Shown here: piece after piece, positions 1 to 64,000 of the stretch
Layout: the number at the start of each line of letters is the position of its first letter
How positions within the stretch are numbered: position 1 is the first letter of the stretch
NCBI GenBank assembly: GCA_947172415.1
Contig: OX359192.1
Span: 1,118,501 to 1,182,500, forward strand
From: Chondrosia reniformis
Taxonomy: Eukaryota; Porifera; Demospongiae; Chondrillida; Chondrillidae
DNA: 64,000 nucleotides
Direction: 5' to 3'
The notes under the pieces: model-generated
Databases searched by the model: none
What the model was told of the DNA's origin: nothing
Seen by the model: only the letters and a program-made list of their open reading frames with translations
Position numbers and translations under genes: made by a program

Positions 1-1978
1 TTGCTTTTGAAACATACAAGTAACTCTAGCTTCAGGACAGGAGTCTGCAAGATGAGTGTGAAGCTCAGACCTCTTTAGCTTCAACCAGTCATCACATTTA
101 TTTGGACAGAGAACGGGCCATTTATTGCAATACTGGCCATGTGAAGTAGTTATGGCCTTGCGATTTAGTGCAGAGAGACCTAGTCCCCCCTCATTGTGAG
201 CGTTACACAAGCGGCAATAAGCTGGATACTTTGGGCAACTGGCATCATGGGCTGATCTCTGATGTTTAAATATCTCTCTGCCACATCCATGGGGACATAC
301 TATGCTTTGATAACTACAGCTTTCTTGAATATGCTTCTCCACATCACGAAGCTCTCCTGTCCAGTCACACCCAAACTTATAGTTGGGGCAGAAAAGGATT
401 AGACCTTTAATCTGGCGATCCAGGCGGACGTCTTTAGAAGTATTTACTCCTGATACAGTGCAGAGGGGGCAGATATTCTTCTTTTTCTTCCATTTTAGGA
501 TGCACCCTGAGCAAAATGCCTGTCCACAGCAAGTGGTCTGGTGAGGGGAGTCAGCAAGACCATGGCAAATTAAGCAGGTGAACCAGTCCTCGGGTTTCTT
601 TGTGAAACAATAGTCCTTGTTTCTGTAGCCTGCCTCAAATGAATTGGGACTCTCACGATATCCAGCTGTTGGTTCATGTTTATTTTCTTCAGGAAAAGTA
701 CAAAACTCCTTTGGGAATAAGCCAACCTTTTCTCCTTTCTTCCCAAGTCCCCAGTTCTCCTCATTATTCCAATCCTTAACAGTGATGGAGTCACCAGGCT
801 GGAGGTTTAGAATATCAATACTAGTTGAGGCATATCTGCATAAAAACCTCACTTCTATAACAAAGAAAAAATGGAAAACTATTTGATAGCTAACAATGTG
901 AATTATGTAGTTTGTTAATCAAAGAAGAGTTACAGAGATATAATGAAAATAATATGTGTTTACCTGTTCCTTCGTCTACGTTTTGTGTTATTCTTTTAGG
1001 AAAACAATACTTCTCATAGGTTGAGCCGTCAGCCAAGGTAAATTTGGTACTAGGGACCTGGAAGGCTTGCTGGGGGCTAAGAGGACTGCGGAGCCCAAGA
1101 GAGAACCCTCCAGTACAAGGCTGTCCAACTATGCAAGACGCAGCAGGAAGCAGACCACTCTGTACGGTAGAGACAGCTTTGCTATCTGCACCACTAGTTA
1201 ACGAAGCAAATCCTAAGCTACAGTTTCCGAATATATTTGTAGCAGCTGTGTTAGAAGGTACTGTTTGTGTGACAAGCTTAGGAATATCCGGTTGAGCAGT
1301 ACTGACACTAATAGGGCTCGAGAATCCCAAGATAGAGCTTCCAGCGGTAGGAATGTTGTATGACACTGTTGAGGTTTCATTAGCACTGTGCAAGGGGGTG
1401 CTCCTTTTACTCAGGTCCGGTGCAGTAGGCTGTACTCCTAGCGTGGCGTTACTGGGTACACTAACGCTTACATTCTGGTGCCAGGTGCTTAAAAGCGCTG
1501 TTGTAGAATGGATGGTTGTAGCAGGTGCTGGAACTCTAATCAGACTGTTAACGGAAACAGCTGGAAAGAGGCATCGATTCGTTTGCAGCCCGGTGGCACT
1601 TGGCCCTATCACGTCGGCGATTGGCACGGGCGCTGGTGCTACGTTTCCCTGACCTCCTGAAGCAACACCATTCACTGGAGCCCTAGTTGCTACCTCATTC
1701 ATACGAGCAGGGCTGGTTTGAAAGAGAGTTATTCCTTCCGGTATGAATGTAAATGCTGATGTATTCGGAACAATCGGCTCAGTGTATCTTTGGAAACTAT
1801 CTCTCTCCCAGTTCTCGACTAGACGTCTAATTAGATCTGCTTTCACCCCACTGACTGGCAATCCATACTCGCGTAAGAAAACTCTCAACTCGTACACTCT
1901 TAGGGCACTTAGGAGTTGCTCAAGTTCTGACCGAGTGGAGGACTTTTGTCGACCTAAAATCTGTCTTGCTACCTCCAT
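1..1978 (-). CDS. SAP-SH3-RING-TRAF zinc finger protein (3' end off window)
   Basis: Two exons are visible, 964..1978 and 1..854 (donor at 963, acceptor at 855-856), together 623 codons in frame; the gene continues past the left edge. Domains in order: SAP (about residues 17-51, core LRVYELRVFLREYGLP); a long Ser/Thr/Pro-rich linker; an SH3-like fold (about 341-390, ending NWGLGKKGEKVGLFPKEF); a RING finger (about 418-458, starting CLIC and ending CPLC); then TRAF-type zinc fingers with repeated C/H pairs up to the edge. RING and TRAF-type fingers together are known from E3 ubiquitin ligases of the TRAF and LNX type. SAP domains bind DNA and SH3 domains bind proline motifs. The RING has CGQAFC where a His is usual (CGHxFC), so one zinc ligand may be replaced. 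E3 activity is inferred. The SAP and SH3 calls rest on motif reading. The start is the first ATG before the SAP domain. Confidence 0.75.
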
Positions 1979-2374
1979 GTTTTATCAACTGAAAGGTCAG
2001 CATCACCACACCCAAATATTTGTAACCCACAAACGAATTACTGGGGCCATAGGGAAAAAGGAAGAAAAATTATACAAACTCTGTATCCCTCTCTTTAGGC
2101 TCAATGAAATAAATATCAAATGCATGAATCCTACAAGCAAGGGTGTTGTATGATTCATGCGTATATAGCTAATGCTTCATTGTGTAACATCCCTTTCTTG
2201 TTTCTGTGCTTTTTGTGCCATCCCTACATCTTCACTATTTTTGTATTGTTCTCTCTATAGTATTATATAGCTATGCATTGTAGTGAATATGTAAAATTAG
2301 ATATAATAGATCTATAGAGCCATGCATATACGAGTGAATACGTTATAATTATAAAGTGGAATGAATAAGTTTAA
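1979..2374. other. Intergenic, AT-rich
   Basis: This holds the promoter side of the SAP-RING gene and the 3' flank of the fucosyltransferase-like gene. A segment near 2270-2374 resembles 6036-6083 upstream of the second copy's stop, so the duplication reaches slightly past the coding end. I see no gene here. Confidence 0.5.
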
Positions 2375-3751
2375 TTAATATCTTATGATGGGATAAAGAT
2401 GACTGGGACAATGATCACAACAGATTTGTTTTTGATAAGGTATGAGTCCTAGGTTAGATGATAAGGTGGAAAAAGTGCTCTTAGCCAAGATTAAATATTC
2501 AGAACTGGCTAACAACCAAACATCTACTAAGGCGTTGTAAAAACTCTTCTGACATTTCGCAATAGAAATATGTTTTGCTAAAGCCACATCCTTTTGTGTG
2601 TGAATGGCTTCAATGTCAGTACTTACAATCTTGGAGCTACCAAAATTAATTCTTGCATATTTCTTTAGCTCAGTGGAATCCGTTATCAACAAAAGAGGAA
2701 AATCAATGTCATGGTCTTGCATGAACCTTAGAGCACAACGAATTTTTCTAGCCCAGGTCACTTTATTCTGCGCTAAGCGTCCCACACGTTCTTTCCTCCC
2801 ATTGGAAAAAAGTCCGGTACGAACGTGTAAAGAAACATATTTGCTTGGAAGGCCCGGCTCAATTTTAAACGCTTCAATTTGCTTAGAGAGAGCGTCGGGT
2901 TGACCAAAGTCAAGTAGTAAATGCGTAAGCAAAGCTGAAATGAAGACAAGGATTCGATCATCTTGATGAGGAAGTTGTCTAAATAGGAACATCTCATTTG
3001 TTCCACATTGCTCGTTAAAGTGAATATCTACATACACATCACCTAATAGAACCTTTGTTTTGCTAAACATGGCCTCACAATCCAGTTTCTGATGTGGCCC
3101 TTTCCGAATATGCAGCCTCCGATCTAGCTCATCAGTGACCCTCCAAGGAATTACATTTGGCTTCCAAAGTAGGATAGTTTCGTTACACTGAGGAACAAAA
3201 TCGGCGAGGAAAAATCGTCTTGATAATATGGAAAGTAGGAAGGCAATTCTAGTATTCGCTACCATGCCGCCAATACCTATATACTTGGCTTTCCCCCGCT
3301 GAACGTGCATCCATTTAATGTCACTGTTAAATATTTCTGTGTCTCCATCCTTAATTCTCTTGTCAATATCTTTAACCCACTGAATATAATCATATATCTT
3401 CAACACAACTTGCCGAAAAGAACTATTTTGTTGGGCAGAGCATACTACCTTATTGCACTCCTCTATAAAATCTTGGCGTACTGGTAGAGAACTTTTGGAG
3501 TCATTTAGTAACCCTTGGCACAACATCACACAATCGTCTTTCCTTCCTTTACTAACAGGAAAGCTTGGAAAGGTTGGAGGTTCAAAGTTATCTGCAGATG
3601 GCTGAATAGACGCTGCATGTACGACCGTCTTGCCGCGATCGATTAGGGCTTTTGAACTTGAGGAACTTGGAGCTTGAAAACTAAATATAGCAATCAATGT
3701 TATTGCTATAGTTAGATAAAATAATATCTGCAGTGTCTTCATTGCAAACAT
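2375..3751 (-). CDS. Fucosyltransferase-like type II membrane enzyme, intact copy
   Basis: This is an intronless ORF of 458 residues. I start it at the ATG at 3751, which opens the peptide MFAMKTLQILFYLTIAIT; the upstream extension has only a non-ATG start. Residues about 5-25 form a single N-terminal membrane anchor, followed by a Ser-rich stem and a cysteine-containing lumenal domain, the layout of Golgi glycosyltransferases. The segment GIGGMVANTRIAFLLS and the later HVRTG resemble the nucleotide-sugar loop and H-x-R-x-G motif of fucosyltransferase superfamily enzymes. The C-terminal FYNALVDVWLLASSEY is also typical of that fold. Donor and acceptor sugars cannot be read. The copy at 6084..7710 is nearly identical across the lumenal domain. 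A TA-flanked MITE sits 43 bp upstream of the start, so promoter input may differ between copies. The family assignment is by motif only. Confidence 0.6.
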   Translation of the reverse strand: MFAMKTLQILFYLTIAITLIAIFSFQAPSSSSSKALIDRGKTVVHAASIQPSADNFEPPTFPSFPVSKGRKDDCVMLCQGLLNDSKSSLPVRQDFIEECNKVVCSAQQNSSFRQVVLKIYDYIQWVKDIDKRIKDGDTEIFNSDIKWMHVQRGKAKYIGIGGMVANTRIAFLLSILSRRFFLADFVPQCNETILLWKPNVIPWRVTDELDRRLHIRKGPHQKLDCEAMFSKTKVLLGDVYVDIHFNEQCGTNEMFLFRQLPHQDDRILVFISALLTHLLLDFGQPDALSKQIEAFKIEPGLPSKYVSLHVRTGLFSNGRKERVGRLAQNKVTWARKIRCALRFMQDHDIDFPLLLITDSTELKKYARINFGSSKIVSTDIEAIHTQKDVALAKHISIAKCQKSFYNALVDVWLLASSEYLILAKSTFSTLSSNLGLIPYQKQICCDHCPSHLYPIIRY

Positions 3752-3794
3752 ATGCTGGTATAATTGGGGCGAGTCTGAGCGAGCCACCTATTTA

Positions 3795-4243
3795 CAGTGT
3801 AACCCGGATAATCCGCCACAATTTGTTCAAGCATTTTTTGGCGGAATATTGAGTGGCGGATTAACCAATTATCATCATTACGTAATAATATTTATAGCCA
3901 GCTAAATGAAACGATAAACGATATTTGCTCCTGCGTTGCCGTCGAATTCTTCCTCTTATAGTCACATATCGGGCGATTTTTAAGTTTTGGAACGCTTAGA
4001 GGCCATCTCTAAGATTTACTTCATACGATTAAAATCTTGACGAAAGCGGCGGATTACGAAGGTGGAAAACACCTTTAAATGTGCAATTATTATTGAGGCG
4101 AGAAAATAATGGCGGATGGCGGATTCGGCGGTTGGCGGATTACATAGATACTTCTAATATGCAAATGAATTCGTTCTATACAAACTCAGGCGGATTAGGC
4201 GGTTTGGCCTATTATCCGGCGGTATAATAAGCGGGTGACACTG
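3795..4243. mobile_element. Non-autonomous DNA transposon (MITE), TA target
   Basis: Terminal inverted repeats CAGTGTAACCCG and its near-complement CGGGTGACACTG bound a 449-bp unit flanked by TA on both sides. Internal sequence repeats GGCGGATTA-like words. There is no ORF. It is absent upstream of the second fucosyltransferase copy, so it inserted after, or was lost around, the duplication. Confidence 0.7.
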
Positions 4244-4646
4244 TACATGCAAGGTATTGTGTTAACAGTCAGGCTTTTCAGAATATAATAGCCACCTATT
4301 TACAAGGTTTTGAGTTAAAAGGGACCCATCAAGACATCAAAATCACACATTCAAAATATGTAACAACAAAATTATATAATATTATAATAAAGCTAGAATC
4401 ATAAAGATAGTAGTAGAAGATAGTGAAAGATAAAGAAAATCAGTTTACCTTTTGTTGTCATTCATGATTGGTCATCTACTTCTTACAATGGAAGGTGTGG
4501 TTTTTCCAAAGGAATGGTGTAGAAGGATTAAAAATCTTTTTAAAGCATTTGGTGGTAATTCTCAGTACCTCTGTCAATGTATTGCCATCAGATGGCTATA
4601 GCTAGCCTTACAGCTGCCCCATAACATTTGTAATGCCACCTTCTAT
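4244..4646. other. Intergenic, no gene seen
   Basis: AT-rich sequence without a supported ORF or a repeat I recognise. Confidence 0.4.
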
Positions 4647-4878
4647 CACAGGATCAAATTTCAGGTTTCAGAAGGCATGAAACCTATTTGAAACCCTTTT
4701 GAACTGCCAGGTTTCAAAAGGTATGAAAGTATGTATAAAACTCGGAAAGGGGGCTGTTAAAACTTGAAACTCGTGAAATTAATCTGTTAGTACATTCTTG
4801 AGCACCCTTTGAAACCTGGCTGTTCAAGAAGTTTCAAATAGATTTCACACCGTATGAAACCAGTAATTTGATCCTGTG
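4647..4878. mobile_element. MITE family A, copy 1
   Basis: A 232-bp unit with inverted ends CACAGGATCAAAT and ATTTGATCCTGTG, rich in GGTTTCA/TGAAACC words that pair internally. Further copies lie at 5815..6017 and 8477..8712, with a fragment near 9545. TA occurs on both flanks. Confidence 0.75.
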
Positions 4879-5320
4879 TATATACTGCAGCTGTAGTCAT
4901 CAGTTCAGCAGATCCCTCAGATTACACTTGTCCTAAGTGCACCAGCAACTCGATTGATTTGCAGATGACATTAAGACCAGCTAGATGGCAAGATGGGAGT
5001 AACCTACAACCTACACCAAGGAAAATACATGACGTGGATGGCTCTATTGTAATACATATCTAGAGTTAAACTTTACAAATGTCCAAAAGGACATGAATTT
5101 AAGTTCTTGAGTCAAATTCCTCTACAGGAGGTAATACCTTTTGTTCTATATGGCACAGAACTGGCTTTACTTACAACTTGCTTGAACTACTTCAGTCACT
5201 GGTTCTTGCTGGTATTAGCATAAGTGCTATTGCCAACACACTGAAGAATACTTTCAATTTAACAATATGTATCATAAGATACACACTTATCTTAATGCAT
5301 GCTCCAGAAATGCCCTTTCT

Positions 5321-5814
5321 TACTATAATTAGTAAGGATGATGTCCCATTCATATGCTGTAGCATTGCATTTATGATGAAGCATAGAATGAGGCCAAGAA
5401 AAGAATCGAAGTATAGTCAAAAGAGGTCGAGTATCTTACTATAGAGAACAAATTAATGAAAAAGTAAAGGAACTTGTAAGAAAAATGAAATACTTCTAAA
5501 ATCTAATTAAAGGACAAGGAAATCGACTGCCTGAAGAAGGACATACAGAAGGATCTAGTCAATAGAGAGAGAAACCTGGACTCGGAAGACAGTACCCGAA
5601 ACATTGTGAACTGAGGTTATGAAGAAGAAAAGAAAGAAGAACAAAGACAGACCCATAGGGAAAAGTTGACTGGCCCTGGTGGATCCATGTAGTAGAGATA
5701 TTGATAATTGAGGAAGTTAATTCAAAGGAGGGATAATAAGGATATATGCATATGGTGGTTTGAACTAACCAGGAATGAAGAGCTATTGGCAGAAAGAAAG
5801 TAGATGGAATGCAT
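5321..5814. repeat. Duplicated block, left copy
   Basis: This sequence recurs at 8041..8476 with scattered changes and small indels. Each copy is followed directly by a family A MITE, so block and MITE were copied together. A weak plus-strand reading frame (5178..5444) crosses its left edge. The shared part of that frame reads SKDDVPFICCSIAFMMKH, but stops follow soon and I do not recognise it. The 442 bp before the block (4879..5320) show nothing else. Confidence 0.7.
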
Positions 5815-6017
5815 CACAGGATCAAATGTCAGGTTTTATAAGGCATGAAACCTATTTGAAACTCTTTGAACAGCCAGGTTTCAAAAGGTATGAAGGTATG
5901 TATAAAAATGTTAATCTTCATTCATCTTTTAGCACATATACGTACATGTCACCCTGTGAAACTTATAAAAGTTTCAAATAGGTTTCATACCAAGCATATA
6001 TGAGATTTTACCCTGTA
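5815..6017. mobile_element. MITE family A, copy 2 (degenerate right end)
   Basis: The left end CACAGGATCAAAT is intact. The right end has decayed to TTTTACCCTGT. It is shorter than the other copies and has lost part of the interior. Confidence 0.6.
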
Positions 6018-6083
6018 CACAAAATTCATTATATTATGCATTGTAGCCATATTCAAGTTAATACATTATAATGAATAATTTAA

Positions 6084-7710
6084 TTAATATCTTATGATGG
6101 GATAAAGATGACTGGGACAATGATCACAACAGATTTGTTTTTGATAAGGTATGAGTCCTAGGTTAGATGATAAGGTGGAAAAAGTGCTCTTAGCCAAAAT
6201 GAAATATTCAGAACTTGCTAACAACCAAACATCTACTAAGGCGTTGTAAAAACTCTTCTGACATTTTGCAATAGAAATATGTTTGGCTATTGCCACATCC
6301 AATTGTGTGTGAATGGCTTCAATGTCAGTACTTACAATCTTGGAGCTACCAAAATTAATTCTTGCATATTTCTTCAGCTCAGTGGAATCCGTTATCAGCA
6401 AAAGAGGAAAATCAATGTCATGGTCTTGCATGAACCTTAGAGCACAACGAATTTTACTAGCCCAGGTCACTTTATTCTGCGCTAAGCGTCCCACATGTTC
6501 CTTCCTCCCATTGGAAAAAAGTCCGGTACGAACGTGTAAAGAAACATATTTGCTTGGAAGGCCCGACTCAATTTTAAACGCTTCAATTTGCTTAGAGAGA
6601 GCGTCGGATTGACCAAAGTCAAGTAATAAATGCGTAAGCAAAGCTGAAAGGAAGACAAGAATTCGATCATCTTGATGAGGAAGTTGTCTAAATAGGAACA
6701 TCTCATTTGCTCCACATTGCTCGTTAAAGTGAATATCTACATACACATCACCTAATAGAACCTTTGTTTTGCTAAACATGGCCTCACAATCCAGTTTCTG
6801 ATGTGGCCCTTTCCGAATATGCAGCCTCCGATCTAGCTCATCAGTGACCCTCCAAGGAATTACATTTGGCTTCCAAAGTAGGATAGTTTCGTTACACTGA
6901 GGAACAAAATCGGCGAGGAAAAATCGTCTTGATAATATGGAAAGTAGGAAGGCAATTCTAGTATTCGCTACCATGCCGCCAATACCTATATACTTGGCCT
7001 TCCCCCGCTGAACGTGCATCCATTTAATGTCACTGTTAAATATTTCTGTGTCTCCATCCTTAATTCTCTTGTCAATATCTTTAACCCACTGAATATAATC
7101 ATATATCTTCAACACAACTTGCCGAAAAGAACTATTTTGTTGGGCAGAGCATACTACCTTATTGCACTCCTCTATGAAATCTTGGCGTACTGGTAGAGAA
7201 CTTTTGGAGTCATTTAGTAACCCTTGGCACAACATCACACAATCGTCTTTCCTTCCTTTACTAATAGGAAAGCTTGGAAAGGTTGGAGGTTCAAAGTTAT
7301 CTGCAGATGGCTGAATAGACGCTGCATGTACGACCGTCTTGCCGCGATCGATTGAACTTGATGAACTTGGAGCTTGAAAACTAAATATAATGGAATAAGG
7401 ATGTCTTCTAACTGCGTCGAACTTATCTTTGTAAAGGTTCATTTTTCGACTTTTAGAGCGTCTAGAGACGCAGTTTTTTTCTCGATTCTTCTGTCTGCCA
7501 AACGTTTCGACCCTGGGGGTCTTCTTCAGTGACTGAAGAAGACCCCCAGGGTCGAAACGTTTGGCAGACAGAAGAATCGAGAAAAAAACTACGTCTCTAG
7601 ACGCTCTAAAAGTCGAAAAATGAACCTTTACAAAGAAAACTAAATATAGCAATCAATGTTATTGCTATAGTTAGATAAAATAATATCTGCAGTCTCTTCA
7701 TTGCAAGCAT
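6084..7710 (-). pseudogene. Fucosyltransferase-like gene, second copy, N-terminus disrupted
   Basis: It is nearly identical to the gene at 2375..3751 from the stem to the stop codon. The original start and membrane anchor are still present at 7649..7710 (MLAMKRLQILFYLTIAIT), but a 259-bp insertion at 7390..7648 separates them from the catalytic part. Because 259 is not a multiple of three, the original frame runs into a TAG inside the insert. The catalytic ORF stays open and could restart at an ATG in the insert (MNLYKDKFDAVRRHPYS), giving an enzyme domain without its Golgi anchor. The lumenal part shows few substitutions and no stops, so the insertion is young or the ORF is still used. I call it a probable pseudogene; a soluble product is possible. 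Confidence 0.65.
7390..7648. mobile_element. Fold-back insertion with 14-bp direct repeat
   Basis: Most of the insert (7431..7634) is a near-perfect inverted repeat with arms of about 100 bp meeting at about 7533 with almost no loop. The host word GAAAACTAAATATA occurs at 7376..7389 and again at 7635..7648, while the intact paralog has it once. That marks the insertion and its target duplication. There are no coding motifs. Confidence 0.75.
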
Positions 7711-8040
7711 ATGCAGGTATAATTTATAATGTATAATATGGGATGTGATACGTTTGGAATACCTACGTCGTTACGACGCTGGGACCTGTTACGATATACT
7801 TGCTCCCAGTATGGGTAACACCTCTAAGTTAGACCCATATTTGGAGCAAGTATTGCGTAAGTTTAGGGTCTGATTTCATCATACTAACTTCGGAGATAAA
7901 ACTTATGCATGGCAGATCTAGATGAATGGGGTATAGGAGATTTGTATCCTGAAAAATAGTGTGACAAGAAAGCGATATATTAGTTGTTTAAATGTATCAA
8001 GGCAATGACAGGCCTACCCATCCTGTTATAGGATTGCCCA
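7711..8040. other. Intergenic, no gene seen
   Basis: Upstream flank of the disrupted copy; no repeat or ORF that I can support. Confidence 0.4.
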
Positions 8041-8476
8041 AACGGTAATTAGTAAGGATGATGTCCCATTCGTATGCTGTAGCGTTGCGTTTATGATGAA
8101 GCATAAAATGAGGCCAAGAAAAGAATCGAAGTATGGTCAAAAGAGGTCGAGTATCTTACTATAGAGAACAAATTAATGTAAGAAAAATGAAATACTTCTA
8201 AAATCTAATTAAAGGACAAGGAAATCGACTTCCAGAAGAAGGACATACAGAAGGATCTAGTCAATAGAGAGAGAAACCTGGACTCGGAAGACAGTACCCG
8301 AAACATTGTGAACTGAGGTTATGAAGAAGAAAAGAAAGAAGAACAAAGACAGACCCATAGGGAAAAGTCGACTGGCCCTGGTGAATAATAAGGAGGGATA
8401 ATAAGGATATATGCATATGGTGGTTTGAACTAACCAGGAATGAAGAGCTATAGAAATAGAAAGTAGATGGAATCAT
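8041..8476. repeat. Duplicated block, right copy
   Basis: Homologous to 5321..5814, with a deletion of roughly 50 bp in the middle relative to the left copy. It ends at the same MITE junction. Confidence 0.7.
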
Positions 8477-8712
8477 CACAGGATTAAATGTCAGGTTTCA
8501 TAAGGCATGAAACCTATTGGAAACTCTTTGAACAGCCAGGTTTCAAAAGGTACGAAAGTATGTATAAAACTCAGAAAGGGGGCTGTTAAAATTGAAACCC
8601 ATGAAATTAATCTATTAGTACATATTTGAGCACCCTAGCTTTGAAACCTGACTGTTCAAGAAGTTTCAAATATAGGTTTCATGCCATATGAAACCTGAAA
8701 TTTGATCCTGTG
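8477..8712. mobile_element. MITE family A, copy 3
   Basis: A 236-bp copy with both ends recognisable (CACAGGATTAAATG and ATTTGATCCTGTG). A further fragment (GGTATGAAACCTATTTGA and following) lies at 9560..9620. Confidence 0.7.
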
Positions 8713-8813
8713 CATGAATTTTGGAAATCAAAAAGTTATACCCAGCCAATTACATAAGAGCCATTTTTAGGAAGCAGCATGCATGACAGCAAGCAGTAAC
8801 ACCCAACAGTTTT

Positions 8814-9330
8814 TTGAGGAGTTCCAATTCCTTAAATTTAAATGTAGGTAGAAGAAAAGAGTTTCTGCTTAGAAATAATGATAGCTTGAACATTAGTAAT
8901 GATAGTGTTGGTGGTCGATCGGGAGGGTTTAAATGTGTATGTTGGAATGTACAAGGAAGGTCTGATATTGATAAAGGAGAGCAAGAATGCTTTATAAGAC
9001 CAAATGATGCAAGAGTCCATATCCTGGCCATGACTGAAATATGGCTACAAGGAAATGAATCAGTCAAAGTTCAGAACTATACATGAGTGGGAAACAACCG
9101 TTTAAAGATATTCATAAGAGACCACTTAGGGGATCCGGCCAAGTTGGAGTTCTTATTAAGAACTCTATTTTTAGTAGATACACTGTCCACCTTCTAGATG
9201 ATAGCCAACAGGATATCCTATATAACACATAAACCGCATCCAGGTCAGTGTGCACATGGTGTATATATATGGTGTTAAAGGAAACAGACATACATGGGTC
9301 CCGCTTTAGTATACAGTCTGGGACTAGTGG
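8814..9330 (+). mobile_element. LINE remnant, endonuclease domain fragment
   Basis: The frame 8814..9086 contains FKCVCWNVQGRSDI and ILAMTEIWLQGNE, which match the start of the APE-type endonuclease of non-LTR retrotransposons (N-x-x-R, then T-E-x-W-L). After a stop, another frame at 9122..9229 gives GSGQVGVLIKNSIFSRY and a D-D-S-Q-Q-D-I-L stretch, the expected next part of the same domain. A third short piece (KPHPGQCAHG) continues at about 9230. Stops and frameshifts make it dead. The rest of the element is missing. Confidence 0.6.
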
Positions 9331-9731
9331 GGGGAGGGCATTAATGTGGTATATACACTTTATATGTTTCTGCTGTTTGTTTGTTCTTGGTGTGCACGTC
9401 ACACCTCATTTTCTTAGCAAATAATTAATCCTCACAGCAAAATCTTGAAAATGCTTAATTACTGCTATACTTTTACCAATGACCCGTAAGTCTATGAATG
9501 TAGACAATCTATAGATTGTGTACATTCATTGTGTCACCACCACAGAACCAAACATTCCAGGGGGTATGAAACCTATTTGACACTATTTGAATTACAATGT
9601 TTCAAAAGGTACGAAGATACCTATATGTATTATAGTCTAAGATTTTAAGTGACTAACGTAATTCATATGTAGTCCTAACAAAATACACCTTCTACAGTAT
9701 TCTCTAAACTTGACAGTTTTAAGTTCAATTC

Positions 9732-12700
9732 CTAAGCTTTTTCTATAAAATCCTCTCCAGCTGCTGCCAACATCTTTAACACTTTACGTTGAGATGCCCG
9801 ACTTCTGGTTAATGAGGTAAATTCTTCTGAACCGAGTTCATGCCTTTCGAAGTCATCCTTTTGTGCATTCTGCAAAAGTCAATGGAGGTACCAAGATCAC
9901 ATGTATTAGTTATACCACAGCGCTGAGGTGTATATGGATTTTATGCGTACAAGTCACAAGGGCGCGATAAAATCCATATACACCGAAGTGCCGTGGTATG
10001 AGTGATATATATTCCGTCACTTAATCGTTATTTTGGCGGGACTTTCAGGATGGCTCATCTAGCGTCTGGTTAGTTTTGCTTAAACGCTGACGACTTCATA
10101 GAATGCTCTCGCCCTGACTACTCCAACTGTCCTAAATGTAAGAATTGTCCACCCCCCAAGAAGAAACGTCTTAGTTTACTATATTTGGGCAGGGATATAA
10201 CAGGATTTAAGAAACCGATGCAGTTATATCATGGTTACAAAATTTAAATACAGTCAGACCTCCGTTATCCGCACCTCAGATAACCGGTTCCCTCACCATC
10301 TGCATCATTTCCTGCTGAAACTAATCTGCACAATACATTTTTACATAGACTAACCAACATACGTGTATGTTGGTTAGTCTATGATTTTTACCTCTATTAA
10401 CCGGAAACCTCGCTATCCACATCCGTTCACGTTTTTTGTATACTGTTGTATACCAATCCGTATAATTTTTCCTCAGTTAACCGTTGGTTTACACCTTGAG
10501 TGAATGTTGTGAAGTCTTTTTGTTTTTTTTTTCAAGTAGTATCTGCCTGAGATGGCCTCTAGTTTGCTCATGAAACATCCAAGAAACTCCTTGAACGCCA
10601 GCAAGAAGAAGCAAATCTGCCTTTACAAGCAAGCACACCTGAAGGCTACGTACGATGGTATCCAAGCGGACTTCGAGAAGGACTGGGGTTTCAAGGTCGG
10701 CCTTTCCACCATTGGTGATGTCTGGCGAATGGTTGAAGGTAGAAGACAACAGCAAGGCATGCCATACCCGAACGCCAATGAACCAGAGCGTGGAAGATGC
10801 ACTATGGTTTAGTTTTGCCAAGCGCGTACATCTGGAGCTGCCATCAGCGATCTCATCTTGAAAACAAAGGCTCAAGAATTCGTTCAGCGTCTTGGGATCA
10901 TGGATCTATCCTATTCAATACTGCACTCTCACTTATCCAGTTCTCTCACTTTATCCGCAAATTCACCCAGAACGGATGTGTGCGGATAACGGAGGTCTGA
11001 CTGTCCAGGCGGTTGCCCCAGCAATGGAGTATATTTATATAATATGATACAAATTTAACCATGAAAGGTACAAGTCTATACCTTGTATACTGAAATCAAC
11101 CTGAGACAAGCTACTGCTTTAGCATAATTGTATGTTTCTTCATTGAATGAAACATCACGATTCTTATAAACTTGCAGGATGGTGTCCTCTGACACCTTGT
11201 TGGTCGGCTCTGCATTATTAAAAAGTGTAATTTCATTGATATCTATGTACTACAGACAGACTGCATGCAATATGTTGTCTGAAACACCCATGTACGTATA
11301 TGGGTATAGATGGCAGTTACCACTTCTCACAACTGCCACTCACCAATAGTAAGAGGATGGCATTTCAAGCCATATATCCTATAGTCACTTGGATTGAGGA
11401 ACATCATCATAAAGTATGCCACATCACTCATTGGATCTCCTTTCTTCCCTTTCTTCCAGTCCACAATAGCTTTCACATTGAACTGTGTAAGAAGGAAATG
11501 CTACACTTTTACGTACATCTCCAAGTATTCAAATGTATACATAATGTTTCAATGAATATAGTTATTGATATGAGGTTTGCAATCTGATAGACTTACATCT
11601 TTGTCAAATATGATATTGGAAACATTCATGTCACCATGAACAAGATCTGTGAGGACAGAAGTGGATAATTTTTGGAGGGATAATTGCACAATACTATACT
11701 ACTAACAAGTTTTTCCACTTGGTTTGTGGCTGGCAGTCATGGTGTCAAAGAAAGTGGAAAGGTCACTCTCATGCTCCTCTCCCTGTTCATAAGCTCGTTT
11801 CCAATTGGCATCCCAGATATCTACCTACCAAAAATGTAATGATAACTTAAAGGGTGAAATCCAATTTGAAATACTTATATATGACATCTAGTAGTTGACT
11901 TACTTGCTCAGTCCAAAAACCACGACTTGATTTAATGGGCTTTTTAGCATCACTATCCCTGTAATGTGAATGAAGAGTGGCTAAAGCATTCATTGCAGAT
12001 GTAAAGGCCTTCTGTCTAGAACCTTCTGGAACATCAGCTGCAGCACCATAAGTTTTGCCCTGTAACGAACATTAAATACATAGCAGTATAGTTTGTGGTA
12101 TTGTAATCTGTGTGTACTTGGGCTCACCTCAACATAGTCCATGATAATGAAGGAAGTACCAACAAAGTGCTCATCCTTTTCATCTGATTGGTAGAGTGGC
12201 TTAGGCACTAGTACTTTGCCATAAACACTTTCCATAATTTGATACTCTTTCTTTACCTACATACATACAGTATGTAGGTATGTACGTATGAATGTATGCA
12301 TATACGTATTAAAAGAAAGAAATATCAGAGAGTACGGTAGTACTCTCTAAGTAGGGATGGCCGAAAAAAAACATGGCCGCCCTATTCAATGTATTATCAA
12401 TTAACACCTCATAAATCAACAACGTTCAGATTTTCGGTTGCATTTGTGTGTTTGCAGTCGTTTTTGCATGCTTTTCTAAACGCCAAAACATGTTACGATG
12501 CTCTACAACCTTCGCAAAGTGGTTAAACCGAAATAGGCCAAATTCTGCAATTCCTCATTTTTTCTTCTTCTTCTTCTTCTTCTTCTTCTTTTTTCAAATG
12601 ACCTAGCGCTAACATGCGAACTTACGCAGGTACATACAAATACTAAATCGTTATGAATGTTTCCGAACTAGGGAATAGGCTACCCTAGATTTCAACGCGC

Positions 12701-12786
12701 TCCAACCGAAGCGTGTTACTTTTGAAAGTGCCAAATTTAGGGCCTCTTTGAACGCCATTTTTTAATTAAGTTTCAAATTCTCTGTA

Positions 12787-12817
<31 letters not shown>

Positions 12818-14961
12818 TTATTTAACGTGCCACATGCATAGCACTAGGACAGACTGTCCTATGAGGCACACACCAATACATCATGACAAATAAATCAGTT
12901 CAACAAAATATCAAGTCATCAATCAAAAAGGTCAACTAAATCTAGCAGTCCACATCTTCAAAATAATCTTAAGGATTGAGTGATGCTTGCATCCTTGATC
13001 CAGAATGGCAAATAGTTTATCATCATCAGTCATCAAATCAAACCCCAGTGCTACCCGTGACAAAGACTGAAAAAGGTCCACCCGCTCATCCTTCCATCTC
13101 TCGCACTCCAGCAGCCAATGTTGTACATCTTCCACCTTCCCCAAATCACACTCCCCACATGTTCTCTCCGCTCTCTCGAGACCCCTCCACCTTCCACATT
13201 CAATCCTAAGTGGGGCTGTCCCACCCCTGATCATCATCATCATCCGTCTCTTACCCTTATCTGCCACATCTAAACATCGAATATAAAATAAGTAACCCGA
13301 ATGAGTAATATTTGTGGTACTGCCGTTACCCGCGATCGAATTTCTTAGTCGCTTTGCAGGGCCTATATACAGTCGTATTCTTAACGATTATGGACCCTTT
13401 AATATCCTAAACTGAATGTTAAAGAACGGTAGAAAACATCTTATCAAATTTGGGATCTTTTCGGACGCCATTTTTTAATTTAGAGCTCTCTATTATATCG
13501 TCTATTCTGCTACTTTATTTCGAGTTTTCGCCAAGAAAACTTTCAAAACAAATATTAACAAGAAAAAAGGAGCAATACAAGTTAAATAAAAACATTCAAA
13601 AATGAAGTTAAAAGTAGGGATGGCACTATAACAGTGATTGGCACATCTAGAAAAAGTAACGAAACAAGAAAGTGATCATATGGTAAGGCTAACATTGCAG
13701 AAGTGGCATACTGAAACTTAACTATACACATCACTTCTATGTTTGGGCGCATCGATCCCTACTTTTAGTATATATCCATGATGCGCCCAAACATAGAAGT
13801 GATGTGTATAGTTAAGTTTCAGTATGCCACTTCTGCAATGTTAGCCTTACCATATGATCACTTTCTTGTTTCGTTACTTTTTCTAGATGTGCCAATCACT
13901 GTTATAGTGCCATCCCTACTTTTAACTTAATTTTTGAATGTTTTTATTTAACTTGTATATATAGCATCCATCCATCTATCCATCCACCCATGCACTTTAC
14001 CACCCTATATGAATACATGATTATAATAAAAAATGGAGCTGTAATTTATTTATATACTAACTTACGTCATACCAGTTGCTATCTTCTATTGGAGGAGCAA
14101 ACTTAACAACAACTGCCTTTGAGTTTCTCTTAAGGCCATCAGTGACCTTATAAGTGAGGGCTGGCTTCCTGTTCCTAAATATGTACGGTACAGTGCATAA
14201 AAAAGGTAACGTTAATAACTTTTAACCTTTAACCATTAGAGGTTACCGATTCACCGTTATGTGGTATCAGTTAACTGCTAACAGTTAACTTAATTTACAC
14301 ATCGAAAGGTGTAGATAACTTGTGTATGCGCAGCGAATAAAGTGTGAAATCTGATACTTGTTGAATAACGATGGATAAAGTTTTAATTCGCTACGTGAAC
14401 AATGGATCTGTCCGATATGACGGCAAAGACTTTTTAGAACCGTTTAAGAAGATAAGAAGAGAGAAAGGAGCAAAAGGACGATTGATTGCAGGGGAACAGG
14501 TCACAATCAAAACAAAGACAAGGATATGGAATGCCATAATTGTATTGTATATGTCCGTATATCATAGCGTATACTGACCATCTCATATGTTTTGAATATC
14601 TTCCTATTAGGTAAACGATTAACAGCTCGAGGTGTCGATTTACACAGCTATAACTTTAGACGATTTTTTGGTTAACAGTTAACTATTACCAGTTAACGAT
14701 TCGGTTAACTTTTAACCTCTAGCGGTTACCTTTTAATCGGTTACCGTTACCTTTTTTATGCACTGTACCGTAATGTTACCATGCACATATACAATAGATT
14801 CAAAGGACAACAAGTTCAAAACTTTCAAACCTGCTCAGTTCTTCTACACCTAATTTTTTTTTTTTCTTAATGCTAAAGCCAACATTTAGCCTCACATTGT
14901 TGTCAGATCTGTCAGTCAATTCTAGGAATTTAGTTACAAATTCTGGATACTGGCTGGCCAT
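9732..14961 (-). CDS. APH-family phosphotransferase (ACAD10/11 N-domain-like), paralog A
   Basis: Nine exons close in frame for 365 residues: 14831..14961, 14066..14174, 12128..12256, 11904..12059, 11707..11824, 11597..11646, 11344..11482, 11082..11209, 9732..9869. Kinase-like signatures are LVHGDMNVSNIIFD (catalytic HGD and Asn) and IVDWKKGKKGDPMSDVAYF (metal-binding Asp), as in aminoglycoside/choline kinase-fold enzymes and the APH domain of ACAD10/11. FVGTSFIIMDYVE is the hinge. The substrate is unknown. Most exon lengths match the paralog at 28217..30768 exactly (129, 50, 139, 128), which supports the model. The start is uncertain: the paralog has one more 5' exon that I could not find here. 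Introns 2 and 8 hold several transposon remnants. Stop at 9732..9734. Confidence 0.75.
9912..9999. repeat. Short inverted repeat in last intron of APH paralog A
   Basis: ATACCACAGCGCTGAGGTGT and its near-complement ACACCGAAGTGCCGTGGTAT bound 88 bp; the arms also share TATGGATTTTAT. Likely a tiny MITE. Confidence 0.6.
10085..10246 (+). other. Cysteine-rich ORF fragment
   Basis: An open stretch reads DDFIECSRPDYSNCPKCKNC followed by PPPKKKRLSL. Its protein-like bias and C-x2-C-x2-C spacing suggest a captured exon or mobile-element piece. From memory it resembles N-termini of sponge ZMYM/Crypton-like proteins, but I cannot verify this. No start or splice context is visible. Confidence 0.25.
10251..11003 (+). 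mobile_element. Tigger/pogo-type element remnant
   Basis: The 24-bp ends CAGTCAGACCTCCGTTATCCGCAC and its exact complement bound 753 bp. Inside, 10552..10812 encodes a CENP-B/Tigger-type first helix-turn-helix (LNASKKKQICLYKQAH, then LSTIGDVWRMVEG). A shifted frame further on gives LILKTKAQEFVQRLGI, matching the second CENP-B half. The DDE catalytic part is absent. A small palindrome (CATAGACTAACCAACATAC and its mirror) sits near 10345..10383. It lies in the last intron of APH paralog A, on the opposite strand. Confidence 0.8.
12552..12591. repeat. (TTC)n microsatellite
   Basis: About ten TTC units inside intron 2 of APH paralog A. Confidence 0.85.
12790..13267 (-). mobile_element. LINE 3' end with (AAT)n tail
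   Basis: The minus-strand frame 12932..13267 contains LRIECGRWRGL, RTCGECDLGKVEDVQHWLL and ECERW: the C-terminal zinc-binding segment found after many LINE reverse transcriptases (C-x2-C, H, C). Downstream on the same strand the sequence ends in an (AAT)n run at about 12790..12819, the usual microsatellite tail of such elements. It is 5'-truncated. It shares strand with the host gene's intron, so it could affect transcript ends. Confidence 0.65.
13575..13958. mobile_element. 384-bp fold-back element
   Basis: Two arms of about 179 bp (13575..13753 and 13780..13958) are near-perfect inverted copies around a 26-bp loop. Each arm carries AGTAGGGATGGCACTATAAC and GTGATGTGTATAGTTAAG. Decayed relatives occur at about 33722..33830 and 48800..48895. 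It has no ORF and sits in intron 2 of APH paralog A. Confidence 0.8.
14184..14772. mobile_element. MITE with 26-bp inverted ends, carrying a short ORF
   Basis: The ends (CGGTACAGTGCATAAAAAAG and its exact complement, continuing for 26 bp) are flanked by TA. The interior repeats GGTTAAC/GTTAACC words. A 68-codon plus-strand ORF at 14371..14577 (start MDKVLIRYVNNGSVRY) has protein-like composition but no family I recognise. It is in intron 1 of APH paralog A. Confidence 0.7.
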
Positions 14962-15404
14962 ATCTAGGTTAACAAAGTATAACCTTAATGTATATACCAT
15001 TAATTATTATATTAATAGAGATGTACGTACATACCCTCAGAATCTTACAGCAAAGTTGTTGAGTCAGTAAGCAGAATGAGAAGGTATAAGAGATTCCCGC
15101 CCCTTTATTACTCAATGATTTCCATATTTAGCTACTTAAGTCAACCTGCCCTGGGCATGCCCAAGGTTGTTCATGGAATAGCACTTTGACCCTTCCAAGA
15201 AATCACACATTTATCATGCATTCACTAGAAACCTGATTCCAGTATGTATGTAGATTACCGCAGTACCATTGCCATGGCACTACCATGCCATATGCTTAAA
15301 AAATAAATTATTATATACACAGCTCTGTTGGTAAAGATCTAGTCGTATGTAGGTATGTACATATGTATTCATATATGTATGTATACAGATAAATTGAAAG
15401 GGGT

Positions 15405-16000
15405 TTGATTATCACTTTTGATATTCAACATGATATACCTTCCATTCTCATTATTGGTATATATGGCCATTGGAGGAAAAGTACTTGGGCTGGCAGTGTG
15501 AATATGATGACAAGTCACCTCCACATCCTGAATTACACAGCTGATCACATACCTAAAAGGTTGGATGCAAGGCTTTTTGAAATCGGATCCAATGCCAACC
15601 TAGTAAAGTAAATTACTTAAATCCAATGAGCATGAAGACAAAGCTTCACAACCTATGTGACAGAATAGCCTGAAATCCATCTACCTTTGCAGTCCACAAG
15701 TCATATCCCCATCATTCACAAACTGAAAAACTATTTGTTACTGGGTATTTGGAGGCTTCAAATTCAGGTACACAGAATGTATATATGGCTCATTTAACTG
15801 GTACTGCTGCTAGTGCTGTAGAAAGGACTTACTCAACTTCACAGTATCCATATTCATTGTCCCAGCCATATGTGGGGAAGTCCCTTGGTTTGCCCAGGAC
15901 AGTCCAGCAGGCACCTTCTGATGAAAGAATTTGGTCCAGGGAGGCTCATCTGTGGATGAATGGAAAAGTATCTTTACATAATATCAAACAGCATGAATAG
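15405..16000 (+). pseudogene. Unrecognised decayed coding sequence
   Basis: Two plus-strand frames (15405..15611 and 15749..16000) have protein-like composition, for example VYMAHLTGTAASAVERTYST and SLSQPYVGKSLGLPRTVQQ. They are separated by stops and lack clear splice sites. I do not recognise the family. They could be exons of an unmodelled gene or a retro-fragment. Confidence 0.25.
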
Positions 16001-16298
16001 TAGAGGGAATTAAGGTGTTGGTAAAGAATTTCAGATTCACAGAATAGCAAGATATGACATCGTTGACACAATGAAATCACAAAGTGTGAGAGAGAGTAAA
16101 AGAGTGAGTATGAGAGATCTGATTCACATTTCTTATATCTAATGGGGCGTGCTTGTAAAATAAACAGTAATTTCCTATTAGTTCTTCTGTTCTGTTTTCA
16201 TAGCTATGACTCAAGTAACCAATATTACTTCAGTGTATCCAGTTACCATTACAGGAAACTGCAACTTTAAAAGTTTGTGTACGTACATGTACTACAAA

Positions 16299-16818
16299 CT
16301 ATCCAATTTCTATAATTATAACTATGCTGTTGACAAAATGGGTCAGGATCAACCCAACCCATGGGCTGTCCTGCGTGATAGGAAGGTTCAGGAGAGTGCT
16401 GTCAATCACATCCAAAATGACTTTCTTCACTCGTTCTCTACAGTCAAACTCCTCCTCCATCGATGGTCATCCAAAAATTCCTCCCATTCTGTAGTTCTCC
16501 TAGGTACATAATAATGCAGAGATTATCAATGGATTAAATTTGTAATTGATGGTTATTACAAGTTGTACAACACTAACTGTATCATCCAAAGATACTTCAT
16601 CTACACCAGTCTTAAACGGCGACTCAAACTCTAAAGGAAACAAGTACGCGCATACGGAGAAACTCAAAGGCAAATTCTTCTGAAAATAACTTACCTTCAA
16701 AAGCCCGGCTAACATTAGCTTGTTCACGTAGACCGATGTAGGGTGAGCGACGAAAAACCATCTGGAGCCTTAGATGCGATCCAGGCATTTGTAAAAGTAC
16801 TGCGCCTCTACTTGACAT
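16299..16818 (-). CDS. Possible small gene, unknown function
   Basis: An ATG at 16818 opens an exon to 16695 with a good GTAAG donor (product starts MSSRGAVLLQMPGSHLRLQM). A second exon at 16560..16630 follows a strong pyrimidine-AG acceptor, stays in frame (EFESPFKTGVDEVSLDDTV) and has a GTAATA donor. The next exon is unclear. A 16299..16463 frame beginning MEEEFDCRERVKKVILDVID is protein-like, but I could not join it in phase. The 386 bp up to the SEFIR gene's stop show nothing. Family unknown. Confidence 0.3.
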
Positions 16819-17265
16819 GTAGATTGCGGCACGTAAAATTAACAATATCCACACAGCAATATTTCTAAAATATCGCACTACGATGGACCCGATTTATTGT
16901 ATAGCTCATTAAATTGATTATCTCAAAGTTCATTTCTTGATGACTTAGCACTACATACTGCATATACGTATACCACTTGGGCAATTGTATTTTGAGAAAC
17001 CCCATTGACAGCATTTATGAGCTCACCATTATCAGTGGTCTTGCTTTAACCACAAGTTTTCACAAGGTTAAATATCTGGAAGTTTAAATATCCAGACACT
17101 CTCAGAACAATTTTTGGCGAAGATTGGGCCAATATGTTCATCTCAAAATTTTTGATACCTAATATTACAAGTTTGCATGGGAAGAGCTAGTTCAAAATTC
17201 TTTACTTGAAAAATGAGAACGCAATAAAATTTTCATACATTACAATACAAATCTAAAGATATTAA

Positions 17266-18633
17266 TTAGTTAAGTGTATCTCTCCAGTGGCATTCTGCTA
17301 ATGCTTCCTGTAGAAGCCCTTTGATATTCACTTCCTGTTTTTCAGTCATGACCTCCATCCATCCCAAAAGCATTCTGTAGCACTGTTCAACAGAATTGGA
17401 TGGATAGCTAGATTGAATGTCCTCTACCTTAGTCTGCGAAATGGTAAGTTTTGCAGCTAAACTTGGCCATTGGTCTTTAACAGTCTCAGCCACAAATCTT
17501 AGTCTCTCATTAGATAGTTCCAGGTCAGTGAGAACAGTCTTGTGCAATTCATCATTTCCATATGGTGCTATACCCAGCAAAAGTGTACAGAGATCACAAA
17601 GATTTGAGAAAAGTGGCATCTTTATTGTTTTTTCAAGAGAATTGGATGTAAGATGGTGCTCAAAGGTCTGAATGCTAAGATTGAACGACATTTTTCCCTT
17701 TAAATACTGTGGAATTAAGGCTGAGTTACTCTGCCTGTTCACAAACACTGGGATACAACGATCCAGAATGCCTTGTTCCGCCAATAAATTATTTATGGCC
17801 AATGAGTTAAACTTACCATACCTCATGTTTATTTCCAAGCTTTTTCCTGAAGAGAGAGATCGGGAAAGCCCTTCTGAACACACCATAAGCACATGTCCTC
17901 CTCTCTTGCAACAAAGTTTTATTTTATTGATGACCCATTGGGAACAATCAGAAAGGTGAACCATATCCTCTTTAATATCCACTTCACAGTTGACACCAAG
18001 TGAAGACAGATGCTTTGTGAGTTGAAAAATATCTCTACATTCATCTACTTCGTGTTGCCGGGCATACAACAGAAATACAGGACCACCAACTGTAACAGAA
18101 ACATAAATGAATAGTAACCACATCTAGTCTGACGTCAGACAAGCCACATCAGACTAAGAGCATTGATGACATACTAAATAAATAGACACATGTTACAGTC
18201 ATATACAAACAATAGTGTTCCTCCTGACTAGAGAAATACGGCAACGACTAACAAGACTAACAAAGAACGCTATTGCAAAACGTGGTTGCCTACCCAAGTG
18301 TGTAACATCCATACGCTCCCGATTACCCGAATACATTTCTTCTGGCCGATACAACTCAGCTTCTTCCTCTGTAGCTCCTAATAACATGGCCAGGTCCTTC
18401 TGACTTGACTTTAGCAAGCATCTTCTAAGGAGTTCCAATCTTGTTGGGCCTTTTGTAGGGTAAATCTCGTAGAGAAAGTATTCTGCCTTTTCCTGTTTAG
18501 ATATTATAACGTTCATTATTTTATCATATTCATTATCAGTGATCAATCGCTCTTTCTTCATGTATTCAGCCGCATCTTCCATCTTCATTCGCTGAATCAA
18601 GGCAGGCAGATATTTTCTCATTACATCCGCCAT
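17266..18633 (-). CDS. CARD-SEFIR-Death adaptor
   Basis: Two exons, 18294..18633 and 17266..18089, join in frame for 387 residues. Exon 1 encodes a CARD-like helical domain (about residues 1-90, with LITDNEYDKIMNVIISKQEK and RLELLRRCLLKSSQKDLAML). Exon 2 opens with a SEFIR domain: box 1 VFLLYARQHEVDECRDIFQL and box 2 HVLMVCSEGLSRS, as in IL-17 receptors and Act1/TRAF3IP2. The C-terminus (about 293-383, with WPSLAAKLTISQTKVEDIQ and YRMLLGWMEV) reads as a Death domain. There is no signal peptide or membrane segment, so it should be cytosolic. Known families suggest it links a SEFIR receptor to CARD and Death partners; that role is inferred. I know of no standard animal adaptor with all three modules. 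The upstream 599 bp hold no other gene. Confidence 0.85.
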
Positions 18634-19238
18634 TTTTAACGATATGTTGGCGATGTGTGGGGATTCGTATATCTAGGGTCATATGCCTCTCCATCCATGA
18701 TGACATAACATGGTTACATCATAATTGTTCTTAGACCTATCAGAGAGAACTGATGGTGGAAGAAAGAAGAAAAGATATGAATGTGATTAGTATCATTATA
18801 TTGTTTGTATTGTTGTTGTTAATAGTGCACCCATGGTTTACAAAGATATACGTATCATAAAATTTAAGTAACTTATTGATATTAATATTATTTATTTTTG
18901 TAACACAAATTCTGACACCTGTCACAAACATCTATTTCTATATATAATTTCATCGGGTACATATAAAATTGTCCTTTGACAATTATTAACTTATATTTGG
19001 TATTTGGTTTACTGTATATTTCTATAATAAGTTATACCTTCCATATCATTGTCTCAGGATGCAGATAAATAATAATATTTATTAAAGTGACACAGCTGGG
19101 GCCCATGAGTCACTATAAAAAAGAAAACTATATTATAGATTAATGTCAAGTTGAAATGTGTGAATAAAATCAGCCAAATGTATAAGAGATCAGACTTCTT
19201 GGAATATAATACACAATACACATAACACAATGCATGCC
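18634..19238. other. Upstream region of the SEFIR gene
   Basis: AT-rich promoter-side sequence; no further ORF or repeat that I can support. Confidence 0.4.
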
Positions 19239-19482
19239 AAGGATTCACAGAAGATCAAGATTAAGAAAAAGACAAAGACTCCCAGGATCACTGATGAAGG
19301 GTGGAATTCCCAGAAACGGCTGTCTGACCTAGTGGAGAAGAAGATGAAAGCAGGGAAGAGAAGGAAGAAAAGACTCTTGTATCTTCATCCAAAGCTCTCT
19401 TCGGGTTTAGTTCCGCTATAGGCTCTTTTACAGAATAGGCATATACGTAGCATGTAGGAAAATGGTATCTTAGATTTTTCAT
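19239..19482 (+). repeat. Interspersed 240-bp repeat, copy 1
   Basis: Starts AAGGATTCACAGAAGATC and ends near GGAAAATGGTATCTTAGA. Same-orientation copies lie at 37548..37776 and 41540..41774; inverted copies lie at 40600..40827 and, as a fragment, 39842..39905. It is A/G-rich at the left end and has no ORF conserved among copies. It may be a SINE; I see no clear tRNA-like boxes. Confidence 0.75.
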
Positions 19483-21011
19483 GGATGGGCCGGGGATACT
19501 GTATACAGGCCGTTTAGGACCTACATTACTACTTGAGTTCATATAATAGTTATTATTAGAGTACACAATTTGTTCAATCAATGGTATGTAGGCACTTTAT
19601 GGCTGTATTGCTATAAAAGGTCAATTATGTAAACAATGGAATTTGTTTACACGAATACATGATTATTCTTGTTACATCATATCAAATTCCATTGAAAACA
19701 GAAAAGCTTAAGTCTATTTTTAGAATTATAATAACTGCAGCTGAATAATGGAAGCTATATAACATGTCCCTGCGAAATCTGAGTAAGTAGGAAACTTGAT
19801 GTAAATGATTCCTTAAAACTGCTTTTAATGTTACTAGTCTCATTTGAATCTTCTTTTCAGTTTCTCAAGTATATTGATATATATGATTCAGTATTCATGC
19901 TACATACATATAGGTATATATCTATATATACACAGAACGAGCTTTATACGATATATCATATAGGTATTTATACTGCCATCATCATGCATCTGATAATCCG
20001 TTATGCAGCTAAAGCATGAAGTTAAAACTGTATAATCATTATGGATTATCAGACGACCATCTGCTTGTTTGTAGTAATTATCCAATTACTATCTGATAAT
20101 CATACACTTGTGCTAGGTATGTACTTCGTGAAATAATTTGAAGTCATATGTATAAAGGTCTAATGATGCACGCATAGTTTACATTGGGTCTCAGAGTGAC
20201 TACACCTATGACGTGCCCTTCTTCTCTTACCATAACTTACTCATGATCAAGTAACTCTTTTTTAATCAACATATGCATGCAAGTACGTATATATATATTT
20301 ATAATAAATATGCATGCTAATCATATTATACATAGATCACATTCCTGTGCGTAGATGATAAGTGTAACTATATTTAGGTTAATCAATAATATCATGAATT
20401 TTAGGTGCATGCATGGGGTGGTCCTATTTAGAAGCAATGCAAAACACACTAATTATGAACACACAAATACACATACTGATCATGAGTGAAAACAAATTTC
20501 ACATGTGCCTCATGATCACACAAATATAAAGAGTGATTGTTTGCCATCTCATTTGTATATATAACAAGATTATCACTGAATAGCATTAGAAGTTAACTAT
20601 TAAACGATTAGTACAGGAATCTAGACTTGACTAATACATTATTCTGATGTCATGGTTCCGATTATCACATCTGATGTGATATACTCCAAGTGTGTGGCAT
20701 TCTAAAGTTACATAAATTTGCAAGAAGTCGAGTTACCTGAAATCCTCTAAGTCTTTGGGATTTTGGATTGATTATGATTCATATATTTCCAGACCAAAAC
20801 ACAGTATAAGGTAACACAGCTGTCTTCTTTACACTTTACGATTATATTGTCCAGTACACTGATTTAGGCCCTGATGTCGGATCGTTGCATAGACACCTAC
20901 ATACCATGATGAGATAATGATCAATTTGATAGTATATAAGCACATGCAACGGAAAATTTCCAAGTAAAAAGCAGTCTTGTCTAGTTGATGTTTTAATAGT
21001 TCACAGCTGAA
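19483..21011. other. 1.5-kb gene-poor stretch
   Basis: AT-rich with many TACGTA and ATGCAT words. A TATATAAG box-like word at about 20932 lies 80 bp before the start of the secreted-protein gene and is the best core-promoter candidate. No gene seen. Confidence 0.4.
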
Positions 21012-22088
21012 ATGCTTTCTTATCATTTGTCTATTGCAAAGATACTTTTGTTTATTTGTTTGTATGATGTCTGCATAAGTTTTCCTCACTCTGTTCAACG
21101 AAGAAAGCAAGCTGAAGATTCAATCAATACCATTAGGAAAGCGCTGTATGAAGCAATATGGGGAAATCCAGATTTACTAAATCTTATGTACTGCAATAAC
21201 CCTTACAACATTAGTCTTAATAATACAGCCACTTGTAAGGTAATAATATACAAAAGTGTTCTGCTACGTATATACGTATGTATGTAGCTGAAGTGCGTAT
21301 ATATGTGCTCCAAGATATATGTTTATTTGACATGTGTGTGTGTGTGCGTATATATAAATGCATGTATATTATTTAATATGTGTACATTTATATATATATA
21401 TATATATATATTATATGTCTACATTGAACAATTTATTTTATGCTTTCAATATTTTAGAACATTTTAAACAGTGCTGTTGACCTTTCAGATCGTATTCTTG
21501 AAATATACAAAATCATGATCACTCCAAGGACCCCAGAAATGAACCTAACTTGTCTCCAGAAAATGCTAAAACAAGTGATAAACAGCTCAGGAAAAATTCT
21601 TGAATTCATTGGGGTATGGATTATACAGACTGTAAATATATACATCCATCATCCAGCCCTTATTCAGACAAATTAATGCAATACATATATATATACGTAT
21701 GTATCACCCATCCACTGTTTTATATATATACAGATTTATAATATATGCTGCCCTGTCGGACTGAATGTGGTGCCCTATAGCTGTATAGTATAAACAATAT
21801 ATAATAGCATGTACGTGTATAGTACAGGCTTATTATTTTTTACTTTCTCATGTGCACATTATGTAGATTTCACAACTTCGCAGATTGGAGATGGATAATA
21901 GTACTTCAGCTGGCCACACCTCCAACATAACAGACATTCGCTCAGCAGTCCAATTTATTGATTGTTTGATTATGGAGTCTTTTGAAACTGACCAAGCTTA
22001 CAAAGCAAGGAGAGTTCTGTTTATCAAGAGAGAAGATAGTTTGACAGTAGACTGCGTAAATACATATCAGGACTATGTATGCATGTAA
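21012..22088 (+). CDS. Small secreted helical glycoprotein, cytokine-like
   Basis: Three exons, 21012..21239, 21458..21613 and 21867..22088, give 201 residues with both introns in phase 0. Residues 1-25 are a hydrophobic signal peptide (IAKILLFICLYDVCIS). The rest is predicted from composition to be mainly helical, with amphipathic stretches such as AEDSINTIRKALYEAIW, AVDLSDRILEIYKIM and IRSAVQFIDCLIMESF. There are six N-x-S/T sites, a few cysteines and no membrane segment. Helical cytokine genes are known for a signal peptide plus helices cut by phase-0 introns, so the design fits, but I see no diagnostic motif and homology is not shown. It is transcribed toward the Ig/FN3 receptor gene, whose stop lies 297 bp away. 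Alternatives: any small secreted four-helix protein. Confidence 0.6.
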
Positions 22089-22384
22089 ATATACCTGAAA
22101 ATGTTTTACGCTTGTACGTATATAAGTCAACAGCATTAATACGTATAGACGTATATAGGTGTTTTTGACTTTTATAATTAATTTTATTGTATAGGGCAAA
22201 TATATCAAGTTTTTAAAAAATGCAGTTGTCACTGAATTTATATGCTTAATACAATTTAACATGGACAGGGAAATAATATAGCAGTAAATAATACAGTTGA
22301 TATACGTATATATACATACGTACATGTATATACATATATAGTTCTTACTTAGTCTATATATGTAAAAGTGTTCAAAGTATATAG

Positions 22385-25300
22385 TTAAGCATTTAAATGA
22401 TATGTTACATATCCTGGACGACCATTCTCAGTTACAGATAAAGATTCCACTTCAGATGGATCTGGTTTTTCTAGATCTTCCTTTTTTAGAACTTCCAGTA
22501 TAGCATTCAAATGCAAATCTTTGCTATCTTCACAAAGAGTTGCCTGGTCTGCCTCTATATCTTCATAGTCCTTATCAATGTACCAAACCTTCTGATTCTA
22601 TATATATAACACAAGTTTTATACATATGCATTATTCTCCTTAATAAAATGTACCTGGTGTTTCAAAATTGTTTGGTGTTTCTGCAATACTTTTTTTTCCC
22701 ATTTTATTTTTCTGACAACAATCATTATGATGGCTAGTATGACAATTACAGCTAAGATACAGAAAGCTGAACTTGAGATTAACATAGTAGCAACTAAACG
22801 GTTCTCCATTACTTCAGCATCTTCAATTGAAAGTTTAATATACCATAATAAAAGATTAGCAAGCAAACATATGACAATTAAAATTAATACGTATACATTT
22901 CATACATAACAACAGTAGCCTAATGACTTTCAGATGGATTCTGTTAACATGCAGGTTACTGTCGAAACATAATAATGTACATATTAGATTTTTACACTTT
23001 AAAAAATTAACAAAAAAACTAAATAGATAATAATTTAAACATAAACACTCCTCTTTCTTACCTGGAGTTGGATGTTTCAGTGGTATCACGAGTACAGGTG
23101 GAGATGGATGAAGCAAATCAAAATGCTGCTTTTCACATGTTGGTAGGTCAGTTTTAAGTGTACAATTAATAAACCGGTCACCTTCACCAACTGATTCTAC
23201 GGGGATGGTAATATTTGTACCCAGGAGAGAACAGTTTTCTGGGGGGAATTGTAGCTTTACTTCTTCTGAAAAATTAACTCCTGTGGAAATACACAGTATA
23301 TACATAATACAATATAATGCATAAATGTGCAAACGTATATACAGAAGTACATGTAGTACTAGTACTATCTCTAGTACTACATATATTATAAACCAATTTT
23401 TACACCAAAAACTGTGTTAGAGTATTCAATATTATTTCTAAGCAATCACGTAAAGCAATCGTACATACATATAATGCAGTTGTATGTACTGATATTGCAG
23501 TGGACCTACCTGTACAGCTAATGGAGACATTGAAGTAATTCAAAGGACAACTTGTAGCAATTAACATGACTTCTCCAGTGATGTTGTTCCAATTCATTTT
23601 AACTGTTCCTAAACGTCTTGTTTCTAAAATGTGTTACATACATGCTTGTATGATAATAAAATTTGATAATGCAGCAGCAGGACACATGGTTGCTTGATAT
23701 GTGGCAATGACAGTTTGTATTTAGCATTTAAATATCTCACCAAAGTCACAAATACGATAGCTCTCTGCTGGAAAATGCTGTGTCAATTGATAGGGCCAAT
23801 GTTCATTATAGGTGATATACATGCCAATTGCCTTCAGACAAATATTATCATCTCCTCTATTAAATGTGAAAGTATAGGAATTATTTTGAAGTTCATATTC
23901 AATCCTTTTAGTCTCTTTAATATTCTGTACCATCTGTGTGGGGGAGAGAAAAGAGAGGATAATGCAATTCACATTTCCAATTTTACAACAAAAGACATAA
24001 TATCCTAAAACCATAGATAGTCAAAAAGATCAAAAGATGTGTAGAACTGTTCAAATTGTGATAAATAAAAATCCAAACTAAATAAATCAATTTGTATATC
24101 TACGTACATACAGTAACTGTCGGACATATAAAGTCTATCCTTTGATACTGTTCAAATGTAGTTACTGTACTTGCATGCTTATAGAAATGGTCCATAAATA
24201 AATAATCTAGTACACCTTTTTCTACAGGACATATATGGTTAATTGTTTGATCATGGCTAATTTAGTTTTTTACTTACTTTGGCTTTATCGCAAAATTCAT
24301 TGTCATCTTTACAATTCTGTTTTGGTGTACCACTACGCCAATTTGCATAATTGTAAGTGAAGAGTGACGAAAGTAGTTTTTGCTCATCAACAGAAGTTGT
24401 ATTGAAATTAAAGTAGAGTATAGGCCATGCAGATCCAAAGTAATAATTTATATTATTATATAAGTATTTAAACAAAGGTGATGTTACAGATATCTTCATA
24501 CTTGTACTATTGCATTCTGTTAATTCTACTGAGGTATTTAACCCTATAGAAGAAAAGGAACGAGGAACAGCTGCAATATGTAGATAAATTAATGGATATA
24601 TATACATACGTATGTATATATTTGCGAATGCATTATGTGCATGTTATCTTATATACGTACGTATATCTTACATTGAATGGCTGAGAACCTGTGTATTGAT
24701 GTAACTGGTGATACTCCATTCATAACACCCACAGAGAAACTGTAATATTTAATGAGGTAGTTCTTGTTCAAATAGATGGAATGGCAAGTTTCACTTATAT
24801 TTGAAACAATTGGCATATCATCTCTCATCCATGTCACACTATAGATAATGTCCACTTTATTGAAGTTGCCATAGTAAAAGGGAGGATCCCAGCATAATGT
24901 CAAGCTAACATTTGGTTTTACTACATCATCTTTTATAACTTCAGTTTTAGGAAAGTATAGGTGTGACACTGGGTTAATGAAATCTACAGCAAAATTGAAA
25001 ATTTACATGTCTTGATAAAAAATTAATAGTAACATACGTATCTGTACGTAGTAAAGGGACACTTTACATTTTCAACTCACTGTAAGGCAAAACACGAAAT
25101 GTATACAGTTCTATTTTGTCCTCTTGATGAGCAAAACACTGATGTACACATATTTCAGATGCAAAGATAACTGAATGATTCTCATGCTCTTCCATCCGTT
25201 TACCATTTTTGTACCATTCATAATAATTTGTGGCTGAGTCATTTCCACATTCCAACTTGATACACCCATTACTACATGCATCATCAACATGCACAGTAAC

Positions 25301-27608
25301 AGATGATTTTTGGGTGATCTCTGTATGGTTGAACATAATATGGCAAAGATTACTATATAAAGTTCAACTTGTACTATAAATCATTCACATTTGAAATGCC
25401 ATACGCACCTTTTCTAGCAGGTAAGCTACAATTGATCACTGGTAAGTATTCAACATAAGCTCTCAACTGAGTAAGATTTACTACATACATATATATGTGT
25501 ATAATGCACACAAATAAGGCATCTATATATGTATATATACTGTATGTACGTATGTACTTGCATAGCTCCACTACATATATATTTTAGAGTTATAAGGTTT
25601 ATAATTAATTTTTAAATTAAAAAGACAGTCATTGCTCAAAGTGTCCAAGTCGCTCTCTGATGTAAGTCTTGCAGTGATAGTTAGACAATCAACTTCCAAA
25701 TATATCTCTTCGATCATTATAGAGGTAGTCTTTGGCTGAAGTGTATTTACTATATATGCATTCTCTGGTTACCCCAAAATTACTACGAGATACGTATATA
25801 TATTTGTAATGGAGAAAAGTAAACAAACCTTCTTGATGAGTAGTGGTGGTAAGTTTCTGGCTAATGATGATATCGTTTAAAGTGTTGTAACATTGAAATG
25901 TAGCATTTTCAAACATTTGAGGATTGCTGACTTTAAGACTACCTTGAGTAACATTCATTGGGATCTGTGTATAAATATAATATGGTATACATAGGGTATA
26001 TATACACATTTGGCTATATACATTCACTCTAATAATATATAGATACATATTTAGCATCAGAAACATATATTTACCATTAAGTTGGATGCAATATCTTCAT
26101 TTTGCTCTGAATTTGAGTTAACACAAAGATTGCTCAAGAGTAACAGGCACTTATGGCTTACCACAAAGTTTTCAACTAGTATATATTTACCCTAAAGAAC
26201 TTGCATTTAAAAAGACCAGTCCACTGGTAATTCCTGTTCCTATACTGTAAAACCCTTAATATTAGTGCACTATTAATGTTAGCAAAATTACGGTGATGCT
26301 ATATTATTCACTAACATTTATGGTCGCTAAAATGTTTATTATTACGCATGCGCAGTAGTGTGGAGCAAGTATTTACAACAAAACACTAAATTTAATGGAC
26401 ACTAATAAGTCATATACACTATATATATAAGCTAACATAGTTACGTATATCATATGTACGTACAGTTTTTTCTGTGATGTTAATCTTTGTGTTATTAGGA
26501 AAAATGACTTGCCATCTTGACTCATTGGATGTGCAATTGAAGGAGAATATTCCTTGCGGCCCTTTTGATATTTCCTCTGTACAACAGAACATGGAAATTA
26601 TCCTAGTATCTCTATATTTCACACATTGTTTAAAACGAATAGGCTGTTCTACAAGGCCTGATCAGCATAAGGATATTGTATCTAGCATGTGGTACTACTA
26701 TCTAGGCATGTAAAAGAAAAATCATCTTAATATGTCTATGGCTTCCATCAGTCCCTCCTTTGCTATTGTATACCAACCACCACTGTTGAGATCATATATG
26801 GCTGCTTTGAAAGTGTTCCACAATTTTGGTTTATTGTGTGTGGAACTGTATCCGCATAACTTGTACTCGTGGTACATGATGCATATCAGTCAGCATCTGT
26901 AATATTCAATTCTGGGGCCTTACTCTAAATATTATCCTTTTTGGTATTCTCTAACTTTTTACCCCCTATATATACAATCTCCCTTGTGTATTAGATGGAG
27001 TATTACTGTATATATACCAATATCGTCTCACCTCTAACTGTCACCAATATTTTGTACGTTGTATACTTCAAAAGATTGGACCATTCACCTAATACACACC
27101 GATAAATACCAGCATCGCTTGCTTCGACATCTGTCACCGTTAACGTTAGATATCTTAGCCTAATCCTTTCCCTTCCACTTTCTTCTACATTGTCATAATT
27201 TTTGGTTAGGTTATGTCTCTCATCCTCTTTTATTTCCCTTGCAACATCCTTGCTTTCACGATACATAGAGACTTCTGGTAAAGGCCATTCCACAGGACCT
27301 GATAAGCCTGGTTTCTTAAATCCAATCTTGGAGATTTTGAATGTACAATCTATGGTGAATTTTTCTCCCTTCGTGGCGAAAACATTTTGTGGATGATCGA
27401 TAATCTCCGGTGTATCAGGCGAAACTGCAAAAGAACTCCTCTGCTTTTTCGTAAGGTTCGAAATTTTAACTGCAGCTCCACCTATATATAAAAGGTAATT
27501 AATTTAAATTTATAACTCGAAGTAATAATATGTGAATTAAAAATTACCCAATAAAGTTAACAGAACTAGAGCTGGTGCAATGAGACAGCTTCTCTGGACC
27601 CAGACCAT
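22385..27608 (-). CDS. Ig/FN3 single-pass receptor with tyrosine tail
   Basis: Fourteen exons close in frame for 899 residues: 27548..27608, 27032..27481, 26464..26576, 26075..26191, 25829..25964, 25409..25480, 25081..25320, 24672..24983, 24278..24570, 23741..23933, 23510..23623, 23062..23280, 22654..22820, 22385..22597. A signal peptide (IAPALVLLTLLGGAA) leads an Ig domain with LTLTVTDVEASDAGIYRC. A second Ig-like unit is at about 317-396 (IKLECGNDS and EWYKNGK). FN3-like modules follow at about 397-600, with LTLCWDPPFYYG and a partner Cys. One membrane span (SSAFCILAVIVILAIIMIVV, about 784-808) precedes a 90-residue tail with DKDYEDIEAD and PGYVTYHLNA, plausible SH2-docking tyrosines. It looks like a cytokine-receptor or Ig-superfamily receptor, but has no WSXWS box. 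The gene is convergent with the secreted helical gene. The 608 bp upstream (27609..28216) hold no other gene. Confidence 0.75.
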
Positions 27609-28216
27609 TCTCTCTCAACTAATTTTCTTATTATACTATATGCGTCTAGCAATATAAATAGGGCAAAATTCTATCTGCTTGGTACTCGGTATATTCCGCG
27701 ATGCACGCATCTTTTTATATACAGCGCCTTGCTCTTGGAAATACAAGTATTATACAGCCGCCACGCTCTCATAGGTACTATTGGCCTTGCGGTTGGGAAA
27801 TGTTTTGGTTTGTGTAAAAACATATATAAACATGTTTCAATTCTTCATTCAAACTTTCAAATTCTTTCTTTCTCAACTGAGGAGAATCTGGCTCCAAACG
27901 ATATCCTTATCTATGTCGATATTTGAGACTGATAAAGGTGTATGCGTGAAGCGTCGATAGAACTACTTCCTACATACCTAATATGGATATTTGGATTGCG
28001 TAACAAGTTCCTTTTACGCGCTCACCACAAAATGGATAGCAGTTCTTTTCAATATACATGTACGTAGTGGCTAGCATTGTTTGAAGATTCTTACAAAATC
28101 TAGTAGAATTGATTATACATAGTCTAGGTCAGTAATACTGGTAATACCTACAATTACAAGCATACTTGTAATATTTGTTCTCTATCTGTTACTTATGTTA
28201 AAAGCATGTATAAAGT

Positions 28217-30768
28217 TCAGTATGATTCTGCTGCATAAAATGTTTGTCCAGCCGTTGTAAGCATGGTCAACACACTATGTTGAGATCCACTGCCAGTCAC
28301 AGACTGGAACTCTATTGAACCAAGTTCATGTCCTCTGAAACCATCCTCTTGAGCATTCTATGTATAAGTAGAAGCTTGATTTATAATTAAATGGTCGAAT
28401 TTACAGTGAATTTAAAGTCATTAGTGCCATGCCACTAGAGGATCTGTAAGCCAATAGCTTCCTATATGTAGATATAGTGTGTCTGACAGTGTGGTACTGT
28501 GTGGTACAGTGTGGTACAGTGTGGTACTGTGTGGTACAGTGTGGTACAGTGTGGTACTGTGTGGTACAGTGTGGTACAGTGTGGTACTGTGTGGTACTGT
28601 GTGGTACAGTGTGGTACAGTGTGGTACTGTGTGGTATAGTGTGGTACTGATGACTGTGCAGTTAGTACATACCTTATATACATAAATCAATCTCAAGCAA
28701 GCTACAGCTTTAGCATAATTATATGCTCTCTCATCAAATGTGCCCACTTGTCTCTTGTATGCATCTAGAATGGTGTTCTCTGAAGTGTTGTAATCAGATA
28801 CTATGTTTGCAGAGGGAACAAGATCCATGTAAATATGAAAACAAATCACAGAAAATGTTTTTTTTATAATGTTATGACCTCACCAATAGTAAGTGGAAAA
28901 CAGTTCAAGTCAGATATCCCATAGTCACTTGGATTGAGGAACATCATCATAAAGTATGCCACGTCACTCATTGGATCTCCATTCTTTCCATACTTCCAGT
29001 CCACAATAGCTTTCACATTGAACTACATACATTGAAAACATAATACCATTCTATATACACAACACCTTTTTGTATGGAAGCACAATATGTATGTACGTAC
29101 CTCATTGTCAAATATCACATTTGATATATTCATATCACCATGAATGATTGAATAACAAATTTACATATGTACTTTATACATCTATTATTGTAAAGTAATG
29201 ACACTTTGATTGGGTATGACATATCCTCATGAATCACTTACGAGTGCTACGTCCACTGAGCTTCCTTCCTCTCATCATATCACTAAACAACTGAGATGTC
29301 TGGTAGTCATATCCACCTGTTTGTCTCCAATTGGTATCCCAAGTGGTTACCTGTAGTTCGGATCATATCAAGGTGCAAGATTTGTAAGTTAATTATTTAT
29401 GCATTATTTTTTTAGATTACTTGTTCACTCCAGTAAGCCTCGCTAGATTCATTAGGATACTTTACCATTGTATTGTTGGCATAAACCCAGTATTTTTTGT
29501 GTAACTTTGAAAGGACATTCATCACTGATTGAAAGGCTTTGAATCTCTTATTAGTTGGAACATCACCAGCAGCTTTGAAGTTCTGACCCTATAATTATAA
29601 AACATAACCAGTCACTGTATATATTTATAGCTGTATTAGATCAGTGACTAGTTTTACTATAAAAACATATCATGAAATTATTCATTTAAATGTTGGGCTC
29701 CACTTCTTTATGCTAGGAATCATTCTACGTATATATATAGAGGGAGTAGCCATATACAGGGTCAACTGTATATACGTATATACTCTAAGTGTATATTGTG
29801 ATATATACGTACATGAACAATTGGCTAAGATACGAAACTCCTAATTACTCTATTATATATTATTAATATACTATGCATATTTGTAGACCATTCACTTTTG
29901 TATTCTAGAATATGCATATACCGAACTAGTACTTTTAATAATCATATGCATATCATTATGTTTCAACTCTAACCTCCACATAATCCATGATGATGAAAGA
30001 TCTGCCAACTGTACTCTCATCAGTATTAGTGGATTGGTAGATGGGCTTTGGCACTGGTATGTCACCATGAAGGTATTTCAGAGTAACAAACTCATCTTTT
30101 ACCTGTACAAATGAACATGAATGACTCTGCATATGTCCATAATATGATACTCACTTTTTACCTACGTATATACGTATGCACCAATGTTATATATATAATA
30201 CAAAGCATGCAGCAGCCAATCAATAGTATACGTATATCATGATAAAACTATTATAATTATGGGATAGCTTAGTGGGGGCACTTACATCATACCAACTGCC
30301 ATATATATGGTAGCCAGGAGGAGCAAACTTCACTACAATTGATCTTTTTGTCCACCACTTATCTCCAAATGTAATCTTGTATGTTAGAGCAGGATTCTTA
30401 TTTCTGAAATTATAATATAGATTCAAAGGGAATACATAAAATGCAACAAGCTTGAGCTAATAGATACAATATCCTCTAACCTGCTAAGGGGAGTTGCATC
30501 AAAGTCTTCCCTTTTTTCACTGCTTAAACCAAGGGACTGTCTTAAGTTATACTGGTAAGGGTTACTAATCAGGCTCAGAAAGGTTACTAGAAATGCCATC
30601 TGTCAATCAAAACATATTCACATAATGTGCCTATTAACATACTATATAGATCTATTTATTGTTGGTACTCACTTCTCTATATATAGAATAATTGTCAACA
30701 ACCTCTAGTACAGACTGACAGTTTGGAGGTGATGCTAGTCTTTTACTAATAACCAGGGATGTACGCAT
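28217..30768 (-). CDS. APH-family phosphotransferase, paralog B (one splice site doubtful)
   Basis: Ten exons give 398 residues if all join: 30673..30768, 30481..30599, 30286..30403, 29974..30102, 29421..29588, 29242..29350, about 29101..29150, 28884..29022, 28673..28800, 28217..28357. It has the same signatures as paralog A: FIIMDYVE, LIHGD-like (IHGDMNISNVIFD) and IVDWKYGKNGDPMSDVAYF. Two further in-frame ATGs lie just upstream of 30768. The 50-bp HGD exon lacks an AG acceptor: the bases before IHGD read TTATTCAATC, where paralog A has CACAG, and an in-frame TAA lies just upstream. Either a nearby non-canonical site is used or the copy is losing function. The last intron holds a 10-bp minisatellite. 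Substrate unknown. Confidence 0.65.
28488..28649. repeat. 10-bp minisatellite GTGTGGTACW
   Basis: About sixteen units alternating GTGTGGTACT and GTGTGGTACA, in the last intron of APH paralog B. All frames are open across it, so long ORFs there are artefacts. Confidence 0.95.
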
Positions 30769-30917
30769 GATCATGCCCAGACATGCCCGGGCATGCCTGG
30801 GTAATTAAAAGGAATATGGTCTTCCCTGGAATTACACAAGTATGTAAGTGAAATGTGAGAGCATTTCTTTGAATTGTTGTTATTACCTTGGTATGCATAG
30901 ACAGCTACAAATTGTAT

Positions 30918-31990
30918 GCAGTCTGCACATGAAATTCCAAATAGCTACTGTACGTATATATTTTAACATTATAGAATTGAGATTATAAAAAGCTTTAGTT
31001 TAATTTTGTTAACCTATATTAGTTAACATATTACACTGCAGGCTGTGATTCCTATATTATAATACAAAAACCATTTAGTATAATATTGAATGAACACAAT
31101 CTTGTATAATCTTACATAAAAGCTATTCAGAATTTGGGTCGTTTTCAGCTGTTTCTTGTACAAAATGTACAAATATGTACCTTTCAATATAAAACTGTAT
31201 ACACTTGTACAAGAAACAGCTGCAAATTCTGAATAGCTGCTATTTAAGATTTTAAGGGTTTATAACAGATTGTGTTAATGATAATCAGGCAATATTATTA
31301 TTCCACTAGCTGTGGAGGTGCATGCATAATAGCAATAAGGAGGAGGCTTGTCATGTGTGCACTGAATACATTCTCGGCATTACATACGTATATATACTGT
31401 AGTTACTTGAACAAAGTGAGTTACATATATATCTATATACGTATATATTTGTATACATCCACACAAATTATTATAGTTTGCAATTATTGTATTAGTATCT
31501 GTCCTTATAATAAATAATTATGACTAGTACTGTGAGATATTTAATATACTATAATAAACTATTTGCAGTCTGCACATGAAATTCCAAATAGCTATAGCTA
31601 CTTTATAATGTAACATCAGAATTGAGATTATTTTAATTAATTTGCTAACCTATTAGTTCTCATAAAATACATAACGTATGTACACTGCAGGTTGTGAGTC
31701 CTTAAATAAGTTAATTTGCTATAATGTTGATTTGCCTATTACAAAAACCATTTGTATAATTTCTGTTCATTTTTAAATCAGTTAAATTTCTTGTTACTGC
31801 TAATTCATTTCATCTCACTTTTCCTTCATGAGCACCTTAATAGTAGCCTATATTTTGGCTAGTGGTTGCCCCAGTATAAATAAGACAACAACATAAACAT
31901 AAAAATTTTGTATTGAATGATAATCTGACAAAATTATTATTCCACTACTGTGGAGGTGCACATAATAGTAATAAAGAAGAGACCTGTCAC
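30918..31990. repeat. Locally duplicated intergenic block
   Basis: The stretch from about 30918 to 31340 (starting at TGCAGTCTGCACATGAAATTC) is repeated at about 31563..31990. Inside the first copy, 31122..31240 is an inverted repeat with arms AGCTATTCAGAATTTG and CAAATTCTGAATAGCT. No gene is seen between 30775 and 31990. Confidence 0.65.
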
Positions 31991-31994
31991 CTTT

Positions 31995-32165
31995 CAGCTG
32001 GAAGAAAGGTTGATATGGGATGGTTAGCCTCCTGGTGGTGGGGCTTCTCCAATCTCCAGTGGAGGAGGATGAGTCATAAATCCATAAAGTGGCTGTATAC
32101 CTGTGATGAAGGGACTTCAGTGGGGTATCCCCCTTCAATTAGCTGTTTAATGAGGTGGTTGCCCT
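31995..32165 (-). pseudogene. Decayed copy of the SRCR protein's proline-rich tail
   Basis: The minus strand reads GGYPTEVPSSQV and then hits a stop, and its DNA aligns with 36056..36200 in the last exon of the SRCR gene (GEYPTEVPPPQVQPQYG). Several shifts and stops break it. The 417 bp to the 7TM gene's stop (32166..32582) show nothing. Confidence 0.65.
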
Positions 32166-32582
32166 ACTAAATGTTGTAACTATTTGTATTGTTTATAATT
32201 ATGACCCTATATGATATTATATCCCCTGAAACTGTGATTCAAAAACTTCCTTTACAATGTTGGCCTTGTGAATCCAAACCTGTTATACGTACGTACAGTA
32301 TAAATGAACAGAGGCGCAATGAATTTAGAATCACTATATATTAAACGTTTTTTAATTTAGTGATGTGAAGTACATACATATTTCAGCTATATAGGGTGTA
32401 TAACGATAGAGTTTATGTCTTATGAAGATCAATATGTACTATTGACACTAATAAATATCATGTATTTTTGCATTATCACTTATTTATATGTATAAATGCA
32501 TGCATATAACGGTGGAAATTAATAAGGCTTGGCATCACAGTTAGTTTATATGTAAACTGCATACATACTATTATTGTATTCA

Positions 32583-35267
32583 TTAAAGTTGACTTTCATA
32601 TCGATTTGATCCAGATGTAGCTACTGTCTTCTTAAGGGAATGTAATGCTAAATCATTATCAGACTTTTTAGCTTTCTCCCTCCTTCTGAAGCATTTTAAT
32701 AGTTTCATAAAATCAGAGCTTTTCATAGCAAAGGCAATATTAGCTATTGGAATTAATCCCAACAGAAAGTTTGCTGTGATCTCTAGTGCTACACCAGCAT
32801 GGTCAACAATGTTTTCTACATTCTGGTACTTTTCAGTAACACTTTGCACTCCCTGTATATTGCATATGATGAACTTGGCTAGGTCTTGTCCAAGTTCACT
32901 GCCTTTTGCTATAATCTGGCTGAATTTTGTCAAGAAGAATACGTAAACTAAAACATAGAAAACAGATAGGCAAAGAATCTTCACTTCTGGTGTATAGGAA
33001 CGTTTCTTCATAAATTGTTGGTTCTGTACACAAAAAATATATACAGATATTGTTTGCTAGCCAACAAACCTTAGAAACCTGTTGCAATTTTTGAATTCAC
33101 GTTTGGCCAGACCTGTCATGGATATCTGTATATTATACTGGCTTAGTTTATTTTCTATATACATAATGACATGCATTATGACAAGTTGGAGTAATACGTT
33201 CCAGTGGCTATTTACTTATATATCATTATGACATTGTATATGAATACAGCTTACCTTCCACACAATCCAAAAGATGTTAATTAGAAAAGACACTCCAACT
33301 GCTGTAATGATAGCAATTGGCAGGTATACAGAATAGAAATGTAAGTCTACATTGCTAGGTACACAGACTCCTGGGGGAAGGCGTGTTACTTGGTAACGAT
33401 ATACTGACAATGTCAGAATTGGTCCTATGCTGCACAGAAAGACTGTTCCTATTATCACTGATACATGTATGAATTTTGAATTCTTTGTGAGCCATCTTGA
33501 TGATATTGGGAAGAATAGGGTCAACCAGATATGGATTATTTGTACCACCCATGTAATAGAGAGGAATGGAAGAGAAATGTGGTACATCACACCTACAGTA
33601 TATGGACATATAAGGAGAAAAGAATTGTTTCAACTAATTGATGTGCAAATCTATATGATTACACTTATATATAATGAATTTCACCACGTAAAGTAAAATT
33701 TAAACATTTAAAGATACTCTAGGGATGACAGTACTATACGTATATAGTGCTACAACAGTGCATGACAAGCTCATCTGGAAAAAGTAATGAAACAAGGCTT
33801 GATCATATGATATTTACAAGGGCTATTATATAATCATAAAGAAATGTAATACTGAATAAGTGATTAAACCTAAATATGACACACCATGCCTATTTTTGCA
33901 TCAATTATAGATTATGCAAGGTATGCCTAAAAGTATTGTGTGTACGTATATGGTGATCATTATATCATAATTATAATTATCATAAAGTAGCTATATATAA
34001 ATTAATACTTGTAATGCATATACCACTTAAACTGCAGAATAATGTTGGATCAGTGATGGTTTTCAAGAATTCAAGGTGACTGCAAAAAAGTCCATTTTCA
34101 GGATATACTTTTCCAATGAACAGTATTATGCCTATTGTATATTTAACAATTTTATTATAGTAGAACTACATATACATATGTATATAACAACAAGTTGATA
34201 TTTATATATCAAAAGCAAAATCCTTGTGATCTTATAATACTCTGTACATATAGACATATGCATTATTATTATGCCTTCTTTCATACCACTTATGAAGATG
34301 ACAACATCCGCATATAGAATTAGAATTGGTGGGTATCTGAACCTGTGAAATGTAATCATAGCATAGTTATATACGTATATATAGTTTACAGTGCATGCAA
34401 TAATAATTTTATACACTTTTTTAATATCTTAATATCTATTCTAAAGAAGGGTTGCTGAGTGCTCGAATAATTTCCTATCATATATAATGATCGTAGCTGG
34501 ACATTTATATAGTAATTTATAATTTAAATCACTTTGTTCATTTTCATCCATGTATAATAATGGTTAATTGATAATTGAATTAATTGAATATATGTATATT
34601 ATTTAGCTGGTAACAGGCAATCTTTATACATGAATCATATATAATTAAAGCTGGGGCACGTATATATAATATTATATGATAGTCTGGTACATAATATAAT
34701 TGTATACATAACTTACAGCGTCTTCCTTCTCTTAAAGGTTAGTATAATATAAATTACTGTAGAAATCCAAGTTTGTAATATAACTTCATACAAAACAAAA
34801 TCTTCCATTATTTGTCCAAATTTAGTATTCACTTGAAAATTTGAACAACTTGGCATACAATAGGATATATTTATGTTCTCTGTGGTAACCTCCGTAAATA
34901 GTGGATTACATTGAAGGACACTTTGGGAAGTTGAATTATCTCCATGGCCAGAGCCTGAGCCCTAGAATAATAAATGTTATATATGTATGTATACAATACA
35001 CACAGTGGATCTAACCAGTGATCTGCATTCCGTCATAATATCTAAAAAGGTACTATTACAGGTACAGTTTCCTTGCAATTGGTAACAATGAAGTAGATCT
35101 TCTAGACCACAGTTAGTATCTCCAGTCCTATGCTGATAGTAATTGATGACAGGGAAAGTGAAGAGACTCCACACAAGAAGCACTGCCACAATTTGAATAA
35201 TTACTGCAGCTCCTTTCTTAAGTTTTTCCTTTGTGAACTGAGACATTGGATCCTTTTGAATCATCAT
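32583..35267 (-). CDS. Seven-transmembrane receptor, class F/B-like
   Basis: Six exons close in frame for 479 residues: 35016..35267, 34717..34961, 34287..34342, 34024..34131, 33255..33592, 32583..33023. The N-terminus has its own hydrophobic stretch (IIQIVAVLLVWSLFTFPV) followed by a cysteine-rich, N-glycosylated ectodomain (CGLEDLLHCYQLQGNCTC). Then come about seven spans, e.g. VILQTWISTVIYIILTF, ILILYADVVIFISGI, SLPFLSITWVVQIIHIWLTL, VSFLINIFWIVW and LCLSVFYVLVYVFFLTKF. RYPPILILYAD after the first span and the W-rich fourth region recall Frizzled-type receptors, but there is no ten-cysteine Frizzled ligand domain. The basic C-tail ends KKTVATSGSNRYESQL. The ligand and G-protein coupling are unknown. 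Adhesion- or secretin-like classes remain possible. Confidence 0.6.
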
Positions 35268-35992
35268 ATACTGAATGGTCAGGAATTAATCTTTATATAG
35301 ACTATCATATAGTTCTTTTGCACAGTACATGTTTAATATAAATTATATACGTATACTGTATTATACGTATACAGTTATATATATATGTTGGCTATATCTA
35401 CGTATGTATATACGTATAAATATTGCAATATATTTTACTGTATATTGGATGTTGACTGTCATCAAAATTCGAAGTTAATTAGCAGTTTATTTTTCTAATG
35501 CTAGTGTTGTATATACATATATATAATGTCATCCATTAGGAGGCAAGAGTAGTAATTATATAATATTATAGACTTAGTTATTTTATTTTCAGGATATTAT
35601 TTTTAAATGTTTAATTACAACATGTACACATACTTTCTGAATTGTTTTGGTAGACTGTAAAAGCATATATATTTGGGAAAATTAGGTGAAACTTATGAGT
35701 AAAAATTGTTTTGGTATATTCCATCCTTTGAAGATATATATGTATATACGTATGTATGGGAAAAAGCTAATGGGGCACTGCTGTCCATGGTACTTGCCCT
35801 CTTTTGTTAGGTTTAAATTTCTGGACCCTATATATGGGAAAATTACTTACTGTCACAAGCTTGATATCAAAATATTAATTATTGAATTCTCATTGTTTTA
35901 ATTGACCAAAACAATTAGTTCATGCAATAACAAATATGGCTACACACACTCTTTGAAGGTCAAGTATACAATATCTTGGGAAAATAAGAGTC
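35268..35992. other. Intergenic, no gene seen
   Basis: Promoter side of the 7TM gene and 3' flank of the SRCR gene. A minus-strand AATAAA (complement near 35581) is a possible distant poly(A) signal. Confidence 0.4.
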
Positions 35993-38631
35993 TCAGATAC
36001 CACTACTGTAATAGGGAGGTGGCATGTCATTAGCTCCTGTGAACTGGATTAAAGGCGTGGCTGGATAGCCTCCTGGGGGAGGGGCTTGTCCAAACTCCTG
36101 TGGAGGAGGATGAGGTGTAAATCCATACTGAGGCTGTACCTGTGGGGGAGGGACTTCAGTGGGGTATTCCCCTTGAGGTAGCTGGTTGGTGAGGTCTTGG
36201 TCTGATGGTTGAGTGGGAGGCTGCACTGGGTAAGGTGCGGGCTGACTGTCATACTTAGGAGGTGCAGTGTAATCCGGGTCTATAAAGGGCGAGGTTTCTT
36301 CAGTTGTAGGGATGGTAGTACTGACTGGAATTAACGGTGCTGTAATTGTTGTTCTACTTTGGACTGATTTTTTTGCAACAACCACTCCAGCAGACAGTAA
36401 AATCAAACAAAAAGTTCCCAAAATAACTCCAACAACAATTCCTGTTACAGAAACACTAGTGTTAATGGATGGTGCTTGGCGATCTGTTTCAAAGGAAAAA
36501 AACAACAACATATGTACACAATATACGTATATCCTTTGAAACTAAGAATCTTCATAACTAACCTACATATGAACGGGAGCAGACAATGCCCACATCCTCA
36601 GAGTGATCGCAGTTATGATCTCCAAAGAAATCTCCCCGACAGTAATAGAGCTTTGGTTCAGACCCAGAACAGGAGACGTCATCTACCCAAATTCGTTGTG
36701 ATGATGACCCACTAGTTGGATTAAAATAGTCATTTGCAACATAATTGAAGCCCATCTGTCGACAAGCTACTTCAGCAGCATGACTGTCCCATCCATCACT
36801 ACAGACTGTGCCCCACGATCTGTTGTAATAGTACTCCAATCGTCCACCATACTGATAGCTGTACCCATCAGCTTTTGCCAGGCTCAGGGCACCGGCGTAT
36901 AATGGAGCTGCAGAGTGATTCAATAGGTTAAAAGGGAAGTGTGCTTTAGAGGAATAGGAGGAAATAGGCAACAGACAACAGTATAACAGAGAGAAAAATT
37001 ATTTCTATAAATTATACCATACATATGTATACTAAATTCCTTTATTATTACATGGTAATCATTGCATAAGTGTCTTGCCTTCCATCTTCCTCTGTTAGCT
37101 AAGAAATCAAAAACTAAGTTAATAAGCTAAGGGACTCACAGGTGGAGCACACTACACCAGCATTTCCCTCATGACAAGAGTACCTATATGAGGTGGAGCA
37201 ACCATACACAGTAGTTTCATAGCCAGTACAGTCTAGATCATAACTCCATATAGTTGCTGAACCATATTGATCTTCATTGGCAACAATAGCATAATAGTAC
37301 CCAAGCTGATAGCAGACCACATCAGCGTCATTGAGATCCCACTGGTCAGCACACAGGGCCAACCACTGACCCCTTATATAGACCTCCACACGACCTTCAT
37401 TTGAGCTTGGTCCATTTACTAATCTGACACTAGTCAGAGCTACAGGTAGATACGTACATATGTATAATACTGTACAGATACATGTGTAAAATTGATAAAT
37501 AGTTAAATAGTGTATATAAGGCCCCTAGATTTAGCATAGAGAGCCAAGGATTCACAGAAGATCAAGATAAAGAAAAAGACAAAGACTCCCAGGATCACTG
37601 ATGAAGGGTGGAATTCCCAGAAACGGCTGTCTGACCCAGTGGAGAAGAAGATAAAAGAAGGAAGAAAAGACTCCTGTATCTTCATCTAAAGCTCTCTTTA
37701 GGTTTAGTCCCCCTATAGGCTCTTTTTACAGAATAGGCATAAAGCATGTAGGAAAATGGCTTCTTAGATTTTTCATGTGTAAAATTGATGTACATTTTCA
37801 CTCTTTACTTCTTAAGAAACAGACGTCAGAGACCCAGAGGAAAAGGGAAGAAAACGTTACAATGATATTGTATACTCATCGAAACTCAAGATTTCCCTAT
37901 ATAATACGTAAGTAACAAGTCTGGGAAGATTCTTTTCTTTTTGTAAATTTCTCTAGCCTCATGCGAGGTCAACTATACAGGAAAGTGGTGTTTTAGATTA
38001 TTTATTTATTTCCTAAAGATCTGTGTTTAGATGCAGAGTTACTTAGTGATAAAATAAATAGGTTATAGCATAATTCTCCTAATAGATGCATCTCAACTGC
38101 TATTTTTATGGCTTTGTTTCTAATGTATACATTAGCTTGTTTATAGCGACTGTCACTTTTCCATTGTACGTACATGCATAATTTTGTATTTTCATGTAGT
38201 CTAGAGTTCTTAGTTTTCTTTCAAACGAAACCAAATGTACAACACAACACCTTTATACTTCGCGCTGCAAGTAATCTGACTTAGAAGATACTTTTACATA
38301 AAGAACTGAATTAAAATTCTAGAATAGTAGACTCTAATGATTTAAAATGAAAAGAAGTGACAGAATGACAACTACGTATGTATGTATAAGACTGTCATGG
38401 AAGACGGTTTGCGTTTATATAGGCTATATGCACTGCGTATCTTTTACTAGAAATAATAAACAGAGTGCACGCATTAGGTATGCAAATTGTTAAGATATAA
38501 GCCATGTGTGGATAGCGAGACTGACATAGCTACCATTTATATTAAGAGCTTAGCAACTCACCAAGGTTGATCTGAATGTTGGAAAGGAAAATACAAGAAA
38601 ACACTGAAAACCCAAGGGCCATTAGGGCCAT
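35993..38631 (-). CDS. SRCR x2 membrane protein with PPxY tail
   Basis: Four exons, 38562..38631, 37140..37439, 36563..36907 and 35993..36483, give 401 residues. All introns are phase 1, one exon per module. Signal peptide (LMALGFSVFSCIFLSNI); SRCR 1 (GRVEVYIRGQWLALCADQWD, with VVCYQLGYYY); SRCR 2 (WGTVCSDGWDSHAAEVACRQ, then DVGIVCS); a membrane span (VTGIVVGVILGTFCLILLSA); then a 120-residue Pro/Tyr-rich cytoplasmic tail with APPKYDSQ and MPPPYYSSGI. PPxY motifs are known ligands of WW domains, often in NEDD4-type ubiquitin ligases, so turnover by ubiquitin is plausible. SRCR modules bind microbial or host polyanions; the ligand here is unknown. Intron 1 holds copy 2 of the 240-bp repeat. 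Confidence 0.85.
37548..37776 (+). repeat. Interspersed 240-bp repeat, copy 2
   Basis: In intron 1 of the SRCR x2 gene; closely matches 19239..19482 with short deletions. Confidence 0.75.
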
Positions 38632-39100
38632 TTTATTTTGCGGTATAGGCTATATAGATGAAACGGACATGTGACTTGTCCAATTAGGGCAGTAATGCTA
38701 TATATAAGCAGACAAGGCATACAGAGGCTTCAAAAATAATTAGCAGTGGCCTTAAGCTTGGGATGGCAGTGCTAGCTAGCGCTATATACAACATGTGACT
38801 ATATATGGCTAGCTATAGCACAGCTGGGAATAGTAGCAAAACTGACCATACAGACAGTGATCGTAAATAAGGCTAAGCATGTGCCCAAGCATAAAATATA
38901 TTTAATTGATTGTTAGTATATAGACATGTATTATCGCTCCAAAAGTAGCCTGTTTTTTTTTGAAAACCATAAAATTTTACTTTCGCTTAAGTGATCAGTA
39001 TAAAGTATAAATAAGAGAGCAAAATACAGCTAATTTTTAATACATAGTCAATAATCAAGTTAGCGTTAAGTATGGATATGTAGGTTCCTGATAAATGATT
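38632..39100. other. Intergenic between SRCR and TIR genes
   Basis: Upstream of the SRCR gene start and downstream of the TIR gene stop. A TATATAAGC word at about 38701 could be promoter-related. No gene seen. Confidence 0.4.
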
Positions 39101-42100
39101 TTACTGGGAAATTTTAGCAATTTTCTCCTCGATTTTAACAATTCTGTCCTCCATATTTTTAAACAACACTTGAATAGACTCTTTCCATTCTTCAAGTTTG
39201 TTGGATACCTCCTTCTCAGACACAGGTATGGTATGGGAGGAGGATGAGTGCTACATACAATAGGAAGAAGTACGGTAGATGTATATACACAATTTTGTGC
39301 CTCAATGATTAAGGTTAACATTAACATTTCAATGATTCTCAAATGAAGCAAAACACATATATGTAAAATACTATAGATGTACATATTAATTTTGAATTAA
39401 AAAGTTCAAAGAATTGATTTATAGGAAAGGTCTAAAAAGTGATGATGCACGCTAAAACACTGTCAAAGTAGGGTGGAAAATACCCAACTATTAATAAACT
39501 ATTAGCTAAATAAAATAGTGCATTCACAATAGTAGTAGACAGTCTGCTTACACCACCACTGAAGGAATGATGCTTTGGTGGTTCAGCATCTTCTTGAATT
39601 TCAGCTTCCTCCTCCTTCAATGTTTCCTCAGTGCTGGAGGGACTAATGTGGTTCTCCTTCAGAGCATCAATCAGGTGCGCTATACTCTTTTCAAAATTGT
39701 CTTCATCTTGGAAGCTGACCCACTGTGTCAAAGATGTACAAATTTCCAACATACATATATAAGGGAATGTTTCATGCAGACTATTACACTCCTGAACATG
39801 TGCTCATATCAATATAGGTAAACCCACACGCACATGAATAACCTAACACACCATTTTTCAACATGCTACATCTACTTTCAAGTAAAAGGTCTATAGGGAA
39901 CTTAACCTAATGAGAACTTTAGATGAGAAGGTGGTTTTATTAATAATGCCTATGCACATACACAGTACATACACTATACTTATTGAGTCCACATTTAGCC
40001 ACAAAGTGTAGGACAACATTACAAATATGATTGATACTGATAGTGGATTAAATAAAAAATAGAATATTGAATTATTAGAAGGAAGCAAAAGCAAGTATAT
40101 ATGCAATACTTTACCTGTCTGCTCATAATAATAAGCCTTAGTCCTGGATCAATGTTGGTGATATTCTCATAGTGAGCAGTAAAAATGCTCTTCTTCATAT
40201 CTTCAGCCAAACCAAGCTATAAATATACGTACACAGCAGAACAAGGCTTTGGTAAGATAACAAATCAAATTGGAAATGTTCTTTGTATTGTATATAATAG
40301 TAACATAATTAAATATCCATTAACATCCCTTACTTCATCATGGCAGTATATTGAAGTGGCAGAGCGTTTAGTCATCAAAAACACAAAGGCTTTAGAATTC
40401 TGTAAAAGTGGAGAGCAATGTACTAAGTGAAGAATGTGATTCAATGAGATGTTAAACAGACTTGTATTCCTTCAGCTATTTCATTTCTCCACTTGTGACC
40501 AGGTCTGATACCACTTTCATCAATCCACACAGTGTAACCAGCAGCATTGAGTGCTTTCTAAATAAAAAGACATAGACATACACATGTACAACTGTAGTGC
40601 ATGAAAAATCTAATACACCATTTTTCTATATGCTATGCCTATTCTTTAAAAAAGGTCTATAGGGAACTACGTAAACCTGGAGAGAGCTATGAATAAAGAT
40701 ACAGGAGTCTTTTCTTTCTGTCTTCTTTTCTTTTCTTCCTTCTTCTGCTCCACTGGACCAGACAGCTGCTTCTGGGAATTCCACCCTTCACCAGTGACCA
40801 TGGGAATCTTTGATCTTTTATGAATCCTAGCTTATATATGTACATTCCCCACTTATATAAGTGTACACCTACTTATAATACATTAACTACATATGCTAAT
40901 TCTAGTTTTACGGTTTTCCCTTTTTGTGATAGTCTGTGATTGATGATGACTTTTTGCTTGATTACAACTTTGATTAACCATATACACATACGTATGTAAA
41001 TAGAAATAATATAATTTTGGCTACGTATATTACACTAAATGTATATCATTAAGTACTTTGATTTTTCTTGCCGTCTGTAGATTGACATGTGAATAGCTCA
41101 GAAACACATCTTTCTTGCCAATCTGACCTTTCTTATTCAGTAGACGCAAATCTATGTAACATAAAAGATAAAGAAGTCAATATATCTGTACATAGAAATT
41201 CAAATACGTTCAATTCCCTCTTTCCCTCTGTTTGAATGAGAGAGATAAGGATCTATTAAAAGTATAGATTTGACTTACTGTCAATTATTTCAGTAATTTT
41301 TTCTTGTTCAGTAGGGTTGTGTATTCCCATTGTGGCCAAGTCAGGAGGCGATATTTCCATCAACTGTAGGCCTCCTATATTTCTCTCCAGGAATTTCTTG
41401 CTGTAAACTTCGTAAGGACCGAGTTGCTGCATCAAGGCAAAATACAAGTTGAAACAATAAGGATCTTTAAACTTTATGACATGATAGGAGAAGCTTGTAG
41501 ATTTTAGTCCCTTAGTCATACAAGTTGCAAGTTGCTTGAGGATTCACAGAAGATCAAGATTAAGAAAAAGACAAAGACTCCCAGGATCACTGATGAAGGG
41601 TGGAATTCCCAGAAACGGCTGTCTGACCCAGTGGAGAAGAAGATGAAAGAAGGGAAAAGAAGGAAGAAAAGACTCCTGTATCTTCATTCAAAGCTCTCTT
41701 CAGGTTAAGTTCCCCTATAGGCTCTTTTACAGAATAGGCATAGCATGTAGGAAAATGGTATCTTGAGAATATAGGCTATTCTAGCAGTGTACAAGTACAA
41801 GTTGACCCTCTGAGATATACAGTACACATACATACATAATATGCAAATATTCACTGGAAAATATTATCCCAAACCAGCCAAGTGACCTAAGTCTAATCTT
41901 GGCTGGGGAACCAAAGCCTTATTAAATTGGCAACAAGTGATCATCTCCCAGTCATCCAGGATGGAAAACATTTACTATCACTGGTTGCCAATTTAAGAGG
42001 ACTTTGGTCCCCCAGCCAAGATTCGACTGCCAATACTTGGCTGGTTTGGTGTAATACATTCCAGTGATTATTTGCTTATCATCATAGCCTTTACACAGCT

Positions 42101-45100
42101 GAGTGCAATTAACTCACTTACTTCGTATATATACACTTACATAGACATAGACTAACATAATATACGTAGGTAGCACATACGTAGGTACACACATATAAAA
42201 CACTCTTGTTTGTATGTGAGACCTTTTGGTTCATCAACCAGCGAGATACATCTTTAGGTGTCCAAGTGGACAGGTCTACTCTGTGAGGAACATCCATGTG
42301 GTCCAGTAAATGTCCTGCTGCTCTGGAAATATGAAATAAAGGACATTTGTAAGCGCATGCATTTTTATAGAATATACAAATAAAGGAACCAAATATTCAA
42401 GAAATAGAATTAACTGAAATTTGAAAGAGAATTGAAAGAAAATGATAAAAAACTAAGTATTTCAAATATCTAAAATCCACCTTTTAGCATGGCTTGAATT
42501 AGAAAATTCCTTGACAATCTGAAGTGGCTGTATCCAGCTACTAACATCCCTAAAATACAAGAGGAAGCAAAGGTAAAATTAAATAAACAATGCACAGAAA
42601 AATGTAAGACTTGAAGACAATCTCTGTTGCAAGTTTGATAACATGAAATACCAATACCACTTATAAGCATATAGGTATGTATACAGAAAGAACATCACAA
42701 CTTGCTAACCTATCTCCTTTACATTCAAATATACATTTCAGTAGCTCTGTACAGGCAGTCTGAAGCTCAACACTTGGCAGTGTCAGATTGGATACAACCT
42801 TGTCCAGAAGCCTATCCTGTATAGAGTACGTATATATTATGTACATACATCAGAGTATTAACACATCACAGCTGAATCATATATCCAAATATGGGTTGCT
42901 TAATACTTTCACTTGTTCACAAACATAGTGCCACTTCCATGGTAACCATGCTGCTATGAATACTTTTACCTGGGATTCCAGATATATACTTAAATGCATC
43001 TGATTGGTCATAGGTGCTACTTAATCTATAGTGCCACTAGACTGTCCCTCCCCTTCCACACCTTTGGGCACTTATTCAGGAGGGTCTAGCAAACCAGACT
43101 AGGTACGTACACATACAGGAGCCCTTACACCCGTACTACCTCTGCCTAGCTGCAATGGAGCATTACAAGGTTCATTTGGATAGACTACGTTGGAAGCTTA
43201 CTTCATGCCAAATGTACTCAATTCTAGTTGTGTCGGTAGCAGCACAGATGAGGTACCATACCACAGAGAAGATGGCTTCAGAGGAATATTCCAACAATTT
43301 CTACACAAACAGACAAGGATTCAATACACTTGAAACTTCTGATTTGAACCAAAATGGAATGAGGGTAGCCATATAATTGACTTATCAGAAGTTAGATGAT
43401 AAGGATTTCTTTTAACTTATCTTTGAGATGATTCATCTAGGCGTAGACTTACTCTCATTCTAGTCACAGTAGGTCAATCTAGGCGTAGACTTACTCTCAT
43501 TCTAGGTTGATCTAGTGGTAGACTTACTCTCATTCTAGTCACAGTAGGTCGATCTAGGGGTAGACTTACCCTCATTCTAGTCACAGTAGGTCGATCTAGG
43601 GGTAGACTTACCCTCAATCTAGTCACAGTAGGTCGATCTAGAGGTAGCTCTTTCTCTGCTCTCAAATCTGATGACATAACATATGCTACAATCATGTCCA
43701 AAGCCATCTATATACGTACATACATAAATAACATAAATAAACAGAGTAACATTTTACACACAAACTCTAAACTTTTACTCTAAATTTTGAGTTTTAGTAG
43801 GACAATTGTATTGTATTGGTGGTGATATTAATAAGATATTACGTATGTAACTTATCCTTCATAGGGACTCACAAATGCTGCCTCTTCATCATCCGAAAAC
43901 AAAAACTTTACAGCAATACTCCAACTAATAGCATACAAGAGGATACAAAGGATCAATATTGTGCCATAGTAGGAATACTAGCTGCCAATGCTATAATAGT
44001 GTACTGTATATATTACCTTAGTATATTGTAACTTGTACTGTATAAATGTTCAGAAAATGTTTACATACTTAACACAGATTCTGTAATGCAATATAGTGGT
44101 CAAAATGTGATTACATGATCCAGTCTTAGAGTGGAGTTTAGTTATATACAATTACTTATCAGCTTCAAGATGTTGTGTAACGAGTGACTGTATCTCCTTC
44201 TGTTTCTTTGCAATCCTCTCCTTTTCTTTAATCTCTGCTCTTTTCCTAAGAGACACAACCTATCCAGGATTCAAGACCAATAGTGAGCAATATTAACTGT
44301 TACACACTTTGTGTGTATATGTGTACACTTCTAGCAACATGAACATTGGATCATACAATGTAACCAGGGCTGCATAGAGGGGGGTAGGGGGTATTTGCCC
44401 CCCTGCCCTAGGATTGATTTTGCCACCTTTCTAGACCTTTCGTAAGTTAAAATAAACTGCTTCGACACCCTCATTCCATTGTCACCCCCCTAAATTTTGA
44501 AATTTTGAAATTTTCCCCTCCCCCCGGCCCTAAATTCTGCATGCAGCCCTGCATGATACTACTATATTACACGTTACTGGATAAGAGGCCCTGTCATGTT
44601 GTATGTATATGTACCTCTAGTTTAGTTGCTGCCTTCTCCATTAGCAATCTTACATCTCTGAAATTATCTAATGAATTCTAAGTAAGCATATATACAATAA
44701 AATTATTTACATGGTGCAGTAAATATAGAGACATATGTATGTACATATATGTGTGCTGCTGTTCAGCTTAATAGTAGGCCAGTGGGTTAGTGGTTGTCCT
44801 AGTAGTAATAAGACATCCTACCCTATCCCGTGAATAATAATACTAGTGCTGATCACATGACCTCCAGCCAGTAGCATTCCTCAGAACAGGTCACACAACT
44901 AAAATGTTTAGACCATGGTATATAGGTGGGTGCTGAAATGTTGCATATGGTTCCACTGTGGTCTTAATATATACTGTACGTAGGTGAATAATCCTTATGC
45001 CCTCAACAATCCCTTCTACCAGGATTGTAAGGTTTAGTATAGAAGGCCCAAATGTTTTAAGTATATATTAAAAAAGGAAGAGAAGAGTACGAAGACACTC

Positions 45101-47927
45101 TGAACGACACTACTGTTACTCCGGAAGACATCAGTGTAAGAAATCCTTCACAAAACGATGAAATAAGAGTATAATACATGATAATTACCAAATCATTATC
45201 ACTGGGAGTTTTATTAAATCTTTTATCCATGCTAATTTTTGACTTTTGGCGTTCCTAGTAACAAATAAAATTTAGCATTAAGATACATAATCAGTGACAG
45301 GTATAGTTTATAGTTTATAGGTTACAGGTATATGTACACAGTACTTTCTCTAAAGTATAAGAATTGTGCTGAATAAAAATTGCATATATTAGTACCAAAT
45401 CACAATCTCACAATTTGTTATGGTACATACACTACTGATACATGGGAGCTGAGCATGTGACGACAGCCCACAATACTGCAGAACTATAAGTTAGCCCTTT
45501 CCTCTTGTTTTTGTTACTTACCTCAAAGTGTTTGACAAATTCAAGTGGAGTTACTCCATTTGGATATCCATCTATATCAGCAGATTGGAACAAGAGGGGC
45601 TGGCAGATCTCCTTCTCAACTAAATAACTAATGATTGCAACCGATGTAGAAGGCAGAGGACTCCATTTCAAAGCTACATGAAACACATTCAAACCTAGGC
45701 GACAAAGGGAATACACACTCATACTCAAATATATGGACACAATCATATTTACTAAATAATCCACTTATGGCTAATGAGATTGCACATATCAGGTACATCA
45801 GTAGTATTAATACATTGGAACTCCACTTATTATACGTAGATATACCAGTCCCTATTATCCTATATCCTTCCAAGGCTATAATTTCCATCACACTTCTGCA
45901 ATGTCTTTAAGTTTGAAGTGTACTGATTCAGGTCTTGAAAACCAGGCATACATGGTGCCACCATTTTCAATCCCATATAACAATCCCCTAACATCCTTCC
46001 AAGGTCATACGTACTGTATATTACACTAATATATGTTGTTCTGAATACATACCTATTTCAGTGGTCATTTGAATGGCGCCAGGAGCATGCTCCTCACACA
46101 GCTCGTACAAGTACATAAAGTTGGTAAGGTCTGTATCATAGACAGCGAGGGCACAGAGAAGGGGAGTCTCCTGAAACACATTGCGGCTCATTAGGGCTTT
46201 ACCCAAGCAACCTCTCCTCTTGTACAAAGTGACAACAGAGGACAGAAGAAAGGAATTCTGATGAGATGCAACCATATGAAGCAGCGTACCCTGAGATACC
46301 ACATAAAGATAGAGATTACTCCAGTGTATTGGGATGGAAAGATTTACTATATCCACATATGATGGAAGGGAAATATTATTGCATACCAATTAACCTGTAT
46401 ACACTTTTCAGAGTTCTCTTGGCACTTCCTATGGTGAACACTTACAATTAAAGACACCCCTTACAGGTTTCCATACAGATATGTACATATAAGGTTATCC
46501 TCCATCCGTTAGCAGATTACAAGGATGTGAAGTCATGATGAGGCAAACCAAACAACCCTGTACACATTATGCACTGACAAAGGCAGAGAGGGTCTTCATT
46601 TATAGACCAAGCGGGTGATGGTAGTTGGGAATGAGTAAGAGAGATGGGTAGATTGACATACAAGCCTAATGAGATCTGTAGCCTAACCACTACTTCAAGA
46701 TTGACCTCAAAATAGTTCAAGATTGCCTTCCCCTAAGTATTTATCATCATGCTACATGTCTAAGATGTTTGAGTACATTGTGATCTCAAAAGTGATTAAA
46801 ATGATATGGTACGTACAATATTTTTATTGAAAAATATAATAGTTAGTGTTTGTTGGAGATGAGGCATGCTAGTTACCTACAGTGACAGATCCAAAAATTG
46901 GAAATTGGTGGTGCACACATTAATTTGATTGCACAATCACTACAATGACGTCATAGAAAACTTAAAACAAGAAAGGTAATAGAATGATTTAGACTACCGT
47001 ATAATCATAGTAGAACGTATGAAGCTCAAAGATGCTGATTAGTTACTATTTTTAATAAAGTATTTGGTTCTTGACTATTAATTGTTATAGCCTCTACAAT
47101 CATCAGTAGTCTAAGGGTGGTAACCAGGTACCCTAAGCACCAAGCTAGATCTACCACTGGACTGCCCTACTTGTTGGATACACCACTCATTATCATTGAC
47201 AATACAATAGAGTGAGCTTCAAAAATGAAAAGAGAAAATAATAGATTTGTGAGATATCTTGGACACAGACAATAAATTTTTCAGACTCATGGAATGAATG
47301 CATAGGGTTTCATTGTCTGGCAAGAGTGTTGTATGTTTCAAAAAGGATAATTAAATCTAGCATTTGTTGCTTAGGAAAATAATATTCAAAAAGATAATAA
47401 CGCTACCTGTATGATCTTAGATCAAGTTAACTGAATTTCTAATTGGTTGGTCACGTTTTATGGCTATGTCATAGAAATCTCATATATTACATAGTATACT
47501 AGGAGCCTGGATATGTTCTTTTAACTTTAAAATTCGTCGTAATTGTACCTGAGCACTCAAAAGTGATTATCCGATCCCGTAACTACAAAACCAGGGATAC
47601 CATTTTCATGCATGACGTTGTTCACGTATGACTACAAGAAGACGCTGTAGCTGCTAGATGTAAAGAGGCGTCACTTGCCGAAGCTGATAAATCTTTTACC
47701 AAAAATCGTATCACTAAGTACCTAAATACATTATTCAGTGGCTCCTTTAAGGCTACCTGTCTAGTGTTCCTGTGAGCTGCTTCCTCCTTTTTTATTTCTA
47801 GCTGCGATAAAAGATGATCCTGGAGATTTACATCATTCAGTCTTTCTTCTAATTCCTCAATTTTATCTCGTGAATTTCTAAGAAGGTCCCAAATTGGTTG
47901 AAGAACGTAACTAGCACTGGCAGCCAT
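39101..47927 (-). CDS. Ankyrin-SAM-TIR protein, SARM1-like
   Basis: Eighteen exons close in frame for 688 residues: 47757..47927, 46053..46290, 45522..45694, 45189..45254, 44615..44677, 44156..44259, 43873..43924, 43612..43707, 42710..42816, 42481..42549, 42223..42322, 41279..41426, 41057..41151, 40462..40557, 40334..40399, 40115..40216, 39552..39722, 39101..39250. Order: coiled coil (DKIEELEERLNDVNL); ankyrin-like repeats, about 58-194 (GTLLHMVASHQN); helical, possibly ARM-like region, about 270-390; SAM, about 398-462 (WTPKDVSRWLMNQK); TIR, about 475-610 (DVFLSYSH, GYTVWIDESGIRPG, FVFLMTKRSATS); C-terminal coiled coil. SAM-TIR order matches SARM1, whose TIR cleaves NAD+. Glu548 in CHDEL sits where catalytic Glu lies in NADase TIRs. 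NADase activity is inferred. Cytosolic. Shares a divergent promoter with the Death-domain gene at 48101. Confidence 0.85.
39842..39905 (-). repeat. Fragment of the 240-bp repeat
   Basis: Inverted end fragment (ACACCATTTTTCAACATG to GGTCTATAGGGAACTT) in an intron of the TIR gene. Confidence 0.55.
40600..40827 (-). repeat. Interspersed 240-bp repeat, inverted copy
   Basis: Complement of the repeat at 19239, in the intron between TIR exons 13 and 14. It is more diverged than the three plus-strand copies. Confidence 0.7.
41540..41774 (+). repeat. Interspersed 240-bp repeat, copy 3
   Basis: Lies 114 bp upstream of the acceptor side of SAM exon 12 of the TIR gene; very close to copy 1. Confidence 0.75.
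41869..42049. mobile_element. 181-bp fold-back MITE
   Basis: Ends CCAAACCAGCCAAGT and ACTTGGCTGGTTTGG are exact complements. Inner arms (AATCTTGGCTGGGGAACC and GGTCCCCCAGCCAAGATT) also pair. In a TIR-gene intron. Confidence 0.75.
43434..43645. repeat. 42-bp minisatellite across an exon-intron boundary
   Basis: About five units of 42 bp (CTCATTCTAGTCACAGTAGG and following). On the coding strand each unit reads PLDRPTVTRMRVSL and ends in a GTAAGT donor. The first unit forms the end of TIR-gene exon 8; the rest lie in the intron. Confidence 0.85.
44372..44555. mobile_element. hAT-like MITE
   Basis: Ends CAGGGCTGCAT and ATGCAGCCCTG are complements; the interior is G/C-run rich (GGGGGGTAGGGGG). 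CAGGGCTG-type ends are common in hAT elements. In a TIR-gene intron. Confidence 0.65.
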
Positions 47928-48100
47928 GGTGGAGAAAGCAAATATATTCGGGGAATCCCCCAGCAGGATCTCGTCGGATGATGATAAATCATAGAAATGC
48001 TATGATTATGTTTCAACACATCCGGTTTATTTGTATAGTATGATCTCAAAACTACCATTATATAATGCGTGTACATCCTAGTTTAACCTAATACCGCGAG
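47928..48100. promoter_or_regulatory. Divergent promoter, TIR gene and Death gene
   Basis: Only 173 bp separate the ATG of the SARM1-like gene (minus) from the ATG of the coiled-coil/Death gene (plus), so 5' UTRs and core promoters must share this space. It contains the palindrome CATAGAAATGCTATG. No TATA box is obvious. Confidence 0.7.
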
Positions 48101-51100
48101 ATGGCTACTCGCTGCAGCGCAGGTACCGAGGATATGCTGAGACAGATAAGTAAGCTGCATTCTGATAGGCTAAATGACCAACGCGGTCTCGGTCCCGTAC
48201 TAGGGGTCACTCCAAGGTTACCTGAAAAGCCGTCTCTTCAACTCACTAGCGATAATCACCTCTCTGGAGGTACGAAGCAGGAAAAGTGGTTCCCCTGGTT
48301 CAAGAAATCAAAAAGTTCAAAGGCTCTTCAAAACACTCCCCATATCTTTATAAGTCCAGGTAATTAAGTAGTGTCTAGACAGTCCCTCTGAGTTAGAGTT
48401 TGTTATTTCTAGGTCCATCCCTGGTAGTGGCACGATCGCATACAATTATAGATACTTACGGCCACTAGTCTCATACACCCAAGGCCTGTATAGCGTGGGA
48501 TTGTGAATTTTGGTCTCTTTAGCTACAAGTACACAATGTGATGAACCTGCCGGATATTGCCGGAAAGCCAGCTTGAAGCCAAGTCCGTCCCTACCGAACA
48601 TTCCAAGCCAGATCAAGAGTACACCATGCCTTATTAGCCAAACGAGTGTTTCTACCGAATCGGTGAATAACTGTTTCGCTCTATGTGAGAGCATAGTGAG
48701 TTAATGTTGCGCATGCATTTATGTCACTTCACACCGGTCCACATGCATTAATTGTTAAATTATGCACGTTACCTGTACACCATCGTTACGTAAGTTAATA
48801 GTGCGCCCAAGTGATGTGTATGGTTAAGTCACTTAATCATGGTTAGCCTATCACATGATCACACTATCTCAGTCTTTCAGATGTACTATTCTATTCAATG
48901 TTATGTTTATACGTAGCTATATACGTACGTATATACTTTGTGTGTTATAATATAGGACATTAATGAACACTTTTCAGCTTCATATGACACAAGTAGCCAA
49001 TTTGACAGTCAGCAAGAGAGGATAGAGCATTTAAATATGTTACTAAAGGAAACGTGTGGGAAAGTAGCATGTTTGGAAATGGAACTACAGCACAAAAAGG
49101 AAGAGCTGAAACAGTCCAAAGAGTTTGTAATCACCGTCAAGTCCTCATACTTGGATGTAAGCATTAGTTGACAATGTTCATATGTACTGTATATAACAAG
49201 TAATTACTTGCTAAAATAATACAATAATAATACTACGTATGTACATTCAAAGTGTTCTATATAGGCTAGCCTAGATCGCATAAATCTTATATTCTTTATG
49301 CTATAATATAAAAACATATGGAAAAGTGTGATTGAGATTAATGTTCTCCTATATATAGTGCGACAGTTTATGTGCATAACCTTAAATATTTTGTTTTTCA
49401 ATTTAATTTAGAAAATTCAATGGTTGGAGAAGCAGAATGAAAAATTAAAGGTAAACAAACTATTAATGTATGGACTATATGTATACGTATGCAGAATACA
49501 TAGTTTAATGACATGCATACCTTAATAATTTTTGTTTTTGTAAATATATTCCTTTTAACATAAATACTTTAAATTATACAGAAGAAGATAATAGAAGAAA
49601 ATCAACAGTTGCATCATCTTGTCCATGTAAGGATTTACATTGCATAATTTAATTTAATTACATTATATTGTTTTTGTTTCCTGACCACTGTCATGTGTTT
49701 GCATGCTATATCCGTATATAAACTTATACTTTGTACTTATATGGGTCATAAATATAATATCTATTACAACAGTTCATGGTGCTAGCGTCATATATGGCTG
49801 AATTGTGTAATTTTAATGTTTGTATACTCTCCCTTTATATTTATATAGCAGCATAATGGCAATCAAAACTCCAGATTACAAGAGTTATTTGTAAAATGTC
49901 AAAAACAGGAAGTACGTAATACTACTTATGTAGAATAAATAGCTAAAGTAGGTTGTTTTACTAAATTTATGTCCTTCAAAATTTGCTTAAGGTATATACT
50001 ACATATTGGCATGCAAACTTGACTTTAGTCTGACGTAGCCAGACCACTGTCCTGCTTCCATTTTCATATGACGTAATGGGCAGGACAGTGTTAGGTTAGT
50101 GTGTCCTAACCCAAACCCCAACACTGTTCTGACGAAATTGCATCATAGCAAAATGGAGGAAGAACCGTGGTCGGGCTACGTCAGACTAACTTGACTTTGG
50201 TTATATATGTACGTATATACATCGTACACTATACATATTCTATAGTAAGAAATTTGACTCTTATATATAAAAAAATTATAACACAATTTAATGCTTCAAT
50301 GAACTGAAATTTAATACTAATGGCTAATGGGATTAGAACAGGGTCACATGCACAGAATTGTTAATTGTAATTGTATAAATGAAAACAAACTTGCTATTTC
50401 TGTTGCATCTTTTGTTAAAATCATATTATACCTGAATTTGTATAGGGTGTTATCAAAGCAAAAGATAAAACAATCGAAGAGCTACAGGACACATGCAAGC
50501 AGCTGCAGGTTAGTAGCTTATTTTTGCATTGTTCTTTGAACATTATAATTCATATTTATATTCACACATGTAACTTTTTAATGATAAACCTACAGTATGT
50601 ATTAAAATGTTTTAAATATATTGATTTTAAATAATAATTATGTACTTGTAAATATGCATTTCCATTTATAGGATAAGCTTGCCAATCAGGTGTTAGAAAC
50701 TGACAAGGTGAACAGAGCCTATACAACTCTTAAGGTTAATATACGTATGTATGTATATGCTATAAATATCTATACTCTTTAGAATTGTACGTATGTGTAT
50801 AAATATAGCAATTATGTATATACATTGTACAATATTTATTTAATTCATTAGAGAAGTCATTTTAGGAAATATAGAATGCTACAGAGTGTGTTTTAATTAT
50901 TTACTTGCAGACTCACACTACTCAAGGGATAAATAAAAGTAACAGTATTATTCAGGTTAGATTAACATATTATTTTTTATGTTAACATGTACGTACGTAC
51001 GTGCATGTATTTCATATGATAGTATTATAATATGATTTTACATTAATTAAACATACAATTATCATTTTTGCCCTATATCTGTTATCAGGATAAGCTATCA

Positions 51101-51508
51101 GGCCAGTCTGAAGGAAATGTGAAGAGTCTCTTTGGTTAGTTTAGTTATATACGTACGTATATAACATATGTGTACATATTCTTATCCAATTTAATTATAT
51201 ATACGTATGTACCATGATATGTATATAATTCAGGTACTCCAGTCAAAATTGAAGATCTGGTAGACCTAATTCCAGACATGGCCTCCAAATCCCATCTGAT
51301 AGCTGCTAAACTAGGCTTGAGGTCTGGCCCTCACTCACACTATGACTCTCAGGATATCCTGAGGACACGAATGCTTGATATGCTGCAAATGTGGATTGAT
51401 TCAGGAGCTAATGCAACAATAGAGCACCTCATTGATGCATTGAAGAGCCCTGCAGTGGGACTGCACACTGTAGCTAGCTCATTAGAGAGGCTCAGTCACA
51501 TAAAATGA
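48101..51508 (+). CDS. Coiled-coil Death-domain protein
   Basis: Eleven exons close in frame for 412 residues: 48101..48359, 48523..48684, 48978..49156, 49412..49450, 49582..49626, 49849..49911, 50446..50508, 50672..50734, 50911..50955, 51089..51134, 51234..51508. The N-terminus is basic and Ser/Pro-rich (KWFPWFKKSKSSKAL). Residues about 145-320 form a coiled coil split over many tiny phase-0 exons of 39-63 bp (ERIEHLNMLLKETCGK, KIQWLEKQNEKLK). The last exon is a Death domain (IPDMASKSHLIAAKLGLRSG, MLQMWIDSGANATIEHLIDA). There is no signal peptide or membrane span, so it is a likely cytosolic adaptor that oligomerises by its coil. For exon 2, only the TGTGAGAG donor at 48685 gives the right phase. 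An AATAAA at 51551 lies 43 bp after the stop. Partner unknown; the head-to-head TIR gene is a candidate by co-regulation only. Confidence 0.8.
48800..48895. repeat. Remnant of the 384-bp fold-back family
   Basis: GCGCCCAAGTGATGTGTATG followed by GTTAAG and a CACATGATCAC word match the arm of 13575..13958. It lies in intron 2 of the Death gene. A second remnant is near 33722..33830. Confidence 0.5.
50027..50187. mobile_element. 161-bp MITE with 11-bp target duplication
   Basis: Ends AGTCTGACGTAGCCAGACCA and TGGTCGGGCTACGTCAGACT are near-complements. The host word AACTTGACTTT flanks it exactly on both sides (50016..50026 and 50188..50198). In an intron of the Death gene. Confidence 0.8.
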
Positions 51509-51550
51509 TATTCTAAATACAAAGGGTATCACACATGCAATAATTATAGT

Positions 51551-51556
51551 AATAAA
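51551..51556 (+). terminator. Poly(A) signal of the Death gene
   Basis: AATAAA, 43 bp past the stop. The convergent SRCR/FN3 gene has its own candidate, the complement of AATAAA at about 51838..51843. The 428 bp between the two stops hold nothing else. Confidence 0.6.
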
Positions 51557-51936
51557 CTATTTTTAAATTGTATTGTTTCCTATGTAATGGCACTCATATG
51601 CATTGTACTGTATACCTTTTTGTATACATACATATGCATATGTTTTATAATGGACTTCAAGTGTAAACAACTCTAATTTGTGAATACCATTTTACATGTA
51701 CATTATGTACATTTTTGTTATCAATCTATATACGTAGGTCTTTCATTCCACAACACACACTATACGTACACATCTGATCAGCCATTCACATGCATAGGAA
51801 TCACACCACAAATCTAATAAGATGTTAACTAGTACAAGTTTATTGAAATAAAGTGTCACTCTTCAATTCTAATTACATACTAGTTATTGGTTATAATCAG
51901 TTCACTCTTCAGAAGCATTCTTTGAAATGGAAGTGT

Positions 51937-54900
51937 CTAAAAAGACACATTATAATAAGCGGGCTCTGGATAGTCTTCATAATCATCATTCATTGTGTTA
52001 GTTTGTACCCAGTCGTCTGATGTGGGCTGAACTATGGCAGCATGCGAGGATGGTGTTTGATAATGTTCAAGATCTTCAGGATAGGCTGTTACTCTTGGTG
52101 TTTGATAATGTTCAAGATGTTCAGGATTGGCTGTCTTCTTTTTAAATATTTGCGGTTTCTTGGCTTTTATAGGAGGTTTTCGTTTGGTGACAGATGGATC
52201 AGGTTCATATAAATTAACATTTCCACTTGTGCTATTAAAACCAGCATCTTGTGGATTAATGTTCACTTCTCTAGGAACATCTTCCTGCCCATGTATCTCA
52301 TTAGTTGTCTCATTATCTCCCTCACTCTTGCTAGGTTCACACAGGTCCTGAAGCTCCTGATCAGTGACCTGTCTCATGGTAATGCTTTCATCAACAGCAT
52401 TGCTATCCTTTCCTTTTATCTTTCTTTGTTTGCAACAACTGTAGATTATATAAAAAATCTTTCATGTTCATAAAATTTATATATAAAATTATTATAATAC
52501 TATACTTTATAGAAATGTATCAAAGTAATCCTACATTTACAAAATAAATATAAAAATTACTGTGAAACTGCAAAAATTCCAATGTATACATGCAGTAAAT
52601 CAATAGTTTGCTAGAAAAATAGACATACCACACTAGGAGAAAGATTAGCATAACTGTTTCTACTGCAGTTAGTGTGCCAAGGATGACTATATAATATAGA
52701 GAGTTGGGAAACAATTACTGTAGTATCATGACATTATTATAATTTGGCATGTTTATATATAATTTTTTATACAATAAATATACGTACATATGTATATATG
52801 TACTATATATGATTATTCAGTTTTATAACCCAAAATTTACCATACCTAATACAAAATATGATGACAAAGGCATCTGAAGGGATTTGGTCTCTGCTCCCGA
52901 CGAGAGGGTACTTTCATTAAAACTAACTGCAGGTCCATATCCAGCATCAGTAGCTGCTGTAATAATAATATCATATGTAGTATCTGGAATTAGACCATCA
53001 AATGTAAAGGTGTTCACTTCGTCAGTAAAGTGGAACTCTGTCAGAACATCCTCTCCTAAAAGGTCTATCTATAAAAACATGCAAACCATTAAAGTATATA
53101 AAAGGTGTACAAGGTATTATTGTATATACCATAGATTGCTCACTTGATATTTTCTGATTGGTCCATTGTCAGTATTTGGTGATAGCCAATGCAAGATGAA
53201 GGAGGTACTTGTATGATTACTGGAAGTAATGTTTCTAACAGGACCTGGAACTGTATTTTATACGTACATAATTTATAATGTCTCATGAAAACTGTAGTAA
53301 GTATATAATAATATAAAGTTACATAATAGCATATGAACTTACATAATAATACACTATATATCCATACAACATGATTGTGACATCATATATAGAGATGTTA
53401 ATTACCATCAGCCAATGTTATCAAATTTCTTGGCTCACTCCATTCAACTTTACCATGTGGAAAGTACCTCTTAACTGTCACATTATAATTGGTGCTTGGA
53501 AGGAGATTGATGAGGTTGAAATGTGCTACACCAGATGAGTTCACCATTTCCTGCTGAGAATCACTCCACTGTATCTCGTAATGACTTATTCTACTGTCAT
53601 GATTCCAAATTATGTTTACACTTTGGGATTCAATTTTCTTTATCTCCACTGTCAGAAATAATAATTGACATTAAAATTAGTACAATAGCACATTTTTTCA
53701 GGTGAAAATTAGACAAAAATATAAGTTTGTTTAAATAAATGTCTCCAATACTTCCTTACCTGTCTCTCCTCTATCCTAGACTAGATATACCGTGAATTAC
53801 ATCAAGAAATTCATGCCGCATTAAAGTCTAGGCGGTTTTAGTTTTAAAATGATTTTAAGAAAAAGTAATGTAATTTAATTCATACGAATATACAAGTTTG
53901 CAATACCATACATTACAGTAATTATGTATGGGGAAATCCCGTTTGATGCATGCACACTGAAACACTTTGCACGATTATGCAAGAAATATATGCCCACATG
54001 AATTTCTTGAATTATGGTATAACAGTATATAACAGCAAAGCATGTTTGATTAGTAATCTATAAGTATGGTATATACGTATATTATAGTACTGACCGTATA
54101 GTGTTGGGTAAGTTGTAATATTTGTATATACTTCAGGTCCATAGCCGGCATCAGTAGCCATTGAGATGGTAATGCTATAGCTTGTGGCTGGACTGAGTCC
54201 ATATAGAGTATACTCAGTAGTATTTCCATGGAGATGGATGGTTGTACCAGGTTCCCAAGTAACCTATTAGAAAAAACTACATACATATAAATACTGGTAG
54301 CAATATTATATATACGTATGTAATTTTCAAATCGTTTTGCCATATTTCAAGATTTTAATTGCTGATCTGAAGAGGTAGCTTATACAGTCATGGATTCTTT
54401 TACATGTATATAGTTAAACAGAAGCATACATATACATGTACAATTAATTAACTTGGATAGAACAAGTGTTTCTAATAAGCTAAGGAAGCTAGTGATAAAT
54501 ATAATTTAACTGATAATATTATGAATATATCCACTAACCTTAACACTTCTTATTGGTCCATAAGTGCTATAAGGTTGTCTCCAATTAATCTTTACTGAAG
54601 AACTAGTTTCATTTGATATTTCAACATTAGTAATTGCTCCAGGAACTGAATGCAATATAATATATACATAGACACATAATATATGTAATTCACACTCATT
54701 ACTATTTATATTGCATGTTGAATTTTTAATATGTTTTGACATTAGGTAATTTATTATCTATATATATGAAGACCTCTAGGTATAACAGTATATGACGTAA
54801 AATACATGCAAACCCTATTTTCTAATGCCGATGGTTTATATGTATAATATATCACATCTAACAGCCGACCCCTATTAGTAATCTCTTATTCTACGTATGT

Positions 54901-57573
54901 ACATAATCCATGAGCTTTTCTAACATGTTTCATGTAGCAAATTATTTATAATTGCCTAGGCTAACCATCTGCAAATGTTCTAAAGTCAAGTTCATCACTC
55001 CAATCACTCCATCGTGATTCAATGAAGCTTCTCACTTGCACACCATATTGAGTATATGGTAAAAGTGCTGATAGAGTAAATATTTGACTGGTAGTCGTAT
55101 AATTAGTCTGGATCCTTCCAAGAGATGCTAATCTCAACTCATATTTTACTTCATTAATTCCATGTGTGTTTGGTGGTAGCCTCCAAGAAATAACAGCTCC
55201 ATTTGAACTCACTACTTGCACTTCAACATTCAACTCTATATACATAGATGTATATTATATAAATTTAAAAGAAAACTAAATAGCATAGTTATATATATAA
55301 CTCACCAAGCCTATATAACAGCATGGATATACAGGCCAATATACGTATATACATGAAAAAGTTGAATAATTACTATTCAGATATAGATCCAATTAAGTGA
55401 CCAAAGTCATATATTTACTGAGAGACCTGAGTCAAAATTAAAATAGCAATCAGTGATCACCTCCTAGACATCCAAGATGGAAATAGTTTCATATAACCTT
55501 TGCACCAGCTTAGTGCAATTAACCGCCTTAATGCATCTTTCAGTTGTGTATATATATGTATATACATATGGTTTGCTAATATATAAATATTGATAGAAGT
55601 ACTATGTATGCCACAACATTTCTTACGAAAACTTGTTGTTTTTGTAAGAACTTTCAGTCCTCTCAAGATTTGCTTATTAATGTAAACATCAGCTTCTATA
55701 CTGTACACTACATCCTTCTCCAGTCCAGATATTGTAACTTCTGAAGACTTAGTCCATCCCCAGTAGGTTTCATTTATGTATATAGCAAATGAGATTTCCC
55801 CAGATGAAAGATAGCTAGCTTTTGAAAGGAAAAGGTGAATGGAATGATCATCATTCGTGTTGCTAGAAGTTCTTATTTCATACATCTTGCCTATATAGAT
55901 ACCAATATATAATGCTACATATATAAAACATGTACACATGGTCATACTTACATTCTCATGCAATTAATTAAACCTGTGGTCAGTTGCAAAAATAATTACT
56001 AACTTCCTTGACATTCTACAGCAACATCTTTTCCATGGTTACATAGAGTGGGAGATTGTTCTGCTTCAATGACATTGCAATAATGTAATGCACTCTCTTG
56101 TCCACTACACTCAACCTGCTGTAGCTGTACTCTTCCATCTCCAGGTAGATAATAAGCTGAGATAGCTCCATCGGAGTACCCAAGCTGTCGACAGGCTACA
56201 TCCGCATCATCCAAGGTCCATGAATCATCACAGATAGTCCCCCAAGTATCATTTATCTGTGCCCAAAGACCGCCATCTTGGTTCAACTGAATAGCCCAAG
56301 ATTCAGCTGAATGATCTATAATAAAGCATATATAGTTTAATTTAATGAATTATATTATACATATATACGTAGCAATGCATGTGTTAATTATATATACACT
56401 TATATATACACGATGCTTAACATCTAAGAACATCATTGGGATTGTTCAAAGTGGCAGAATTCTGATCTAAAATATAATGTAGTTTGATAAAAGCATCAAC
56501 CTCATTAGGTGCTATATATATATTCCAATTAAAAGGGAGAAACATAAATTTTGCCCATATGCATATATATGAATCATACAAACATTTTCCTATATACAGA
56601 TTTGTTAGGAAGTTTTATAAAGCCACTTGTGTGCATATTAGTTAATTTACTAGTTTATTTTGCAGTTCAAATATTTTTATATATATAAAGTTTCACCTAT
56701 CTACATAATACTCCTTATCTATTATACATACTCGTCAGAGCAGTCATAGAGCACACTGCACTTGCATCCATTCCATGATCACAAATGTAATTTACTTCTC
56801 CTAAATGTGGACATCCAAATAAGGTATTCTCATCTCCAGTGCACTGTAGGTTATCAAATAATATTCCGTCACAGCCAGGACCATAAGCAGCAGATTGTGA
56901 TGCACTAATAGCATACTGATATCCCAATTGTCTACAAACAACAGTAGCATCAGCTATATCCCAACCATCATCACAAACTGTATACCACGAGTCATTCCTA
57001 AGTATCTCAACTCTTCCTGAGAGTGTGGAAGAGGTCTCTTCACCATTTACCAATCTTACTTCAGCTATACATACATATTATATAAAATCAGAAGAGTGAG
57101 TGAAGTAAAAATGTCATGGTGAATATGTACATACATGATATATATATCCTGCTACTTACAATAGGAACATGTAACTCCAGCATCTTCACTGTGGCTCTTA
57201 TCAGATGTATACTCATCATAATAGCAAATGAAGAGACTATTCTCTGATCCCATGCAGGCTACATCGTCCATCCAGATTGGTCCCGTTCCTTGACCATAAT
57301 AAGCTGAAGTTCTTGCATATAAAGCATTTGCATACCCCAACATTCTACAAGCTACGTGAGCATCATTAATGTCCCATGAATCATCACTAATAGTACCCCA
57401 CTGATTATTAAGGTACACCTCAACTCTACCAGATTGAGATAGAATGTAACTACTGCTACTTCCTGTTATACGAATGGCTCCTGAAAATTCTATGAATATT
57501 CATAAAAGAAGAGATTTAAAGGACATTTCTTATCTATGCATCTATTAGTCTATCTTTATCTATATACATTTAG

Positions 57574-57608
<35 letters not shown>

Positions 57609-59997
57609 AGAAGAGATTTTTGAAGGACATTCTTATCTATGCATCTATCAGTTTATATATCTCTACATACATACATATAGTTATGATTACCATTATAGCA
57701 GACAACACTGGCATCTTCAGAGTGATAACAGTGGTGTATACCAATACCAGAGTGACTACAATCCAGTAATGATCTCTCACTTCCTCCACATCCAAGATTA
57801 CTCAACCAGATAGGTCCAGTACCAGCTCCAAAGGCAGCCCTTGAGTAGTAATAGAGCACATTTTGATATCCAAGTTGTCTACATACTACCAGAGCATCAC
57901 TGTAACTCCACGAGTCATCACACACAGTTCCCCATTGTCCATTGATGTATATCTCCACTCTACCAGCATGAAAGGATTTGGACTTTGGACCACCAACCAA
58001 ACGAACTGAATCTACATATAGAATTATTTTTTAAATAAAGTATATACATATATTTTATTTACAAGTAAACATTAGAATTTTATATATATTAAGTGTATTA
58101 ATTCTTTGCTTACTATTAGAACATATCAAACCGACATCTTCATTATGTCCACAGTCATAAGTATCACCAAGTGGTCTGTGAGTACAGTTAAATACTGATT
58201 GTTCATTTCCTGTACATCCTAATCCATTCAACCAAATTCTTCCTCTTCCTTGTCCATAGGCAGCACTAGTATTTATAGCTTCCACATGATTATATCCCAG
58301 CTGTCCACAAACTACTTGTGCATCTTGAGAATCAAAATAGTCATCACAGACTGTTCCCCATTCATTGTTTGTAAAGACTTCAACTCGTCCAGACCAATAG
58401 TTGGAAAACTTGACTCCTTGTACAAGACGTATGATTTCTATTAGTATAACATAACATGATATTATGTATAGGGAATTTAGAAAATAAATCTGATATGAAA
58501 AATAGAATATAATGCAGATATTACAAACAAATTATGCTTACTCTTGGAGCATTGTATGAGTTCCCTGTAACAATAACTGTACCCTGTACTAGTCTGATAT
58601 TGACAATCCAAAAGTGCTGTCTCATTTCCATAGCAATTCAAGTTAGTAATATTATAATAGTTATAATAATAATTATAATTATTTGTCAATGAACCAGTCT
58701 CATATCCAAGTTCACTGCACATCACTTTGGCACTCTGAACACGTGAATGTACTGAGTTTGCTCTACAGACAATGTATTGTGTGCCACTAAGAAGCACCTG
58801 TGGATAGCCAGTTATAATTAAGGTATCCCTTTCCATGACAGTTGAGTTGGATGAGAGGGTAACTTTGCCTGCATCATGATATTTTGTCACATAAATGCTA
58901 AAACACCGGTCGCAGGTATCAAAATTAAGACACATGTACAGTAGCTTATAAGATATACATTATTAATTTGGCTTCATGTATCTAAACACACAAAGCCATA
59001 TTTTAATATCTAATTATATATAAAATGATCCATTAAAGAATTAACCTTTTAAGCAAGAAGCCCCAACATCTTGAAAATGTGTACAAGTATGGCTTAATTG
59101 ACTGCAGCTAGACAGTGTTGACTCTGTTCCACTACAAGATACCCCTCTCATCCATAATCTTCCAGTTCCAGGTCCATAGTAGCCACTCTGATCAGCAGAT
59201 CGGGCAAAGGGATAGCCAAGTTGTCTGCAGACTACAGAGGCTTCCACCATGGTCCAGTTATCTGAGCAGACTGTGCCCCATTCACCATCCTGATACACCT
59301 CCACACGACCAGAGTAGAAGTTACCAGTCTGTTGACCATTCTCTAGTCTGATGTTATTTGCTATTTATATAGAAAAGGAAGGAAATATAAATAATTAAAT
59401 CAAAACATATATATGGCAATTTCCCCATCTACATGCAGATATATGTATGTATAATATACTTTAACAATCCTAAAGCCTCTATGGTGTCCTTTACTCAGCT
59501 ATTCATGTATGAACAATGCAGTCCCTATACTCTTTACTCGTTAATTGTAAGCTGAGTATAATATACAGACATATATAGCCAACCTCCTATAGTATATATC
59601 ATGTATACGTAGGTGGATCTTTGACTTTTACAAATTCCTAGATAAGTACTCCATGAAAGACTCAAAGTGACATGCAGCACTGATGTAGTTTTCATTTCCC
59701 AGAAAGGACTGGTTTGCCCGGACCAGCCAAATGAAGAAGGAAAATGGATCCAAACTCATATATTATATATACGAGTTAAGAGTAATTGCCTTAAGGATTT
59801 TGAATTTAAAAATGTAGCATATAGAGACGTTACATTCTTACGTATCACATTTTAAAGAGTTACGTATATACAATAAAATATTAAACTGAAAGAACAATAC
59901 TATACAGCTCACCTGTAGTTGCTTTAGGAGAAATCGTCAAAAATACACACAAGGAGACAAAGATAGTCCCATCAAGTTGACTTGAAAATAGAGACAT
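51937..59997 (-). CDS. SRCR x7 / FN3 x5 receptor with WSDWS and tyrosine tail
   Basis: Seventeen exons close in frame for 1427 residues: 59913..59997, 59046..59360, 58542..58868, 58114..58437, 57691..58011, 57160..57480, 56732..57064, 56004..56315, 55627..55893, 54966..55235, 54539..54645, 54095..54263, 53406..53648, 53144..53250, 52846..53068, 52629..52686, 51937..52438. Signal peptide (FVSLCVFLTISPKA), then seven SRCR exons (pattern WGTVCDDSW, VVCRQLGYQ); the second lacks the N-terminal half. Five FN3 units follow at about 780-1241; FN3-2 ends SRWSDWSDE, a perfect WSXWS. Membrane span TAVETVMLIFLLVW. The 165-residue tail has LYEPDPS, two EHYQTP copies, DDYEDYPEPA and ends YYNVSF; YYN fits a Grb2-type SH2 site. 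It probably binds particles or ligands outside and recruits SH2 proteins inside (inferred). The partial gene at 60932..64000 is its tandem paralog. Confidence 0.85.
54997..55011 (-). other. WSXWS motif (WSDWS) in FN3-2
   Basis: These fifteen bases encode residues 944-948, near the last strand of the FN3 domain, where class I cytokine receptors carry the motif. Confidence 0.9.
57567..57606. repeat. (ATT)n microsatellite
   Basis: About twelve units in the intron between two SRCR exons of the SRCR/FN3 gene. Confidence 0.85.
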
Positions 59998-60931
59998 ATC
60001 ACAATAAACCTTATAGGTTAAACTGTTTTGCTATAGTTGGACTACTTGAAAAAAAAAACTATATTATTCTACGTAAAGACAACAGCTGGTGCAATATTAT
60101 ATATTTATATATCCATGTTTATAACAACAAATCAACATTGGTTATAATGATTATCGTTAAAAGGGTACATGTTTACTAAAGTGGGTAAGTACCCAAGCTT
60201 TGTTTGTTTTGAAACAGCCTTTATGCATTCTTTACTTATATACTGATTCTTTATACGTACCTACGTATATCAATTCTATATATATTATACAGCAAAGAGA
60301 GCTAGGGGATACGCAAATTTAACATATTATATATAGCTAATGAGGAGAGAGAGAGAAATTCTCAAAACGCACCTTCTCATTAATGTAAGCTAGGGGCAAC
60401 ATTGTATTAGGCTCATGATATTGTCATCCCGCCTGAAGGTCTTAAAAGGAGTGCTTTCTTTATTAGTGAGGATATTATACCAGCTTCATCCTACTTGGCC
60501 TATGTATATACAATTTTACCATAGTTTCAGATATATACAATTTACTGCACATATATATACGTATAAATGATCACAACCTAATAAGATTGATGTATCCTAG
60601 ACTAGCTAGTCTAAAGCTCGAGCTTTAGACTGTAGATCTAGAGACTTTTATACAATTCCAAAGTAATGCAGGAAAATAGTCTATATTCTTACGCTATCAA
60701 ATTAAAGACAGATGTTATAGAAAACCAAATAACACATACACACGTGCACATAATATCAACTGCACACTATAATTGTATGATATCTGTAATAAGGTATATA
60801 TGTATATTGCAGAAGTTGTATTGTTTTAATGTATCCATATGTAAATTAAATTTAGTATTGTAACAAACAAACACTCTTCAAACTGATTTCATGTTATGTG
60901 TATATACGTATCACAGATATTGCTGTAGTGT
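59998..60931. other. Intergenic between tandem receptors
   Basis: Promoter of the SRCR/FN3 gene (left side) and 3' flank of its paralog. AT-rich; no gene seen. Confidence 0.4.
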
Positions 60932-63900
60932 CTAGAAAGACACGTTGTAGTAAGTTGGCTCTACATAATCATCAGCATCATCATCATCATCACCACTGAG
61001 TTTCATTCGTGGCTTAGGCTCTACTGGAGGGTGAGCCCTGGCAGCAACTGAAGAAGGTGTATCATAATGATCTACAGATTTATCAGATGATTTTAGAAGT
61101 TGTTGTTTAGTTGGAGCTCTTAGCTTGAAGTGGGCGGGGTCACATTCATAAACATTAGCATCTCTTTTTCTGCCTTTGAAGGTGGAATCTTCTTGCTTAA
61201 TACCAAGCTTTAGATCCATTTCTTCATATTCAGGCTGCTGCTGGAATCCGTCTCGTGCTGTTTCATCTTCTTTTACTGAAGGTTCACGAGAGTCTTGTTC
61301 TCTATTGACCTGTCCCATGGTTATAGCTTCATCCTTATTATCAGTTTTCCCTTTCGCCTTTCTTTGTTTGCAATAACTATATGTAAATATGATAGTGCAT
61401 TTTACAATTTATTTGATAATAGATCATCTACATATACTAGATTTTTAAATCCTTTTTAAAGTTTTAATTGTTTACATACCATATTAGGAGGAGGAGTAGA
61501 ACAACAGTTTCTACTGCAATCATTATCCCAAGAATGACAACAATAATTACTGCAAAACACACATATGTAGTTTAATCAAATTATATATGTGCATATATAT
61601 AGTGAAAAGCTGAATGCATTTCTAATAAACCTATTAAATTTGATGACAAAGGTATCTGCAGGGATTTGGTCTCTGCTCCCGACGAGAGGGTACTTTCAGT
61701 AAAACTAACTGCAGGTCCATATCCAGCATCAGTAGCTGCTGTAATATTAATATCATATGTAGTATTTGGAGTTAGTCCATCAAAGGTAAAGGTGTTCACT
61801 TCGTCAGTAAAGTGGAATTCCATAATAACATCCTCTCCTAAAAGGTCTATCTATAAAAACATGTAAACAATTGAAGAAATGTATATGAAAGCTGTACAAG
61901 GTATTATTGTATATCATAGATTGCTCACTTGATATTTTCTGATTGGTCCATTTGGTGATAGCCAATGCAGGACGAAGGAGGTACTTGTATGATTACTGGA
62001 AGTAATATTTCTAACAGGACCTGGAACTGTAAATTTATAATATCTCATGAAAACTGTAGTTTATATAATATATAGCTACACATGAATATGAACTTACATA
62101 ATAATACACTATATATATATATATATATACGTACAACATGATTGTGACACCATACATAGAGATTTTAATTACCATCAGCCAATGTTGTCACATTTCTTGG
62201 CTCACTCCATTCAACTTTACCATGTGGAAAGTACCTCTTAACTGTCACACTATAGTTGGTGCTTGGGTGGAGATTGGTGAGGGTGAAATGTCCTATACTA
62301 GATGAGTTCACCATTACCTGCTGAGAATCACTCCACTGTATCTCGTAATGACTTATTCTTCTGTCATGATTCCAAATAATTTTTACACTTTTGGATTGAA
62401 TTTTCTTTATCTCCACTGTCAGAAATAAAAATAGACACTAAAGTTAGTAAAATCACACATTATTTTCATCTGAAAATTAGACACAAATATACATATGTTC
62501 TCCAATATACTTCCTCATCTGTCTCTCCTATGGCTCCATGCTCCATGATAAGTTGCTAGTATTTGTACTGTAAATACCCATCAAAATAGTAACCTTATAA
62601 GGAATATTTTGTCCTTGCACGTATGTACTGTAGATATACCGTGAATTAGATCAAGAAATGCATGTTGTATTAAAGTCATGCATATGCAGTTTTAGTTTAA
62701 AGATGATTTCTAAAAAAACATAATTCATGCAAATTTTGCAATACTATACGTATGTTACAGTAATTACGTGTAGGGAAATTCCGTTTGATGTAATTTGTGT
62801 GCACTGAGACACCTCACACGAATATGCACAAACTACGTAGATGCACACATGAATTTCTTGATTTACGGTATACCATTTACTGGCAATATAACAGTAAAGC
62901 GCGTTTGCAATTTATAGACAGTAATCTGTGAGTATATATACAGTATAATAGCATACTTACCATAAAGTGTTGGGTAAGTTGTAGTACTTGTAAATACTTC
63001 AGGTCCATAGCCGGCATCAGTAGCCATTGAGATGGTAATGCTATAGCTTGTGGCTGGACTGAGTCCATATAGAGTATACTCAGTAGCATTTCCATGAAGA
63101 TGGATGGTTGTACCAGGTTCCCAAGTAACCTAATAAATGAAGTGAATTGATTAATTGGGACTCGATTAATAGAGGACATATTGATGGAATGGATTTTTAT
63201 TTTTGAAAACTTACCATAATATAGTCAGTAAATTGGAAAAGGTAATATGGAACAAAGTGGCTCTTTGTACCACTCATTGTAATTGACTAGAGTGAGTGTA
63301 AAGCTTGTACTGTAATAATTATCCCATTGAGTTTGTAGCTAACAGGTAATATGGCAAAAAGTGTCGATTTGGTGCAGTCAGAAAAGGTTAAACTAGTGCA
63401 GGAGTTCTATGTTTAATGTTAATATGTAAAAGTACACTGTATCAACCTATACTACAAAGCTTCCCCACTATATGTACAATGGCATAGGACAAGTTTTTCT
63501 AATAAGCTCATTACTCTATAAAAGAAGTGATTATAATTTAACTGATAATATTATCGTATATCCACTAACCTTAACACTTCTTATTGGTCCATAAGTGCTA
63601 TAAGGTTGTCTCCAATTAACCTTTACAGAAGAACTAGTTTCATTTGATATTTCAACATTAGTAATTGCTCCAGGAACTGAATGCAATATAATATATACAT
63701 AGACACATAATATAATTCACACACCAAAGGAACTATATATAGGCATATATTTTCATGAATTTCATATAATTAAAGTATATTACTAATGCATATATATGTA
63801 TAAACATGTTTTATTGCTATCAGATAAATTGATTACTTGTTCCTTGGAATTTACTATATATATGTATTGTTCTTTATAACATACGTACGTATAACAAAAA

Positions 63901-64000
63901 AGAACAAATTGCATGAAACTGAATTAATTTATAATTACCATCAGCCAATGTTGTCACATTTCTTGGCTCACTCCATTCAACTTTACCATGTGGAAAGTAC
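60932..64000 (-). CDS. FN3 receptor paralog (5' part off window)
   Basis: Eight 3' exons are visible: 63939..64000 (cut by the edge), 63570..63676, 62961..63129, 62173..62415, 61929..62026, 61631..61850, 61480..61549, 60932..61376. Exon lengths and phases nearly all equal those of the neighbour (107, 169, 243 bp), and protein identity in the FN3 units is high. A 9-bp deletion shortens one exon, and an FN3 unit ending KVEWSEPRNVTTLAD occurs twice, showing internal duplication. The membrane span is VVILGIMIAVETVVLLLLLI. The tail has diverged except at docking-like sites: PEYEEMDLK, NVYECDPAH, DHYDTPSS and the C-terminus EPTYYNVSF. It very probably also carries SRCR modules upstream, which cannot be seen here. 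Confidence 0.85.

Follow-up and report, generated by a model that had tools for sequence, protein, structure and literature searches.

A two-exon gene predicted to join CARD, SEFIR-like and Death domains in the demosponge Chondrosia reniformis

Gene structure and domain content

The gene lies on the minus strand of a 64,000-nucleotide stretch of the Chondrosia reniformis genome (C4:1118501-1182500; hereafter the window), and its two exons, when joined, translate across the intron as a single frame of 387 codons plus a stop. The start codon of exon 1 stands in the context AAAAATGGCG, and an in-frame stop precedes this ATG by 13 codons; the intron carries the donor motif GTAGGC and the acceptor motif TTACAG. 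An original prediction, made from the window's letters, had placed a CARD, a SEFIR and a Death domain in one two-exon protein here; its coordinates were right. The features, in window coordinates, are as follows.

18294-18633, minus strand: exon 1 (340 nt), with the start codon, the CARD and a short linker (residues 1-113 plus one base); from the frame and splice sites
18376-18627, minus strand: CARD, residues 3-86; Pfam PF00619, E=5.8e-8, 33.1 bits against a cut-off of 23.9
18090-18293, minus strand: phase-1 GT-AG intron of 204 bp between CARD and SEFIR-like domain; from splice-pair scoring, and present also in the duplicate on contig C6
17266-18089, minus strand: exon 2 (824 nt), with the SEFIR-like domain, a linker, the Death domain and the stop codon; from the joined frame, and open in the other copy (P0001)
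17659-18078, minus strand: SEFIR-like domain, residues 118-257; matched by a profile of bacterial SEFIR domains, not called by PF08357
17275-17505, minus strand: Death domain, residues 309-385; Pfam PF00531, E=2.2e-7, 31.3 bits against a cut-off of 22.6

To place the exon junction among its competitors, every GT-AG pair in the interval spanning 40 bp or more, 214 in all, was scored with generic weights. The proposed pair (18294/18089) scored 5.6, third among the 214 and highest among the 35 that leave at least 370 residues open. The two pairs above it (7.5 and 7.2) share an acceptor at 18223, on the minus strand inside the intron, and are predicted to end the protein after 129 or 118 residues with the CARD alone; this acceptor scores 5.2 against 3.3 for the one at 18089, and its pairing with the donor at 18294 yields the predicted 129-residue CARD-only form. 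The fourth-ranked pair (5.3; donor 18327, acceptor 18089) would take 11 residues off the linker, with all three domains preserved. Given the third-ranked score, it is the frame, and not just splice strength, that supports the exon join, and the locus may also yield a CARD-only splice form. We infer that both exons are carried on one mRNA, and we consider it probable that CARD, SEFIR and Death form the architecture of one predicted protein.

Within the 387-residue protein both death-fold domains pass their curated Pfam cut-offs, as anticipated for PF00619 and PF00531, whereas the third profile expected to match, SEFIR PF08357, gives no match at E<=10 to either the whole protein or the isolated domain. 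The nearest solved relatives of the Death domain are FADD (E=1.4e-4) and RIPK1 (E=1.8e-4). A Pfam scan placed no enzymatic domain over its cut-off in the protein. The expectation that the protein is soluble was borne out by a search for segments resembling transmembrane helices, which found none (maximum 19-residue hydropathy 1.43); together with the lack of an FnIII match, this value led us to reject an IL-17 receptor identity for the gene.

Identity of the middle domain

Since PF08357 does not call the middle domain, its assignment depends on a SEFIR profile of our own, built from seven bacterial domains; loci that pass the PF08357 cut-off occurred in 8 of 398 bacterial genomes (of eight loci, L160 was left out as being in the wrong frame with its locus off-centre, and L159 was cut to its first part). 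This profile gave the isolated middle region (residues 113-270) 18.8 bits (P=5.2e-8) and the full protein 17.2, with a match spanning profile positions 13-136 of 167 and thus most of the middle domain. On the same scale, L001, a sponge SEFIR domain recognised by Pfam, scored 19.8 bits, a related gene on contig C11 17.5 and exon 1 2.0. None of 20,000 shuffled sequences reached 18.8 bits (best 13.1), and across 981 background ORFs the gene's own ORF scored 17.0 and the next best 7.1. When the profile included L001, the middle domain scored 25.5 bits and hhalign gave 92%.

The SEFIR profile also scores two sponge TIR domains (L034 at 19.7 bits and L033 at 11.3), and it therefore recognises the SEFIR/TIR superfamily and is not fully SEFIR-specific. 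A TIR profile was made from six bacterial TIR domains (eight loci minus L164 and L167, which were in the wrong frame and off-centre), with three sponge TIRs held outside it as test cases. It scored the middle domain at 0.0 bits, whereas the three sponge TIRs reached 56.5, 38.1 and 28.5 and L001 reached 12.7. This 0.0 decided the choice of SEFIR over TIR; the Pfam TIR family likewise had no match in the 387-residue protein. Aligned features follow the order seen in the bacterial members: a start at VFLLYA, a helix, a G-V followed by a D, a W followed by a strand ending in VCSEGL, then IPV and IPQYLKG. By this test with an independent profile, the middle domain would be a divergent member of the SEFIR branch of the SEFIR/TIR superfamily. 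The stretch VCSEGLSRS (window 17857-17883, minus strand; residues 183-191) has a C-x5-R spacing that resembles a phosphatase loop, probably by chance.

Structure predictions were of low confidence, with a mean pLDDT of 47.4 for exon 1 alone and 39.8 for exon 2 with a three-row alignment. Scans for relatives found none in bacterial genomes with L001 as query, and none in viral contigs with exon 2. In plasmids, tblastn gave no match with the middle domain of the window gene; the L001 query drew 49 Enterococcus records, with E of about 0.8-0.9 among the matches listed, nearly all of them named as TIR-domain proteins.

Other copies, relatives and candidate partners

A large protein collection holds both exons a second time, as P0001 (exon 2) and P0003 (exon 1), on one contig of 9,027,519 bp, presumably from the second haplotype; the deposited data for Chondrosia reniformis include an alternate haplotype (PMC12181767). 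P0003 differs from exon 1 at 2 of 109 residues. P0001 is open throughout and differs from exon 2 at 4 of 273 exonic codons, plus one change at the junction codon. Taken over the whole copy, differences fall in 6 of 382 exonic codons versus 4 of 42 codons read from the intron (Fisher p=0.011), a comparison of small numbers from which the exon-2 junction codon, which also differs, is excluded. Apart from these near-identical copies, the collection, searched by a method that needs shared five-residue words and similar length, returned only the C11 relative, P0002.

The genome (117,379,552 bases in 15 contigs) also contains a broken duplicate on C6 (7819.9-7821.0 kb; L010:2386-3549), with CARD exon, intron and SEFIR-Death exon in the same order and several frame-breaking insertions and deletions. 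We had considered this copy as an intronless retrocopy, which would have been proof of splicing, and rejected that reading when the intron proved to be retained. In a local alignment, in which the first 63 bases of exon 1 remain unaligned, mismatches number 27 of 224 in exon 1, 35 of 189 in the intron, 37 of 734 in exon 2 and 43 of 239 downstream; a global alignment gives 61 of 287, 55 of 196, 37 of 734 and 74 of 249, respectively. Exon 1 thus differs by 12% (local) or 21% (global), the intron by 19% or 28% and exon 2 by 5%. The drop to 5% coincides with the predicted exon-2 borders and so supports them, while the divergence of exon 1 is intermediate or near the intron level, depending on the alignment. 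Either decay began in the CARD part of the duplicate or gene conversion refreshed exon 2; the CARD appears less guarded there, which counts mildly against its being essential in that copy.

Relatives with intact frames differ in layout. The PF08357 search of the genome lists one place only, at C4:8085.8 kb (L012:2591-3828), where a Death frame (27.5 bits against 22.6) is followed by a SEFIR frame in adjacent exons; if these two exons are joined, the product would have the Death-SEFIR layout of non-amniote ACT1, described as DD-SEFIR (PMC7190641). The nearest unbroken relative found is the C11 gene P0002 (L011:4079-5053, C11:1041.6-1042.6 kb; 29% identity, E=2.2e-6), a single open frame with a SEFIR-like domain and then Death (17.5 bits from the SEFIR profile, 38.7 bits for Death), no CARD in frame and a SEFIR part that Pfam does not call. 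The genome thus appears to hold three or more candidate SEFIR-type adaptors with unbroken frames, in differing layouts, one of them with a CARD. A survey of demosponges reports one SEFIR sequence in the text and tabulates two (PMC12909245).

A genome search with the IL-17 cytokine family (PF06083) gave 13 matches at E<=1, 11 of them over the Pfam cut-off and 8 of the 13 on C14; six of the 11 were re-scanned as proteins and all passed (E 1.5e-12 to 1.4e-9). By eye, the frames show the cysteine pattern and N-terminal hydrophobic stretches. The loci, of which the best eight are L024-L031, are:

C11:5423819
C13:5747733
C14:913959-939771
C14:130516
C14:342793-347873
C5:111266
C3:2435126-2436581

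IL-17-family cytokine genes thus look expanded in this sponge. Two surveys give zero IL-17 genes for the one sponge examined, Amphimedon (PMC8353272, PMC4517768), and the former mentions an Amphimedon IL-17 domain deposited in Pfam. On the receptor side, a genome search with PF16578 (IL17R_fnIII_D2) came back empty, with no match in its control sequences either, and the C11 SEFIR region used as a query matched only itself and no receptor.

Candidate partners for the CARD are present in the same genome, among them a BCL10-like CARD gene (L016:1417-1908, C4:8944.1 kb), whose best solved match is BCL10 (E=9.1e-11), and a CARD-caspase gene. The CARD family search listed at least 43 entries, a lower bound because the window gene's own CARD is absent from that list. 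In the window itself, a minus-strand frame at 1-918 that runs off the edge combines SH3, a RING-like domain and a TRAF-type zinc finger, and may be a signalling neighbour. Two long minus-strand frames at 2375-3787 and 6084-7652, about 3.7 kb apart and near-identical by eye, look like a recent local duplication; Pfam found no match in the frame at 2375-3787.

Proposed function and significance

The link from IL-17-type signalling to caspase/NF-kB-type assemblies that was originally drawn for this gene stands in part: the 11 IL-17-family matches and the Death-SEFIR locus of Act1 layout speak for it, while the search for an IL-17 receptor, which gave no match in its controls either, found none. 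The setting in an early animal held, in that the host genome fits a demosponge. With many IL-17-family genes and an Act1-layout locus, a SEFIR pathway likely exists in this sponge, which would make the IL-17 link more plausible than could be known from the window.

Judging from sequence, we lean slightly towards a soluble scaffold that would dock via its SEFIR domain and recruit CARD and Death partners in IL-17-type signalling. The SEFIR domain would bind another SEFIR protein, either an IL-17-type receptor or the genome's own Death-SEFIR Act1-like protein; CARD-CARD stacking would bring in BCL10-like or CARD-caspase partners, and Death-Death stacking partners of the FADD, RIPK or IRAK type. 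CARD and Death would nucleate separate assemblies, giving two output arms from one adaptor. Such a protein would work in the manner of Act1 or MyD88, which pair a receptor-family domain with Death, and would also have a CARD arm like that of RAIDD or BCL10. The wider claim, that sponges have a working IL-17 system with ligands and an Act1-type Death-SEFIR adaptor, and that in this sponge at least one CARD-SEFIR-Death protein alone wires a SEFIR receptor directly into both CARD (BCL10/caspase) and Death assemblies, we put forward only tentatively.

Known adaptors share parts of this layout. RAIDD/CRADD is a CARD-Death protein, with the same N-terminal CARD and C-terminal Death and without a SEFIR between them. 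MyD88 (Death-TIR) likewise carries a receptor-family domain and Death in one adaptor, but it has a TIR domain and no CARD, whereas the window gene has a SEFIR-like domain, which scores 0.0 bits with the TIR profile, and a CARD. The C11 gene shares SEFIR-Death and differs in being one open frame without a CARD. Non-amniote Act1/CIKS (TRAF3IP2) is also a soluble adaptor with SEFIR and Death (PMC7190641), ordered Death then SEFIR and lacking the CARD that leads the CARD-SEFIR-Death order of the window gene. In Placozoa, another non-bilaterian lineage, a MyD88-like protein combines SEFIR and DD; the passages that describe it mention no CARD, which there accompanies TIR in other proteins (PMC6321704). 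SEFIR with Death in one adaptor was therefore already known, and what appears new is an N-terminal CARD combined with a C-terminal position for Death; among the matches listed from the open-licence PMC literature, no description of a CARD-SEFIR-Death protein was found.

The best-surviving alternative accepts the same protein and places it outside IL-17 signalling, with the SEFIR domain acting for some other receptor or for a sensor inside the cell, and the whole being a general CARD/Death scaffold. It is consistent with the empty receptor search (whose controls gave no match either), with a SEFIR domain so divergent that Pfam does not call it, with the occurrence of SEFIR in bacteria (8 of 398 genomes) and with Placozoa, where SEFIR-DD and TIR-CARD proteins are reported together with a SEFIR transmembrane protein described as without clear receptor features (PMC6321704). 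The many IL-17-family genes and the Act1-layout locus in this genome argue against it, and we regard it as unlikely.

Less likely still is that the locus makes two products, a CARD-only transcript (from read-through into the intron or use of the 18223 acceptor) plus a SEFIR-Death transcript that begins at a methionine at 18123, with the joined form scarce or absent. Both exon frames do stay open beyond their splice sites, as stop-to-stop frames of 157 and 285 codons, the longer of which holds the ATG at 18123; the acceptor at 18223 outscores that at 18089 and features in both of the top-ranking pairs among the 214; a single exon encodes SEFIR-Death in the C11 relative, with no CARD in its frame; and exon 2 is the part of the C6 duplicate that has changed least. 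Against this, none of the 35 pairs that preserve the long frame outscores the 18294/18089 junction, the other copy is changed more often in the codons read from the intron (4 of 42) than in the exonic ones (6 of 382), and a phase-matched GT-AG intron of 204 bp exactly between the domains would have to be a coincidence.

A decoy or brake that occupies SEFIR, CARD and Death partners and so damps signalling is improbable: decoys occur among CARD proteins, and Pfam places no enzymatic domain over its cut-off here, but three docking domains, two of which belong to the output type, suit a positive scaffold no less well. It is very improbable that the middle domain is phosphatase-like or TIR, since the weak match to the dual-specificity phosphatase family over the C-x5-R stretch (DSPc, E=0.028-0.1, 12.8-14.7 bits) lies far under its cut-off of 33.5 and covers 37-38 of 133 profile positions, and since the SEFIR profile, although it also gives one sponge TIR 19.7 bits, aligns over most of a domain that scores 0.0 bits with the TIR profile; we rejected both identities.

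In other animals CARD, SEFIR and Death usually sit on separate immune proteins, and the predicted sponge protein, if it exists, would place an IL-17 receptor-docking domain and two kinds of death fold in one chain. It would do so in a host rich in IL-17-family genes, against none reported for Amphimedon in the surveys cited above (PMC8353272, PMC4517768). In C. elegans, ACT1, IRAK and MALT1 occur in one complex, and an ancestral role of MALT1 in IL-17 signalling has been raised as a possibility (PMC7190641). A sponge protein bridging SEFIR and CARD/BCL10-type partners would make this MALT1/IL-17 idea testable outside Bilateria and, if the wider claim above is true, would put a BCL10-MALT1 arm beside IL-17 signalling near the animal root without relying on separate adaptors.
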